Part shown: piece after piece, positions 1 through 55,566 of the stretch
Numbering within the stretch: position 1 is the stretch's first letter
How the letters are laid out: the number at the start of each line of letters is the position of its first letter
Assembly: GCF_003417465.1 (NCBI RefSeq)
Contig: NZ_QVMV01000053.1
Location: 1-55,566, forward strand
Source: Wenzhouxiangella sp. 15190
GTDB taxonomy: Bacteria > Pseudomonadota > Gammaproteobacteria > Xanthomonadales > Wenzhouxiangellaceae
Length of the DNA stretch: 55,566 bases
Direction: 5' to 3'
Notes under the pieces: model-generated
Database searches by the model: none
The model's input: the letters and a program-made list of their open reading frames with translations, nothing else
What the model was told of the DNA's origin: nothing
Position numbers and translations under genes: made by a program

Positions 1-952
1 CACCGTCGAGAAGCAGACCCTGCCTGACGGCAGCCTCCAGGCGTTCGACTTCACCGGCGATGTCGCCGGCTCGCTTACCGACGGTAACAGCATCACGGTC
101 CTGGTGGATCCGGGCACCTACACCTCGACCGAGACCCTGCCCGCCGACTGGGACCTGACTTCGATCGTTTGCGACGATGCGAATAGCACCGGCGATATCG
201 GCACGGCGACCGCAACCTTCAACGTCGAGCCCGACGAAGCAGTACGCTGCGTTTTCACCAACACCGAGCGCGGCACCATCATCGTCGAGAAGCAGACCAA
301 CCCGGAGGGCAGCCTGCAAGGCTTTGGCTTCACCGGCGATGCGGCAGGCACTTTGACTGACGACGAGCAGCTCGTCATCGGCAACCTGGCGCCGGGAGCC
401 TACAGCTCGACCGAATCGATTACGGAAGGCTGGGAACTAACCGACATCATCTGCAATGATGCCGACAGTACCGGCGATATCGCAAGGGCAACCGCGAACT
501 TTGTGCTCGATCCGGGCGAGACCGTAACCTGCGTGTTTATCAACACGGAGGCGACTGCGAATGAAGGCACGATCACCATCCTAAAACAGGCCAATCCTGC
601 CGATACGAGCCAGTTGTTTGCCTTCACCGGGGATCTGGGTGAATTCAGCTTGATGCATGGGGAGTTAATCGTGGAAACGCGAGCACCCGGCACTTATGGC
701 GTAAGCGAAACACTGCCGGCCGGCTGGCAGCTCGACAGCGCCAACTGCAGCGACGGGTCACCAGTCACCGCCATCGACCTTCAGGCCGGTGAGAATGTGA
801 CCTGTACATTCACGAATTCGCTTCTGGCGGTACACATGGTCAGCGTCCCGCTATTTTCCCGCGGTGGCCTTATAATCCTTTTATTGACGATATTGATAAT
901 TGCTGGCGTGTTTCAAAAGCATTCCGGGTTGAAAACAAGGCAGCGGGTTTAG
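1..952 (+). CDS. Secreted prealbumin-like repeat protein with IPTL-CTERM-like tail (5' partial)
   Basis: The reading frame is open from base 2 and ends in TAG at 950-952, so the N-terminus lies outside the window. About 316 residues are visible. They form three repeats of roughly 90 residues, each starting near a (V/I)EKQT or ITILKQ strand, containing an F(T)GD turn and a PGTY..(S/T)E motif, and ending in VTC.F.N(T/S). This is the look of SpaA/prealbumin-like beta-sandwich repeats in surface proteins. The end has a V-P-x-x-S-x-G-G motif, a hydrophobic segment and a short basic tail, like IPTL-CTERM sorting signals but with a different core. The last two repeats are clearly paralogous to the protein ending at 4753. 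The product is probably exported and anchored. Ligand and function are unknown. Confidence 0.8.
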   Translation, partial: TVEKQTLPDGSLQAFDFTGDVAGSLTDGNSITVLVDPGTYTSTETLPADWDLTSIVCDDANSTGDIGTATATFNVEPDEAVRCVFTNTERGTIIVEKQTNPEGSLQGFGFTGDAAGTLTDDEQLVIGNLAPGAYSSTESITEGWELTDIICNDADSTGDIARATANFVLDPGETVTCVFINTEATANEGTITILKQANPADTSQLFAFTGDLGEFSLMHGELIVETRAPGTYGVSETLPAGWQLDSANCSDGSPVTAIDLQAGENVTCTFTNSLLAVHMVSVPLFSRGGLIILLLTILIIAGVFQKHSGLKTRQRV

Positions 953-992
953 TGTCAGGGTTTCTGAATATCTCTGCGTTGCGTCCAGAGTA

Positions 993-1026
993 TAAAAAAA
1001 ACGGCACTTCATTTATGGAAGTGCCG
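993..1026 (-). terminator. Rho-independent terminator of the SYLF lipoprotein gene
   Basis: A perfect 9-bp stem pairs 1002-1010 with 1018-1026 around a 7-nt loop. On the minus strand the stem is followed by a U-run (the A-run at 994-1001 on the plus strand). It lies 30 bases past the stop of the minus-strand gene ending at 1056 and about 50 bases past the convergent plus-strand gene. Confidence 0.85.
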
Positions 1027-1055
1027 TGGTCGAATCTACGACCCTAAAGCAGAGC

Positions 1056-1637
1056 TTATCTGGCCGCGAATGCTTGGTAGGAGAACTTCTGTCCGCCAAC
1101 TCCGGCTTCGAACATCAAGCCAGCTTCATCCATGGTGAATACGGCGACGCCATCTTCGAATTTAGCGTTTGTGCCTTCGCCGGATTGCAATGCGACGGCC
1201 GTGGCCTGGGAACTGAATTCATAGTTCCCCTGGAGGAATTTATCCAGCGCATTAGTCGTTTCAAATACCAGAATCTCGGTATATGCTTGGCCGCCGAGTT
1301 GCAGGCCGAGGGTGGCCTGGCTCAAGTCGGTATAACCGACCTGCGTGCCATTCTTGTAAACGATACCTCGCCCGTAGGCACCACCGACAACTGCACCACC
1401 CTTGCCGCCGCTCGGGAATACGGCGTAGCCGGGTGCGCTTTGGATGATGGCATCAAACCCATTGTTGCTGGCTCTCGCCAGGCTCAGCGCGGTATTTGCA
1501 TCCTGCTTGAGATCGCTTCGATCATATGCGCTCTTGGCTGCCGTCGAGCATGCGGCCAAGAATGTGATGCCCAGGGCTGTAATCAACAAGCCAGAGATAA
1601 GCCTCGATCCGGGGAATTGTTTGCTTATAGTAAACAT
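1056..1637 (-). CDS. SYLF/YSC84-domain lipoprotein
   Basis: This encodes a 193-residue predicted lipoprotein. The start at 1637 gives a signal peptide with hydrophobic core LLITALGITFLA followed by the lipobox L-A-A-C-S. AGGA sits about 7 bases upstream. An ORF extension to 1928 adds about 97 residues with no secretion logic and is rejected. The mature part carries the SYLF (YSC84-like) pattern: alanine-rich helix, PGYAVFPSGGKGGAVVGGAYGRG, GYTDLSQATLGLQLGGQAYTEI and a C-terminal FEAGVGGQKFSYQ. Eukaryotic SYLF domains bind phosphoinositides. Bacterial members are periplasmic or outer-membrane proteins of unclear role. It is monocistronic with its own terminator. Confidence 0.85.
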   Translation of the reverse strand: MFTISKQFPGSRLISGLLITALGITFLAACSTAAKSAYDRSDLKQDANTALSLARASNNGFDAIIQSAPGYAVFPSGGKGGAVVGGAYGRGIVYKNGTQVGYTDLSQATLGLQLGGQAYTEILVFETTNALDKFLQGNYEFSSQATAVALQSGEGTNAKFEDGVAVFTMDEAGLMFEAGVGGQKFSYQAFAAR

Positions 1638-2146
1638 ATTTGACGTCCTGTTACGGTGCTCGAGTTGAGCACGCGATAAAAAGGATAGCAAGGTGTCTGG
1701 TCCGCGTCTGTACGTTGACGCAGCTGTTGCATGTTTAAATACGAATCCGCAATGGAAGCTTTGTGGGTTGCCGGCTGTGCCTGGTTTGTGGTCGGTGAAT
1801 GGATGCATAGACCAGTCAAAGAGGCGTGCCCGGTTTGCAAGCAACCTCCGAAGCCATGCGCTGGCTCGGAAAGGGCAGTAGTGTCGAATGCGTTGTTTCT
1901 TTTTACGTTGGCGCTGGATCTGGGTCATGTCCTGGCCAAAGCCAGTATTGCTGGAAGGCGCCCCGGTAAGGTTACTGGACCAAGAACCCCTATTCCGCCG
2001 CGTCGGTTTGCCCGTCCGATCAGGGGGTCATCTCTTGCCGGAGACAGCGGTGCACATGGGTGCGAGAGCGCACAGATGAATTCCGGTCACAGCGGTATGC
2101 TTTAAAGGAGTCTCTGGCTTATCACAAAATCCAAGGAAGACTGATT
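1638..2146. other. Intergenic stretch without a recognisable gene
   Basis: About 510 bases separate the divergent SYLF lipoprotein and small membrane protein genes. Open frames here on both strands have no recognisable composition, signal or motif. The stretch presumably holds the promoters of both neighbours, but I could not define a convincing -35/-10 pair. Confidence 0.5.
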
Positions 2147-2296
2147 ATGTTATTTACAATTGCTGTTGTTCTCGCTGTACTTTGGGTGCTCGGCTTCGTC
2201 TCTGGCACCACCATGGGTGGTTTGATTCACCTCCTAATAGTACTTGCCGTCATCATGGTACTGTTCCAGCTAATTAGCGGACGCCGTGTCGGATAG
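2147..2296 (+). CDS. Small lmo0937-family membrane protein
   Basis: This 49-residue protein starts at the ATG at 2147, with an AGGAAG Shine-Dalgarno about 7 bases upstream. An in-frame upstream extension to 2060 is not needed. The sequence has two hydrophobic segments around a short G-T-T-M-G-G turn and ends in S-G-R-R-V-G. This matches the very small two-helix membrane proteins annotated as lmo0937 family (DUF5670-like). They are common near stress genes and are often found as short monocistronic units. The biochemical role is unknown. A strong hairpin follows at 2313-2344. Confidence 0.75.
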   Translation: MLFTIAVVLAVLWVLGFVSGTTMGGLIHLLIVLAVIMVLFQLISGRRVG

Positions 2297-2312
2297 GGTT
2301 AGGTTGTTGATC

Positions 2313-2344
2313 GGGAGCCTCTGAATGAACCTTCAGGGGCTCCC
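2313..2344. terminator. Strong hairpin between convergent genes, possible bidirectional terminator
   Basis: Thirteen bases at 2313-2325 pair with 2332-2344 with one mismatch or wobble around a 6-nt loop. No long T-run follows on either strand, so intrinsic termination is not certain. The position, 16 bases after the small membrane protein and at the end of the minus-strand ORF, fits a terminator for both. Confidence 0.5.
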
Positions 2345-2773
2345 TGGTGACCTTGCCGTCAAATATGCCGGCCTCCTTTGTCGCTCTAGCGTATTTGATC
2401 GTACCTGCATGTGTGCTTGCGTGTTCCAACCATGATGTTCATGTTCCAGTCGCAATCTATATCCATCCGGCCGGTCGGTAGGTTCATTCGTGTGGTGCAA
2501 TGAATGGGCATCATTCAACGCCTGGCTGAGTAGAAGCACGTTTTGCAGAAGCTGTGTGTTTTCCTGCAGGAGCTTCTCGATTTGCGTGAGAGCTTCCTGA
2601 AGTTGAATTTGCGGGTCCGCACTCTGGAGACAGCTAAACTGCTCCGGACGCGCACCTAATCGCCACCGCGCTCGCATAAACTGCGCGACCTGGTTTTCCA
2701 CGATTCCCTTAATAATCCCGGGCTGAATCCGCATGGTCGAGTGTTCGTGGCCATTCATTGTGTATGTAGTCAT
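2333..2773 (-). CDS. Hypothetical protein with a short coiled coil
   Basis: This is a 146-residue ORF of unknown family. It is preceded by an AGGGA-like Shine-Dalgarno about 8 bases upstream of the ATG at 2773, which favours a real gene. Residues about 52-90 are Gln/Leu-rich and look like an amphipathic helix or coiled coil (LQEALTQIEKLLQENTQLL). The C-terminal part is His- and Arg-rich and of low complexity. There is no signal peptide or membrane segment. The last codons run into the hairpin at 2313-2344. The true product might end differently in relatives. I cannot assign a function. Confidence 0.45.
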   Translation of the reverse strand: MTTYTMNGHEHSTMRIQPGIIKGIVENQVAQFMRARWRLGARPEQFSCLQSADPQIQLQEALTQIEKLLQENTQLLQNVLLLSQALNDAHSLHHTNEPTDRPDGYRLRLEHEHHGWNTQAHMQVRSNTLERQRRPAYLTARSPGSP

Positions 2774-3292
2774 ATCGAAATCCCTATTGGCAGTGAACCG
2801 AAGAAGCGGAATAATCCGGTCCTGTTCCCGCTATGTCTTACGAAACATAAAATCCGCGGCAATGACTTTTCGATTGCCCGGAAAAATGCTCGGTTTTAGC
2901 GTGCCGGCCTGGCGCCATGGCGACGCATCCCCATGCCGATGCCGCAGGACAGGTATCGTTCCGCGGTCGACGCGAGGTTTGCCGACTGTTCTTAAAATGA
3001 CTCTCGCCGGATTGCGTGTCTGTTCGGGAGCGAACAAGGCTTGCTGAGATCGCTGGAGAAGTTATGGACGGCTCCGGACGTGCTTCGGAGAAGTCATATC
3101 TGAAACTCCGCCGAACCTGGCGAAGGTTGCGGGCAGGGATATCAGCGCTGTGCGGATACGACGGGATGGAAAGAGTGGTTCCATAAATGATGCTGTCGTT
3201 TCTGTGTGCGGTACCGCACAGAAATCCAGCGAGCCCCAAATTAGCCTTGAAATGTCATATATACATAGCAAATGGCTACTAGGGAGAATTAC
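2774..3292. other. Intergenic stretch upstream of the ice-binding-like gene
   Basis: About 520 bases with no supportable gene. Overlapping short ORFs on both strands lack ribosome binding sites and protein-like composition. The last 60 bases are AT-rich and probably contain the promoter of the next gene. I see no clear -35/-10 pair. Confidence 0.5.
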
Positions 3293-4753
3293 TTGAGAAT
3301 CATGAGTTTACGAGCCCCCAATACGCGGTGCCTCAGGCCAGTTTCTCCGGGCGTGGGCGTATTCCCGCCACGGATGGCGCGTATTTTTCAGGCCAGTGCG
3401 GGTGCGGCGTTGTTGTTGCTTTCGGTCCCGGCGTTTTCCCAGACCGCACCCGACCTCGGATCGACCAGCTCATTCGCGATCGTTTCCGAGACTTACAGCA
3501 ATACCACGGCCGGGACGGCAATCGACGGTGATGTCTGTTTCACCACCGGGCCCGCTGTTGATCCCACCGTTAACGGGACAGTTCAGACACCCTGCCCGGC
3601 GCAAACCGGGACTGACCAGAACGCCGCCCGATCTGACCTGGACTCGCAATCATGTACTTCGATCGGTGCCGCCGTAGCCCTGGACGAGGTGAGTATCGAC
3701 GGTGGCCCGCCGGGCGAGTTTCCACCCGGCTGCTACTCGAGCACGGGGGCCATGAGCATCACCACCGGCACGACGGTTACGCTGAGCGGCGACGGGGTCT
3801 ACATATTCCGGCCGGACGGCGCGCTTGACGCCGCAGCCGATTCCAGCGTCGTAACGGCCGACGGGGCCTGCACGGACAATGTTTTCTGGACGCCCACCGG
3901 TGGCACCACTATTGGCGCCAATTCCGCTTTTGTCGGCACCGTGTTTCGTGGCACGGCTGATGGTCTCAGTATTACGTTGGGGGACTCGGCATCGCTTGAA
4001 GGCAGGGCACTGGCGTTCGGTTCGACCGTCACGACGGCCAACAACGCAATTGCCGTTCCAAGTGCATGCGATCAACAGCAAACCGGCACCGGAACCATTA
4101 TCGTCGAAAAGCAGACCAACCCGCAGGGCAGTACCCAGGGCTTCAGCTTCACAGGCGACGCTCTCGGTGTCATCGCCGACGGCGAGCAGATTGTCGTCGA
4201 CAATCTGGCGGCGGGTAATTACAGCGCGACCGAGGCAGTCCCGGAAGACTGGGAGCTGACCGATATTGTCTGTAACGATACCGACAGTAGTGGCGATCTC
4301 GGAACCGCAACCGCAGACTTCGTGCTCGACGCCGGTGAGACCGTCACTTGTGCATTTGTCAACACGGAACTCACTGCGACCGACGGCACGATTACCATAC
4401 TCAAACAGGCCGACCCGTCCGATACGGGCGAGTCATTCGACTTCAGCGGGGATCTCGGCAGCTTCAGCCTGATGCACGGCGAATTCATCGTGGAAACGCG
4501 ACCACCTGGTACCTACGCCGTGAGTGAAACAGTACCGGCTGATTGGCAGCTCGACAGTGCCACCTGCGACAATGGCTCATCGCCCGATGCCATTGCCCTC
4601 GAGGCAGGCGAGAGCGTGACCTGCACATTCTCCAATTCACGCGGACCGCTCAGCATACCGATCTTTTCACAGGGCGGGATTGCGCTGATTGTCTTGATGA
4701 TGTTGATGATTGCTGTCTTCTCCATGCGGCATATCGATCTGAATCGAAGATAG
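3293..4753 (+). CDS. Ice-binding-like (DUF3494) protein with two prealbumin-like repeats and IPTL-CTERM-like tail
   Basis: I chose the TTG at 3293 because AGGGAG at 3281-3286 lies 6 bases upstream. In-frame ATGs at 3272 and 3302 are alternatives. A signal peptide ends near VPAFSQ-TAP. It is followed by about 210 residues matching the DUF3494 ice-binding fold: an N-terminal L-G-S-T-S-S-F-A-I-V-S, then D-G-V-Y-I-F-R, N-V-F-W, T-I-G-A-N-S-A-F-V-G-T and G-R-A-L-A. Two prealbumin-like repeats of about 90 residues follow, paralogous to those of the protein ending at 952. The tail has I-P-I-F-S-Q-G-G, a hydrophobic helix and ...DLNRR. DUF3494 proteins include ice-binding adhesins, but many mesophiles carry members of unknown role. 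Surface display is inferred from the signal peptide and tail. Confidence 0.88.
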   Translation: MRIMSLRAPNTRCLRPVSPGVGVFPPRMARIFQASAGAALLLLSVPAFSQTAPDLGSTSSFAIVSETYSNTTAGTAIDGDVCFTTGPAVDPTVNGTVQTPCPAQTGTDQNAARSDLDSQSCTSIGAAVALDEVSIDGGPPGEFPPGCYSSTGAMSITTGTTVTLSGDGVYIFRPDGALDAAADSSVVTADGACTDNVFWTPTGGTTIGANSAFVGTVFRGTADGLSITLGDSASLEGRALAFGSTVTTANNAIAVPSACDQQQTGTGTIIVEKQTNPQGSTQGFSFTGDALGVIADGEQIVVDNLAAGNYSATEAVPEDWELTDIVCNDTDSSGDLGTATADFVLDAGETVTCAFVNTELTATDGTITILKQADPSDTGESFDFSGDLGSFSLMHGEFIVETRPPGTYAVSETVPADWQLDSATCDNGSSPDAIALEAGESVTCTFSNSRGPLSIPIFSQGGIALIVLMMLMIAVFSMRHIDLNRR

Positions 4754-4770
4754 CAGTTTCAATTCCAGGA

Positions 4771-4805
4771 AAAACCCTGGCCGTTCGCGCGGCCGGGGTT
4801 TTTTT
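4771..4805 (+). terminator. Rho-independent terminator
   Basis: The 9-bp GC-rich stem 4775-4783/4790-4798, with one wobble, has a 6-nt loop and is followed by seven T residues at 4799-4805. It lies 20 bases after the stop of the DUF3494 gene. Confidence 0.9.
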
Positions 4806-4936
4806 GTGGAACCGGCGGTTGGGCACTGATCACGCTCTGCGTGTTGAAACCGTGACCCACCTCCTGTTTTCCGTCCTTCTGTCACCCAGAAACCTTGACG
4901 CCGGCACCCGATGAGATGGACGATGCAGCCTGGTGA

Positions 4937-5623
4937 TTGGCTCGGGATGGTTTTTCTCGGATCGGGAGAAAAGGTATCAGGAGCGTATGCGCGTACTTGG
5001 TTGGCCTGTTGTTGGTGCTGGGCTGGGTGGTATCAACGGCCCATGCCAGTGAAGGTTTTCCGGCCAGTCCGTACCTGGAGCAGAATCTGGTTCGGGCGGC
5101 TCAGGCGTTTCCCGGCGATGTGCCCCGGCAGCGGTGCTGGGCGGCGGCCAATTCAGTCTGGCAGTACGCCCGCGATCGATTCGGGCCGGATCATGTCCGG
5201 GCCTGGCGCATGCCTTGGTGGCGCGGTGGCCAATGGCGCAAGCTTTGCGATGGCGAAGGGCTGCGCACCATGGACTCGCGCCACTGGGGCATTACCTGTC
5301 CCTACCGGTCCTGTCCGGAAGGGGAGGGGCCGTATATCAGCATCAATCATGACCGTATCTACTCGGGGCAGTGGCCCGAGTCCTGGCTGCACGGCCGCTA
5401 CTACTACGTCATGGCGCATGAAATGGCGCATGCGATCGGTCACTACTACGGTGACCCGCGCTGGGCCGATGATCACTGGGCGGATGCCGTGGCGCATACC
5501 TTCGGCGCCCCGGTCTGTACGCATTCCCCGTACTGCCGCCATGGCTCACCCAATCCCGGGTTAGTGCAACAAGCGCCATCCGACGTTCCGGTGGTTCCGC
5601 CACTTGCCCCGGTGGGCAACTGA
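4937..5623 (+). CDS. Secreted HExxH zinc metallopeptidase-like protein
   Basis: The frame has no ATG before the signal peptide. The TTG at 4937 gives a 228-residue product. A hydrophobic segment (YLVGLLLVLGWVVSTAHAS, about residues 20-38) with an A-H-A-S cleavage site indicates export. The zinc motif is H161-E162-M-A-H165, followed by AIGHYYG and then a DDHWADAVA stretch that could supply the third ligand (D or H). Several cysteines (67, 104, 121, 126, 194, 200) suggest disulfides in the periplasm. The family is not one I can name. The layout resembles small stand-alone gluzincin-like peptidases. A terminator precedes it and a convergent Crp/Fnr gene follows, so it is probably expressed alone. 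A different-frame ORF at 4911-5564 is a shadow. Confidence 0.75.
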   Translation: MARDGFSRIGRKGIRSVCAYLVGLLLVLGWVVSTAHASEGFPASPYLEQNLVRAAQAFPGDVPRQRCWAAANSVWQYARDRFGPDHVRAWRMPWWRGGQWRKLCDGEGLRTMDSRHWGITCPYRSCPEGEGPYISINHDRIYSGQWPESWLHGRYYYVMAHEMAHAIGHYYGDPRWADDHWADAVAHTFGAPVCTHSPYCRHGSPNPGLVQQAPSDVPVVPPLAPVGN

Positions 5624-5658
5624 TCGGGCCGGTTCGTCACGCCGTTAATCGGACCGAT

Positions 5659-6372
5659 TCAAGCGCAACCGAATTGGCGTTGGTAAGCCGCAATGGCCGC
5701 CGGATAACATTCGCAGGCGACCGACTCCAGGCCGGGGCGCGAGAGTACCTGGATATGCCCGCGACTGTAGCGAATCAATTGCTTGTCCTGCATTTGACCG
5801 GCGGCGATGGTGACGGCGCTGCGCCGCACGCCCAGCATGTCACCCAGAAACAAGTGGGTCAGCACCAGGGGTTGCCCCCCGGCGCGGTCGTCCATCATCA
5901 ACAGCCAACGGGCCAGGCGGGCGGAAACTTCGTGGAAGGCATTGCAGGCCGCGGTCTGGCCCAGTTGCTCGGCCAGCACGAATAGATAACCATGGACCGC
6001 GCGCTTAAGGGCCGGACTATTCTCGAGCTGTTGCCGGAAATCGGGTGCCGGAATCTCCAAAACAGTGCCGGTTCCCTGGGTGATGGCTCGCATCGGGTGG
6101 CGCTCGACGCCCAGGGCCAGCGAGGCGCCCAGCATCCCTTCGAAACCGATCATGCCCATCTCCAGCGGCCTGTGCCCGCCGACCTCGGCCGTGATCGAAA
6201 TAATGGCCGTGGTAGGAAACAGCACATTGTAAACGGGCGCACCGGCTTCGGCGAGTACTTGATCGAACTCGACATCGACCGGATGACAGGCGGCCATGAG
6301 ATATCGGGCCGTGGCGGCTGGCAGCTGATCGATCAGTTGATTGGTGGCAGGTTGTTCGGTTGATTTGGACAT
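5659..6372 (-). CDS. Crp/Fnr-family transcriptional regulator, copy 2
   Basis: This is a 237-residue regulator. The ATG at 6372 is preceded by AGGAAAGG and is preferred over an upstream start at 6426. An N-terminal cupin-like sensor (Y-N-V-L-F-P-T-T-A-I-I-S, M-G-M-I-G-F-E-G-M-L-G) is followed by the long dimer helix and a winged helix-turn-helix with FLGDMLGVRRSAVT as the recognition region. The end is C-E-C-Y-P. I see no cysteine cluster typical of FNR and no clear cAMP-binding arginine-serine pair, so the signal is unknown. It sits 135 bases downstream of a paralog with the same domain plan, suggesting tandem duplication. They may be co-transcribed. Confidence 0.88.
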   Translation of the reverse strand: MSKSTEQPATNQLIDQLPAATARYLMAACHPVDVEFDQVLAEAGAPVYNVLFPTTAIISITAEVGGHRPLEMGMIGFEGMLGASLALGVERHPMRAITQGTGTVLEIPAPDFRQQLENSPALKRAVHGYLFVLAEQLGQTAACNAFHEVSARLARWLLMMDDRAGGQPLVLTHLFLGDMLGVRRSAVTIAAGQMQDKQLIRYSRGHIQVLSRPGLESVACECYPAAIAAYQRQFGCA

Positions 6373-6507
6373 GGGCCTTTCCTGCCAGGAAGCCGCCACC
6401 TGCCGGATGGGCGGGTGTTGCAGCAATCCTTGCGTGACCCATGCTCGTCGCTATGGCGCTGTCCGTCTGTTCGCCAGGGCACACTCGCCATTCAGGCCGG
6501 ATCAGCT

Positions 6508-7227
6508 CTAGAGGTGCTTCGCGTAGGTTGCCAGGCGGTCGGTTTCGCTCTTGACCACGGCGTAGCACTCGCAGCTGAGTTCTTCCAGTTTCGGGCGGTC
6601 CAGCACGGTGATGTGGCCGCGTTGGTAATTGATCACACCCAGCTTCTGCAGCTTGCCGGCCGCTTCGGTTACGCCCTCCCGGCGTACACCCAGCATATTG
6701 GCGATCAGTTCCTGGGTCATGGTCAGCTCGTTGGTCGGCAGCCGGTCGAGGGAGAGCAGCAGCCAGCGGGCCAGCTGTTGGTCGATGGAGTGATGCCGGT
6801 TGCACACTGCGGTCTGGGCCATCTGGGTGATCAGGGACTGGGTGTAGCGCAGCATCAGCATGCGCATGGCGGCATCGTTGTGGAATTCGTGCTTGAGCTC
6901 GCCAGCCGGCATGCGGTAGGCCGTACCGGCGCTTTGGACCACCGCCCGGCTGGGGGTGCTGTCCCCGCCCATGAATACCGCGATGCCGACGATACCTTCG
7001 CGGCCCACGACCGAGATCTCGGCCGAGTGGCCGTCGAGCATGACGTAGAGCAGGGAAATAATGCAGTCGGCCGGGAAATACACATACTGGACATCCTGGC
7101 CCGCAGCGTAGATTTCCTTGCCCAGGGGCAGCTCGATCTCGCGCAACAACGGGAAAACCCGCTCCTTTATCGGATCAGGCAAGAGAGCGAGCAATTCATT
7201 TCTTTCGGGTCCGGTTTCCATCGCCAA
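6508..7227 (-). CDS. Crp/Fnr-family transcriptional regulator, copy 1
   Basis: This regulator of about 239 residues begins M-E-T-G-P-E-R-N-E (a near-cognate codon two residues upstream is also possible). It shows the same plan as its downstream neighbour: a beta-roll sensor (V-Y-F-P-A-D-C-I-I-S-L, V-V-G-R-E-G-I-V-G-I), a dimerisation helix containing TAVCNRHHSIDQQLARWLL, and a winged helix-turn-helix (ELIANMLGVRREGVTEAAG). The end also has C-E-C-Y. Members of this subgroup often answer to redox or stress cues, but no FNR-type iron-sulfur cysteines are visible. It is transcribed away from the RND efflux operon at 7465, so it may regulate that operon; this is inference from position only. Confidence 0.88.
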   Translation of the reverse strand: MAMETGPERNELLALLPDPIKERVFPLLREIELPLGKEIYAAGQDVQYVYFPADCIISLLYVMLDGHSAEISVVGREGIVGIAVFMGGDSTPSRAVVQSAGTAYRMPAGELKHEFHNDAAMRMLMLRYTQSLITQMAQTAVCNRHHSIDQQLARWLLLSLDRLPTNELTMTQELIANMLGVRREGVTEAAGKLQKLGVINYQRGHITVLDRPKLEELSCECYAVVKSETDRLATYAKHL

Positions 7228-7464
7228 CTCCGTTGCCGTAACTCAACACGCCATTATGGCGGGGTGGCATCGGCACGTATGTTCGATAGCGAACAGACTA
7301 GCATAACGGCTGTCTCCCTCGACGAGGACCGGGCGCATTGACGGCAGGATCTTGCGGTATCTGTTAGTTTCAGGCGAAACCTTCGGGGCGCGACGTTGTC
7401 CGCTCACAAGTAGCCGGCCGAGTAATCGACGCCGAACAACGGATTGACGAGGGATACATACCCG

Positions 7465-8687
7465 GTGAGTACTGACACGCCAGCCGTGAGAAACGACCGC
7501 AGCAAACGACGCATCGCGACCACGCTGTTTATTTGCGCAGTGCTGGTCCTGGGCGCTGCCATCCTGCTTTATTTCATCTTCAGCACCGAGCCGACGGCCA
7601 GCCGTGACGGGGCCGTGCGCCAGTCGGCCTCGCTGGTGGACGTCACCCAGGGTGAATTCGGCAGCTTCCGGCCGATGATCGAAGCCATGGGCACGGTGCG
7701 TCCGGCGCGCGAGATTTCCCTGAGCGCCCGCGTAGAAGGGGAAATCGTCGGACTGCATGAATCCTTCGTGCCGGGCGGTTTCGTCGACGCCGGTGAAATG
7801 CTCGTGCGTATCGACGATGCCGACTACCGGATTGCCCTCGAACAGCGCGGTAGCGCGCTCGAACAGGCCATCGCCGAGCTGGAGATCGAGCGCGGCGAGC
7901 AGCAGGCGGCGCGCTCCGACTATGAATCCTTCGACCGGGACCTGCCGCCCGAGCGCCGGGCGCTGGTGCTGCGCGAACCTCAATTGCGCTCCGCCGAGGC
8001 CAACGTCGAATCGGCCCGCGCCGATGTCGAACAGGCCGAGTTGAACCTGGAGCGTACGACCGTCGAGGCGCCCTTCGATGCTCATGTGCTCAGCCGGGAA
8101 ATCAATCTCGGATCCCAGGTCAGCCCAGGCGCGGCACTCGGGCGGCTGGTCGGTCTGGATACCTTCTGGGTCGAAGCCACCGTGCCGGTCTCTCGCCTGC
8201 AGTGGCTGCGAGTGCCCGACGGCGACGGGCCCGGTTCGAGCGTTGTAGTTCGGAACCGCAGTGCCTGGCCGCAGGAAGCGGTTCGCGAAGGCGAGGTGTT
8301 TCGCCTCATCGGTGAACTCGAGGGCAGCACGCGCCTGGCTCGTGTGCTGATTTCGGTCGAGGATCCACTGGCGCGCGAGAGCGACGAGAACCTGCCGCGC
8401 CTGATGCTGGGCGAGTACGTCGAGGTCCGCATCGAGGGGCGCGAGATTGGCGACGTGCTGCGGCTCGACCGCGACTATATTCGTGCCGACGACACCGTCT
8501 GGCTGATGGTCGACGGCCGCCTGGTCATCCAGCCCGTCTCGATCGTGTTCCAGGACGAGCGCTACGCCTATATCGATGAAGGCTTGAGTGCGGACGATCG
8601 TGTCGTGACGACTCGCCTGGCCACCGTCCAGGAGGGCCTGCGCCTGCGGCTGGACGACGACACCGATTCCGGGGAGGACATCGACGC

Positions 8688-8691
<4 letters not shown>
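7465..8691 (+). CDS. RND efflux periplasmic adaptor (membrane fusion protein)
   Basis: The GTG at 7465 has AGGGA about 10 bases upstream, better than the TTG at 7444. The 408-residue product has an N-terminal membrane anchor ([20 protein letters not shown]), then the biotinyl-lipoyl-like half motif around [11 protein letters not shown] and [10 protein letters not shown]. An alpha-hairpin coiled coil follows (about residues 130-205), then the second lipoyl half ([10 protein letters not shown]), a beta-barrel and a membrane-proximal domain. It bridges an inner-membrane RND pump to an outer-membrane channel. Its stop overlaps the start of the pump gene by 4 bases (ATGA), so the two are translationally coupled. 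No TolC-type gene lies next to them. Confidence 0.93.
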
Positions 8692-11804
<3,113 letters not shown>

Positions 11805-11975
11805 CGGTCCCGCGAAGCATGTCCGAATCCGGGCGTGCAGCACATTGCAGGAAAATGTCGGCATTTTTCGCGATTGATCGCCAAAAGCCCTGCATTTTTC
11901 AAAAAATTCATGTGCCCGTGTTAGGTTTGAAGTATCCGAGAATTCGCTCATTCGCTTCTCCAAGGAGACATCCGC

Positions 11976-13262
11976 ATGGTTCAGCAGAATCCGACCGCAC
12001 CATCCGAAACCGGCGCCCGGGGAGGTGGGTCTGGAACGAGAGACAAGAACCCCGACAAGGGCTACATCGCGCTTCTTGGCTGGAGTCTCAACGCCATCGA
12101 TGCCATGGCGCGCTTCGACCGGCGCTACGTCGTGGTCGCCCCGGCGTGGGCGGCCGACTACGCCCGTGAACACGACATTCCGTTCATCCAGTGGGACTTC
12201 GAGCGACTCAACGAGCGCTCCCTGGAAATCGCCGAGACACTCAAGAAGGAAGGCGTGGACGTCTCGATCCCGCTATTCGAAGAGACCGTCGAATGGGCCG
12301 GCGCGATCAATTCGGTGCTGATGGACCAGCCGCGCCTGCACGGACAGTCCGTCCTGTTCCGCGACAAGGCGTTGATGAAGCGCCGTGCTCACCTCGGCGG
12401 TATCCGGGTCGGCGTGTTCGAGGAAGCGCATGACCGCGACGATGTCTACCGTTTCCTGCGCCGCGTCAACCAGACGCTGCTCAAGCTCGACGGCGACCCC
12501 AACGATCCGATTCACCTCAAGGCCTTCGATCAGGCAGGCTGCCTGGGACACCGGGTAATCCGAAGGCCCCAGGAAATCGATACAATCCCGGACACCGATT
12601 TTCCGCTGCTGATGGAATCCCATCTCGACGGCTGGGAATTTGCCGTCGAAGCCTGGATTCACGATGGCGAGATCAAGTTTCTCAACATTTCCGAGTACGT
12701 CACGCTCGGCTACTCGGTTTTCGTGCCGGCAACACCAGAACTCGAAAGCTGGCGTGAAGCGATCACGCGTGAGGTGGAGAAGCTGGTCAAGGCCTTCGAT
12801 ATCAAGTTCGGGCTGATTCACCCCGAGTACTTCGTCACCGCCGACGGCACCATGTACTTCGGTGAAGTCGCCTATCGACCGCCGGGTTTCAAGGCGTTCG
12901 AGTTGATCGAGCGCGCCTACGGCTTCAACGCCTACCAGGCAACGGCACTGGTGTTCGATCCCAAGTCGACGAAGGAAGAAGTCGACGCCTTCTTCCCCGA
13001 GCCGGTCAAGGGCGCCAAGGGCCATGCGGGTTGTTTCGGCGTTTTCCCGCGCCGGCGCGTGGTCAGCCAACTGGCTTTCCCGGAAGAGACGGCCGAACAT
13101 CCATACTTCGAGAGCCACGAGCTCTATCCCTTGCAGGAAGAGGTGGTGGCCGAACGCGAAGCCTTCGGCACACACTGGGGCCTGGTCTACTTCTTCGGTG
13201 ACGATCCGCACAAGATGCGCGATCTGCTCAAGCACCAGGAAGAGCTGGACTTCTATATCTGA
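11976..13262 (+). CDS. ATP-grasp family carboxylate-amine ligase-like protein
   Basis: The start is well supported by AAGGAGA 8 bases upstream of the ATG at 11976. The product has 428 residues. After a Gly/Ser-rich leader of about 25 residues there is a Rossmann-like N-domain (G-Y-I-A-L-L-G-W-S, R-Y-V-V-V-A-P). The ATP-grasp fold follows: DKALMKRRA, the L-L-K-L-D-G strand, a grasp strand P-L-L-M-E-S-H-L-D-G-W-E-F, and a metal-binding end M-Y-F-G-E-V-A-Y-R-P-P-G. ATP-grasp enzymes activate a carboxylate as acyl-phosphate and join it to an amine or thiol. The closest look is to biotin-carboxylase-like/CARNS-type ligases acting on amino acids or peptides; the substrate is unknown. It is the first gene of an apparent three-enzyme cassette. 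Confidence 0.85.
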   Translation: MVQQNPTAPSETGARGGGSGTRDKNPDKGYIALLGWSLNAIDAMARFDRRYVVVAPAWAADYAREHDIPFIQWDFERLNERSLEIAETLKKEGVDVSIPLFEETVEWAGAINSVLMDQPRLHGQSVLFRDKALMKRRAHLGGIRVGVFEEAHDRDDVYRFLRRVNQTLLKLDGDPNDPIHLKAFDQAGCLGHRVIRRPQEIDTIPDTDFPLLMESHLDGWEFAVEAWIHDGEIKFLNISEYVTLGYSVFVPATPELESWREAITREVEKLVKAFDIKFGLIHPEYFVTADGTMYFGEVAYRPPGFKAFELIERAYGFNAYQATALVFDPKSTKEEVDAFFPEPVKGAKGHAGCFGVFPRRRVVSQLAFPEETAEHPYFESHELYPLQEEVVAEREAFGTHWGLVYFFGDDPHKMRDLLKHQEELDFYI

Positions 13263-13394
13263 CAACGCCGGAAACGCTTCGCGTGCACATCGCGTGCACA
13301 GCGAGGCGATCCGCTATGATCGGGAAAGTCAGCCGCGGCTTCATCGACACCGAAGCCGCGTGCTCACCCGATTCGCTCGTCACCTTTTTTACGC

Positions 13395-15410
13395 ATGGAG
13401 TACCAGCGCTTGCAGGAGCCATCTCACAACGATGACCCGGACCTGAGCCGGTTGGGCGAGAATTTCGAGCATGCGCTTGAAAGCGTCGCCCGCGTTACCC
13501 CGATTGCCAAAGCCGGCCAACTTCCGCGTCTTTTCAACGCCACGCTGCGGCTGCTCAGGCGTCCGGGTGGTGCGGCCACGCTGTATGCCCATGCCGGCCG
13601 GCTGGACGAGGCGGGTGTTTTCGAGGGCAGCGACTGGAACCACCCCGAACGCCTGCAGCCGGAACTGTCGCGCGGTTCCCTGACGGGAGCAGCCGATGCG
13701 CTGTCTGTCGAAGCGCTCAGCCGTCTGCGCATGCTTGCCATCGCCGAAGGTGACTACCGGCATCCGCTGGTCAGTGCCGAGGCGGCGCGTCATTTTCTCC
13801 AGCGCAGCCTGGTGCTGAACCTCGACTTGTTGCTGGGCGATCATTCCGAGGCCGGTCGGTCGGGCGGCGGCCATCACGAGGCTGTTCAGAACCTGCTTTC
13901 ATTCGAGCTCGACCGCCTGGGCGGGACCAACCTCGTCGAGGCGCTGGTTACCGAAGCCGATCACATTCTCGAGCAGCGCCCGATCGATGTTTCCGGCGTA
14001 CGCCAGTTGCTCGAACACATCGAACGCCTGCTTCGGCGAACGGACTTGTCCGAAGAGACAGCCGCCCTCGAGCGCGGCCGGCTGCTGCTCGATGCGAGCC
14101 GGGGCCCCACGGAGTTGAGCAGTACCTCGCCGGAGGCCAGTGTGGCGCTTTTTCAGGAACTGCCCGGGGCGCAGCAGGACGGAGAGCTGGCCGCCCTCGG
14201 GCACTCGATGAACGAAACCGGTCTGGTTTGCCCCGCCCACGGCGCGATCCTCAGGTTTCTGGCCGAATCCGGCAGTGACGAGCAATTGGTGTTGGCGATG
14301 GGGCTCGACCCGGTCGGTGCCGACAGTCTGGATGCGTTCAATGCCCTGGTGCGGGCCCTGATCGTCGAGGGGGTCCATCCAGCGACGGCCCAGTGCATCG
14401 TTGCGCTGAGCAATCTGCTCGATCACGGTACGCTGTTTTTCCCGCCGGTCCCGCCGGCCTTGTGGCGCTTGACGCGACTCGATCCGCTGCCGGAGGTTGC
14501 GGCGCACCTGCGCAAGGAATTCGGGCATGAGGATCCACCTTCCGGCCGCAGCCTGCTTTTAGCCGGTGTCATCGGTGTGCTCGGCCTGCCATTGGGCGTG
14601 AGCCAGGGCAACAATCCCACCTGCCAGTCTGCACGCGCAATCAGTCTGTGGGCCCAGATCGATCCCGGCTTCCTGCTCGAGCTGGTGATGTGGGCCGCAC
14701 GCGACGACGAGATCGACCTGCACTTCGAGGGCGACCTGATCCGCTCGAGTGAGCTGAGTGAAGGGCTGATCGAGGACTTCCATACCGAGCTCGATACCGT
14801 TTCCCTCGTGCTCGTGCCGCATCTCGACAAGATCTACTGGGAGATGGGGCGGCGCATCGTCGGCCGCGGTGAAGACGGGCACCGCTGGATCAATCCCGAA
14901 TTCCACGGCTGGTGGGTGCACCGCGGTTTCGCCACTACCTTCGATTACGCCAGCGGCGCGGTCAACGATTTCTCCGGTTTCATCCGGCAGTTTCACGCGG
15001 CGTATCATCCCCGCTACAACGGCGGCGCCGACCTGATCTATCCGCAGCCGGCGGGCATTGTTGCCACCGACCCATTCGGTAACTTCATCGGGTTGCACGC
15101 CATCGCCATTCAGCGCGTCGCACTCGGCCCCGAGGGCGTGATGCGTGTCTACTTCTACAACCCCAACAACGAGGGTCGGCAGGACTGGGGGCAGGGTATC
15201 GTGACGTCGACCCGGGGGCATGGTGAGGTACCGGGGGAATCCTCGCTGCCATTCGAGCAATTCTGTGCCCGTCTCTATGTGTTCCATTTCAACGAACGCG
15301 AGCTCGGTGATCCCGATACAGTGCCCGAAGACACGGTCGATGCCATCGCAGGCCAGGTGCGAACGAGCTGGGCCGCCGAGAAGGCTTGGCAGGAAGTGGT
15401 TTCGAGCTGA
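13395..15410 (+). CDS. Uncharacterised papain-like cysteine hydrolase (clan CA-like signature)
   Basis: I do not recognise the family of this 671-residue protein. The first 380 residues are helical and leucine-rich with no known domain. The C-terminal third contains Q404-G-N-N-P-T-C410, with the same Gln-to-Cys spacing of six as papain's oxyanion glutamine and nucleophile. It is followed by G-L-H568-A-I-A-I and Y-F-Y-N589-P-N-N with a W-G-Q-G further on, mirroring the His and Asn-Ser-Trp-Gly blocks of papain-like enzymes. I infer a cysteine peptidase, amidase or transglutaminase-like activity. There is no signal peptide, so it is cytosolic. The Shine-Dalgarno is weak. The stop overlaps the next start (TGATG), coupling it to the HDAC-family gene. 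Confidence 0.8.
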   Translation: MEYQRLQEPSHNDDPDLSRLGENFEHALESVARVTPIAKAGQLPRLFNATLRLLRRPGGAATLYAHAGRLDEAGVFEGSDWNHPERLQPELSRGSLTGAADALSVEALSRLRMLAIAEGDYRHPLVSAEAARHFLQRSLVLNLDLLLGDHSEAGRSGGGHHEAVQNLLSFELDRLGGTNLVEALVTEADHILEQRPIDVSGVRQLLEHIERLLRRTDLSEETAALERGRLLLDASRGPTELSSTSPEASVALFQELPGAQQDGELAALGHSMNETGLVCPAHGAILRFLAESGSDEQLVLAMGLDPVGADSLDAFNALVRALIVEGVHPATAQCIVALSNLLDHGTLFFPPVPPALWRLTRLDPLPEVAAHLRKEFGHEDPPSGRSLLLAGVIGVLGLPLGVSQGNNPTCQSARAISLWAQIDPGFLLELVMWAARDDEIDLHFEGDLIRSSELSEGLIEDFHTELDTVSLVLVPHLDKIYWEMGRRIVGRGEDGHRWINPEFHGWWVHRGFATTFDYASGAVNDFSGFIRQFHAAYHPRYNGGADLIYPQPAGIVATDPFGNFIGLHAIAIQRVALGPEGVMRVYFYNPNNEGRQDWGQGIVTSTRGHGEVPGESSLPFEQFCARLYVFHFNERELGDPDTVPEDTVDAIAGQVRTSWAAEKAWQEVVSS

Positions 15411-16525
15411 TGACTGCTCCGCTGGCAGTGGTCTACCACGAAGAAATGCTCCAGCACCAGCCGCCGGGGTTGGAACCGGGGATGCGCGACTACCACGCGC
15501 GCCAGCTGCGTGCCCGGCTCGGCGAACTGGTCGCCAGCGGGCTCTGGCGCCATCCCGAACGGCCCGAACGGCTGTCATCGCTGGTCGAGCGCGCGCGTGA
15601 ACTCGACGACGGCAGACTGCTGTGGCTGGCGCCTGAGCGAGCCGATGAGCCGACCGTCCGTCGGGCTCACACCGGCGGTCATATGCAGCGTCTCGACAAG
15701 CTCAGGGGGCGCAAGCGCATGCTCGCGATCGATTCCACGGCGGTGTCGCCGGGCAGTGTCGATGCGGCGTTTCGTGCCGCGGGTGCGGTCTGTACGGGGG
15801 TCGATGCCGTGTTCGATGGCCGGGCGGCGAGTGCCTTTGCCCTGGTGCGCCCCCCAGGCCACCATGCCAGTGCGGCGCATTATCGCGGTTTCTGCCTGAT
15901 CAACAACGTCGCCGTCGCGGCGGAGCATGCGAAGGCCGTGCACGGCGTCGAGCGCGTGCTGATCGTCGACTGGGACATTCACCACGGCAACGGTACGGCC
16001 TCGATCTTCGCAGCCGACCCGGATGTGCTTTTCTTCGATCTCCACCGTGCCGCACCCTACTATCCCGGCAGTGGCGCGCTGGAGGATGTCGGGCAGGGAC
16101 GCGCGCGCGGCACGAATTTGAACGTACCGCTACCGGCGGAAACCAGCGACCTGGCGGTCCTCGAGGCCATCGATCGCATTCTCGTCCCGGCGGCACGCCG
16201 GTTCCGGCCCGGTTTGATCCTGGTCTCGGCGGGTTTCGACGGTACGAGCGAACACCTTGCCTGCCGGTTCAGCAGGGAGCTATATGCGCATCTGACCGAT
16301 CGTATGCAGAGATTGGCCGATGAGCTGTGTCACGGTCGGCTGGTCCTGGCGCTCGAGGGGGGCTATCACCTCGATCCCATGCGCGAGGCGCTGGCACACT
16401 GCATGCGTACGCTCAGTGAACCCGGCAGCGAACTGCCACCGATACGGCGCAGCCGGATCGGCCTGCCGGCCGTGCGCGAAGCGGCGGATTTCCTGGCCGG
16501 GCAGTCTTACCTGCTTCAAGACTGA
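15410..16525 (+). CDS. Histone deacetylase/acetylpolyamine amidohydrolase family protein
   Basis: The ATG at 15410 overlaps the upstream stop by one base, giving 371 residues. All core motifs of the zinc-dependent arginase-deacetylase fold are visible: R-P-P-G-H151-H152-A (catalytic His pair), GFCLINNVAVAA, V-D-W-D189-I-H191-H-G-N-G-T (zinc ligands D189 and H191), S-A-G-F-D277-G (third zinc ligand) and L-E-G-G-Y319-H (transition-state Tyr). The active site therefore looks intact. In bacteria such enzymes remove acetyl or acyl groups from polyamines, acetoin-pathway proteins or small amides. Pairing with an ATP-grasp ligase and a cysteine hydrolase suggests action on an amide-linked metabolite or peptide. 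The substrate is unknown. Confidence 0.92.
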   Translation: MTAPLAVVYHEEMLQHQPPGLEPGMRDYHARQLRARLGELVASGLWRHPERPERLSSLVERARELDDGRLLWLAPERADEPTVRRAHTGGHMQRLDKLRGRKRMLAIDSTAVSPGSVDAAFRAAGAVCTGVDAVFDGRAASAFALVRPPGHHASAAHYRGFCLINNVAVAAEHAKAVHGVERVLIVDWDIHHGNGTASIFAADPDVLFFDLHRAAPYYPGSGALEDVGQGRARGTNLNVPLPAETSDLAVLEAIDRILVPAARRFRPGLILVSAGFDGTSEHLACRFSRELYAHLTDRMQRLADELCHGRLVLALEGGYHLDPMREALAHCMRTLSEPGSELPPIRRSRIGLPAVREAADFLAGQSYLLQD

Positions 16526-16625
16526 CGTTCGGCCCTATCGTCATTGCCGTGGGCGTGATGAGGATTTCGGCCGAGGTGGCGGTCGTGGCGTTGAACATGC
16601 GTCGAGGACAAGGGCCTGGTCCAGC

Positions 16626-16654
16626 TTGGCCTCGATGTTCGCGCCCGCTATAGT
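16626..16654 (+). promoter_or_regulatory. Candidate sigma-70-type promoter for the TraB/GumN gene
   Basis: TTGGCC at 16626-16631 and TATAGT at 16649-16654 are separated by exactly 17 bases. Transcription would begin about 20 bases before the ATG at 16682, and GAGG at 16671-16674 can act as ribosome binding site. This is a motif match only. Confidence 0.4.
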
Positions 16655-16681
16655 GTTGGCCCGATCCGTCGAGGCAAGAAA

Positions 16682-17527
16682 ATGTACCTTTTGAAGTCAT
16701 TCCTGGCGTTGTTGCTGGGGGCCGCCTGCTTCGTGGCGGCCACTGTGCACGCCCAGGTTCCCGACAGTTTCATGCGCCTGGCCGAGGATGCTGAAGGTGA
16801 CCCGCAATCCCTGCAAGTTGCGCTGGCGCATTACCGTGACCAGCAGGGCAGGACGCTTCACCTGGTCGGCGCCATCCACGTAGCGGATCGATCCTACTTC
16901 AAGGATCTGCAGCGGCGGTTCGATGATTACGAGGTCGTGCTTTACGAAATGGTGGGTGACCCCGACGGCAAGGGAGAGCGTCCGGCCGGTACGGGGCTGA
17001 ACCTGGTCGGATTGCTGCAGGGCGGGATGAAGGATGCGCTGGGTCTGGCTTTCCAGCTCGAGGAGATCGACTACGACCGGCCCAATTTCGTGCATGCGGA
17101 CATGACGGCCACGGAATTCAGCGACAGCATGACCAGTCGCAATGAATCCTGGATGGGCACGTTCATGCAGATGTGGGCGGCATCGACGGTATCCCAGGAC
17201 GCTGCGAAGCAGCAGGCCCAGGTGCTTCGGGTGCTCTTTGCCAGCGATCGCCAGTTGGCACTCAAGCGCATGATGGCTGAATCGATGATCGATCAGGCTC
17301 GCGTCATGGAAGTACTTGCCGACGAGGACGGATCGGTGCTGATTACCGAGCGCAATCGCAAGGCCCTGACGGTACTCGGGGACGAACTCGATGATGGCGC
17401 AAGCAACGTCGCACTGTTCTACGGCGCCGGGCACCTGCCCGACTTTCACCGTCGCCTGGATGATGAATTCGGGTTCGAATTGCAGAACATCGAATGGCTG
17501 GATGCCTGGGACCTGGGGGACGCGTGA
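16682..17527 (+). CDS. TraB/GumN family protein (TIKI-like metalloprotease fold), secreted
   Basis: This 281-residue protein has a clear signal peptide (LLKSFLALLLGAACFVAATVHAQ). The TraB/GumN hallmarks are visible: an early L-V-G-A-I-H-V-A-D-R-S-Y-F block, a V-V-L-Y-E-M-V strand with the conserved Glu, a late V-L-I-T-E-R-N motif and A-L-F-Y-G-A-G-H-L-P-D-F near the end. The paired GxxH motifs are the proposed metal site in the related TIKI proteases. Bacterial members are mostly uncharacterised envelope proteins. Its stop overlaps the start of a membrane protein gene (TGATG at 17525-17529), so the two are likely made together. Confidence 0.85.
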   Translation: MYLLKSFLALLLGAACFVAATVHAQVPDSFMRLAEDAEGDPQSLQVALAHYRDQQGRTLHLVGAIHVADRSYFKDLQRRFDDYEVVLYEMVGDPDGKGERPAGTGLNLVGLLQGGMKDALGLAFQLEEIDYDRPNFVHADMTATEFSDSMTSRNESWMGTFMQMWAASTVSQDAAKQQAQVLRVLFASDRQLALKRMMAESMIDQARVMEVLADEDGSVLITERNRKALTVLGDELDDGASNVALFYGAGHLPDFHRRLDDEFGFELQNIEWLDAWDLGDA

Positions 17528-18735
17528 TGTCGAGCTCCACTTCCGTCCTCCCGACCCGATTCCGTTATCGGCTCAGCCCGGTCAACATGCGTCGCGGTCT
17601 CTGGGTGGTGCTGGGTTCGTTCGCCGTGCTGCTCCTCGTTGGCGAGTTGGTTTCCGGCGATCTTTTCTCCGAAATCCTGGAAGACCTGCTGAATCAGCCC
17701 GCGTGGGCGCTCGCGCTGGGGTCAGTGGCCAGCCTGGCATTGATCGTCCTGATCGCACGCATCGTGTCCATGGCGAAGGATGCCTGGCTGGTGGTCGATA
17801 CCGAGGGCATACGCTGTTCACCGCACAAGTACCACGGGCCGAGAACCTGGCTGCGACACAACTGGCAGTTGCCGTGGTCGGCCATCGAGCGGGCGGTCGT
17901 CCGGCACCCCGGCCCGAAGGCGCACCATGTGCAAAACTGGATCAACACCACGCTGACCCTCGAAAGCGCGCAGGGTCGCCACGATCTGGGTCTGTTGCAC
18001 TGGGATCCCGTCGACGACCCGCTTGACCGCCCCGATTTGATGGCCATGCGGCCGGGCAAGCAACTGCATGCGTTGGCCGAAACGCATCCGCTGGTTCGGC
18101 ACCTGGAGCAGCGCGATATCGAAGTCGAATTCGAATCACTCGGTCTTCGCGGGCGCTGGGGTATGGGCAAGCCCGCTGCCGACCGGCCCAACGCGAAAAA
18201 CGACGATGCGCCGGTCGACCTGATGCAATTCAAGTCGCTGGTGCTCATGCTTTCACTGATGGGCGCCATCGGCGTGGCCGCCGCACTGCACTTCATGGTG
18301 TTGCCACCGATTCGCGCGCTGTGGTCGCCGAACTACGGCTTGTCGGTTCTGCTCGCGAGCCTGGTCTTGGTGGCCGGGGCGTTGCTGGCGAGCGCCGCTC
18401 CCGTTCGGGAGCGGACCATCATCGCGTTGCTGCTCGGTTTGATGAGCGGATTGCTGTTCCACCCCCTGTCGGTGCGCTGGCAAGCGCTGACCGGCCCACC
18501 CGCGGAGCCGGCCGATTACATCGTCGAAGCGCCGGGACGGTTCCAGCCGGTCGACGCGAGACATCCGGCCATGGACCTCTCCGACCTGAATATCCCCGAA
18601 TACTGGGCAAGTCTTTCAGCCGGCGATGTGCAACCGTTCGACCTGCAGACAGCGGGTGGTGACCGCTACATCCTTCGGCTCGATTCGCTGTTCGAGCGCA
18701 CCCGGGATTTTTACGGGCGCCGGGAAGCGCAATAG
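17527..18735 (+). CDS. Hypothetical multi-pass membrane protein coupled to TraB/GumN
   Basis: The ATG at 17527 overlaps the upstream TGA, giving 402 residues. There are two N-terminal membrane helices (about residues 24-45 and 58-80). A soluble stretch of about 140 residues follows with a V-D-T-E-G-I-R-C strand and a W-S-A-I-E-R-A-V-V-R motif of the kind seen in PH-like (bacterial PH/YdbT-like) domains. Three further helices lie around residues 227-320, followed by a C-terminal soluble tail. I cannot name a family. Operon structure suggests it works with the secreted TraB-like protein in the envelope. Confidence 0.75.
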   Translation: MSSSTSVLPTRFRYRLSPVNMRRGLWVVLGSFAVLLLVGELVSGDLFSEILEDLLNQPAWALALGSVASLALIVLIARIVSMAKDAWLVVDTEGIRCSPHKYHGPRTWLRHNWQLPWSAIERAVVRHPGPKAHHVQNWINTTLTLESAQGRHDLGLLHWDPVDDPLDRPDLMAMRPGKQLHALAETHPLVRHLEQRDIEVEFESLGLRGRWGMGKPAADRPNAKNDDAPVDLMQFKSLVLMLSLMGAIGVAAALHFMVLPPIRALWSPNYGLSVLLASLVLVAGALLASAAPVRERTIIALLLGLMSGLLFHPLSVRWQALTGPPAEPADYIVEAPGRFQPVDARHPAMDLSDLNIPEYWASLSAGDVQPFDLQTAGGDRYILRLDSLFERTRDFYGRREAQ

Positions 18736-18744
18736 CGGAAACGC

Positions 18745-19419
18745 TCAGGCTGTCTCGCCTTCGCCGCCGGAACCGTTGTTGCCGTTTTCGGCTTCGTCGG
18801 ACCCGTCTTCGTCTTCCGCCGAGTCCCCGGAATCGGCCGCCCGCTCGTCATCCGTCGACGGTTCCCCGGTTTCCGATTCTTCCTCGGTGGCTTCCGGTTC
18901 CTGCTCGGGCTCAGGCTCGGGTGGCTCGACGAGATTGCGGTACTCACCCTCGGTCAGGCTGGAGGCGGTCTGCAGGAAGGCCGCAATCTGCCAGAGTTGC
19001 TCGTCGGAGACGCGCTCCTCGCCGATGCGCGGCATGGCCGACATCTTGATGCCGTTGCGCGCTACCCAGTACATCTCGGCCGGATCGGGTTGGCCACGGG
19101 TCAGGGCCGGCGGGCGTGGATCGAAGCTGTCGCTCGGTGACCGTCCCGGTCGGCCGTGACAGCCTGAACAACTCTCGTCATAGGCAACCGCACCGGCTTC
19201 CGCCATGTCCGAATCGTCGAGGTCCGGGACGTCGATGTCGCCCGCGCGGGTCTCGATGGCGCGCTCGCGCAAGGTTCCCAGGTACCAGGCCGTCCATGGC
19301 GTGTGGCCGGTGCCGACGGATATGTCGTAATGTCCGCTGTAGGCATAGGCGATCGCCGCTCCCACGACGATTACCACCAGGATCAGCACGGTACGGATAA
19401 ATCGCCCGATTGTCTTCAT
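18745..19419 (-). CDS. Membrane-anchored c-type cytochrome with acidic C-terminal tail
   Basis: This is a 224-residue protein. The N-terminal helix (TVLILVVIVVGAAIAYAYSG) is not followed by a clear cleavage site, so it likely anchors the protein facing the periplasm. The haem c site is C84-S-G-C87-H88. A K-M-S-A-M-P segment around 125-130 supplies the probable axial Met, and DEQLWQIAAFLQ is the usual last helix of a class I cytochrome. The last 60 residues are almost entirely Glu, Asp, Ser and Gly, an unusual disordered acidic tail. It probably carries electrons between membrane complexes. It is convergent with the gene ending at 18735 (9-base gap) and divergent from the P1 peptidase gene. 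Confidence 0.9.
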   Translation of the reverse strand: MKTIGRFIRTVLILVVIVVGAAIAYAYSGHYDISVGTGHTPWTAWYLGTLRERAIETRAGDIDVPDLDDSDMAEAGAVAYDESCSGCHGRPGRSPSDSFDPRPPALTRGQPDPAEMYWVARNGIKMSAMPRIGEERVSDEQLWQIAAFLQTASSLTEGEYRNLVEPPEPEPEQEPEATEEESETGEPSTDDERAADSGDSAEDEDGSDEAENGNNGSGGEGETA

Positions 19420-19607
19420 CGCTCGTCTCCCTTAATCAAAAGCGCAAGAACCCTCATCATAGCAAGCCTGCCGCCGGGTGCCTCGGCGGCGGGATCGGGA
19501 GTCGTCAACCAGGCTTCGCCATTCGACTGGGAAAGCGAAGCCGTGTCGCCCAGAATGGGGATGCTCATGCACAACCATCGTCATTCAATCACCAGGGAGA
19601 TGTCGTC

Positions 19608-20831
19608 GTGAGAAATTTTGCTGATGGATTGATTGGCCCCGGTCTTTGCCTGTTGTTGTCGATGTCCGTCTCCGGATTGGTGGCGGGCGAGGGTCCATCC
19701 GGGCGTACCCGCGACCTGGGCTTGTCGCCCGGCGTCCTCTCGGCCGGTAAATGGAATGCCATCACCGACGTGGGGGGTGTGCAGGTGGGGCATTTCACCC
19801 TGATCGAGGGTAAGGGCATTCGTACCGGCGTGACGGTGATCCTGCCCCACGACGGCAATCCCTATCGCCAGCGGGTCCCGGCAGCGGTGCACGTGGGCAA
19901 CGGCTTCGGCAAGGCGGTGGGCTTCACCCAGATCAGCGAGCTCGGTGAATTGGAGACACCGATTGCGCTGACCAATACGCTCGCCGTCTACCAGGCTGCC
20001 CACGGCGTGGCCGACTGGGTGCTGGACTTGCCGGGCAACGAGGATGTCCGATCGGTCAATGCCGTCGCCGGCGAGACCAACGACGGCTGGCTCAACGATA
20101 TCCGTGCCCGGGTGATCGAGCCCGACCACGTGCATCGGGCCATCGAGGCGGCCGACAGCGGACCGGTGCGCGAGGGCAATGTCGGTGCCGGTACGGGCAC
20201 GCGGGCGCTCGGCTTCAAGGGCGGTATCGGTACGGCCTCGCGGGTGTTGCCGGCCGGTCGCGGCGGCTACACGGTGGGTGTGCTGGTGCAGTCGAACTTT
20301 GGCGGAATCCTGACCATCGACGGCGTGCCGGTCGGCGAACGGCTCGACACGCACTACATGGCCGATGAGGTGCCCTACGAACGGCCCGACGGCCCCGATG
20401 GTGCCTCCAGCGACGAACCGGCCGGCTATGATCCCGATGCCGACGGGTCGATCATGATCGTCGTGGCCACCGATGCGCCGTTGGGTTCGCGCAACCTGGA
20501 GCGCCTGGCCCGCCGCGCCATGCTGGGTGTGGCACGGACCGGCGGATTCTCCTCCAACGGCAGCGGCGACTATGTGATCGCCTTCTCGACGCATCCCGAC
20601 GTGCGCATCGAAACCCGGGAAAGTGATGTTCGCGGAACGCGACGGCTGGCTAACCCGGCCATGTCGCCGTTGTTCCTGGCCGTGGTCGAGGCCGTCGAGG
20701 AAGCGATTCTCAATTCGCTTTTCGCCGCCGAGACCCTGAGCGGGCACAAGGGCCGCAGCGTGCCGGCCCTGCCCACCGACCGGGTTGTCCCGCTGCTGGA
20801 ACGTGGCGGGGTGATCGACAAGCCGGATTGA
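19608..20831 (+). CDS. P1/DmpA-family (S58) aminopeptidase, exported
   Basis: The GTG at 19608 follows AGGGAGA by 7 bases, so the longer frame from 19410 is rejected. The 407-residue product has a signal peptide ending near SGLVAG. The DmpA fold is recognised by WNAITDVGGVQVGH, T-G-V-T-V-I-L-P, N-V-G-A-G-T-G-T, and the D-G-S281-I-M-I-V-V-A-T-D-A-P block, whose serine is the autoprocessing nucleophile in this family. S-G-D-Y-V-I-A-F-S-T follows. DmpA-type enzymes are N-terminal nucleophile hydrolases that release N-terminal residues, including D-amino acids or beta-amino acids, from short peptides. The next gene is a dipeptidase, suggesting periplasmic peptide breakdown. Confidence 0.92.
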   Translation: MRNFADGLIGPGLCLLLSMSVSGLVAGEGPSGRTRDLGLSPGVLSAGKWNAITDVGGVQVGHFTLIEGKGIRTGVTVILPHDGNPYRQRVPAAVHVGNGFGKAVGFTQISELGELETPIALTNTLAVYQAAHGVADWVLDLPGNEDVRSVNAVAGETNDGWLNDIRARVIEPDHVHRAIEAADSGPVREGNVGAGTGTRALGFKGGIGTASRVLPAGRGGYTVGVLVQSNFGGILTIDGVPVGERLDTHYMADEVPYERPDGPDGASSDEPAGYDPDADGSIMIVVATDAPLGSRNLERLARRAMLGVARTGGFSSNGSGDYVIAFSTHPDVRIETRESDVRGTRRLANPAMSPLFLAVVEAVEEAILNSLFAAETLSGHKGRSVPALPTDRVVPLLERGGVIDKPD

Positions 20832-20891
20832 CGAATGGACCGGGCTCACGGCAAGCTCTTGCATCGTCCTTAACCCGAGTACCGATCCATC

Positions 20892-22148
20892 ATGTCACGA
20901 GCACTGATTGCCGTATTGCTGTTGACTGCAGCCTTCAATACGGTCCGCGCCGAATCCCCGGATGCCGAATCACCCCCACTCGAGCAAGCGCGGCAGCTGC
21001 TCGATCGCCATGCCCTGATCGATGGGCACAACGACGTGCCGTGGCAGGTGCGCGAGCGCTTCGAGCGCCGGGTTGGCGAACTGGACTTCGCCGGCGACAC
21101 CGCGACGCTGGAGTCGCCGATGCACACTGACCTGTCGCGTCTGCGCGACGGGCGCGTGGGAGCACAGTTCTGGTCCGTGTATGTCGATCCGGAATTCTCC
21201 GGCGACGAGGCGGTGCGTATCCAGCTCGAGCAGCTCGATGTCGCCCATCGCCTGATCGATCGCCACGATGCGCTCGAGTTCGCAACGACCGCCGATGACA
21301 TCGAGCGTGCTTTCGAGCAGGGACGCATCGCCTCGCTGCTCGGCCTCGAAGGCGGCCATACGCTGAACAATTCACTGGCCGTGCTGCGCATGTATCACCG
21401 GCTCGGTGCCCGCTATCTGACGCTGACGCACTGGCAGAGCCACGACTGGGCCGATGCGTCCACCGATGCCGCCCGTCACGAGGGGTTGAGCGAATTCGGC
21501 AAGGAAGTCGTGCGCGAGATGAATCGGCTGGGCATGCTGGTTGACCTGTCGCACGTCAGCGAGGCGGTCATGCACGATTCACTCGACGTGAGCGAGGCGC
21601 CGGTCATCTTTTCGCATTCATCGGCCCGCGGCGTGACCGATCATCCGCGCAATGTGCCCGACGATGCACTGGAGCGCCTGCCCGACAACGGCGGTATCGT
21701 CATGGTCACTTTCGTTCCCGGTTTCATCAACGAGACCGTGCGCCAGTGGGACGCGCGCAAGGAAGGCGAACAGGCGCGACTGGAACGGCTGCATCCGGGC
21801 GATGCCGAAGCGGTCGAGGCCGGCATGGAGGCCTGGGAGGCGAACAACCCGGCGCCCCGCGCGACGATCGCCGACGTGGCCGACCACATTGACTACATCC
21901 GCGATCGCATCGGGGTCGAGCACATCGGAATCGGCGGCGACTTCGACGGCATTTCATCCACGCCGGAGGGGCTTGAGGACACCGCCACCTATCCGGCGTT
22001 GTTCGCCGAGTTGATCCGCCGCGGCTACAGCGACGAAGAGCTGGTCGCGATTGCCGGCGGCAACATGTTGCGGGTGTTGCGCGAGGCCGAAGCGGTTTCC
22101 GGTCGCCTGCGCTCTGAACGCGGTCCGTCTCAAGTCCAATACGAGTGA
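20892..22148 (+). CDS. Membrane dipeptidase, peptidase family M19, exported
   Basis: This 418-residue protein has a signal peptide (ALIAVLLLTAAFNTVRA). The M19 (renal dipeptidase-like) metal site is complete in motif form: D-G-H-N-D-V-P-W (His and Asp), G-L-E-G-G-H (bridging Glu), V-D-L-S-H-V-S, I-F-S-H-S-S-A-R and G-I-G-G-D-F-D-G. The enzyme uses two zinc ions to cut dipeptides, including ones with a D-residue at the C-terminal side. It lies 60 bases after the P1 peptidase gene on the same strand. The two probably act in sequence on periplasmic peptides, perhaps from peptidoglycan turnover or scavenging. Confidence 0.93.
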   Translation: MSRALIAVLLLTAAFNTVRAESPDAESPPLEQARQLLDRHALIDGHNDVPWQVRERFERRVGELDFAGDTATLESPMHTDLSRLRDGRVGAQFWSVYVDPEFSGDEAVRIQLEQLDVAHRLIDRHDALEFATTADDIERAFEQGRIASLLGLEGGHTLNNSLAVLRMYHRLGARYLTLTHWQSHDWADASTDAARHEGLSEFGKEVVREMNRLGMLVDLSHVSEAVMHDSLDVSEAPVIFSHSSARGVTDHPRNVPDDALERLPDNGGIVMVTFVPGFINETVRQWDARKEGEQARLERLHPGDAEAVEAGMEAWEANNPAPRATIADVADHIDYIRDRIGVEHIGIGGDFDGISSTPEGLEDTATYPALFAELIRRGYSDEELVAIAGGNMLRVLREAEAVSGRLRSERGPSQVQYE

Positions 22149-22267
22149 CGGTCTGCCCCGCAATACGCCGGGGTATGGGATAGCGTTGTTTCGAAGCCGG
22201 CTTTGTTAACGCAGTCTCGTTACAATAGCCGTTCTCGATAATGAATTCGGCCCAGGAGAGGCGAGGC

Positions 22268-24943
22268 ATGGTGCAACAGTATCCCCACCCCGACGACATC
22301 GATTCGCAGGAGACTCAGGAATGGCTCGAGTCGCTGGCCGCGGTCGTCGACCGTGACGGCCCGGAGCGGGCCCACTTCCTCCTGGAGCGCTGCGTCGAGT
22401 TGGCGCGGCGCTCGGGCGCGCACCTGCCGTTCGACCTGACGACGGCCTACATCAACACCATTCCGCCGCACCGTGAGCCGAATATGCCGGGTGACGGGTC
22501 GCTGGAACGGCGCATCCGTTCGATCATTCGCTGGAACGCGATGGCCATGGTGGTGCGCGCTGCGCGCCGCGGCGGCGAACTGGGCGGCCATATCGCCAGC
22601 TTCGCCTCGGCGGCCACGCTCTATGACGTCGGCTTCAATCATTTCTTCAAGGGCCCCGATCACGAAGACGGCGGCGACCTCGTCTACATCCAGGGCCATT
22701 CCTCGCCGGGCATCTATGCGCGTGCCTTCCTCGAAGGGCGGATGACCGAGGAACAGCTCGACGGCTTCCGCCAGGAGGTCGACGGCGAGGGCATCAGTTC
22801 CTATCCGCATCCCTGGCTGATGCCGGAGTTCTGGCAGTTTCCGACGGTGTCGATGGGCCTGGGCCCCATCATGTCGATCTACCAGGCGCGCTTCCTCAAG
22901 TACCTGACCAACCGCGGTATCACCGATGCCAGCAAGCGCAAGGTCTGGAGCTTCCTCGGCGACGGCGAGATGGACGAGCCCGAATCGCTCGGGGCGATTT
23001 CGCTGGCCGGCCGCGAAAAGCTCGACAACCTGGTGTTCGTGGTCAACTGCAACCTGCAGCGCCTCGACGGACCGGTCAGGGGCAACGGCAAGATCATCCA
23101 GGAACTGGAAGGCTTCTTCCGCGGTGCCGGTTGGAACGTCGTCAAGGTCATCTGGGGTTCCTACTGGGACCCGCTGCTGGCGCGAGACACCAAGGGCCTG
23201 CTCCGCCGGCGCATGGAAGAGGCACTCGACGGCGACTACCAGAAATACAAGGCCAATGATGGTGCCTACGTGCGCGAGCATTTCTTCGGCGCCTACGACG
23301 AGCTCAAGGAAATGGTCGCCGATATGTCCGACGAGGACATCTGGCGACTCAACCGTGGCGGCCACGATCCGCACAAGATTCACGCCGCCTATCACGCCGC
23401 CACTCATCACGAGGGCCGGCCCACGGTCATCCTGGCCAAGACCATCAAGGGCTACGGCCTGGGCCAGTCCGGCGAGGGGCAGAACATCTCGCACCAGCAG
23501 AAGAAGCTCGACGACGAGGGCGTTAAGTATTTCCGCGACCGTTTCAATGTCCCCGTCTCGGACGACAAGCTTTCCGAGGTGCCCTACTACCACCCGGGCG
23601 ATGACTCCGAGGAAGTGAAATACATGAAGAAGCGCCGGGAAGAACTCGGCGGCTTCCTGCCGCAGCGTAAGGTCGATTACGAGGCGCTCGAAGTACCCGA
23701 GCTCGACGCCTTCTCCAAGATGCTCGAGTCGACCGGCGAACGCGAGATTTCCACGACCATGGCCTTCGTGCGTTGCCTGACGGTGCTATTGCGCGACAAA
23801 AAGATCAAGGACCGCGTGGTACCGATCATCTGCGACGAAGCGCGAACCTTCGGCATGGAAGGCCTGTTCCGCCAGATCGGTATCTACGCGCCGTTCGGTC
23901 AGCTCTACGAGCCGGTCGACTCCGACCAGCTTGCTTATTACAAGGAAGAGCAGAAGGGCCAGGTGCTGCAGGAAGGCATCACCGAGGCCGGCTCGATGAG
24001 TTCCTGGATCGCCGCGGCGACCAGCTACGCCTCGACCGGCATGCCGATGATTCCCTTCTACACCTTTTACTCGATGTTCGGCTTCCAGCGCATCGGTGAC
24101 CTGGCCTGGGCGGCCGGCGATATGCGCGCTCGCGGCTTTCTCATCGGCGGCACCTCGGGTCGGACCACGCTCAACGGCGAGGGCCTGCAGCACGAGGACG
24201 GCCACAGCCAGGTGCAGGCCGGACTGATTCCCAACTGCGTGTCTTACGACCCGACGTTTGGCTACGAGTTGGCGGTGATCCTGCAGGATGGTCTCAGGCG
24301 AATGTACGCCGACGGCGAGGATGTCTACTACTACATCACCGTACTCAACGAGAACTACCAGCATCCGGAGATGCCAGAAGGCGCCGAGGAGGGTATCCGA
24401 AAGGGCATGTATCTGTTCCGTGAGGGTGAGGGCGGCAAGGACAAGCCCCGCGTTCAGTTGATGGGATCGGGCTCGATCCTGCGCGAAGTGATTGCTGCCG
24501 CCGATATCCTGAAGGATGACTATGGCGTCGAGTCCGATATCTGGTCGGTGACCAGCTTCAACGAGGTGCGCAAGGAAGGCTACGAGGTCAGCCGGCGTAA
24601 TCGCCTCAAACCCGACGAATCACCCAGGACGCCATGGATCACCGGCCTGCTCAAGGACCGCAAGGGCCCGGCGGTGGCAGCCACGGATTATGTCCGTGCC
24701 TTCGCCGACCAGGTGCGCGAATTCGTGCCGCAGGATGACTACATCGTGCTGGGCACCGACGGTTTCGGCCGTTCGGACACGCGTGAGAACCTGCGTCGCT
24801 TCTTCGAAGTCGACCGCTACAACGTCGCCTGGGCCGCGCTGGTCGGTCTCAACCGCCAGGACAAGTTCGACGACGACAAGCTGGTCAAGGCGAGGAGCGC
24901 GTTGAATATCGATCCCGACAAGCCGCTGCCGACGGCGGTTTGA
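22268..24943 (+). CDS. aceE: Pyruvate dehydrogenase E1 component, homodimeric type
   Basis: The ATG at 22268 is preceded by GGAGAGGCGAGG; the frame also opens at 22241 without a better site. The 891-residue length matches gammaproteobacterial AceE (887 in E. coli, from memory). The thiamine diphosphate motif is G-D-G-E-M-D-E-P-E-S through VVNCNLQRLDGPVRGNG. Other signatures include IPFYTFYSMFGFQRIGDLAW, T-S-G-R-T-T-L-N-G-E-G-L-Q-H and the C-terminal L-G-T-D-G-F-G-R-S-D-T. It decarboxylates pyruvate and acetylates the lipoyl group of AceF. It is the first gene of the pdh cluster, separated from aceF by 154 bases containing an AT-rich inverted repeat. Confidence 0.98.
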   Translation: MVQQYPHPDDIDSQETQEWLESLAAVVDRDGPERAHFLLERCVELARRSGAHLPFDLTTAYINTIPPHREPNMPGDGSLERRIRSIIRWNAMAMVVRAARRGGELGGHIASFASAATLYDVGFNHFFKGPDHEDGGDLVYIQGHSSPGIYARAFLEGRMTEEQLDGFRQEVDGEGISSYPHPWLMPEFWQFPTVSMGLGPIMSIYQARFLKYLTNRGITDASKRKVWSFLGDGEMDEPESLGAISLAGREKLDNLVFVVNCNLQRLDGPVRGNGKIIQELEGFFRGAGWNVVKVIWGSYWDPLLARDTKGLLRRRMEEALDGDYQKYKANDGAYVREHFFGAYDELKEMVADMSDEDIWRLNRGGHDPHKIHAAYHAATHHEGRPTVILAKTIKGYGLGQSGEGQNISHQQKKLDDEGVKYFRDRFNVPVSDDKLSEVPYYHPGDDSEEVKYMKKRREELGGFLPQRKVDYEALEVPELDAFSKMLESTGEREISTTMAFVRCLTVLLRDKKIKDRVVPIICDEARTFGMEGLFRQIGIYAPFGQLYEPVDSDQLAYYKEEQKGQVLQEGITEAGSMSSWIAAATSYASTGMPMIPFYTFYSMFGFQRIGDLAWAAGDMRARGFLIGGTSGRTTLNGEGLQHEDGHSQVQAGLIPNCVSYDPTFGYELAVILQDGLRRMYADGEDVYYYITVLNENYQHPEMPEGAEEGIRKGMYLFREGEGGKDKPRVQLMGSGSILREVIAAADILKDDYGVESDIWSVTSFNEVRKEGYEVSRRNRLKPDESPRTPWITGLLKDRKGPAVAATDYVRAFADQVREFVPQDDYIVLGTDGFGRSDTRENLRRFFEVDRYNVAWAALVGLNRQDKFDDDKLVKARSALNIDPDKPLPTAV

Positions 24944-24956
24944 AAGGACGTGAATG

Positions 24957-25057
24957 GTAAGAAGAAAATAGAAAATTGTGAAAAGTAAATAGAAGAAGGG
25001 CGAGTACGCCTGTTTTTCTATTTTCTATTCACTATTTACTATTTTCTAAAAGTCTCG
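24957..25057. repeat. AT-rich imperfect inverted repeat between aceE and aceF
   Basis: In otherwise GC-rich DNA, two arms (about 24963-24997 and 25012-25048) are made of short words such as AAAATAG, AGTAAATAG and their complements, in inverted orientation around a GC-rich centre (GCGAGTACGCC). The arms match imperfectly. The gap lies inside the pdh cluster, so the structure would form in any aceE-aceF transcript. Similar word-like arms recur at 27015-27133. Confidence 0.7.
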
Positions 25058-25097
25058 TAACCGCCACCCGAACCGGACGACAAGTAGAGAGCCTGCG

Positions 25098-26492
25098 ATG
25101 AGCAATATAAAAGAGATCAAAGTCCCCGACATCGGCGACTTCGACAAGGTGCCGATCATCGAGGTGCTGGTGTCCGAAGGCGACGACATCGAGAAAGAGC
25201 AGTCGCTCGTCACCCTCGAGTCGGACAAGGCCACCATGGAAGTACCCGCGTCGGCGGCCGGTAAGCTGGTCGAGCTGAAGGTCTCCGAAGGCGACGAGGT
25301 CGGGGAAGGGGATGTGATCGGTGTCATCGAGGTTTCCGAAGACGCCGGGGAGGCGTCGGAAAGTGACGAATCCGAAGACGAAGGTGACGCCGGGGACGAG
25401 AAGGAAAAGGATTCAGGGGCGTCTTCGGATGAATCTGACGATGTTGAGGAGGCCGACGACTCCGAAGATGCTGAAGAAGCCGAGCCGGAAACCGGAAATC
25501 GGAAACCGGAGACCGAAAGCTCCAAGGAAGCCAATGATCTTCCTGCGCCCCCGGTGCCCTTCGATGCCATGGACCAGGATCTGTCGAAATTGCCGCACGC
25601 CTCGCCGGCGGTGCGTAAGCTCGCGCGTGAACTCGGTGTCGACCTGACCGGGGTTGAAGGTTCGGGCCGAAAGGGTCGTATCACCGAGGAAGACCTCAAG
25701 GGTCGCGTCAAGCAGGCGATGGAGTCCGGCGGTGGCGCTGCAGCGGGAACGGCGCTGAACATCGCCGAACCGCCGCAGGTCGACTTCTCGAAGTTCGGTG
25801 AAATCGAGGAAGAAAAGCTCTCGCGCATCAAGCAGATCTCCGGACCTGCCCTGCATCGCAACTGGGTGTCGATTCCGCATGTCACCCAGTTCGACGAAGC
25901 CGACATCACCGAGATGGAAGCCTTCCGCAAGGCATCCAAGAAGCAGGCCGAAGAGGCGGGTACGAAGATGACGCCGCTGGTGTTCCTGATCAAGGCCGTG
26001 GTTGCGGGCTTGAAGGCCTTCCCGCACTTCAATGCCTCGCTGTCGAACGACGGCAAGAAGCTGATCAAGAAGAAGTACTTCCACATCGGCGTGGCCGTGG
26101 ACACGCCCAACGGCCTGGTCGTCCCGGTGATCAGGGATGCCGACCAGAAGGGCCTGATCGAACTGGCGCAGGAGCTGACCGACTTGTCGACGCGTGCGCG
26201 CGACGGCAAGCTCAAGGGCGACGAGATGAAGGGCGGTTGCTTCTCGATCTCGAGCCTGGGCGGTATCGGCGGCACAGCCTTCACGCCCATCATCAATGCA
26301 CCCGAACTGGCGATCCTGGGCGTTTCGCGCTCGGAGACGAAGCCGGTCTGGGACGGCGAACAGTTCCAGCCCAGATTGATGCTTCCGCTGTCATTGTCGT
26401 ATGACCACCGCGTCATCGACGGCGCGGATGCGGCGCGCTTCACCCGCTACCTGGCCAAGCAGCTCGAGGATCTCAGGCGGCTGCTGCTTTGA
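25098..26492 (+). CDS. aceF: Dihydrolipoamide acetyltransferase (pyruvate dehydrogenase E2)
   Basis: The product has 464 residues. A single lipoyl domain occupies residues 1-80, with the lipoylated lysine K44 in E-S-D-K-A-T-M-E-V. An unusually acidic Asp/Glu/Ser linker of about 80 residues follows instead of the usual Ala/Pro one. It contains an E-P-E-T-G-N-R-K-P-E-T stretch encoded by a short DNA repeat. The E1/E3-binding domain spans about 165-203, and the catalytic CoA-acetyltransferase core carries H437-R-V-I-D-G at its C-terminus. E. coli AceF has three lipoyl domains; one here matches many other proteobacteria. Its stop overlaps the TTG start of the next gene. The lipoyl domain is almost the same as that of Lpd downstream. 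Confidence 0.97.
   Translation: MSNIKEIKVPDIGDFDKVPIIEVLVSEGDDIEKEQSLVTLESDKATMEVPASAAGKLVELKVSEGDEVGEGDVIGVIEVSEDAGEASESDESEDEGDAGDEKEKDSGASSDESDDVEEADDSEDAEEAEPETGNRKPETESSKEANDLPAPPVPFDAMDQDLSKLPHASPAVRKLARELGVDLTGVEGSGRKGRITEEDLKGRVKQAMESGGGAAAGTALNIAEPPQVDFSKFGEIEEEKLSRIKQISGPALHRNWVSIPHVTQFDEADITEMEAFRKASKKQAEEAGTKMTPLVFLIKAVVAGLKAFPHFNASLSNDGKKLIKKKYFHIGVAVDTPNGLVVPVIRDADQKGLIELAQELTDLSTRARDGKLKGDEMKGGCFSISSLGGIGGTAFTPIINAPELAILGVSRSETKPVWDGEQFQPRLMLPLSLSYDHRVIDGADAARFTRYLAKQLEDLRRLLL
25482..25523 (+). repeat. Short CCGGAAACC-type repeat inside the AceF linker
   Basis: Tandem-like copies of CGGAAACCGGA/CGGAAATCGGA words encode E-P-E-T-G-N-R-K-P-E-T-E. The composition and the periodicity differ from the surrounding Asp/Glu codons. 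It resembles the repeat words in the Lpd linker at 27571-27601. Confidence 0.6.
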
Positions 26493-26998
26493 ACCCGCAA
26501 CGCACCGGCTTTGGCATGATGGTGGCCGCCGCGGTCGGTGTTTTGCTTTTGCTGACCTTCGTGTTTTCGGGCCTGGTCGAGGATCGCCGTAACCCGAACA
26601 AGCAGGTGCAGAGCCAGCGTGTCAATGGCGGCATCGAGGTCGTGCTGGAGTCCGATCGCCAGGGGCATTTCATTGCCACCGGCGCGATCAATGGCCGCGA
26701 GGTGACTTTTCTGGTCGACACCGGTGCCACGCTGGTGTCCGTGCCCGAGGGCCGGGCCGACGAACTGGGTCTCGAGCGCATGGCGCCAATCGGCCTGGAG
26801 ACGGCGACCGGCCCGGTCACCGGCTGGATGACGCGCATCGACGAAGTGCGTCTGGGCGACATCGTCCAGCGCGATGTCCGCGCCGCCATCAGCCCGGGGC
26901 GCAGTGACACGATCCTGCTGGGCATGAGTTTTCTGCGGGACTTGGATATAACTCAATCGAATGGACAACTGCGCCTCGTGGCGGCACAAGGAACGTAG
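26489..26998 (+). CDS. Membrane-anchored retropepsin-like aspartic protease (clan AA, TIGR02281-like)
   Basis: The TTG at 26489 overlaps the aceF stop (TTGA); an ATG at 26516 is the alternative. The product has up to 169 residues. A single N-terminal helix (MMVAAAVGVLLLLTFVFSGLV) anchors it. The catalytic motif F-L-V-D77-T-G-A-T-L-V-S-V is typical of single-domain, dimer-forming retropepsin-like proteases. The partner hydrophobic-hydrophobic-Gly motif is I-L-L-G-M-S-F-L. Members of this group are widespread in proteobacteria and mostly uncharacterised. The coupling to aceF and position between the pdh subunits is odd; a link to pyruvate dehydrogenase cannot be claimed from position alone. Confidence 0.85.
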   Translation: MNPQRTGFGMMVAAAVGVLLLLTFVFSGLVEDRRNPNKQVQSQRVNGGIEVVLESDRQGHFIATGAINGREVTFLVDTGATLVSVPEGRADELGLERMAPIGLETATGPVTGWMTRIDEVRLGDIVQRDVRAAISPGRSDTILLGMSFLRDLDITQSNGQLRLVAAQGT

Positions 26999-27014
26999 GA
27001 GAAGGCTGAGAGCG

Positions 27015-27133
27015 TTCGTAAATCGAGACGAGTAAAAAGTAAATAGTAAATAGTAAATAGTAAATAGAAGAACCACGGCGCGGCGCTCAATTCGGTTTAC
27101 TCGATTAACGATTTACCATTTACGATTCACGAA
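27015..27133. repeat. AT-rich tandem and inverted repeat between the protease gene and lpd
   Basis: The 7-base unit AGTAAAT is repeated four times in tandem around 27038-27067. Flanking words TTCGTAAATCGA...GAGTAAA (27015-27036) recur in inverted, imperfect form at 27096-27133 (TTTACTCGATTAACGATTTACC...). The word AGTAAATAG is shared with the element between aceE and aceF. Confidence 0.75.
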
Positions 27134-27180
27134 GTGTCGGGAGAAACCACCCGATCGAGACGAACACCTGAGAGCTTGCC

Positions 27181-29031
27181 ATGAGCAACACAAAAGAAAT
27201 CAAAGTCCCCGACATCGGCGATTTCGACAAGGTACCGATCATCGAGGTGCTGGTCGCTGAAGGCGACGAGGTCGAGAAGGAACAGTCACTGATTACGCTC
27301 GAGTCGGACAAGGCGACCATGGAAGTGCCCGCGTCGTCGGCCGGCAAGTTGGTCGAGTTGAAGGTCTCGGAAGGCGATGAGGTCGGGGAAGGCGATGTCA
27401 TCGGGGTTCTGGAGGTTTCGGAAGAGTCTGGTGAAGGCTCCGACGAAGGTGGCTCCGGGGATGAAGGTGAAAAGGGTTCAGGGTTCAGTGTTCAGGGTTC
27501 AGGGGAGTCTTCAGGAGGCTCTGATGATGCCGATGAATCCGGTGGCGCCGACGAAGGTGAAGAAGCCCGCCCTGAAACCTTAAACCTGAAACCTGAAACC
27601 TCGGTCGATCCGACCGATCACGATCACAATTTCGACCTGGCCGTGCTCGGCTCCGGGCCGGCCGGTTACACCGCCGCATTCCGTGCCGCCGACCTGGGAC
27701 TGAAGGTGGCACTGATCGAGCGCTACGATTCGATCGGCGGCGTGTGCCTGAATGTCGGCTGCATTCCATCCAAGGCGTTGCTGCATGTCGGCCAGGTGAT
27801 CGACTCGGCGGCGCATCTCGCCGATCATGGCGTGTCTTTCGGCGAGCCCGATATCGATATCGACAAGCTGCGCGAGTTCAAGGACTCGGTAGTGGACAAG
27901 CTTACCGGCGGCCTGGCTGGTATGGCCGGGAAGCGCAAGGTCGAGATCATCCAGGGCATGGGCCAGTTCAGTGGTGAGCACGAACTGGTCGTCGAGCACG
28001 AAAGCAAGGAACGCACCGTCAGCTTCAATCAGTGCATCATCGCTGCCGGCTCGCGCGTGACCGAGATCCCCAACGTACCCTGGGACGACGACCGCATCAT
28101 GGACTCGACCGGCGCGCTCGAACTGGCCGACGTGCCCGAGCGCCTGCTGGTCATCGGTGGGGGCATCATCGGCCTGGAGATGGCCTGTGTCTACCGCGCA
28201 CTGGGCTCGGAAGTGACGGTGGTTGAAATGATGAACCAGCTCATGCCGGGCGCCGACGCCGACCTTGTCAAGCCGCTGCAGCAGCATCTGAAGCAGCAGG
28301 GCGTGACCTTCCACCTGGAAACCAAGGTGGAAAAAGTCGAAGCCGGCGACAAGGCGCTCACCGCGCAGTTCGACGGCAAGAAAGCACCCGACTCGGCCGA
28401 TTTCGACCGCGTGCTGGTGTGCGTCGGGCGGCGTCCCAACGGCGACCAGCTCAATGCCGAGGCCGCCGGCGTGGATGTCGATGACAAGGGGTTCATCAAG
28501 GTTGATGGCCAGATGCGGACCGACGTGAGCCATATCTTCGCCGTCGGCGATATCGTCGGCCAGCCCATGCTGGCGCACAAGGGTTCCTACGAGGGCAAGG
28601 TGGCCGCCGAAGTGGCCGCCGGCGAGAAGCGGGCCGCCGACGCCCGCGTGATTCCTTCGGTGGCCTACACCGATCCCGAAGTCGCCTGGGTCGGCCTGAC
28701 CGAAGCGCAGGCGAAAGACAAGGGCATCGACTACGGCGTCGGCAAGTTCCCCTGGGCGGCGTCGGGCCGGGCACTCGGTATGGACCGTTCGGAGGGCTTC
28801 ACCAAACTGATCTTCGAAAAGGAAAGCGACCGGCTGATCGGTGCCGGTGTCGTGGGCCTGCATGCCGGCGACCTGATCGCCGAACTCACCCTGGCCATCG
28901 AGATGGGCTGCGACGCGGCCGATATCGGCCTGACCATCCATCCGCACCCGACCCTGTCGGAGTCGGTGATGATGGCTGCCGAGGCCTACGAGGGCACGAT
29001 CACCGACCTGTACATGCCGAAAAAGAAATAG
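27181..29031 (+). CDS. lpd: Dihydrolipoamide dehydrogenase (E3) with N-terminal lipoyl domain
   Basis: The product has 616 residues. Residues 1-80 are a lipoyl domain with K44 in E-S-D-K-A-T-M-E-V, nearly identical to that of AceF. Residues 81-148 form an acidic Gly/Ser linker partly encoded by inverted DNA repeats (G-S-G-F-S-V-Q-G-S-G-E and P-E-T-L-N-L-K-P-E-T). The E3 body follows: FAD site L-G-S-G-P-A-G-Y, redox disulfide C189-L-N-V-G-C194, NAD site V-I-G-G-G-I-I-G-L-E, and the C-terminal interface motif T-I-H-P-H-P-T-L-S-E with the active-site His. It reoxidises dihydrolipoamide in the pyruvate dehydrogenase complex. Lipoyl-E3 fusions are known in Neisseria and related bacteria. A hairpin ends the transcript. 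Confidence 0.97.
   Translation: MSNTKEIKVPDIGDFDKVPIIEVLVAEGDEVEKEQSLITLESDKATMEVPASSAGKLVELKVSEGDEVGEGDVIGVLEVSEESGEGSDEGGSGDEGEKGSGFSVQGSGESSGGSDDADESGGADEGEEARPETLNLKPETSVDPTDHDHNFDLAVLGSGPAGYTAAFRAADLGLKVALIERYDSIGGVCLNVGCIPSKALLHVGQVIDSAAHLADHGVSFGEPDIDIDKLREFKDSVVDKLTGGLAGMAGKRKVEIIQGMGQFSGEHELVVEHESKERTVSFNQCIIAAGSRVTEIPNVPWDDDRIMDSTGALELADVPERLLVIGGGIIGLEMACVYRALGSEVTVVEMMNQLMPGADADLVKPLQQHLKQQGVTFHLETKVEKVEAGDKALTAQFDGKKAPDSADFDRVLVCVGRRPNGDQLNAEAAGVDVDDKGFIKVDGQMRTDVSHIFAVGDIVGQPMLAHKGSYEGKVAAEVAAGEKRAADARVIPSVAYTDPEVAWVGLTEAQAKDKGIDYGVGKFPWAASGRALGMDRSEGFTKLIFEKESDRLIGAGVVGLHAGDLIAELTLAIEMGCDAADIGLTIHPHPTLSESVMMAAEAYEGTITDLYMPKKK
27473..27504 (+). repeat. GGGTTCA-type repeat inside the Lpd linker, left arm
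   Basis: GGGTTCAGGGTTCAG.GTTCAGGGTTCAGG words encode G-S-G-F-S-V-Q-G-S-G. A 20-base run at 27484-27503 (TTCAGTGTTCAGGGTTCAGG) recurs exactly at 47364-47383 in an intergenic gap 20 kb away. Confidence 0.85.
27571..27601 (+). repeat. CCTGAAACC-type repeat inside the Lpd linker, right arm
   Basis: CCTGAAACCT words encode P-E-T-L-N-L-K-P-E-T. They are the imperfect inverted counterpart of the left arm at 27473-27504, so the two could pair in DNA or mRNA while both remain in frame. Confidence 0.8.
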
Positions 29032-29036
29032 CGCTT

Positions 29037-29067
29037 GGCCCCGGCGAATTGAGGATTCGCCGGGGCC
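29037..29067. terminator. Bidirectional terminator hairpin between lpd and the OmpA-family gene
   Basis: Thirteen bases at 29037-29049 pair perfectly with 29055-29067 around a 5-nt loop. It lies between two convergent genes, 6 bases after the lpd stop and 6 before the end of the minus-strand gene. A short T-rich stretch follows on the plus strand. Confidence 0.75.
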
Positions 29068-29072
29068 ATTCT

Positions 29073-30356
29073 TCAGAGCAGGCGTTCGAGCCGGCCGCGC
29101 CAGGCGCCGCGGTCCTCTTCTTCCCCGCAGTAGCGCCAGTAGGCCTCGAAGCGGTCGCGTTCGGCCGTCTCGAACTCGATGCGGAGGTGACCCCAGTGGT
29201 CGCGGCCGTCCTTCTCGCTGTCGCAGGCCCGTCTCGAGTCGTCCTCGATCCAGTGGCCTTCGAACACGGTGTCGCTGACGAACTCGCCCAGCACGGCACC
29301 GTTGTCGAGCGTGTAGTCGCCCTCGATGGCGCCGTCGACACGGCGCAATTCCATCACACCATGTTCGCCGGCATCCCACACGCCCAGAATGTCGACGGTC
29401 GCGCGTTCTTCGTTGTCTGCTTCGGGCTTGCTACGCACGGTCAACTCCACGCGACGGTTCCGCGCCCGGCCCTCGGCCGTGTCGTTGCTCGCGATCGGGC
29501 GGGACTCACCGAAGGCCTGCGTCGTGATGGCGTCGTCGCCGAAGTGGCCGGATTCGATGAGGAACCCGGCTACCGATCGGGCACGGTTTTCAGAAAGTGC
29601 GAGGTTGCTGTCTTCGGAGCCGACGCTGTCGGTATGGCCGGCGACCTCGATATGCGTGCCGGCCGGATTCGTGATGGATGCGATGATTTCCTCGAGTGCC
29701 TCGTGGGCACCGGGCTTGAGGCGGTGCTCGCCGGAGTCGAACAGTACTTCGCTGTCGAGGGCGATTTTCGTGGCTGAACCGATGGCGCCGATGGCGTCGA
29801 CGTCCGCGCCCGGAGTGCGGCTGTTGCAGGCCTGCTTGAGGTCCACCAGGCGGACGTAGCGGTAGGAGCCGCCGGGCTCGACATAAGGTGCGATATCGAC
29901 CTCGGCCTTGCCACCGGCGATGCGCCCGACCCGAATCCAGTCCTCGCCGTCTTTGGAAATCGCCAGGGCTGTCGCTTCGGTGTCCGGCCCGACTTCGAAT
30001 ACGTACAGGTCGGGGCCGGCGATGTCGATCAGATTGTTGTCCGTCATCGCCACGACCAGGTCCCCGGTGCAGCCCAGGGTCAGGAAGCCGGGATCACCGA
30101 CATCGGCATAGTCGGGAACATTGAGGACGGCCTCGGGACGTGCCGAGGCATCGCCGCCGTCGGGATCGCCCGCATTGAAGGACACCACCTCGTCGGCAAA
30201 CGAGCGATCCCCCATCGGGAAGAAGACTTCCCCACCGTGGCCGTCGGGGTAGTGTCGACCGGCGTCGGCCGCCGGCTGTGATGCAGCTTCGGCGGATAGG
30301 GTAAGTAACAGGAATGCAGTCAGAATTCGGGTTGGCTGGTGCATGGGCCCATCCAT
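29073..30356 (-). CDS. Exported OmpA-family protein with C-terminal extra domain
   Basis: The product has 427 residues (423 if the second ATG at 30344 is used). A signal peptide (RILTAFLLLTLSAEAAS) is followed by a beta-rich domain of about 160 residues with a V-F-E-V-G-P-D-T-E-A-T...S-K-D-G-E-D-W-I-R-V-G pattern, as in extracellular ligand-binding beta sandwiches. An OmpA-like peptidoglycan-binding domain follows (V-L-F-D-S-G, A-G-H-T-D-S-V-G, L-S-E-N-R-A, G-R-A-R-N-R-R-V-E). The last 110 residues are unlike OmpA and contain W-D-A-G-E-H-G-V-M and two W/C-rich strands. It is probably periplasmic and holds its N-domain near the cell wall. It is not an integral porin, since no beta-barrel is visible. 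Confidence 0.87.
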   Translation of the reverse strand: MDGPMHQPTRILTAFLLLTLSAEAASQPAADAGRHYPDGHGGEVFFPMGDRSFADEVVSFNAGDPDGGDASARPEAVLNVPDYADVGDPGFLTLGCTGDLVVAMTDNNLIDIAGPDLYVFEVGPDTEATALAISKDGEDWIRVGRIAGGKAEVDIAPYVEPGGSYRYVRLVDLKQACNSRTPGADVDAIGAIGSATKIALDSEVLFDSGEHRLKPGAHEALEEIIASITNPAGTHIEVAGHTDSVGSEDSNLALSENRARSVAGFLIESGHFGDDAITTQAFGESRPIASNDTAEGRARNRRVELTVRSKPEADNEERATVDILGVWDAGEHGVMELRRVDGAIEGDYTLDNGAVLGEFVSDTVFEGHWIEDDSRRACDSEKDGRDHWGHLRIEFETAERDRFEAYWRYCGEEEDRGAWRGRLERLL

Positions 30357-30576
30357 TTGGGAGTTTCTTGCCGTCTTATCGACGACAATGCTGTGTCATT
30401 CTGACAGTTTTGACGAGGCCGTGGGTTTTTGGACGCTGGCCGTGTTCGAAGCGCTCAAGCGCTACGGTGATCTCGAGGGTCACCCGGACCTGCGCGAAGA
30501 GATGGAACGCCATCGCGAACAGCAACCGGCGCAGCGGTCCTTCGGGCCCGCGCAGAGTTGTTCAGAGGTTCCTTAA
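30343..30576 (+). CDS. Possible small hypothetical protein
   Basis: This 77-residue ORF overlaps the start of the OmpA-family gene on the opposite strand and ends just before the convergent Nramp-like gene. Residues 24-65 look helical and charged (EALKRYGDLEGHPDLREEMERHRE). I see no clear ribosome binding site. It may equally be chance. Confidence 0.25.
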   Translation: MGPSIWEFLAVLSTTMLCHSDSFDEAVGFWTLAVFEALKRYGDLEGHPDLREEMERHREQQPAQRSFGPAQSCSEVP

Positions 30577-30579
30577 TCC

Positions 30580-31872
30580 TCAGGTCAGGCGCCAGCCGAT
30601 CCAGATCACGCAAAACAGTACCAGGAATCCCAGGCCCGCCCAGGCCAGAACGAGCAGGCCGCCGCGCGGGCGGTGCTCGGTGGGCACGTGTTCGCTGGTG
30701 AGCAGCTTGATGTTGAGCCAGGCGATCACCGGCGCGGCAAGAAACGATACCGTCGTGGCGAAATCGATCAGGGTCGTGAATCGCTGACCGAAGTAATGGA
30801 TGACCAGCAGCGCGCCGATGGTGACCAGCAGCAGGGCGCCGACGTAGCGGGCGCGGTGCTTGTGCTCGCTCGAGCCTTCGTCCGTGGCGATGCCGCTGAG
30901 TTCGATGAGTGCGCGCAACACCCGCGGGTAGGCATCGGTGACCGCCAGGGTGGTCGAGAACATGGTGGTCAGCGCCGCCACGGCAATGACCGGCCGCGAC
31001 CATTCGCCCAGCGTCAGTGCATAAAGATCCACCAGACGGCCGGAAAAGGCCACGCTCGATTCGGGCATCGCTTCCTGGCTACCGTGCAGCATCAAGGCGC
31101 CGAGCAGCAGGAACAGCACGGCGAGTAGGGTCGCGCCGGCATAGCCGATCTGGAAGTCGGTGATCGAGTCGCGCACACTGGGCGGGTGTCCGGTCTGCTC
31201 GGCGCGTTCGAGCGTCCACAGCGAGTGCCAGGCGGCCACGTCCAGCGGGATCGGCATCCAGCCAAGCAGGGCGAGCACGAAAGCAAACCCCGTTGCCGTC
31301 CAGACGGCATCGAGATTGGCTGCCGGATTGAGCGCACTCCAGTCCGGGCCGGAGCCGAACGCCAGGGCGACGGCCGCCAGCGTTGATACCGCCAGGGCCG
31401 CCATGATGATCTTCATCAGCAGGTCCAGACCCCGATAGCGTCCTATGGCCAGAACCGCAAGGCAGCCGGTCAGCACGCCGGCCGACAGTTGCGTGATCGA
31501 CGCGTCGAGGTCGAAAACGAGCCCGGCCAGCCCGGCTGCCACCACGGTGACCCCGGCCTGGATGATCAGCATCGTGCCCAGGGTGACGATCACGAACAGG
31601 CCCAGCGCCCAGCGGCCCAGCCGGCGATAACCCACGAGCAGATTCTCACCCGTGGCGGCCGCGTAGCGCGGTCCGAATTCCAGGAAGGGGTACTTGAATA
31701 CGCAGGCGAGTAGTACAAGCAGCAACAGGCTGGTGCCGTACTCGGCACCGGCACGCGTCGACTGAACCAGGTGGGATACACCGACCGCCGCTCCGGCCAT
31801 CAGCAAGCCCGGACCCAGCGCAAAAAGCAGTTGCCGGAAGCGGCTGCTTGCAAAAGTAAAGAACATGTTCAT
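30580..31872 (-). CDS. Nramp-like transporter lacking the canonical metal-binding motifs
   Basis: The product has 430 residues from the ATG at 31872; the longer open frame to 32547 runs over the divergent neighbour and is rejected. About 11 membrane helices with the Nramp/LeuT-type layout are visible, including L-G-P-G-L-L-M-A-G at the first helix and an F-V-L-A-L-L-G-W-M-P-I-P sixth helix. True manganese/iron Nramps have D-P-G-N in helix 1 and M-P-H in helix 6. Here the corresponding segments read A-V-G-V-S-H and M-P-I, so the metal site is not conserved. It is probably an Nramp-related transporter of other specificity. No strong Shine-Dalgarno is seen. Confidence 0.82.
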   Translation of the reverse strand: MNMFFTFASSRFRQLLFALGPGLLMAGAAVGVSHLVQSTRAGAEYGTSLLLLVLLACVFKYPFLEFGPRYAAATGENLLVGYRRLGRWALGLFVIVTLGTMLIIQAGVTVVAAGLAGLVFDLDASITQLSAGVLTGCLAVLAIGRYRGLDLLMKIIMAALAVSTLAAVALAFGSGPDWSALNPAANLDAVWTATGFAFVLALLGWMPIPLDVAAWHSLWTLERAEQTGHPPSVRDSITDFQIGYAGATLLAVLFLLLGALMLHGSQEAMPESSVAFSGRLVDLYALTLGEWSRPVIAVAALTTMFSTTLAVTDAYPRVLRALIELSGIATDEGSSEHKHRARYVGALLLVTIGALLVIHYFGQRFTTLIDFATTVSFLAAPVIAWLNIKLLTSEHVPTEHRPRGGLLVLAWAGLGFLVLFCVIWIGWRLT

Positions 31873-31893
31873 ATCATACAGGCGGAGCCAGTC

Positions 31894-31918
31894 GATACTG
31901 CGCCATACTGTGCAGTAT
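31894..31918. promoter_or_regulatory. Palindrome in a divergent promoter region
   Basis: ATACTG-TG-CAGTAT at 31905-31918 is a perfect 6-bp inverted repeat, and a third copy of ATACTG sits at 31895-31900. The 87-base gap lies between the divergent Nramp-like and lipase lipoprotein genes, so this is a candidate operator for either. No known regulator site is matched. Confidence 0.35.
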
Positions 31919-31959
31919 TGCTCAACACATAAAACATCTCTGCTTTGGGGAGAACTCTG

Positions 31960-34116
31960 ATGAAGGCATGCCGATTTCTGGCGCTCGCATTCGCGCTGTT
32001 GTGGCTGGTCGGCTGCGGCGGCAGTTCCAGCGTAGACCGCACCGTAGACCAAGATCCCGCCGAAAAACCGGATGGTGAGCCCGTTGATGGCGTCATCACC
32101 GCGGTATTCGATCCCGCCGGAGGCGATATCCCGTTCCCCAACAGTTTGCTGCTCTCGGGGACCGACGATCTGACGCTGAACATCCCGGTTGAGGATCCAA
32201 CCGATTTCGGCGATCCGACGGTTGCGCTCAACGCACTCGACGGTTTCAGCACGGTCGCACCCTGGACTTTCAGCTTCACGGCCGAGATCGATCCGGACAG
32301 TGTGGTGCCGGGAAGCAGCGTGCGCTTCTACGAGGTGACGTTCGAGCAGGGCACGGCCGCGGTGAACGGCGTAAATCGTGAACTGGTTCCGGGCGAGGAC
32401 TACGTGGCTGCGGTCGCCGGTTCCGACCCGAGCGGTCAGACGATCGCTGTGGTGCCGCTCAAGCCGCTCCAGGAAATGACCGGCTACATGGCGGTGCTGA
32501 CCGAGGGTATCCAGGACACCAGCGGCAACCCGGCCACGCCGGCGCAAGCTTACTTCCTGGCCAAGCGCCCCGATCCGCTGGTCGACGATGAAGGCAACAG
32601 CACCGATCCGTTACTTGACGATCAGACCGCCCAGGCCCTGGAGCCACTGCGCCAGATCATCAATACCCACGTGGCCGCGGCCGGTTCGCAGGGTGTTGCC
32701 AGTGAGAGCATGGTCGTTTCATCGACGGCGACGACGCAGTCCGTCACGCCGGTGCTTTCCAAACTACGCTCGGCCATCGGCCCGACCAGCTCCCAGGTGG
32801 CCCAGGCCTGCACCGGGCCGGAAAGTTGCCTGACCACGGCCGATGTCCTGCCCCCGGGCGCCTCGCCGGGCATCGCCGATATTTACATGGGTGTGGTCGA
32901 GTTGCCCTACTTCCTCGGCGTTCCGACAGAGCAGAACCCGACGGCGCCACTGACCGAATTCTGGCAGGCCGCACCGGGCAACTATGTGCCGCCTTTCGAT
33001 CAATTCGGCCTCAACCCGGAATCGACCCACGTCACGGTTGCCAATCCGATCCCGGTCGAGAACGCGCGCCCGATGGCTCCCATGCTGCTGACGGTGCCCA
33101 ACGAAACGTCGGGACAGCCTCGTCCGGCCTCCGGCTGGCCGGTGGTGATCTTCCAGCACGGCATCACGGGTGATCGCTCGCAAATGCTGGCCTTGGCCGA
33201 CACCATGGCCTCGCAGGGCATTGCGGTGGTCTCGATTGACATGCCCCTGCATGGCATTACCGACCAGACCAGCCCACTTTATGTCGAGAATACGCCTTTC
33301 GCGTCGATGTCGACCGAGCGCACCTTCGACCTCGACCTGCGAGACAACGAAACGGGGGCATCGGGTCCCGACGGCATGATCGACAGCTCCGGCGCGTGGT
33401 TCATCAATCTGCAGAGCCTGCTGACCTCGCGCGACAACCTGCGCCAGGCACAGATCGACCTCTCGACGCTGGCACTGAACGTGCCGCAGATGGATATCGA
33501 CGGCGACGGTGTCTCCGATCTCGACGGTTCCAATATCAACTTCGTCGGCCTCTCGCTCGGTTCCATGGCGGGTACGCCCTTCCTGGCCGTCGAACCGACG
33601 GTGGGCAACGGCGTACTGTCGGTACCCGGTGGCGGCATCGCCAACCTGTTGTCCGGATCCGACACCTTCGGGCCGGTCATCCGTGCCGGGCTGGAACAGG
33701 CCGGAATCGAACCCTTTTCGCCGGAGTATTTCCAGTTCCTCGGCGCGGCCCAGACGGTCATCGACTCGGCCGACCCGATCAACTGGGGTGCGGTCACCAC
33801 CGCACAGAACTCGGTGCTTCTGCAGCAGGTCGCCGGCGATTCGGTCGTTCCCAATGCTGTCGAGGGCGCGCCCCTGTCCGGCACTGAACCGCTGATTCGA
33901 ATCATGGGTCTGGATGCGATTACGGAGACGACACAGGATCCGATGGGCATTCGCGGTGCCGTTCGGTTGCTTCAGGGCGGACACGGTTCGTTGCTCGACC
34001 CCAGTGCCGGCCCCGAGGTCACGGCCGAAATGCAGGGTCAGGCAGCCAGCATGATCGCTTCCGGTGGCGGGGCAGTCGTCATCGGCGATCCATCACTCAT
34101 CCAGACCGACGATTGA
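31960..34116 (+). CDS. VolA/Pla-1-like surface lipase lipoprotein
   Basis: The ATG at 31960 follows GGGGAGAA and gives 718 residues. The signal peptide ends in the lipobox L-V-G-C19-G-G-S. The N-terminal half, with F-D-P-A-G-G-D-I-P-F-P-N-S-L-L, matches the bacterial virulence-factor lipase N-domain (Lipase_bact_N). The C-terminal half is an alpha/beta-hydrolase with an H-G-I-T-G-D oxyanion region near 400, the nucleophile elbow G-L-S532-L-G-S and a late G-G-H675-G-S as likely catalytic His. VolA of Vibrio is a surface lysophospholipase that releases fatty acids for uptake. A similar lipase role is likely. It is 16 bases upstream of the DUF1302 gene and opens a five-gene run. Confidence 0.88.
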   Translation: MKACRFLALAFALLWLVGCGGSSSVDRTVDQDPAEKPDGEPVDGVITAVFDPAGGDIPFPNSLLLSGTDDLTLNIPVEDPTDFGDPTVALNALDGFSTVAPWTFSFTAEIDPDSVVPGSSVRFYEVTFEQGTAAVNGVNRELVPGEDYVAAVAGSDPSGQTIAVVPLKPLQEMTGYMAVLTEGIQDTSGNPATPAQAYFLAKRPDPLVDDEGNSTDPLLDDQTAQALEPLRQIINTHVAAAGSQGVASESMVVSSTATTQSVTPVLSKLRSAIGPTSSQVAQACTGPESCLTTADVLPPGASPGIADIYMGVVELPYFLGVPTEQNPTAPLTEFWQAAPGNYVPPFDQFGLNPESTHVTVANPIPVENARPMAPMLLTVPNETSGQPRPASGWPVVIFQHGITGDRSQMLALADTMASQGIAVVSIDMPLHGITDQTSPLYVENTPFASMSTERTFDLDLRDNETGASGPDGMIDSSGAWFINLQSLLTSRDNLRQAQIDLSTLALNVPQMDIDGDGVSDLDGSNINFVGLSLGSMAGTPFLAVEPTVGNGVLSVPGGGIANLLSGSDTFGPVIRAGLEQAGIEPFSPEYFQFLGAAQTVIDSADPINWGAVTTAQNSVLLQQVAGDSVVPNAVEGAPLSGTEPLIRIMGLDAITETTQDPMGIRGAVRLLQGGHGSLLDPSAGPEVTAEMQGQAASMIASGGGAVVIGDPSLIQTDD

Positions 34117-34132
34117 TAGGGAGAATCCGAAC

Positions 34133-36016
34133 ATGAAACGCCAACAACCAAACACGAGTCGGCGCGGTCTCGGGCTTCGCCCCGGCATCCTGGCCGGCGC
34201 CATCGGTCTGGCCCTGGTAGCCCAGCAGGTGCAGGCCATCGACCTGAGTACCGACGGGGTCGACATTTCGCTCGATTCCACCATCAGCTACGGCGTCGGC
34301 ATGCGAGTGTCCGACCGCGATGACAGCCTGATCGCCAAGTCGCAGTTCGATCCGCTGGTCGTCCAGCGCCCGCTGGAACAGCAGATCGCCACGCCGGGCC
34401 GTTTTTCGGCCAACTCGGACGACGGTAATCTCAACTTCGATCAGTGGGATCCGATCTTCAACCAGGCCCGGATCACGTCCGAGCTGTCGATCGACTTCGG
34501 CAATTTCGGCGCCTTCGTGCGAGGCAACTACTTCTACGATGTCACGCTTACCGACATGGACGAGTTGCCCGAGGGCGCCAAGGACCAGGCGGCCGAGCGC
34601 GCACGCCTGCTTGACGCCTACGTCTACGGCGACTTCCCGCTCGGCGATCAGATTCTGTCGTTGCGGCTCGGCCGACAGGTGGTCAGCTGGGGCGAGAGTA
34701 CGTTCCTCGCCGGCGGCATCAACGCAATCAACCCCGTGGATGTCACCGCCCTGCGCACGGCCGGCGCCGAATTGAAGGACGCCTTCCTGCCGCAGAACAT
34801 GCTGTGGGGCAGCCTGGATATCACGCCGAACCTTTCGGTGGAAGCGATTGTGCTGGGCGAATGGGACGAAACGGAAGCGGAGCCCTCGGGCACCTTCTTT
34901 GCCACCAACGATTTCGCCACGGCTGGCGGCCGTTACGCCATGCTCAATTTCGGCCTGGTGCCGCAGCCGGTCAACAATCCGGACCTGTATGAAACCGTCT
35001 GTCGCAACGGTAATTTCGGCGCGAGCGATCGTGAGTTGCCGCTGCAGCTCATTGGCGCCGGTTGTGCCGCTTCTTTCCCGCGGGCGGCCGATAACGAGCC
35101 GGATGAGCACGGTCAGTACGGACTGTCATTCCGCTACTTCGCGCCGCAACTGAACACCGAGTTCGGTTTCTACCACCTGCGCTATCACAGCCGATTGCCG
35201 CTGCTGTCCGGGCGTGCGGTCAGCAATGCGGCCCCTTCCTCCGGCTCGGTGATCGTGGAGTATCCCGAAGATATCGACATGTGGGGCGTGAGCTTCAATA
35301 CCACTGTCAGCGGCTGGTCGCTGGGTGGTGAAGTCAGCTACCGTGAAAACCTGCCCCTGCAGATCGATGATGTCGAGTTGCTTTACGCGGGTCTTTCACC
35401 GCTGAACGCGGCGATTCCGGAGCCCTACAATCGTTTCATCAGCCAGCTCGGCGACTTCGAGCCCGGCGAGTACATTCAGGGTTACGAGCGCCGTGAGGTG
35501 TCGCAGGCCCAGTTCACCCTGACCAAGCTGTTCGGGCCGGGCAATTTTCTGAATGCCAACCAGGTGGCTGTCGTCGGCGAGTTCGGTGTGACCCGTATCT
35601 GGGACCTGCCCAGTGAAAGCGAACTGCGATTCGAGGGACCGGGCACCGATACCTTCGGCGGCCCGTCGCGGCAGACCGGCGGCAATTCCCGCAGCCCGGT
35701 CACGACGACCGACGGCTATGCAACTGATACCAGCTGGGGTTATCGACTGCTGTTTGCGCCGACCTATAACAACGTGTTCGGTACGCCCTGGAACATGACG
35801 CCGCGACTGGCGTTCAACCACGACGTCGATGGTGTTACCCCCGGACCCGGCGGTAACTTCATCGAGGGCCGCAAGCAGATCACTGTTGGCCTGAACTTCA
35901 GCTACCTGTCGCGCTGGCAGGCTGGTATCTCGTATACGGACTTCTTTGGTGCCGGAGACAATAATCTGCTGGGTGATCGCGACTTCGTCGCGGCTTCCCT
36001 GAGCTACTCATTCTAG
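34133..36016 (+). CDS. DUF1302 outer-membrane protein
   Basis: The ATG at 34133 follows an AGGGAG site and gives 627 residues. A signal peptide ends near VAQQVQA-ID. The mature protein begins with D-I-S-L-D-S-T-I-S-Y-G-V-G-M-R-V and contains many alternating strands, including R-L-G-R-Q-V-V-S-W-G-E-S-T-F. It ends in a strand finishing A-A-S-L-S-Y-S-F, a typical beta-barrel end with a terminal Phe. DUF1302 proteins are large outer-membrane barrels almost always encoded next to a DUF1329 gene, as here (13-base gap). They have been linked to handling of hydrophobic substrates such as fatty esters. The partner lipase upstream fits that idea. Confidence 0.92.
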   Translation: MKRQQPNTSRRGLGLRPGILAGAIGLALVAQQVQAIDLSTDGVDISLDSTISYGVGMRVSDRDDSLIAKSQFDPLVVQRPLEQQIATPGRFSANSDDGNLNFDQWDPIFNQARITSELSIDFGNFGAFVRGNYFYDVTLTDMDELPEGAKDQAAERARLLDAYVYGDFPLGDQILSLRLGRQVVSWGESTFLAGGINAINPVDVTALRTAGAELKDAFLPQNMLWGSLDITPNLSVEAIVLGEWDETEAEPSGTFFATNDFATAGGRYAMLNFGLVPQPVNNPDLYETVCRNGNFGASDRELPLQLIGAGCAASFPRAADNEPDEHGQYGLSFRYFAPQLNTEFGFYHLRYHSRLPLLSGRAVSNAAPSSGSVIVEYPEDIDMWGVSFNTTVSGWSLGGEVSYRENLPLQIDDVELLYAGLSPLNAAIPEPYNRFISQLGDFEPGEYIQGYERREVSQAQFTLTKLFGPGNFLNANQVAVVGEFGVTRIWDLPSESELRFEGPGTDTFGGPSRQTGGNSRSPVTTTDGYATDTSWGYRLLFAPTYNNVFGTPWNMTPRLAFNHDVDGVTPGPGGNFIEGRKQITVGLNFSYLSRWQAGISYTDFFGAGDNNLLGDRDFVAASLSYSF

Positions 36017-36029
36017 AGCGGAGGTCACA

Positions 36030-38036
36030 ATGACAGACACAATCATCAAACCCGGACTGACGATCTTCGCCGCCATGCTGGCGGGCGTTGTTCTCGTCGG
36101 TTGTGGAACGGCCCCCGTGGCCGAGGAAGAGCCGGCTCAAGCGGAAGAAGCCTCGATGTCCGATCGCTTCGAAACGGAGCAGGAGGCTGAAGAGGCCGCT
36201 GCTGCCGAAGCCGAAGCCGAAAGGCAGGCCGCCGAGGAAGCGGAAGCCGAGGCCGAAGCCGAACGTATGGCTGCCGAAGAAGAGGAGCGCCGTCAGGCTG
36301 AAGCGGAAGCCGCCGCGGAGGCGGAACGGATGGCGGCCGAAGAGGAAGCACGTCGCCAGGCGGAGGCAGAAGCCGCCGCCGCCGAGGCCGAACGCAGGGC
36401 AGCCGAGGAAGAAGCGCGCCGCCAGGCCGAGGCTGAAGCGGCCGCCGAAGCCGAGCGCAGGGCGGCCGAAGAAGAAGCGGCTGCCGAAGAGCAAGCCGAG
36501 GGCATGGCTGCCGAGGAAGAGGCACGTAGTCAGGCCGAAGCAGAGGCAGAGGCCGAGGCTGCAGCGGAGGCCGAACGCATGGCGGCTGAGGAAGAGGCCG
36601 CTTCGGAAGCAATGCCCGAAGAGGACGAACCGGCACCGGCCGACGAGGCGGAAACCGAGATGGCCGCTGTAGACTCGGATGAATTAGTGGATGCCACCGA
36701 AGTGATGATGGGTCGGGCCGACCTGGACGTGATCATCCCGCGTACCGAAGAGAACATCGCGCGCCTTGGCGAGGATCTGACGCCCATGGGCTCGATTCGG
36801 GCCGGCAATGACGAAGGCACGATTCCGGCCTGGGACGGCGGCCTGACCCAGGAAGACTGGCCGCAAGGTTATCAGCCCGGCGACCGTCACCCCGACCCGT
36901 ATGCCGACGAGGAGCCGCAGTTCACCATCACGGCCGAGAACTACCAGGAATACGCCGACCGCTTGTCGGTGGGCCAGAAGGCGCTGTTCGAGCGCTATCC
37001 GGATACCTACTACATGAAGGTCTATCCAACGCATCGAAGCGCTTCCTTCCCCGAGCGCATCTACGATGCGACGATCGACAATGCTGCGACCGGAAGGCTG
37101 GTAGCCAACGGCGAGGGCGTCGAGGACGTCTACGAAGGCTTTCCCTTCCCGCTGCCTCAGAACGCCTTTCACCTGATCTGGAACCACAAGCTCAAGTTCA
37201 AGGGTATCGGCGGCGCGCGGTATAACAACCAGGTCGTGCCGACCTCTTCCGGTGCCTACCAGCTCGTCAAGTTGCGTGAAGAGCTGCTTGGTCTGTACTA
37301 CAAGGAAGGCATGACGATCGAGGATACCGACAATATCCTGCTCTATTTCTTCCAGGAAGTGGAGTCGCCGGCGCGCCTTGCGGGCAATATCCTTCTGGTG
37401 CACGAGACGCTCAATCAGGTCAAGCAGCCGCGCCAGGCCTGGATCTACAACCCAGGGCAGCGTCGCGTACGACGGGCGCCCAACGTGGCCTACGACAACC
37501 CCGGTACGGCTTCCGATGGACTGCGCACCAACGACATGACCGACATGTTCAACGGGGCCATGGATCGTTATAACTGGGAAATCGTGGGCAAGAAGGAAAT
37601 GTACATCCCGTACAACTCTTACCAGGCTCACAGTAACGATCTCTCACCGGACGACCTGGTTCGTCCGGGCCACCTGAATCCGGAGCACATGCGTTATGAA
37701 CTGCATCGTGTCTGGATTGTGGACGCCACCCTGAAGGAAGGCACGCGTCATATTCATCCCCGTCGTACCTTCTACCTGGACGAAGACAGCTACCAGATCG
37801 CGCTGACCGACCACTATGACCAGCAGGGCAATCTCTGGCGCGTTTCGGAGGCCCATACCATTAACTACTATGAGCTTCCGACCTACTGGTCCACCATGCT
37901 GTCGCACATGGACCTGCAGTCCGGCCGCTACGTGGCGAACGGGCTGGATAATGACGATCCGGTCCCGACCTTCGACGTCGAGCTCAGCCCGAGCAATTAC
38001 ACGCCGCAGGCGCTGAGGGTTCGGGGACGACGCTGA
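36030..38036 (+). CDS. DUF1329 lipoprotein with long Glu/Ala coiled-coil extension
   Basis: The product has 668 residues. The lipobox is L-V-G-C25-G. Residues about 30-215 are an almost pure Ala/Glu/Arg repeat with units such as A-E-R-M-A-A-E-E-E-A-R-R-Q-A-E, resembling the helical domain of TolA. The DUF1329 domain follows (about 235-668), with G-M-T-I-E-D-T-D-N-I-L-L-Y-F-F, Q-P-R-Q-A-W-I-Y-N-P-G-Q-R-R-V-R-R-A-P and N-D-M-T-D-M-F. DUF1329 proteins are predicted LolB/LppX-like lipid-carrier folds working with DUF1302 barrels. The long helix could span the periplasm between membranes. Usual DUF1329 proteins lack such an extension. Confidence 0.92.
   Translation: MTDTIIKPGLTIFAAMLAGVVLVGCGTAPVAEEEPAQAEEASMSDRFETEQEAEEAAAAEAEAERQAAEEAEAEAEAERMAAEEEERRQAEAEAAAEAERMAAEEEARRQAEAEAAAAEAERRAAEEEARRQAEAEAAAEAERRAAEEEAAAEEQAEGMAAEEEARSQAEAEAEAEAAAEAERMAAEEEAASEAMPEEDEPAPADEAETEMAAVDSDELVDATEVMMGRADLDVIIPRTEENIARLGEDLTPMGSIRAGNDEGTIPAWDGGLTQEDWPQGYQPGDRHPDPYADEEPQFTITAENYQEYADRLSVGQKALFERYPDTYYMKVYPTHRSASFPERIYDATIDNAATGRLVANGEGVEDVYEGFPFPLPQNAFHLIWNHKLKFKGIGGARYNNQVVPTSSGAYQLVKLREELLGLYYKEGMTIEDTDNILLYFFQEVESPARLAGNILLVHETLNQVKQPRQAWIYNPGQRRVRRAPNVAYDNPGTASDGLRTNDMTDMFNGAMDRYNWEIVGKKEMYIPYNSYQAHSNDLSPDDLVRPGHLNPEHMRYELHRVWIVDATLKEGTRHIHPRRTFYLDEDSYQIALTDHYDQQGNLWRVSEAHTINYYELPTYWSTMLSHMDLQSGRYVANGLDNDDPVPTFDVELSPSNYTPQALRVRGRR
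36126..36630 (+). repeat. Glu/Ala-rich coding repeat in the DUF1329 gene
   Basis: Imperfect repeats of GAGGCCGAA, GCGGCCGAAGAGGAAG and CGCCGTCAGGCTGAA-type words encode the A-E-E-E-A-R-R-Q-A-E helix. Unit lengths of about 15-22 residues are repeated with changes. Such arrays can vary in copy number between strains. Confidence 0.75.
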
Positions 38037-38062
38037 GTCGAGAAAGAAAACGGTACACTCGC

Positions 38063-38086
38063 AGGGCCGGCCACTTGGCCGGCCCT
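38063..38086 (+). terminator. Hairpin between the DUF1329 and YCF48 genes
   Basis: Ten bases at 38063-38072 pair perfectly with 38077-38086 around a 4-nt loop. No T-run follows, so it may be an attenuator or an mRNA stability element rather than a full terminator. It falls 27 bases past the DUF1329 stop. Confidence 0.45.
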
Positions 38087-38107
38087 TGCGTCTCGGAGTT
38101 CAGTTAC

Positions 38108-39193
38108 ATGAGTCAACCCAAGCATCTAGCGCTGATGTTGTTGTTTCTGCCTGTGCTGCTTCAAGCTCAGGACCAGCCCGGTGAGATCCAGCCCCAGGAG
38201 GCCGAGCGCGCCCCCCTGGCCGATGAATCACTGATTCTCGATGTTACAAGGGCGGGTGAGCGGTTCGTGGCCGTCGGGGCTCGCGGTCATGTGTTGCTCT
38301 CCGATGACGGCAATGAGTGGGAGCAGGCGGAGTCGGTTCCCGTCCGTGCCACGCTGACGCGCGTGGCATTTGCCGGCGGTCGGCTCTGGGCGGTTGGTCA
38401 CGACACTACGATCATTTACAGTAGCGACCTGGGCCGGACCTGGACCCTGCAGCACTTCCAGCCGCTGTGGGATGGCCCGATCTCCGAACAGCCCCTGCTC
38501 GACGTGCACTTTTTCGATGCCAGTCATGGCTTGGCCGTGGGTGCCTACGGGTTGATCATGCGTACCGATGATGCCGGTCGAACCTGGACGGCTACGCATA
38601 TGGAAGACGTTCTGACTTCAGAAGCGATCGAGTGGCAGCAGCCCGAACCGACGGACGAAGCCGCCGACGATAGTGCGGGAAGTGATCCGGACGATGAATA
38701 CTACGATGCCTCCCAGGATTTTGATCGCGGCTGCTATGAATTCATGGAATGCCACCTGAACGCAATCCTAGCGCTCGACGATCAGCGAGTGATGCTCGCT
38801 TCCGAAGGTGGATACGGCTTTCGCAGTCGGGACGGTGGTGAAACCTGGGAAAGTTTCCGGTTCCCCTATCCGGGCTCGATGTTCGGGCTGGTTCAGGCCG
38901 CGCGCGGCGTGATGGCCTTTGGTCTGCGCGGCAATGTGCAGATAAGCCGTGACTTCGGTGACAGTTGGGAGCAACTTATTTCGGGTGTTGAATCCACGCT
39001 GCTCGGCGGCGCCGTTGATCCGGACGGCTACCCGGTGCTGGTCGGCACGGGCGCCACGATATTGAGGTTCAACCCCCATACAAGTACGTTTCATGCGTCC
39101 CAGGATCGCCTGGGCAGCGATTACGCGGCTGTTGAGTTCGCCGAGGACGGCAGCATGATTCTGGCCGGAGAGGGTGGATTGAAAAATGAGTGA
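38108..39193 (+). CDS. Exported YCF48/BNR-repeat beta-propeller protein
   Basis: The ATG at 38108 has GGAG about 10 bases upstream. The product has 361 residues with a signal peptide (LALMLLFLPVLLQAQ). YCF48-like repeats are visible as G-x-R-G-H-V-L-L-S-D-D-G, Y-S-S-D-L-G-R-T-W, M-R-T-D-D-A-G-R-T-W, F-R-S-R-D-G-G-E-T-W and I-S-R-D-F-G-D-S-W: sialidase-type Asp-box strands forming a propeller. An acidic insert of about 30 residues with D-D-E-Y-Y-D interrupts the middle. YCF48 proteins are assembly factors in photosynthetic organisms, but this branch is routinely found with DUF1302, DUF1329 and an RND pump. Its stop overlaps the pump start by 8 bases. Confidence 0.9.
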   Translation: MSQPKHLALMLLFLPVLLQAQDQPGEIQPQEAERAPLADESLILDVTRAGERFVAVGARGHVLLSDDGNEWEQAESVPVRATLTRVAFAGGRLWAVGHDTTIIYSSDLGRTWTLQHFQPLWDGPISEQPLLDVHFFDASHGLAVGAYGLIMRTDDAGRTWTATHMEDVLTSEAIEWQQPEPTDEAADDSAGSDPDDEYYDASQDFDRGCYEFMECHLNAILALDDQRVMLASEGGYGFRSRDGGETWESFRFPYPGSMFGLVQAARGVMAFGLRGNVQISRDFGDSWEQLISGVESTLLGGAVDPDGYPVLVGTGATILRFNPHTSTFHASQDRLGSDYAAVEFAEDGSMILAGEGGLKNE

Positions 39194-41651
39194 GTCGACA
39201 ACCATGACCCGCCGCATCGCGAACGCCGTCTTCAGCATCCGGCCACTGATTCTCCTGCTGTTCGTGCTGGGCACTGCGGCGATGGTCTATTACAGCCTCC
39301 AGCTCCGCGTCGACGCCGGGTTCAAGAAACAGCTGCCGCTCGAACACGAGTACATGCAGACTTTCCTCGATTACGAGGAAAATTTCGGCGGCGCCAATCG
39401 TGTGATGGTCGCAATGATTGCGCGTGACGGTGAGATGTTCGATCCGGAGTTTTTCCGGAACTTCGAAGAACTCAGTGAGGATGTTCTGTACGTCAGCGGC
39501 GTTGATCGCTCAACCGGACGATCGATCTTCACACCCAACGTTCGTTTTGTCGAAGTGGTGGAAGACGGCTTTGCCGGGGGCAACGTCATTCCCGCGGATT
39601 TCTCGCCCACACCGGAGATGCTGGAAACGGTTCGTTCCAACATCATCAAGTCCGGCGAGGTCGGGCGACTCGTGGCGGAAGACTTTTCCGGTGCCATGGT
39701 CTGGGTCAACTTGCTCGAGGAAGACCCCGATACGGGGGAGAAACTCGACTATCAGCAGGTCGCGGCCGAACTGGAGGACATCCGGTCGACTTTTGAAAAC
39801 GAGGATCATGTCGTACGCATCATCGGCTTCGCCAAGATTGTCGGGGACGTTGCCGACGGTGCCCGCGGCGTGGTCATGTATTTCGGTGTCGCCTTCCTGA
39901 TCACGGCCTTCCTGCTGTTTCTATACTCCCACTCTGTCTGGTTGACGGTGCTGCCGCTGATCTGTTCGGTGACGGCCGTCGTGTGGCAGCTGGGTCTCCT
40001 GAGCCTGCTGGGCTTCGGCATCGACCCAATGAACATCCTGACGCCATTCCTGATTTTTGCCATCGGCGTCAGTCACGGGGTGCAGATGATCAGTGGCTGG
40101 AATGCGGAGAAGTTGTTCGGCGGGCACTCTCCGATTGGACTGGTTCAGGAAGGGGTCCCGCTCGAGGACGCCAAGCCGGTTTCCAGTCTCGAGGCTTCCA
40201 AGGCGGTCTTCACCCGCCTTCTTGCACCGGGCGCCATCGCCCTTCTCAGTGACACCATCGGCTTCCTGACCATCCTGCTGATCAGCATCCAGATCATCCA
40301 GGAGCTGGCGATTACCGCCAGCATCGGTGTGGCCGTCATCATCCTGACCAATCTGGTCCTGCTTCCGATATTGCTGTCGTATGTGACGCTGCGCAACGAA
40401 GAGAAGAAGCGCCGGAAGCAGTACGAGCACAGCCAGAAACCGAGCATCATCTGGGATTTCATGGCGAAGTTCACGCATCGCGGCGTGGCCGTGGTGGCTG
40501 TCCTGATGGGTATCGCCCTGTTCGTGGGCGGCTGGATGAAGTCGCAGGATATGCAGATCGGCGACTCCGAGGCCGGCGTACCGGAACTTCGGGAAGACGC
40601 TCGCTACAACCGGGATGCGCGCGCCATCCAGGAACGCTTTTCGCTGGGCACGGATGTGATCAGCATCATTGCCCAGACGGAAGCCAGCGCCTGTACCGAG
40701 TCGCATCCCATCATGGAATCCATCGATCGCTTCGCCTGGCACATGCGCAATGTCGAAGGCGTCCAGCGCGTCATCACGCTGCCGCATATCGCCAAGCAGG
40801 TCAATGCCGGCTGGAACGAGGGCAATCTGCGCTGGCAGATTCTCCCGCGCGACCGTTACGCGCTGGCTTTGACCACGCAGAACATCCCGACCGACAGCGG
40901 CCTGCTGAATAGAGACTGCAGCGCCATGCCGGTGATGGTCTTTACAGAAGACCACAAGGCCGAAACGATCGATCGTGTCGTCGACCGGGCCCATGAGCTG
41001 CAGGAAGAGATCCAGATCGACTCGCTGGATTACACGCCCAGCGGCGAGCCTGCCCACGGCAACTGGCCCGAGGATGGCGACCATCCACCACTGCTCTTCC
41101 GGCTGGCGACAGGCAACGTCGGCGTCATGGCCGCAACCAACCAGGAAGTCGCCAAGGCTCAGACACCCATGCTGTTGTACGTCTACAGCGCCATCGTGGT
41201 GTTGTGCCTGATCACCTTCCGGACCGTGCTCGGCACCCTGTGCATCGTACTGCCGCTGGTGCTGGTCAGCTACCTGGCCTACTCGCTGATGGCCTTCATG
41301 GGGATCGGCCTGAAGGTCAACACTCTACCCGTGGTGGCCCTGGGCGTCGGTATCGGTGTGGACTACGGCATCTATATCTTCAGTCGCATGAAGAGTTTCA
41401 TCGACGAAGGGGTCGGACTCGACGACGCCTACTACCGCACCCTGCGCCTGACCGGCCGCGCGGTGTTCTACACGGCGGTGACGCTGGCCGTGGGTGTCGG
41501 AACCTGGCTGTTCTCGGAACTGCAGTTCCAGGCCGATATGGGGCTGTTGCTGGCCTTCATGTTTATCTTCAACATGTTCGGTGCCATGATGCTGCTGCCT
41601 GCGCTGGCCCGCGTGCTGCTGGGTTGGCGGGAGGGCCGCAAGGCGCCCTAA
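39186..41651 (+). CDS. RND/MMPL superfamily exporter of the DUF1302-DUF1329 module
   Basis: The product has 821 residues, shorter than AcrB-type pumps and with the twofold MMPL layout. The first helix is residues 15-34 (PLILLLFVLGTAAMVYYSLQ). A periplasmic loop of about 190 residues follows, then five or six helices with G-I-D-P-M-N-I-L-T-P-F and F-A-I-G-V-S-H-G-V-Q-M. The second helix and loop come next, then final helices with V-A-L-G-V-G-I-G-V-D-Y-G-I-Y. The Asp and Gly-rich motifs in TM4/TM10 are the usual proton relay. These transporters tend to move lipids or hopanoid-like molecules. With the upstream lipase, barrel, carrier and propeller it forms a complete trans-envelope module. It is translationally coupled to YCF48. 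Confidence 0.93.
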   Translation: MSESTTMTRRIANAVFSIRPLILLLFVLGTAAMVYYSLQLRVDAGFKKQLPLEHEYMQTFLDYEENFGGANRVMVAMIARDGEMFDPEFFRNFEELSEDVLYVSGVDRSTGRSIFTPNVRFVEVVEDGFAGGNVIPADFSPTPEMLETVRSNIIKSGEVGRLVAEDFSGAMVWVNLLEEDPDTGEKLDYQQVAAELEDIRSTFENEDHVVRIIGFAKIVGDVADGARGVVMYFGVAFLITAFLLFLYSHSVWLTVLPLICSVTAVVWQLGLLSLLGFGIDPMNILTPFLIFAIGVSHGVQMISGWNAEKLFGGHSPIGLVQEGVPLEDAKPVSSLEASKAVFTRLLAPGAIALLSDTIGFLTILLISIQIIQELAITASIGVAVIILTNLVLLPILLSYVTLRNEEKKRRKQYEHSQKPSIIWDFMAKFTHRGVAVVAVLMGIALFVGGWMKSQDMQIGDSEAGVPELREDARYNRDARAIQERFSLGTDVISIIAQTEASACTESHPIMESIDRFAWHMRNVEGVQRVITLPHIAKQVNAGWNEGNLRWQILPRDRYALALTTQNIPTDSGLLNRDCSAMPVMVFTEDHKAETIDRVVDRAHELQEEIQIDSLDYTPSGEPAHGNWPEDGDHPPLLFRLATGNVGVMAATNQEVAKAQTPMLLYVYSAIVVLCLITFRTVLGTLCIVLPLVLVSYLAYSLMAFMGIGLKVNTLPVVALGVGIGVDYGIYIFSRMKSFIDEGVGLDDAYYRTLRLTGRAVFYTAVTLAVGVGTWLFSELQFQADMGLLLAFMFIFNMFGAMMLLPALARVLLGWREGRKAP

Positions 41652-41655
41652 TGGT

Positions 41656-41706
41656 TGTCAGTGGTCAGTGGTCAGTAGACTGTAATCTATGGTTTCTGAC
41701 CACTGA
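41656..41706. repeat. GTCAGTG direct and inverted repeat
   Basis: GTCAGTG occurs in tandem (41657-41676, last unit GTCAGTA) and is answered by an inverted CTGACCACTGA at 41696-41706. The element fills the 67-base gap between the RND/MMPL gene and the DUF71 gene. It is similar in style to the other word-like repeats of this window. Confidence 0.75.
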
Positions 41707-41718
41707 TCCGCGCAGTAA

Positions 41719-42393
41719 ATGAGCGAAGCCATACCCATTGTCGTGCTGTCCTCCGGCGGCAAGGACAGTCTCTACATGCTCGAGACGCTGCGGCGTGATC
41801 CGGCCTGGCGAGTCGAGGCGCTGGTCACCACCGTCAACGAGACCAATCGTCGGGTGGCGATGCACGGCACCTCGGAGGCGCTTCTCGAAGCCCAGGCCAT
41901 GTCACTCGGCCTTCCCCTGACGGTGATCGGGCTGCCCGAGGCCTGCGACAACCGTGAATATGAACGGCGTCTCGCACGAGGTCTTGCAGCCCATCGCGAA
42001 GCGGGCGTTGATCACATCGCCTGTGGCGACCTTTTCCTGGACGATATCCGCCGCTGGCGTGAGCAAAGCTTCCAGCGCATGGGATGGCGGCCGGTCTTTC
42101 CGATCTGGCAGACGGCACCGGATCGACTGGCGCAGCAGTTGCTCGACGATCAGTGGCGTATCGTGATCACCTGCATCGACACGGAAGTGCTGCCCGAATC
42201 GCTATTGGGAAAAGACATCGACGCCGATTTGCTGAACAGGCTTCCCGCCGGTATCGACCCCTGCGGGGAAAACGGCGAATTTCATACCTTCGTCTGTGAC
42301 GGTCCGGGTTTCGACGTTCCGATCGACGTCGTGCCGGGGGAGCGGGTATTGGCGCACGAGCGCTACCTGATGGTCGAATTGGAGGTGCGCTGA
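41719..42393 (+). CDS. Dph6-related PP-loop ATP pyrophosphatase (DUF71), B12-salvage type
   Basis: The product has 224 residues. The PP-loop S-S-G-G-K-D-S at 11-17 binds ATP. Further family motifs are N-R-R-V-A-M-H, G-D-L-F-L-D-D-I and the C-terminal D-P-C-G-E-N-G-E-F-H-T-F-V (the E-N-G-E-F-H-T block is diagnostic for DUF71/COG2102). Archaeal and eukaryotic relatives make diphthamide, which bacteria lack. A bacterial subgroup near btuF has been proposed to act in cobalamin salvage. Here the convergent neighbour is a BtuF-like protein, in agreement. The substrate is unproven. Confidence 0.9.
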   Translation: MSEAIPIVVLSSGGKDSLYMLETLRRDPAWRVEALVTTVNETNRRVAMHGTSEALLEAQAMSLGLPLTVIGLPEACDNREYERRLARGLAAHREAGVDHIACGDLFLDDIRRWREQSFQRMGWRPVFPIWQTAPDRLAQQLLDDQWRIVITCIDTEVLPESLLGKDIDADLLNRLPAGIDPCGENGEFHTFVCDGPGFDVPIDVVPGERVLAHERYLMVELEVR

Positions 42394-42450
42394 TTTCTAG
42401 TGCCCGATGTGGGATCTGGAAGTCCTACGCCTTTCGCAATGGGCTCGGCT

Positions 42451-42514
42451 TTCAAAATTCCAAATTCTAAGCACCAAGTACCAAACAAATTCGAATGATC
42501 GAAATTCGAATGCT
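42451..42514. repeat. AT-rich word-like repeat between DUF71 and btuF
   Basis: The stretch is made of AAAATTCCAAATTC, CACCAAGTACCAAAC and doubled ATTCGAATG/AATTCGAATG words, in contrast to its GC-rich surroundings. It sits in the gap between the two convergent genes. Its translation would read G-T-W-C-L-E-F-G-I-L-K on the minus strand, a typical readout of this kind of repeat. Confidence 0.6.
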
Positions 42515-42528
42515 CTAAACGACGTGCG

Positions 42529-43428
42529 CTATTCGTCGGCGTCACCGTGGCTTGCGGTGGTCACGTCCCGGACGAGTTCGCACACGTGCTCGATGCCTTC
42601 GACGATGCGGGGCGTTGGCCGGACCAGCCGTTCGGGATCAACGGCTTCGAGGCGAGTGTGTCCGTCCTCGACCATGCGCGTGTCGCGCCAGACGGAGAGG
42701 GGATCATCGGCCGGTTCGTTGATGCCGGCAATGATGAGTTCCGGGGAACGGGTGATGACGGCCTCCCGGTCAATCGCGGTGGCTTCGGTGTCGAGATCGG
42801 CGAAGACGTTCCTCGCACCGCAGGATTCGAACACTTCCGTGATGACGTGTCGCCCACCGAGCGTAAAAAGCGGACGCGCCGAGACCTGGTAGAAGACGGT
42901 AACGTCGACTTCATCGGGCCCGGAAGCACGCAGGGACGCCAGATCCTGTCGATAGGCTTCGGCCGCCTCCCGACCGTGCTCGGGCGTACCCAGCCGTGTG
43001 CCGATCTGCTCCAGGGCCGCGGCGATGTCGGATAGCGTGCTCGTTTCGATCCAGAGGATTTCGATCCCCAGTTCCTTCAGCCGATCGGCAACCGCCTTGG
43101 GCGTACCCCCGCGCCAGGCCAGTGCCAGGTCGGCATCCAGGCCCAGAATCGTCTCGAGATCGAAGCGGAAGGCATCGCCGATCCGCGGCAGCTTCCGTGC
43201 CGCCTCGGGCCAGTCGCTGTAGGCCACGACGCCGACCAGGGTGTCGCCTGCTCCGGCGGCAAAGGCCAACTCTGTTAAATGTGGCGCCAGGCTCACTACC
43301 CGGGGTTTTTCATCTGCGGAAACCGCGGCGCTACCCAATAGCAACGCCCAGGCAAACACCCGCACCAGCCGGAGTGCCCCCGCCCGAAACCTGACACCCG
43401 AATCCTGAATCCTAGATCTGGTACGCAT
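42529..43428 (-). CDS. btuF: Periplasmic cobalamin-binding protein (BtuF-like)
   Basis: The product has 299 residues from the ATG at 43428, which overlaps the end of the upstream transporter by 17 bases. The first 16 residues are encoded by a repeat (I-Q-D-S-G-V-R-F-R), so the native start could be a GTG near 43395. A signal peptide ends at A-V-S-A-D. The mature part follows the class III solute-binding fold: R-V-V-S-L-A-P-H-L-T-E-L, V-G-V-V-A-Y-S-D-W-P, L-D-A-D-L-A-L-A-W-R-G-G-T, F-Y-Q-V-S-A-R-P-L-F-T-L-G-G. This matches BtuF, which captures vitamin B12 for BtuCD. No BtuC or BtuD gene is present here, so those must be elsewhere. Confidence 0.88.
   Translation of the reverse strand: MRTRSRIQDSGVRFRAGALRLVRVFAWALLLGSAAVSADEKPRVVSLAPHLTELAFAAGAGDTLVGVVAYSDWPEAARKLPRIGDAFRFDLETILGLDADLALAWRGGTPKAVADRLKELGIEILWIETSTLSDIAAALEQIGTRLGTPEHGREAAEAYRQDLASLRASGPDEVDVTVFYQVSARPLFTLGGRHVITEVFESCGARNVFADLDTEATAIDREAVITRSPELIIAGINEPADDPLSVWRDTRMVEDGHTRLEAVDPERLVRPTPRIVEGIEHVCELVRDVTTASHGDADE
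43385..43418. repeat. CCTGAA/CCCGAA-type repeat at the btuF start
   Basis: Words CCCGAAACCTGACACCCGAATCCTGAATCCT span the SLC13 stop codon and the first codons of the annotated btuF frame. The repeat has the same vocabulary as those in the Lpd linker and at 47350-47383. Confidence 0.65.
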
Positions 43429-45247
43429 ACGTCAGGGTGAGTGTGAGCACCACCCACAGCAGCAGCATCAGCGGGGCCCCGACGCGCACGAAGTCGTTGA
43501 ACTTGTAGCCGCCGGCGTTCATCACCAGGAGATTCGTCTGGTAGGCCATGGGGGTGGCGAAGCTCAGGTTCGAGCCGAACAGCACGGCCAGCACGAAGGG
43601 CTCGGCCGGAAGCATCATCTGCTGCGCCAGGCTGATGGCGATTGGTGTCCCGATAACGGCTGCGGCGTTGTTGGAAACGACGTTGGTCAGGGCGGCCATG
43701 GCCAGCATCAGCAGGCCCAGGATGCCCCATGCAGGAATGCCGAAGCTCAGCGCCACGAAGATCTGCGCGAGCCAGTCGGCACCGCCCGTGCGCATCAGCG
43801 CCGCACCCAGCGCCAACGAGGCGACGATGATCATCACGACCTGAATGGACAGCGCGTTCATCGCCTCCTTCCAGTCCAGGCAGCGGCTGAGCAGCATGGC
43901 GAGTACGCCGGACAACGCACTGATGGCGATCGGCAGGATGCCGAAGGCGGCGACGACGACCACCGCGGCCATGATGGCGAGCGCGATCGGGGCCTTGGAG
44001 GTCTTGGGCAGGTTCACCGACCCGTCGAGTACGAGCAGATCGCCCCCGTCCTTCACATGGGCCAGCCGCGCGTCGGATGACTGCACCAGCAGGACGTCGC
44101 CGGAACGCAGCACGGTATTGTCCAGGCCGGTCGATCGGGTCTGGGTCTGGTCTTCGCGGTTGTAGCGATGCAGGGCCAGCAGGCGCAGCCCGTAGCGCGA
44201 GAGCAGCCGGGCTTCACTGATGCGCGAGCCGACCAGTCGCGACTGGGGGGTGACGGCCACCTCGGCAATCTTCTGATCGCCGGGCCCGAGCGGATGAGTG
44301 TCGTCGACCTCGACGTCGCCGGAGAACAGCCGGCCGCCGAGGAGGTGGGCGAACTCGCGCAGGTTGTCGCGCGTATCCGTGGTCGTGATGCGGTCGCCGG
44401 CCTTGAGTGTCACATCCGGCAGCGGCGTGACGAACACGCCGGGGCCGCGCTGGATCTTTTCGACCTTCAGGTTGCCGCTGCAGCGTTCGATGGCCTCGGC
44501 CAGCTTCCGGCCGACCGCGTCGCTGGACTTGCCCAGGCGGATCTGTGCCGTGTAGAGGCGCTTGACCGTGGACTGCATGGGCACCTGTCGCTCGGGGATG
44601 AGCCTGGGGGCGATCAACCACAGGTAGATCACCGAGACCGCACCCGCGATCGCCGCGGGAACGATGAAGTCGAACATGCGAAAGGGCGCCACCCCCATGT
44701 CGGCCGCCACGGACACGACCAGCAGGTTGGTCGAGGTGCCGATGGTCGTCGACATGCCGCCAACGATGCTGATCAGGCCCACCGGCAGGAGCATGCCCGA
44801 TGGTGACTGGCCGGTGCGCAGCGCGACACCGATGAGGATGGGCAGAAGCATGACCACGATCGGCGTGTTGTTGATGAACGCGCTGAGCACGGCGCACACC
44901 AGCAGCGTGGCCAGCATCGAAAGCTTGGGCGCCCTGCGCCAGGAAATCGCCAGGCCGCGGCCGACCGGTTCCAGCGCACCGGAGCGGATCAGGCCGTGGC
45001 CGAGAATCATCAGCGAACAAACCGCGATCAAGGCCTGGTGGCCGAAACCGGCGTAGAAATCGGTGGGGGTGAGCTCACGCCCGTCCGGGGCGACGTAAGG
45101 AAAGACCTGAAAGCCGATGGTGAGAATGGCCAGCACCACCAGCGAACTGGTCTCGAGCGGAATCCGGTCGCGCGAGAACAGCACCAGTGCCAGAAGCACC
45201 AGCAGCAGGACGCCGAGCGCGTGATAGTTGGGCAGCGCGAGACTCAT
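43412..45247 (-). CDS. SLC13/DASS-family transporter with two RCK_C domains
   Basis: The product has 611 residues. About 11-12 membrane helices are split by two cytosolic TrkA_C (RCK_C) domains in the middle (about 205-395, with V-T-P-Q-S-R-L-V-G-S-R and L-L-A-L-H-R-Y-N-R). The SLC13 ion-binding repeats are A-F-I-N-N-T-P-I-V-V in the first half and N-V-V-S-N-N-A-A-A-V-I-G-T-P in the second. Such proteins carry dicarboxylates, sulfate or similar anions with sodium. The RCK_C domains suggest regulation by a small ligand. It precedes btuF on the same strand; the shared transcript may be coincidental. The exact substrate is unknown. Confidence 0.92.
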   Translation of the reverse strand: MSLALPNYHALGVLLLVLLALVLFSRDRIPLETSSLVVLAILTIGFQVFPYVAPDGRELTPTDFYAGFGHQALIAVCSLMILGHGLIRSGALEPVGRGLAISWRRAPKLSMLATLLVCAVLSAFINNTPIVVMLLPILIGVALRTGQSPSGMLLPVGLISIVGGMSTTIGTSTNLLVVSVAADMGVAPFRMFDFIVPAAIAGAVSVIYLWLIAPRLIPERQVPMQSTVKRLYTAQIRLGKSSDAVGRKLAEAIERCSGNLKVEKIQRGPGVFVTPLPDVTLKAGDRITTTDTRDNLREFAHLLGGRLFSGDVEVDDTHPLGPGDQKIAEVAVTPQSRLVGSRISEARLLSRYGLRLLALHRYNREDQTQTRSTGLDNTVLRSGDVLLVQSSDARLAHVKDGGDLLVLDGSVNLPKTSKAPIALAIMAAVVVVAAFGILPIAISALSGVLAMLLSRCLDWKEAMNALSIQVVMIIVASLALGAALMRTGGADWLAQIFVALSFGIPAWGILGLLMLAMAALTNVVSNNAAAVIGTPIAISLAQQMMLPAEPFVLAVLFGSNLSFATPMAYQTNLLVMNAGGYKFNDFVRVGAPLMLLLWVVLTLTLTYAYQI

Positions 45248-45284
45248 AGGTTGCCGATTTTACGCACAAACGCCGTTGAGGGCG

Positions 45285-47333
45285 TCAGTCTCGGGATTCC
45301 GCCAGCTGCGTGCTCAGTTCCTCGAGTGAATGGACCGGAGCAAGGCAGCGCTGGCCGATACAGGTCATGGCCACCGGGCATTCGCTGTGGATCAATGGAC
45401 GGAGCAGTTCGGGCAGATCCTCGCTCTCCAAATCCGCCGGCAGGCGGTAGACGGTGCAGTCGTCCGCTCCGGAAAGCTCGCGTTGCCAGTCGGCAACAGG
45501 GTCTTCGGGGCCGGCGAGCAGAATCTGCGGCCCGGGATGTTCCAGCGCTTGCCAGGCGTGCACCAGCGTGGCGTGAGCGAGTGCCGAACGTTCGATGTCG
45601 CCCCGGGCGGCATCCACGGCCCGGTGTGCCGCATCGATCAGGTCGGATTCCCCGACCAGGTGACCGAGCCGCGCCAGTCCGAGTACGGCCTGGCCGGCGC
45701 CGGCCGGCGTGGCGTCGTCGGCATGAGCCAGCGGTCGGGTCAGCAGGGTCTCGTAATCGTCGGGCGTGAGATGGAGGGCGCCGCTGGCGTCGTCGGCGAA
45801 GTGCTCGACGATCCGGCGGGCGATGCGTCGAGCGAGGTTGAGCCAGCGCGTTTCGAAGCGCCAGCCGAGCAGTTCCAGGCAGGCGAGTAGCACATTGGCG
45901 TGTTCGTCGAGCAGGGCGGTCTGCGCGCTGCGCCCTTCGCGCCAGACCGCCCGCGGCGGTTCCTGGCCGAACAGGTTCACCGCCACGGCGTCGAGCGCGC
46001 CGGCGGCGCGCTCGAGCCAGTCTTCGCGCCCGAGCAGGCGTCCGGCCACGGCCAGGTTCTCGATCGCCAGGCCGTTCCAGCTGGCCAGCATCTTGTCGTC
46101 AAGACCGGGGGTCGGGCGCTCCTGACGGGCGGCCAGCAGCCGCTGGCGCGCGGATTCGAGACGCTCGTCGATTTCGTCTTCGTCGAGATTTTCTTCCACC
46201 AGCTCGCCGCGCGAGCGGGCGACGACCAGGTGCCAGTACTCGCTTTCGAAATTGGGCGGTCCGTCCAGCCCGAATCGGGCACAGAACAGGTCGTGTTCGG
46301 CCGAAGACAGCTTTTCAGCCACCTCCTTGCGCGTCCAGACATAGAAGGCACCTTCGCCTTCCTCGCTGTCGGCATCCAGGCTGGCGGCAAAGCCGCCGGT
46401 GTCCAGCGACATTTCCCGTTCGAGCCATTCGACCAGTCGCTCGCACACGGCACGGAAGTCCGCCCGGTTCCAGCGCGTGGCCGCACGGGCGTAGAGCCCC
46501 AGCAGCAGGGCGTTGTCGGAGAGCATCTTTTCGAAATGCGGAATCTCCCAGACCGCGTCGACGCAGTAGCGGAAGAAGCCGCCGCCGAGATGATCGTGCA
46601 GCCCGTGGCGCGCCATGGCGGTGAGCGTGTCGCCGAGTATCTGTGCCGGGTGCTCACCTTCGGTCTCGGCCAGGGCGGCGAGCAGCGGTGCCTGCGGAAA
46701 TTTCGGTCCGCCGCCGAAACCGCCGTTGTCGCGGTCGAAGCGTGCGCCGGCCTCGGCGGTCAGGGAGTCCAGGCTCGAAGCCAGGTCGGCCTCGCCCGCC
46801 GGAGTGGGCGTGGCGATGGCCTGAAGGGCTTCCTGCACCTGGAGATGCTGGGCGCGCAGCTCCTCGCGCCGGGTCGACCAGACCTGGTGGATGCGCGCGA
46901 GCAGGTCGCCGAAAGCGATCATGCCGTGGCGCGGCTCGGGCGGGAAATAGGTGCCCGCGAAAAACGGGGCCTGGCTGGCCGGGTCGAGAAACACCGTCAG
47001 CGGCCAGCCGCCGCCGCGGCCGGTCAGAAGCTGGTGGGCAAGCTGGTAGATCCGGTCGAGGTCCGGGCGCTCCTCGCGGTCGACCTTGATGTTGACGAAA
47101 TACGCGTTCATGCGCTCGGCGATCTCGTCATTCTCGAAGCTCTCGTGGGCCATTACATGGCACCAGTGACAGGCGCTGTAGCCGATCGACAGCAGGATCG
47201 GCCGATCCAGCGTGCGCGCCATGGCCAGCGCCTCGCGGTCCCAGGGCTGCCAGGCCACGGGATTGCCGGCGTGCTGCAGGAGGTAGGGGCTGAGGGCGTC
47301 GCCCAGGCGGTTTTCCGGTTTTTGCTGGCTCAT
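45285..47333 (-). CDS. DUF255 thioredoxin-domain protein (YyaL/SSP411 family)
   Basis: The product has 682 residues. The N-terminal DUF255 domain begins N-R-L-G-D-A-L-S-P-Y-L-L-Q-H-A-G-N-P-V and carries the redox motif S-A-C-H-W-C-H-V-M. A long (alpha/alpha) barrel resembling glycosidase or cellobiose-epimerase folds follows, with Y-W-H-L-V and L-D-D-K-M-L-A-S-W-N-G-L. The family is conserved from bacteria to the human spermatogenesis-associated SPATA20, but its reaction remains uncertain. No signal peptide is seen, so it is cytosolic. It stands alone between the convergent SLC13-btuF unit and a divergent TlpA-like gene. Confidence 0.93.
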   Translation of the reverse strand: MSQQKPENRLGDALSPYLLQHAGNPVAWQPWDREALAMARTLDRPILLSIGYSACHWCHVMAHESFENDEIAERMNAYFVNIKVDREERPDLDRIYQLAHQLLTGRGGGWPLTVFLDPASQAPFFAGTYFPPEPRHGMIAFGDLLARIHQVWSTRREELRAQHLQVQEALQAIATPTPAGEADLASSLDSLTAEAGARFDRDNGGFGGGPKFPQAPLLAALAETEGEHPAQILGDTLTAMARHGLHDHLGGGFFRYCVDAVWEIPHFEKMLSDNALLLGLYARAATRWNRADFRAVCERLVEWLEREMSLDTGGFAASLDADSEEGEGAFYVWTRKEVAEKLSSAEHDLFCARFGLDGPPNFESEYWHLVVARSRGELVEENLDEDEIDERLESARQRLLAARQERPTPGLDDKMLASWNGLAIENLAVAGRLLGREDWLERAAGALDAVAVNLFGQEPPRAVWREGRSAQTALLDEHANVLLACLELLGWRFETRWLNLARRIARRIVEHFADDASGALHLTPDDYETLLTRPLAHADDATPAGAGQAVLGLARLGHLVGESDLIDAAHRAVDAARGDIERSALAHATLVHAWQALEHPGPQILLAGPEDPVADWQRELSGADDCTVYRLPADLESEDLPELLRPLIHSECPVAMTCIGQRCLAPVHSLEELSTQLAESRD

Positions 47334-47349
47334 CGGGTCATGGTAAGCG

Positions 47350-47383
47350 TTCGGGTATCAGGTTTCAGTGTTCAGGGTTCAGG
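47350..47383. repeat. GGTTTCAG/GGGTTCAGG-type repeat
   Basis: TTCGGGTATCAGG-TTTCAGTGTTCAGGGTTCAGG lies between divergent genes. The final 20 bases (47364-47383) are identical to a segment of the Lpd linker at 27484-27503. Confidence 0.85.
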
Positions 47384-47610
47384 AAAATTGTCGGCCCGGA
47401 AATCGCATCGCGATTATCCGGGGCCTCCCACCGTTCAGGGGGCAGTGAGTCTGGCGGTGCCGGAGCAAAAGTGCGAGGTCCCGGATCGGTGTCCGGGACG
47501 ACGCCTGGCGTCGGTTCGGGGCCGGGAGTGTGCCGGGAAACCCGCTAGGTCGCGATTTCCGGGAGACTGTGATAGGTTTTTGCGGGGTTGGTGGCAAGAA
47601 GAGACTTGGA

Positions 47611-48855
47611 ATGAAGGCAGTAGCGAGATTCGGGACGATCCTGGGCGCGGCGTTGATGGGGTCCATGTCTATTGCGGCAGTTGGCGAAGACGGTGAGCGC
47701 CAGGTGTTCGAGACTTCAAAGCCGGAATTGATTCCACAGCCCGACTGGGCACCCTATCTGCTTTCAGAAGAGCAGTATTCGGAATTTGCGCAGGCTGTGG
47801 GCGGCGCGGACGATACGGTGGCCGTCGACGAACTGCCGCAGACCGATGCCCCGTTGGTCGGCTACGGCATCAACTTCGTGTTCGGTGAGCTCAATCGCGG
47901 CTTTGCCGTGTTCGGCACGCCGCAGGCCGGCTATCGGCTCTATGCCGACGTGGACGGAGACGGCAGCCTCGCCGACGAGGAAGGATGGCGGCTCGAAGGG
48001 GCCGACGGTCGCTACTCGGTGGCTTTCGAAACCCAGGATACGGGGCAGGCGGACGGCAAGCCCGTCGAGTTTCCGGTCAAGTCCCGGTTCGTGATCTTTT
48101 CCGCGGCCGGCGAAGACGATGATCGACCGCGCGGGGTGTGGAATTCCAACACGGTTCGACGCGGCGAGATTCGCATTGACGGGCAGAAGGTGCCCTTCGA
48201 ACTGTATGGCCATTCCGGCCGATACGATTACCCCAACCGGACGATCTGGTTCGACCTCAATGCTGACGGGCGCGGCGGCGAGTCGCGCGAATCACCGGAG
48301 CGCTTCCGGGTGCTCGACGAGTACGTCAATATCGGGGAACACAGCTATGCCTTTCACGTCGATCCCTTCGGCCGCGACCTGACGCTGATTCGCGAGGACG
48401 AGGCGAAGGCCGAACGGCCGTCCCTGAGCGACGGCGCCCCGGCGCCGGCCTTCCAGGCGAGTGCGGTCGACGGCGATTCGGTCGATCTTGCCGACTACCG
48501 GGGCGATATCGTCCTGCTGAACTTCTGGGCGCAGTGGTGTGGTCCGTGCCGGCGCGAGGCACCCAGACTGGCCGATGTTCATCAGAGATGGGGTGAGCGT
48601 GGCCTCCAGCTGGTCGGAATCACGAACGACTCAGAAAGTGAAATCGATCAGTTCACCACCGAGTTCGATCATTCCTTCCCGCAGGTCGCCGAAGCCTTCG
48701 AGGGTCCGATGCATCGCGCCTACCGGGTTGCCGCCTATCCCACCAAGTACCTGATCGATCGCGACGGCGATCTCCTTTGCGGCGGTCCCGGAGCCTCATT
48801 CTGGGAGGACTGCTGGCCGCGGGCCCTGGAGAAACTGGAATCAGCGAGTGATTGA
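47611..48855 (+). CDS. Exported TlpA-like thioredoxin-fold protein with N-terminal extra domain
   Basis: The ATG at 47611 is chosen because the following residues form a signal peptide (RFGTILGAALMGSMSIAAVG); the frame is open from 47530. The product has 414 residues. About 240 residues form a beta-rich domain I cannot name. It contains calcium-loop-like D-V-D-G-D-G-S-L-A-D-E-E and D-L-N-A-D-G-R-G-G acidic turns. The C-terminal TlpA/ResA domain (about 268-414) has F-W-A-Q-W-C-G-P-C-R-R-E-A-P and V-A-A-Y-P-T-K-Y-L-I-D, with the cis-Pro. It is a periplasmic thiol-disulfide oxidoreductase, probably reducing or isomerising disulfides. Confidence 0.88.
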   Translation: MKAVARFGTILGAALMGSMSIAAVGEDGERQVFETSKPELIPQPDWAPYLLSEEQYSEFAQAVGGADDTVAVDELPQTDAPLVGYGINFVFGELNRGFAVFGTPQAGYRLYADVDGDGSLADEEGWRLEGADGRYSVAFETQDTGQADGKPVEFPVKSRFVIFSAAGEDDDRPRGVWNSNTVRRGEIRIDGQKVPFELYGHSGRYDYPNRTIWFDLNADGRGGESRESPERFRVLDEYVNIGEHSYAFHVDPFGRDLTLIREDEAKAERPSLSDGAPAPAFQASAVDGDSVDLADYRGDIVLLNFWAQWCGPCRREAPRLADVHQRWGERGLQLVGITNDSESEIDQFTTEFDHSFPQVAEAFEGPMHRAYRVAAYPTKYLIDRDGDLLCGGPGASFWEDCWPRALEKLESASD

Positions 48856-48927
48856 ATTGAGCTGACAACTGACTAGAAGCAACCCGCGGCTCAATCTCCC
48901 GGCATTCATCTGCGATAATCTCCGACC

Positions 48928-49782
48928 ATGAATCAGTCGGAGTTCTACTTCCACAGCATCGATCCGGTGGCCTTCGAGATCGGCGGTTTCGCGATCTACT
49001 GGTACAGCCTGATGTACCTGGTGGCCTTCGGGGCGTTCTGGCTGCTCGGCCGTGTCCGGGCCCGGCGCGAGGATGCGCCGATGGAGCCGCACCAGGTCGG
49101 GGACTTCCTGTTCTGGGGCGTGATCGGCGTGATCGTCGGCGGCCGGCTCGGCTACGTGCTCTTCTACGGTTTCGACCAGCTCATGGCCGATCCGCTGTTC
49201 CTGTTCATGATCCGCGACGGCGGCATGAGTTTTCACGGCGGGCTGGTCGGCGTGTTGGTGGTGCTCTGGGCCTACGGCCGCCACCTGGGCTGCGGATTCA
49301 TCCGCCTGGGCGACTTCACCGCGCCGCTCGTGCCCATCGGCCTGGCCGCCGGCCGGATCGGCAATTTCATCGGCGGTGAATTGTGGGGGCGGACTTCGGA
49401 CGTGCCCTGGGCAATGATTTTTCCACAGTCCATCCGGAGCGCGGGGCAGACTTCCCAGACGCTCTACGAGCAGTACCTGACCGGCGCGCTGGACGAATTC
49501 GCGCGCCATCCCTCCCAGCTCTACCAGGCCGCGCTCGAGGGGCTGGCGTTGTTCGTGGTCCTGTGGCTGTATTCGGCACGGCCGCGGCCGACCGGGGCGG
49601 TGGGCGGCGCTTTTCTCGCCGGCTATGGCGTTTTCCGCTTCATCGCCGAGTTCTTCCGCGAGCCTGATGCGCATATCGGCTTCGTCGCGCTGGACTGGAT
49701 GACCATGGGACAGATTCTCTCCCTGCCGATGTTTCTCGCCGGCGTGGTGCTGATGGTCTGGGCCTACAGGAGCCGTACATGA
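48928..49782 (+). CDS. lgt: Prolipoprotein diacylglyceryl transferase
   Basis: The product has 284 residues with seven expected membrane helices. Family signatures are visible: [28 protein letters not shown] and the Lgt signature [14 protein letters not shown]. The enzyme moves diacylglycerol from phosphatidylglycerol to the lipobox cysteine of prolipoproteins in the inner membrane. It would act on the several lipoproteins encoded nearby. Its stop overlaps the thyA start by 4 bases (ATGA), the common lgt-thyA arrangement of gammaproteobacteria. Confidence 0.97.
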
Positions 49783-50612
49783 ACAATTACCTCGATTTGC
49801 TGCGCCACGTTCGAGAGAACGGTATGCGCAAGGCCGATCGCACCGGTACCGGCACGCTGAGCGTGTTCGGGCACCAACTGCGTTTCGACCTGTCGGATTC
49901 CTTTCCGCTGGTCACCACCAAGAAACTGCACCTGAAGTCGATCATCCACGAACTGCTGTGGTTTCTGCGCGGCGAGACCAACATCGCCTATCTCACCGAA
50001 CACGGGGTGAAAATCTGGGACCAGTGGGTCGACGAGAGCGGCAGCCTGGGCCCGATCTACGGGGCGCAGTGGCGCGCCTGGCCCACGCCGGACGGCCGGC
50101 ATATCGACCAGCTCGAACAGGTTATCGAACAGATTCGCCAGCGGCCCGACTCGCGCCGGCACGTCGTGTCGGCCTGGAATCCCGCCGATCTGCCCGACGA
50201 GTCCCTGTCGCCGCAGGACAACGTTCACGCCGGTCGGATGGCGCTGGCGCCCTGCCACTGCCTGTTCCAGTTCCACGTCGCCGACGGGCGCTTGAGCTGC
50301 CAGCTCTACCAGCGCTCGGCCGACTGCTTCCTGGGCGTGCCGTTCAATATCGCCAGTTATGCGCTGCTGACACTGATGGTCGCGCAAGTCACGGATCTGG
50401 AGCCCGGCGAGTTCATTCACACCTTCGGCGATGCCCACATCTACCTCAATCACCTCGAGCAGGTCGATGAGCAACTCTCGCGCGAACCCTATCCGGCCCC
50501 GCGCATGCACCTGGTCAACCGTAGAGCGCGGCTGCGGGACTTCGTCTACGAGGATTTCCGGCTCGAGGGCTATCAGTGTCACCCGGCCATCCGGGCGCCG
50601 ATCGCCGTATGA
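49779..50612 (+). CDS. thyA: Thymidylate synthase
   Basis: The product has 277 residues, slightly longer than the 264 of E. coli. The catalytic cysteine lies in [20 protein letters not shown] near the N-terminus and [21 protein letters not shown] are the dUMP and folate sites. The conserved I-W-D-Q-W and D-A-H-I-Y-L-N-H are also seen. It converts dUMP to dTMP with methylene-tetrahydrofolate, giving dihydrofolate that the next gene product reduces. The gene is coupled to lgt by overlap, and folA begins 28 bases later. Confidence 0.98.
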
Positions 50613-50640
50613 CGACGAACGACTTACGGAGGCGCAGGCC

Positions 50641-51138
50641 TTGACGGAAGTGGTCCTGGTCGCCGCGATGGCGAGAAACCGCGTGATCGGCCAGGAAGGC
50701 GGTATGCCCTGGCATCTGCCGGCCGATCTCAAGCACTTCAAGGCGGTCACGATGGGCTGCCCGATCATCATGGGGCGCAAGACCTTCGAGTCGATCGGTC
50801 GGCCGCTGCCCGGCCGCACCAACGTCGTGATCAGCCGATCTCGGCCCGAGCTGCCCGACGGTGTCGAACTGGTCGGCAGTCTCGATGAAGCCGTTGAAGC
50901 TGCCGGTGCCGAGCGGGTGATGGTCATCGGCGGGGGGCAGGTTTACCGCCAGGCACTTGATCGCGCCGACCGCCTCGAACTGACCTTGATCGATGCGGTA
51001 GTGAGCGGCGACACCGTGTTCCCGGAATGGTCGGCGAGCGATTGGCGCTTGACGAAGATGGCTTCGCGCCCCGCTGACGACGCCAATCCCTACAATCTCG
51101 TGTTCGCCACTTTCGAGCGGGGCCCTTCGCGCGCCTGA
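50641..51138 (+). CDS. folA: Dihydrofolate reductase
   Basis: The TTG at 50641 is the start, because GGAGG at 50628-50632 sits 8 bases upstream and the sequence matches DHFR from L-T-E-V-V-L-V-A-A-M. The product has 165 residues. Signatures are R-N-R-V-I-G-Q-E-G-G-M-P-W-H-L-P-A-D-L-K-H-F-K, G-R-K-T-F-E-S-I-G-R-P-L-P-G-R and M-V-I-G-G-G-Q-V-Y. It reduces dihydrofolate made by ThyA, closing the cycle within the same operon. The longer open frame into thyA is an artefact. Confidence 0.97.
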   Translation: MTEVVLVAAMARNRVIGQEGGMPWHLPADLKHFKAVTMGCPIIMGRKTFESIGRPLPGRTNVVISRSRPELPDGVELVGSLDEAVEAAGAERVMVIGGGQVYRQALDRADRLELTLIDAVVSGDTVFPEWSASDWRLTKMASRPADDANPYNLVFATFERGPSRA

Positions 51139-51192
51139 TGCCTTCGGCAGTTACAATAGCTGCCCCGCGAAGGCATTAGTACCTTATCCCCC

Positions 51193-52116
51193 ATGGCTGC
51201 CGCTTTTCGCACCAACGCCAACCTGGACCAGTACTGGCCGGACAAGCGCCGCGTCACGATCGTCGGCGCCGTCTGGAACCTCTTTCTGGCCATCGGCAAG
51301 ATCGCCGCCGGCATCGTCGGTCATTCGCAGGCGCTGATCGTCGACGGCATCCATTCGCTGTCGGACATGGTCAGCGACGCGGTCGTGCTGGTGGCCGCCC
51401 GCTGGAGCGCCATCGAGGCCGATCACAACCATCCCTACGGCCACGGCCGCATCGAGACCGTCGCCACGGCGATCGTCGGCGTGCTGCTGCTGGCCGTGGC
51501 CATCGGGTTCATCGTCGACGCCGTACTCCGTCTGCTCGAGCCCGAACGGCTGATGCAGCCGGGGTGGCTGGCACTTTGGGCGGCCGCGATCTCGGTCGGC
51601 ATCAAGGAAATCCTGTTCTGGTACACGCGCCGCGTGGCCCTGCAGTCGCGTTCGAACCTGATCATGGCCAACGCCTGGCACCATCGCTCGGATGCGCTGT
51701 CGTCGATCGTGGTCATCGCCGGTGTGGTCGGTGCCATGGGCGGATTGCTCTGGCTCGATGCCGTGGCCGCCATTCTGGTTGCCGGTACCGTTGCCGTCAT
51801 GGGCGGGCGCTTCGCCTTCGATTCCCTGGTCGAACTGGTCGACACGGGGGTGCCGCCGCGCGAACAGGATCAGCTGGGCAAGATCATTCTTTCGGTTGAC
51901 GGCGTTCACGATTTCCGCGACCTGAGAACGCGGCTGATGGGCGGACAGATCGTCATGGACGTATGCATCCTGCTCGATCCGCAACTGACCCTCGATGAAG
52001 CCAATCGCGTTGCCGCCATGGTCCGCACCCGACTGCTGAGCGAATCGACCGAAGTCTTCGATGCGGTCGTCAGTGTTGCGCCGCTACGCGCCCCGCGGAT
52101 GCGCCGCCCGGCCTGA
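51193..52116 (+). CDS. Cation diffusion facilitator transporter
   Basis: The product has 307 residues with six predicted helices and a C-terminal cytosolic domain. The metal-binding motifs are D-G-I-H-S-L-S-D-M-V-S-D in helix 2 and H-H-R-S-D-A-L-S-S in helix 5, giving the HxxxD/DxxxD-like tetrahedral site of zinc/iron/manganese CDF proteins. H-N-H-P-Y-G-H-G-R-I-E-T follows helix 2. It exports divalent metal against protons. Its stop overlaps the apaH start (TGATG). Confidence 0.95.
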   Translation: MAAAFRTNANLDQYWPDKRRVTIVGAVWNLFLAIGKIAAGIVGHSQALIVDGIHSLSDMVSDAVVLVAARWSAIEADHNHPYGHGRIETVATAIVGVLLLAVAIGFIVDAVLRLLEPERLMQPGWLALWAAAISVGIKEILFWYTRRVALQSRSNLIMANAWHHRSDALSSIVVIAGVVGAMGGLLWLDAVAAILVAGTVAVMGGRFAFDSLVELVDTGVPPREQDQLGKIILSVDGVHDFRDLRTRLMGGQIVMDVCILLDPQLTLDEANRVAAMVRTRLLSESTEVFDAVVSVAPLRAPRMRRPA

Positions 52117-52931
52117 TGGAGCGCAGGATCTTCATCGGCGACCTCCAGGGTTGCTGTACGCCGCTGGAGCGGCTTCTGGAGAGACTGCGCTTCGATCCGG
52201 CTTGCGACCGGCTCTTGCTGGCCGGCGACCTGGTCAATCGCGGCGGTGAGTCGTTGGCCGCCTTGCGGTTGGTGCACTCCCTGCGCGAGGTCACGACGAC
52301 CGTGCTCGGCAATCACGACCTGCACCTGCTGGCCTATGCACGCGGGTTGCTCGGAAAACCCAACGCTGAATTCGATGAAATCCTGGCCGATGACCGCGCC
52401 GGGGAATTGCTGAACTGGTTACAGCACCGACCGCTGATGTGGTTCGACGAGTCGGCCGGCCTGGCGATGGTGCACGCCGGTGTCGATCCGCGCTGGGGGC
52501 CAGTGCAGGCGCGGGAATGCGCCGCGGAGGTCGAGCGGGCACTGGCCGAGTCGCCGGACGAATTCTTCGCCAACATGTACGGCGACGAGCCCGATCGCTG
52601 GGAACCCGACCTGCCGGAAGCCGAGCGCCTGCGCACCATCACCAATGTGATGACCCGTATGCGTTTCTGCAGTGTCGATGGCCGCCTGGACTTCGCCGCC
52701 AAGGGTGGACTCGAGAGCGCGCCGCCGGGCTTTGCGCCCTGGTTTCATCACCTGCACGAGGATTGGCGCGCATGGACGCTGGTCTTCGGTCACTGGTCGC
52801 AGCTGGGGCTCTACGAGGGCAGCCATGCCATCTGCCTCGACAGCGGCTGCGTCTGGGGCGGTTTGCTGACGGCCCTTGTGATCGAGGGCGAAGAGCGGTA
52901 TATCGAAACCGTCGACTGCGGTAGGCGCTGA
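52116..52931 (+). CDS. apaH: Symmetrical bis(5'-nucleosyl)-tetraphosphatase
   Basis: The product has 271 residues, near the 280 of E. coli. The calcineurin-like metallophosphatase motifs are I-G-D-L-Q-G-C (GD.xG), L-A-G-D-L-V-N-R-G (GDxxxRG) and L-G-N-H-D (GNHD), with late F-G-H-W and L-D-S-G-C-V-W-G-G. ApaH splits Ap4A into two ADP and can remove Np4 caps from RNA. It is coupled to the CDF gene by a one-base overlap and is convergent with aroE (14-base gap). Confidence 0.97.
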   Translation: MERRIFIGDLQGCCTPLERLLERLRFDPACDRLLLAGDLVNRGGESLAALRLVHSLREVTTTVLGNHDLHLLAYARGLLGKPNAEFDEILADDRAGELLNWLQHRPLMWFDESAGLAMVHAGVDPRWGPVQARECAAEVERALAESPDEFFANMYGDEPDRWEPDLPEAERLRTITNVMTRMRFCSVDGRLDFAAKGGLESAPPGFAPWFHHLHEDWRAWTLVFGHWSQLGLYEGSHAICLDSGCVWGGLLTALVIEGEERYIETVDCGRR

Positions 52932-52945
52932 ATAGAACCTGCGGT

Positions 52946-53767
52946 TTAGTCCCTGGACAGGGCCGCAAGGGTAGGGGCGATATCTGGGCGCTTCCCCGTC
53001 CAGATATTGAAAGCCAGCGCGGCCTGTCCGACCAGCATGCCCAGTCCGTCGTGCGTCATCATCCCGTGTTGTCTGCACCATTCGGCAAATGGCGCGTGGG
53101 CCGTGCCGTAATTGAGGTCGTAGCCGCTCGCATCGTCGGTCAGGCAGGCGCGCTCGATCGGCACGGCTTTGCCCTCGTGGCCGGCGCTGGTGGACTGGAT
53201 CAATAAATCGTGGGGCGATCCTTCTGAAGCAGAATCGATTTCGCCACCGCGGATATCGCCCAGGTGAGCGAACTTGTCGGCCAGGCGCTCGGCGCGTTCG
53301 GCGGTGCGATTGACCACGGTCACGCAGGCCGGTTGACGATCGAGGAGCGGTCCGAGAATGCCGGCGACCGCCCCCCCGGCCCCGACGATCAGGATGCGGC
53401 GTCCCGCCGGATCGATGCCCAGGCGATCGAGATCCAGCAGCAGCCCGGCGCCATCGGTGTTGTAGCCGTGCCAGCCGTCGTCTTCCAGGTGAAGCGTGTT
53501 GACGGCATGCGCCTGCCGGGCTGGCCGGTCGACGCGCGTACACAGTCTCAGACCGGCTTGCTTGAGCGGAACGGTCAGGTTGGCGCCGGTCCCGCCGTCG
53601 GCGCGAAATGCCGCAAGCTTTTCGGCCAGCTCGTCAATGTCGGCCTCGATGGCGCTGTAATCGACGTCGATGCCCAACTGCTCGCCGAACAGGCGATGAA
53701 TCCGCGGCGACAGACTGTGCGCCACCGGTTGCCCGAATACAGCAAGCTTGTAACTCTGCGCGTTCAC
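52946..53767 (-). CDS. aroE: Shikimate dehydrogenase
   Basis: I prefer the GTG at 53767, which begins N-A-Q-S-Y-K-L-A-V-F-G and gives 273 residues. The longer start at 53806 reads into an AT-rich repeat and adds about 13 unlikely residues. The shikimate site shows H-S-L-S-P and N-L-T-V-P-L-K with the catalytic Lys, plus N-T-D-G. The NADP fold starts V-G-A-G-G-A and is followed by V-N-R-T. The enzyme reduces 3-dehydroshikimate in aromatic amino acid synthesis. It is divided from hemB by a large inverted repeat. Confidence 0.96.
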   Translation of the reverse strand: MNAQSYKLAVFGQPVAHSLSPRIHRLFGEQLGIDVDYSAIEADIDELAEKLAAFRADGGTGANLTVPLKQAGLRLCTRVDRPARQAHAVNTLHLEDDGWHGYNTDGAGLLLDLDRLGIDPAGRRILIVGAGGAVAGILGPLLDRQPACVTVVNRTAERAERLADKFAHLGDIRGGEIDSASEGSPHDLLIQSTSAGHEGKAVPIERACLTDDASGYDLNYGTAHAPFAEWCRQHGMMTHDGLGMLVGQAALAFNIWTGKRPDIAPTLAALSRD

Positions 53768-53790
53768 CGGGACTGGGAAAAAAGAAATAT

Positions 53791-53932
53791 GTCCACAGAT
53801 GAACACAGATGAACACGGATAAAAGAAATAAAAACGAGAAGAGCCTGCTCAACTCCTTGTGCGAGTGCCTTTATCTCGACTGCAAAAGTTCTTGTTTTCA
53901 AAATCTGTGTTTATCTGTGTTCATCTGTGGAC
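53791..53932. repeat. Near-perfect 30-bp inverted repeat between aroE and hemB
   Basis: GTCCACAGATGAACACAGAT and following bases at 53791-53820 match the reverse complement of 53901-53932 almost perfectly (about two or three mismatches in 30). The 80-base middle is AT-rich. Each arm is itself built from the repeated word ACAGATGAAC. The element could form a long cruciform or RNA hairpin between two minus-strand genes. Confidence 0.9.
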
Positions 53933-53954
53933 AATTATTCTTTATCTTTTCTTT

Positions 53955-54971
<1,017 letters not shown>

Positions 54972-54973
54972 TC

Positions 54974-54979
54974 ATTATA
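54974..54979 (-). promoter_or_regulatory. Candidate -10 box for hemB
   Basis: The minus strand reads a perfect TATAAT here, ending 29 bases before the hemB ATG at 54944. No good -35 sequence is found 16-18 bases upstream. The match alone is modest evidence. Confidence 0.35.
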
Positions 54980-55089
54980 AGACGCTGGCGTCGGTGCTAC
55001 CCACTTGAAGGTTTGGTGGCAACAGACGCGGTGCGATCCTCGACAAGTCAAAGGCGGTTTCGCCCGGCTTGCTTCGCAAGCTCTTTCGG

Positions 55090-55555
55090 CGAGCTACTTT
55101 TTTCTCGCGCGAAAAAAGTAGCCAAAAGCGCGCTGAAAAGATTGCGGATACGCCGCAGGACCAAGCTGGTGTGCGGGCTTCAGTATTTTGCCCCCGTCTT
55201 CGCTCTAGCTCCGTCTAGACACAGGGCGTCCTCAGCGTCGCTGGGGCGTAATCTGCATTCTGACGGCCCGACCTCGATCACCCCGGCTTCAGCCACGCCA
55301 TTGCAGATCGCTTCAGGTGAATGAGTTCTGGATCGAGATTCGTGGCAGGGCCTTCGAACGCTCGTCCTCAAAGTCGAGACGCTGGGTGCGGGCCTGTCCA
55401 AACGGACGTCGAAAGCCCGCCTGCGTCTCAGAGATTTCAAACGAAGCCCGAGTCAAAATACTGAAGCCACTCCGTGGCGGGATGGCCGCCAGGTCAGTCG
55501 CCTTCTTTTAAGCGCGCTTTTGGTGACTTTTCTCGCGCGAGAGAAAAGTTACCCG
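55090..55555. repeat. Non-coding inverted-repeat element at the right end
   Basis: The ends form an inverted pair: 55117-55140 matches the reverse complement of 55504-55527 at about 21 of 24 positions. Each arm also holds its own hairpin, with stems 55094-55103/55112-55121 and 55527-55534/55541-55548 around CGCGCG-type loops. Inside, GCTTCAGTATTTTG near 55176 recurs inverted (CAAAATACTGAAGC) near 55456. The enclosed open frames are Arg/Ser-rich with no protein features. It looks like a dispersed intergenic element with strong secondary structure. It may continue past the window edge. Confidence 0.7.
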
Positions 55556-55566
55556 CCATCAGCCTG

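Follow-up and report, generated by a model that had tools for sequence, protein, structure and literature searches.

Among described enzymes, the L-amino acid ligases RizA, BL00235 and BacD/YwfE share the fold and the metal-site residues of the first of the three genes analyzed here and are its best PDB matches, at just 12-16% identity in the structural alignments. Glutathionylspermidine synthetase/amidase combines an ATP-grasp ligase with a papain-fold amidase, as the trio would. Side-chain assembly of butirosin, in which BtrJ is the ATP-grasp enzyme and BtrG is responsible for deprotection, follows an 'activate, transfer, deprotect' logic that resembles the chemistry proposed below, with different families. 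BtrH is the papain-like acyltransferase of this assembly, and both glutathionylspermidine synthetase and an amidase related to trypanothione are counted among the papain-like CHAP proteins, as described in PMC10318531. The clan CA enzymes bleomycin hydrolase, C39-related BtrH_N and phytochelatin synthase have the residue order Gln-Cys-His-Asn, with the Cys at a helix N-terminus, the His in a strand and the Asn after a strand. No description of the trio itself was found among the open-licence papers listed by the literature searches.

The window analyzed, a stretch of 55,566 nucleotides from Wenzhouxiangella sp. 15190, carries the three genes side by side on the same strand (Table 1). The initial annotation described them as neighbours of which the last two overlap by one base, and the coordinates agree: the stop codon TGA of gene 2 (15408-15410) and the start codon ATG of gene 3 (15410-15412) have one A in common, so that the overlap is exactly one base. 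This ATG was taken as the start of the HDAC gene, for which the list of open reading frames gave an upstream TTG at 15386. Genes 1 and 2 are spaced by 132 bases, and an AGGAG-like site could be seen by eye upstream of gene 1. The frames of all three genes are intact, conserved and under purifying selection, with dN/dS values of 0.03, 0.077 and 0.20 for genes 1, 2 and 3, respectively, in the closest pair of a six-sequence comparison. Promoters and terminators predicted at the trio were no commoner than in shuffled sequence, and Rfam and tRNA searches gave no matches.

Table 1. Coordinates of the three genes, of parts and residues of the gene 2 product, and of possible accessory genes in the window
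Feature	Position	Strand	Size or basis
ATP-grasp carboxylate-amine ligase, gene 1 (P0001), predicted	11976-13262	+	428 aa
Papain-like protein, gene 2 (P0002), predicted	13395-15410	+	671 aa
All-helical N-terminal part of the gene 2 product	about residues 1-400	+	AlphaFold2 model
Papain-like catalytic part, predicted	14550-15380	+	invariant residues and model
Q404	14604-14606	+	catalytic-set residue, gene 2
C410	14622-14624	+	catalytic-set residue, gene 2
H568	15096-15098	+	catalytic-set residue, gene 2
N589	15159-15161	+	catalytic-set residue, gene 2
HDAC-family zinc deacylase, gene 3 (P0003)	15410-16525	+	371 aa
S58 (DmpA/BapA-type) peptidase, possible accessory in Wenzhouxiangella only	19410-20831	+	PF03576
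M19 dipeptidase, possible accessory in Wenzhouxiangella	20892-22148	+	PF01244

The product of gene 1 is divergent in sequence: it scored 24.7 bits (E = 1.9e-5) with Pfam PF13535, not reaching the cut-off of 27, and 30.7 bits with NCBIfam PRK07206, for which the cut-off is 302. It was therefore assigned by fold and not by Pfam. A Foldseek search with its structure model, which has a moderate pLDDT of 73.8, gave 321 matches at E <= 0.001, with the L-amino acid ligase RizA as best PDB match (E = 3.6e-17). The model thus predicts an ATP-grasp fold, as initially annotated, despite the sub-threshold Pfam score. Residues E284, E297 and R301 align with RizA and are invariant in alignments A4 and A6; we take E284 and E297 to be metal-binding acids and R301 to be the Arg that follows them. 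Unlike the L-amino acid ligases, gene 1 belongs to a highly conserved family of its own (70-78% identity between phyla) with a papain-like partner and a fixed DFY[VI] tail. Gene 1 itself ends in DFYI, and 95 of 97 distinct ligase sequences carry D-[FY]-Y-[VI] at the extreme C-terminus.

For the gene 2 product, no matches were obtained in Pfam, NCBIfam, PADLOC and PHROGs. Its residues Q404, C410, H568 and N589 show no variation across 32 diverse members of the family and keep the papain order, while the motif QGxxP[TS]C is present in all 120 distinct members. In the AlphaFold2 model (mean pLDDT 87.2, with residues 402-409 below 50), C410 is placed immediately N-terminal to helix 411-422, H568 within strand 564-577 and N589 right after strand 583-588. 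The predicted positions of the Cys at a helix start and the His in a strand are those of clan CA, and residue order and placement correspond to the papain-like features given in PMC10318531. By motif and predicted structure the protein looks papain-like, as initially proposed, but neither fold nor profile matches reached significance. The best fold match had an E value of 0.15 and the papain-like rows lay at 0.26-1.1; papain-like peptidases made up 13 of the 50 best rows, yet these were five different proteins. PDB profile searches with gene 2 gave no significant match, a Pfam search with the 32 members found no significant papain-like family, and a papain profile found no match in the gene 2 family, with controls equally negative. 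Gene 2 represents an undescribed family with a predicted papain-like C-terminal and a large helical N-terminal part, which, like the lack of a Pfam family, sets it apart from the known clan CA enzymes. Relatives are encoded in at least 582 stretches of species genomes (two search patterns may match one gene), and some genomes have extra paralogues.

Most of the remaining fold-search rows of gene 2 carried the names of protein-binding alpha-solenoids (AP2, importins, beta-catenin). They would suit a modification of proteins or peptides, in which the helical N-terminal part would bind a protein, the ATP-grasp enzyme attach a residue or tag for the papain-like enzyme to cleave, and the HDAC deacylate lysine. 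The HDAC6-like sequence of gene 3 and the near-constant ligase tail, conserved as if docked or recognised, also point this way. However, all of these fold matches were non-significant, the ligase model is nearest to dipeptide ligases among the best 50 of its 321 matches, and a survey of genes of at least 90 codons gave no conserved neighbours of any kind across lineages, so that we consider this explanation unlikely.

Gene 3 matches Hist_deacetyl PF00850 with an E value of 2.4e-83 and 280.3 bits (cut-off 27.9), which bears out its initial assignment to the HDAC family. Residues H151, H152, D189, H191, D277 and Y319 are invariant in an alignment of 10 sequences and are presumably the zinc and catalytic residues; PF00850 and all of these residues are shared with HDAH and HDAC6. 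It differs from both in its predicted placement in a subtype of its own, which in the samples tested was seen solely alongside the papain-like gene. With a profile built from papain-linked copies, members of this subtype scored at least 446 bits and all other HDACs 295 or less, and this gap in bit score suggests a distinct subtype. An HDAC from G056, a genome lacking the papain-like gene, gave 213 bits to P0003 and 294.5 bits with the subtype profile, above the other rescored HDACs (265 or less). Rescored as a possible counter-example to co-occurrence, it lies outside the subtype, though nearest to it. In sequence, gene 3 is somewhat nearer to HDAC6/HDAH than to the polyamine deacetylase HDAC10, which scored below HDAC6. 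We take a glutamate gatekeeper to be the mark of the HDAC10/APAH polyamine deacetylases; at the position presumed to correspond in gene 3, Leu is found in the alignment with HDAC6 (HDAC10 was compared by score).

An ATP-grasp gene lies within 1.5 kb of the papain-like gene in 101 of 120 distinct loci, the other 19 having no ligase nearby. The ATP-grasp family is present in each of the 35 papain-like-positive genomes tested, with scores of at least 677 bits. In a class sample of 229 genomes it reached at least 820 bits in six, every one papain-like-positive, and two further genomes gave just weak ligase matches (81 and 102 bits). Among 61 relatives, the ATP-grasp gene was present in all 15 papain-like-positive genomes; the 46 negative ones yielded a ligase fragment in one (G021) and, in three, weak matches that did not exceed about 32 bits.

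The initial annotation read the locus as one enzyme that makes amide bonds and two that break them. The ATP-grasp enzyme would make a small amide, the papain-like enzyme would hydrolyse it and the HDAC would act on the same amine when this is acylated, as in glutathionylspermidine synthetase/amidase with an acetylpolyamine deacetylase. Two of the three enzymes do have hydrolase-type active-site residues, and a ligase with a papain-fold amidase is a known pairing. A recycling hydrolase would, however, be expected to be dispensable at times, but the pair occurs together in 35/35 genomes. The polyamine deacetylases are not nearest to the HDAC, and GSP-type ATP-grasp and CHAP matches are absent, as Pfam gave no CHAP or GSP_synth match for the trio proteins. 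The trio also differs from glutathionylspermidine synthetase/amidase in its ATP-grasp and papain-like families and in its separate polypeptides, and the acetylpolyamine idea found no positive evidence. The polyamine cycle was thus demoted from leading model to a rival that seems unlikely to us.

Two scans of the same sample of 369 Gammaproteobacteria (the best five candidates per genome at most being scored for the HDAC and the best three for the papain-like gene) detected the papain-like gene in 13 genomes and the HDAC subtype in 12, all 12 within the 13. By genus, the subtype is present in 9 of 10 papain-like-positive genera and in 0 of 262 others; Fisher tests, which ignore phylogeny, gave 1.2e-21 for genomes and 5e-16 for genera. 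In the genus of the window, all nine HDAC-positive genomes are among the 14 papain-like-positive ones, with none in the 16 negatives. The subtype is absent from 13 of the 35 papain-like-positive genomes, including all five actinobacterial ones tested. The pattern suggests that the HDAC is a dependent member, dispensed with in some lineages and, in the genomes sampled, never encountered apart from the core pair. Of 120 distinct loci, 12 have it next to the papain-like gene; in many genomes it is unlinked to the pair and still co-occurs with it. Adjacency changes five times on the papain-like tree, and the orders ligase-papain-HDAC, papain-HDAC-ligase and papain-ligase-HDAC occur as well as a mixed-strand form; linkage of the HDAC is a repeated event in several lineages with differing gene orders. 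The neighbourhood expected from the initial annotation is thus conserved for genes 1 and 2, whereas gene 3 fails on linkage and holds on co-occurrence. Strict adjacency of all three is exceptional, but co-occurrence and recurrent linkage support the trio as a unit that goes beyond local synteny.

The papain-like gene was also found in 3 of 346 genomes of a second sample. Such a patchy distribution, with the high ligase identity between phyla, suggests transfer, and the genes could have moved jointly and been retained independently with no common pathway. Co-occurrence of the HDAC even where it is unlinked, the repeated origin of linkage in differing orders and the purifying selection on all three genes make this very improbable.

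Our preferred reading, to which we assign a probability of about 0.5, is that the three genes form one cytosolic amide-handling pathway, composed of a ligase/papain-like core and an HDAC deacylase. There is good support for joint action of the three enzymes; their chemistry is put forward as a hypothesis. The ATP-grasp enzyme would turn a carboxylate, a substrate that we infer, into an acyl-phosphate and couple it to an amine, like the L-amino acid ligases. The papain-like enzyme, as obligate partner of the ligase, would form a thioester with the ligase product or donor by means of Cys410/His568/Asn589 and Gln404, and may then transfer or trim the acyl group, a reaction suggested by these residues and the model. 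Finally, the HDAC-type zinc enzyme would take an N-acyl group off the product or an intermediate, as its active-site residues suggest. Except for a ligase fragment in an incomplete genome, each core gene was seen solely in the company of the other, so that both are probably required to form the product, instead of one forming and the other destroying it. Two obligate core enzymes with a dependent deacylase fit this pattern better than one enzyme that makes and two that break. The joint occurrence of all three families on a single plasmid record also favours this reading. Counting against it are the genomes that lack the HDAC subtype, the rarity of HDAC adjacency, the intermediate score of the G056 HDAC, the extra papain-like paralogues, the loci with no ligase nearby and the non-significant fold and profile matches of gene 2.

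The S58 gene lies immediately 3' of the HDAC gene in L018, L019 and L020, where the M19 gene comes after it, and three genes away in the window. No S58 match was found near the pair in the loci of other lineages examined; two Marinobacter loci (L047 and L084) have remote M19 matches, 24-25% identical, about 6 kb from the pair. RND pump genes upstream in the window were rejected as part of the unit; they are also present in L013, L015 and L016 and missing from L017-L020. Clustering of the neighbours of 80 loci, in two of which the gene caller missed the papain-like gene itself, gave mostly lineage-specific genes, such as Mqo and a TPP enzyme in Marinobacter and others in Halomonas, Nocardia and Mycolicibacillus. 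The cross-lineage clusters checked, located 0.1-6 kb away (ABC-transporter ATPase, short-chain dehydrogenase, thiolase, BCCT transporter), were rejected as members of the trio, being general families. The HDAC gene is present in 17 of 18 stretches taken around it. No neighbour occurs in more than three of these 17 loci, with sharing mostly within a genus (L195/L196, L199/L202), and therefore no fourth gene is implied. Because no neighbour is common across lineages, a carrier protein or biosynthetic cluster is not seen, unlike in butirosin, and none of the 32 papain-like members matched BtrH_N in Pfam up to E = 1.

An anti-phage defence system was rejected, with 0 PADLOC families for each of the three proteins, as was a virus-borne unit, for which IMG/VR gave seven stretches, none confirmed, and phages no relative. 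A plasmid-borne unit was likewise discarded: close matches of all three families occur on the same single record among 72,556 of a plasmid collection.

With slightly less than even confidence we propose a broader view, namely an unrecognised and widely transferred bacterial pathway in which an obligate ATP-grasp/papain-like pair and a dedicated HDAC-subtype deacylase would make an amide metabolite or modify a protein. The papain-like partner would be a new family needing its ligase, and may recognise the DFY[VI] tail. Three separately annotated anonymous genes are thereby turned into one testable pathway in the culturable Halomonas, Marinobacter and Salinisphaera, and a large papain-like family, so far undescribed, is added. 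To our knowledge, few targets of bacterial HDAC homologues in the cell have been described, and a defined bacterial HDAC subtype now gains a genetic setting from which its natural substrate could be deduced.

The initial annotation had described three adjacent genes on one strand, the last two overlapping by one base. Both points were borne out, with the three genes on the forward strand and a single base common to the second and third (TGATG). All three reading frames are intact. The dN/dS values, calculated for the closest pair among six sequences, were 0.03, 0.077 and 0.20 for genes 1, 2 and 3, respectively, and all three genes are under purifying selection. Across the three proteins the highest 19-residue hydrophobicity mean was 1.78; no strongly hydrophobic segment was seen by this measure, and we therefore take all three proteins to be cytosolic.

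Features of the three-gene locus and its downstream region
Feature	Position in window	Strand	Remark
Gene 1, ATP-grasp enzyme	11976-13262	+	
Gene 2, papain-like protein	13395-15410	+	
Gene 3, HDAC-family enzyme	15410-16525	+	
S58 (DmpA/BapA-type) and M19 dipeptidase genes	19410-22148	+	three genes from the trio

Gene 1 is an ATP-grasp enzyme. It matched Pfam PF13535 with an E-value of 1.9e-5, slightly below the curated score, and the profile of its family hit a phosphoribosylglycinamide synthetase as well as two L-amino acid ligases, RizA and BL00235. RizA was also matched by the predicted structure (pLDDT 73.8; E-value 3.6e-17), and it lines up with gene 1 at residues E284, E297 and R301, which do not vary across two alignments of the family (18 and 28 rows). 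Of 97 distinct sequences, 95 end in D-[FY]-Y-[VI] (window 13248-13259; also alignments A4 and A6 of the family). Such a conserved tail seems unusual for an ATP-grasp enzyme, an impression formed without comparison to other ATP-grasp enzymes, and it could possibly be a docking or recognition signal. Between phyla, gene 1 retains about 70-78% identity against about 45% for gene 2 (loci L013-L116), so that the constraint on the two genes differs strongly.

No match to gene 2 was found in Pfam, NCBIfam, PADLOC or PHROGs; when 32 diverse members were searched against Pfam, each family matched at most two of them, at E-values of 0.03 or worse. Residues Q404, C410, H568 and N589 are invariant in all 32, and the motif QGxxP[TS]C is present in 120/120 distinct members. 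In the AlphaFold2 model (pLDDT 87.2, 46-row alignment) the first 400 residues are all-helical, C410 begins helix 411-422, H568 lies within strand 564-577 and N589 just past strand 583-588; in this predicted structure, the placement of the three residues is the papain arrangement. According to PMC10318531, the core helix of papain-like enzymes always has the Cys at its N-terminus. Foldseek gave no match to the model at E ≤ 0.001 (best E 0.15). Papain-like cysteine peptidases made up 13 of the 50 rows listed, representing five different proteins only (bleomycin hydrolase, one Parabacteroides protease with several entries, staphopain, calpain and fibroinase), and most of the remaining rows were alpha-solenoids by name. 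Sequence profiles found no relative in the PDB; compared with papain, gene 2 gave a negative result, and so did the controls. Because the fold and profile matches were not significant and loop 402-409, beside the Cys, is of low model confidence, we call gene 2 papain-like by motif and model, a wording short of proven homology.

Gene 3 is a PF00850 member (E 2.4e-83) and has the corresponding fold; its zinc and catalytic residues are all invariant in an alignment of 10, and among its PDB relatives HDAC6 and HDAH rank ahead of HDAC10.

At least 595 stretches were matched in GTDB species genomes by two patterns, which may count one gene twice, and at least 582 of these encode a gene 2 relative. 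The best 80 of these loci, which were retained, include Wenzhouxiangella, Natronospira, Nitrococcus, Halomonas/Vreelandella/Billgrantia, Marinobacter, Salinisphaera and Alcanivorax, and also Nocardia, Mycolicibacillus, Saccharopolyspora, a Rhodospirillaceae and a Sumerlaeota genome, among others. In even genome samples gene 2 is rare, occurring in 11/398 genomes of the phylum, 13/369 of the class and 3/346 of the Nocardia phylum (centre included). It was not found in the phages or viral contigs searched. Additional papain-like copies were observed in two Nitrococcus MAGs, one with a second copy placed tail-to-tail (L033) and another with a second fragment (L048), and in three genomes of one genus (G129, G195, G230) with three copies each.

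Genes 1 and 2 are inherited together. Among 120 distinct gene 2 loci (138 before removal of identical ones, a set biased to best matches), 101 have gene 1 no more than 1.5 kb away. In 90 of these it precedes gene 2 on the same strand, the rest showing other arrangements; the 19 loci without a nearby gene 1 include some with short flanks and some extra paralogues. The ATP-grasp family is present in 35/35 gene 2-positive genomes. Conversely, of 229 class genomes, the six with a strong match to this family were all gene 2-positive, two further genomes giving matches of 81 and 102 bits only. In 61 relatives, gene 1 was found in 15/15 gene 2-positives, while the 46 negatives included one 65% complete genome (G021) with a gene 1 fragment and three scoring no more than about 32 bits.

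The linkage of gene 3 is looser. As for a trio conserved in order across genomes, linkage does recur, but HDAC adjacency to gene 2 is uncommon (12/120 distinct loci) and the orders differ. Adjacency was seen in Wenzhouxiangella, in genomes G975, G1052 and G249 and at locus L073, while in G1136 the HDAC gene lies beside the ligase; besides ligase-papain-HDAC, the orders are papain-HDAC-ligase (G1052), papain-ligase-HDAC (G1136) and mixed-strand (G249). Mapped onto a tree of 61 papain-like proteins, adjacency requires five changes of state, four of them forced by well-supported branches.

Judged by profile score, the HDACs linked to gene 2, from which the profile was built, define a subtype. A copy of at least 458 bits is present in 22 of the 35 gene 2-positive genomes, where the remaining HDACs listed reach 271 bits at most, further subtype copies excepted; it is absent from the other 13, including all five actinobacterial ones. 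In a quick tree without bootstrap, linked and unlinked copies intermingle in one group, into which the score cut wrongly sorted L177 and out of which it sorted L073. In the class sample (369 genomes, same size and handles for both scans, subtype taken as E ≤ 1e-100), 12 genomes have the subtype, each of them one of the 13 that carry gene 2 (G956 being the one without it), and it was seen in 0/356 gene 2-negatives, few candidates being scored per genome in these large scans. Fisher's test gave 1.2e-21 by genome, the genomes not being independent, and 5e-16 by genus (9/10 versus 0/262). Within the window's own genus the counts are 9/14 gene 2-positives and 0/16 negatives. Among 72,556 plasmids, a single record has gene 2; it is alone in matching P0003 (gene 3) under E 1e-60 and also alone in exceeding 60% identity to P0001 (gene 1), to which ten further records are remotely similar. 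The nearest to a counter-example is the HDAC of gene 2-negative G056: at 294.5 bits with this profile it falls outside the subtype (446 or more) but scores higher than the other rescored HDACs (265 or less). In G010 the ligase gene and the papain-like gene are intact, but only a remnant of the adjoining HDAC gene is left (L014, about 13160-13234), a large deletion having recently removed its middle.

Most genes around the pair are lineage-specific, and the cross-lineage ones that were checked belong to general families. At 17 HDAC loci each neighbour was seen in three loci at most, and no fourth conserved gene was seen among the pair and HDAC loci. Five Wenzhouxiangella loci (the window, L013, L018, L019 and L020) have an S58 peptidase gene downstream on the same strand, accompanied by an M19 dipeptidase gene in all except L013. 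By eye, both proteins of the window start with signal-peptide-like stretches, and for this reason may serve outside the cytoplasm. A gene of the BCCT (betaine/carnitine/choline) transporter family was noted 0.8-5.4 kb from gene 2 in five loci of Marinobacter, Alcanivorax and Halomonas (L047, L062, L084, L096, L104), one of which was scanned against Pfam. Elsewhere in the window (104-4753), two genes encode SpaA-type prealbumin-like domains, the second also an Ice_binding-like domain.

All parts fall in known superfamilies, and the general kind, an ATP-grasp ligase with a papain-fold partner, is known. No description of the trio was found in the open-licence literature searched, among the matches listed, and neither the papain-like family nor the three-part combination appears to have been described. 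The initial annotation had proposed that one enzyme makes amide bonds and the other two break them. Such a cycle is less preferred here, since the pair is obligate and the HDAC optional yet not found alone, an asymmetry that argues against it and for synthesis by a two-enzyme core with dependent deacylation. In this core synthesis, gene 1 would activate and couple a carboxylate, while gene 2, its obligate partner, would act via a cysteine thioester as a transferase or trimming enzyme; gene 2 may offer a docking site for the C-terminal tail of gene 1 or recognise it, and gene 3 would take an N-acyl group off the product.
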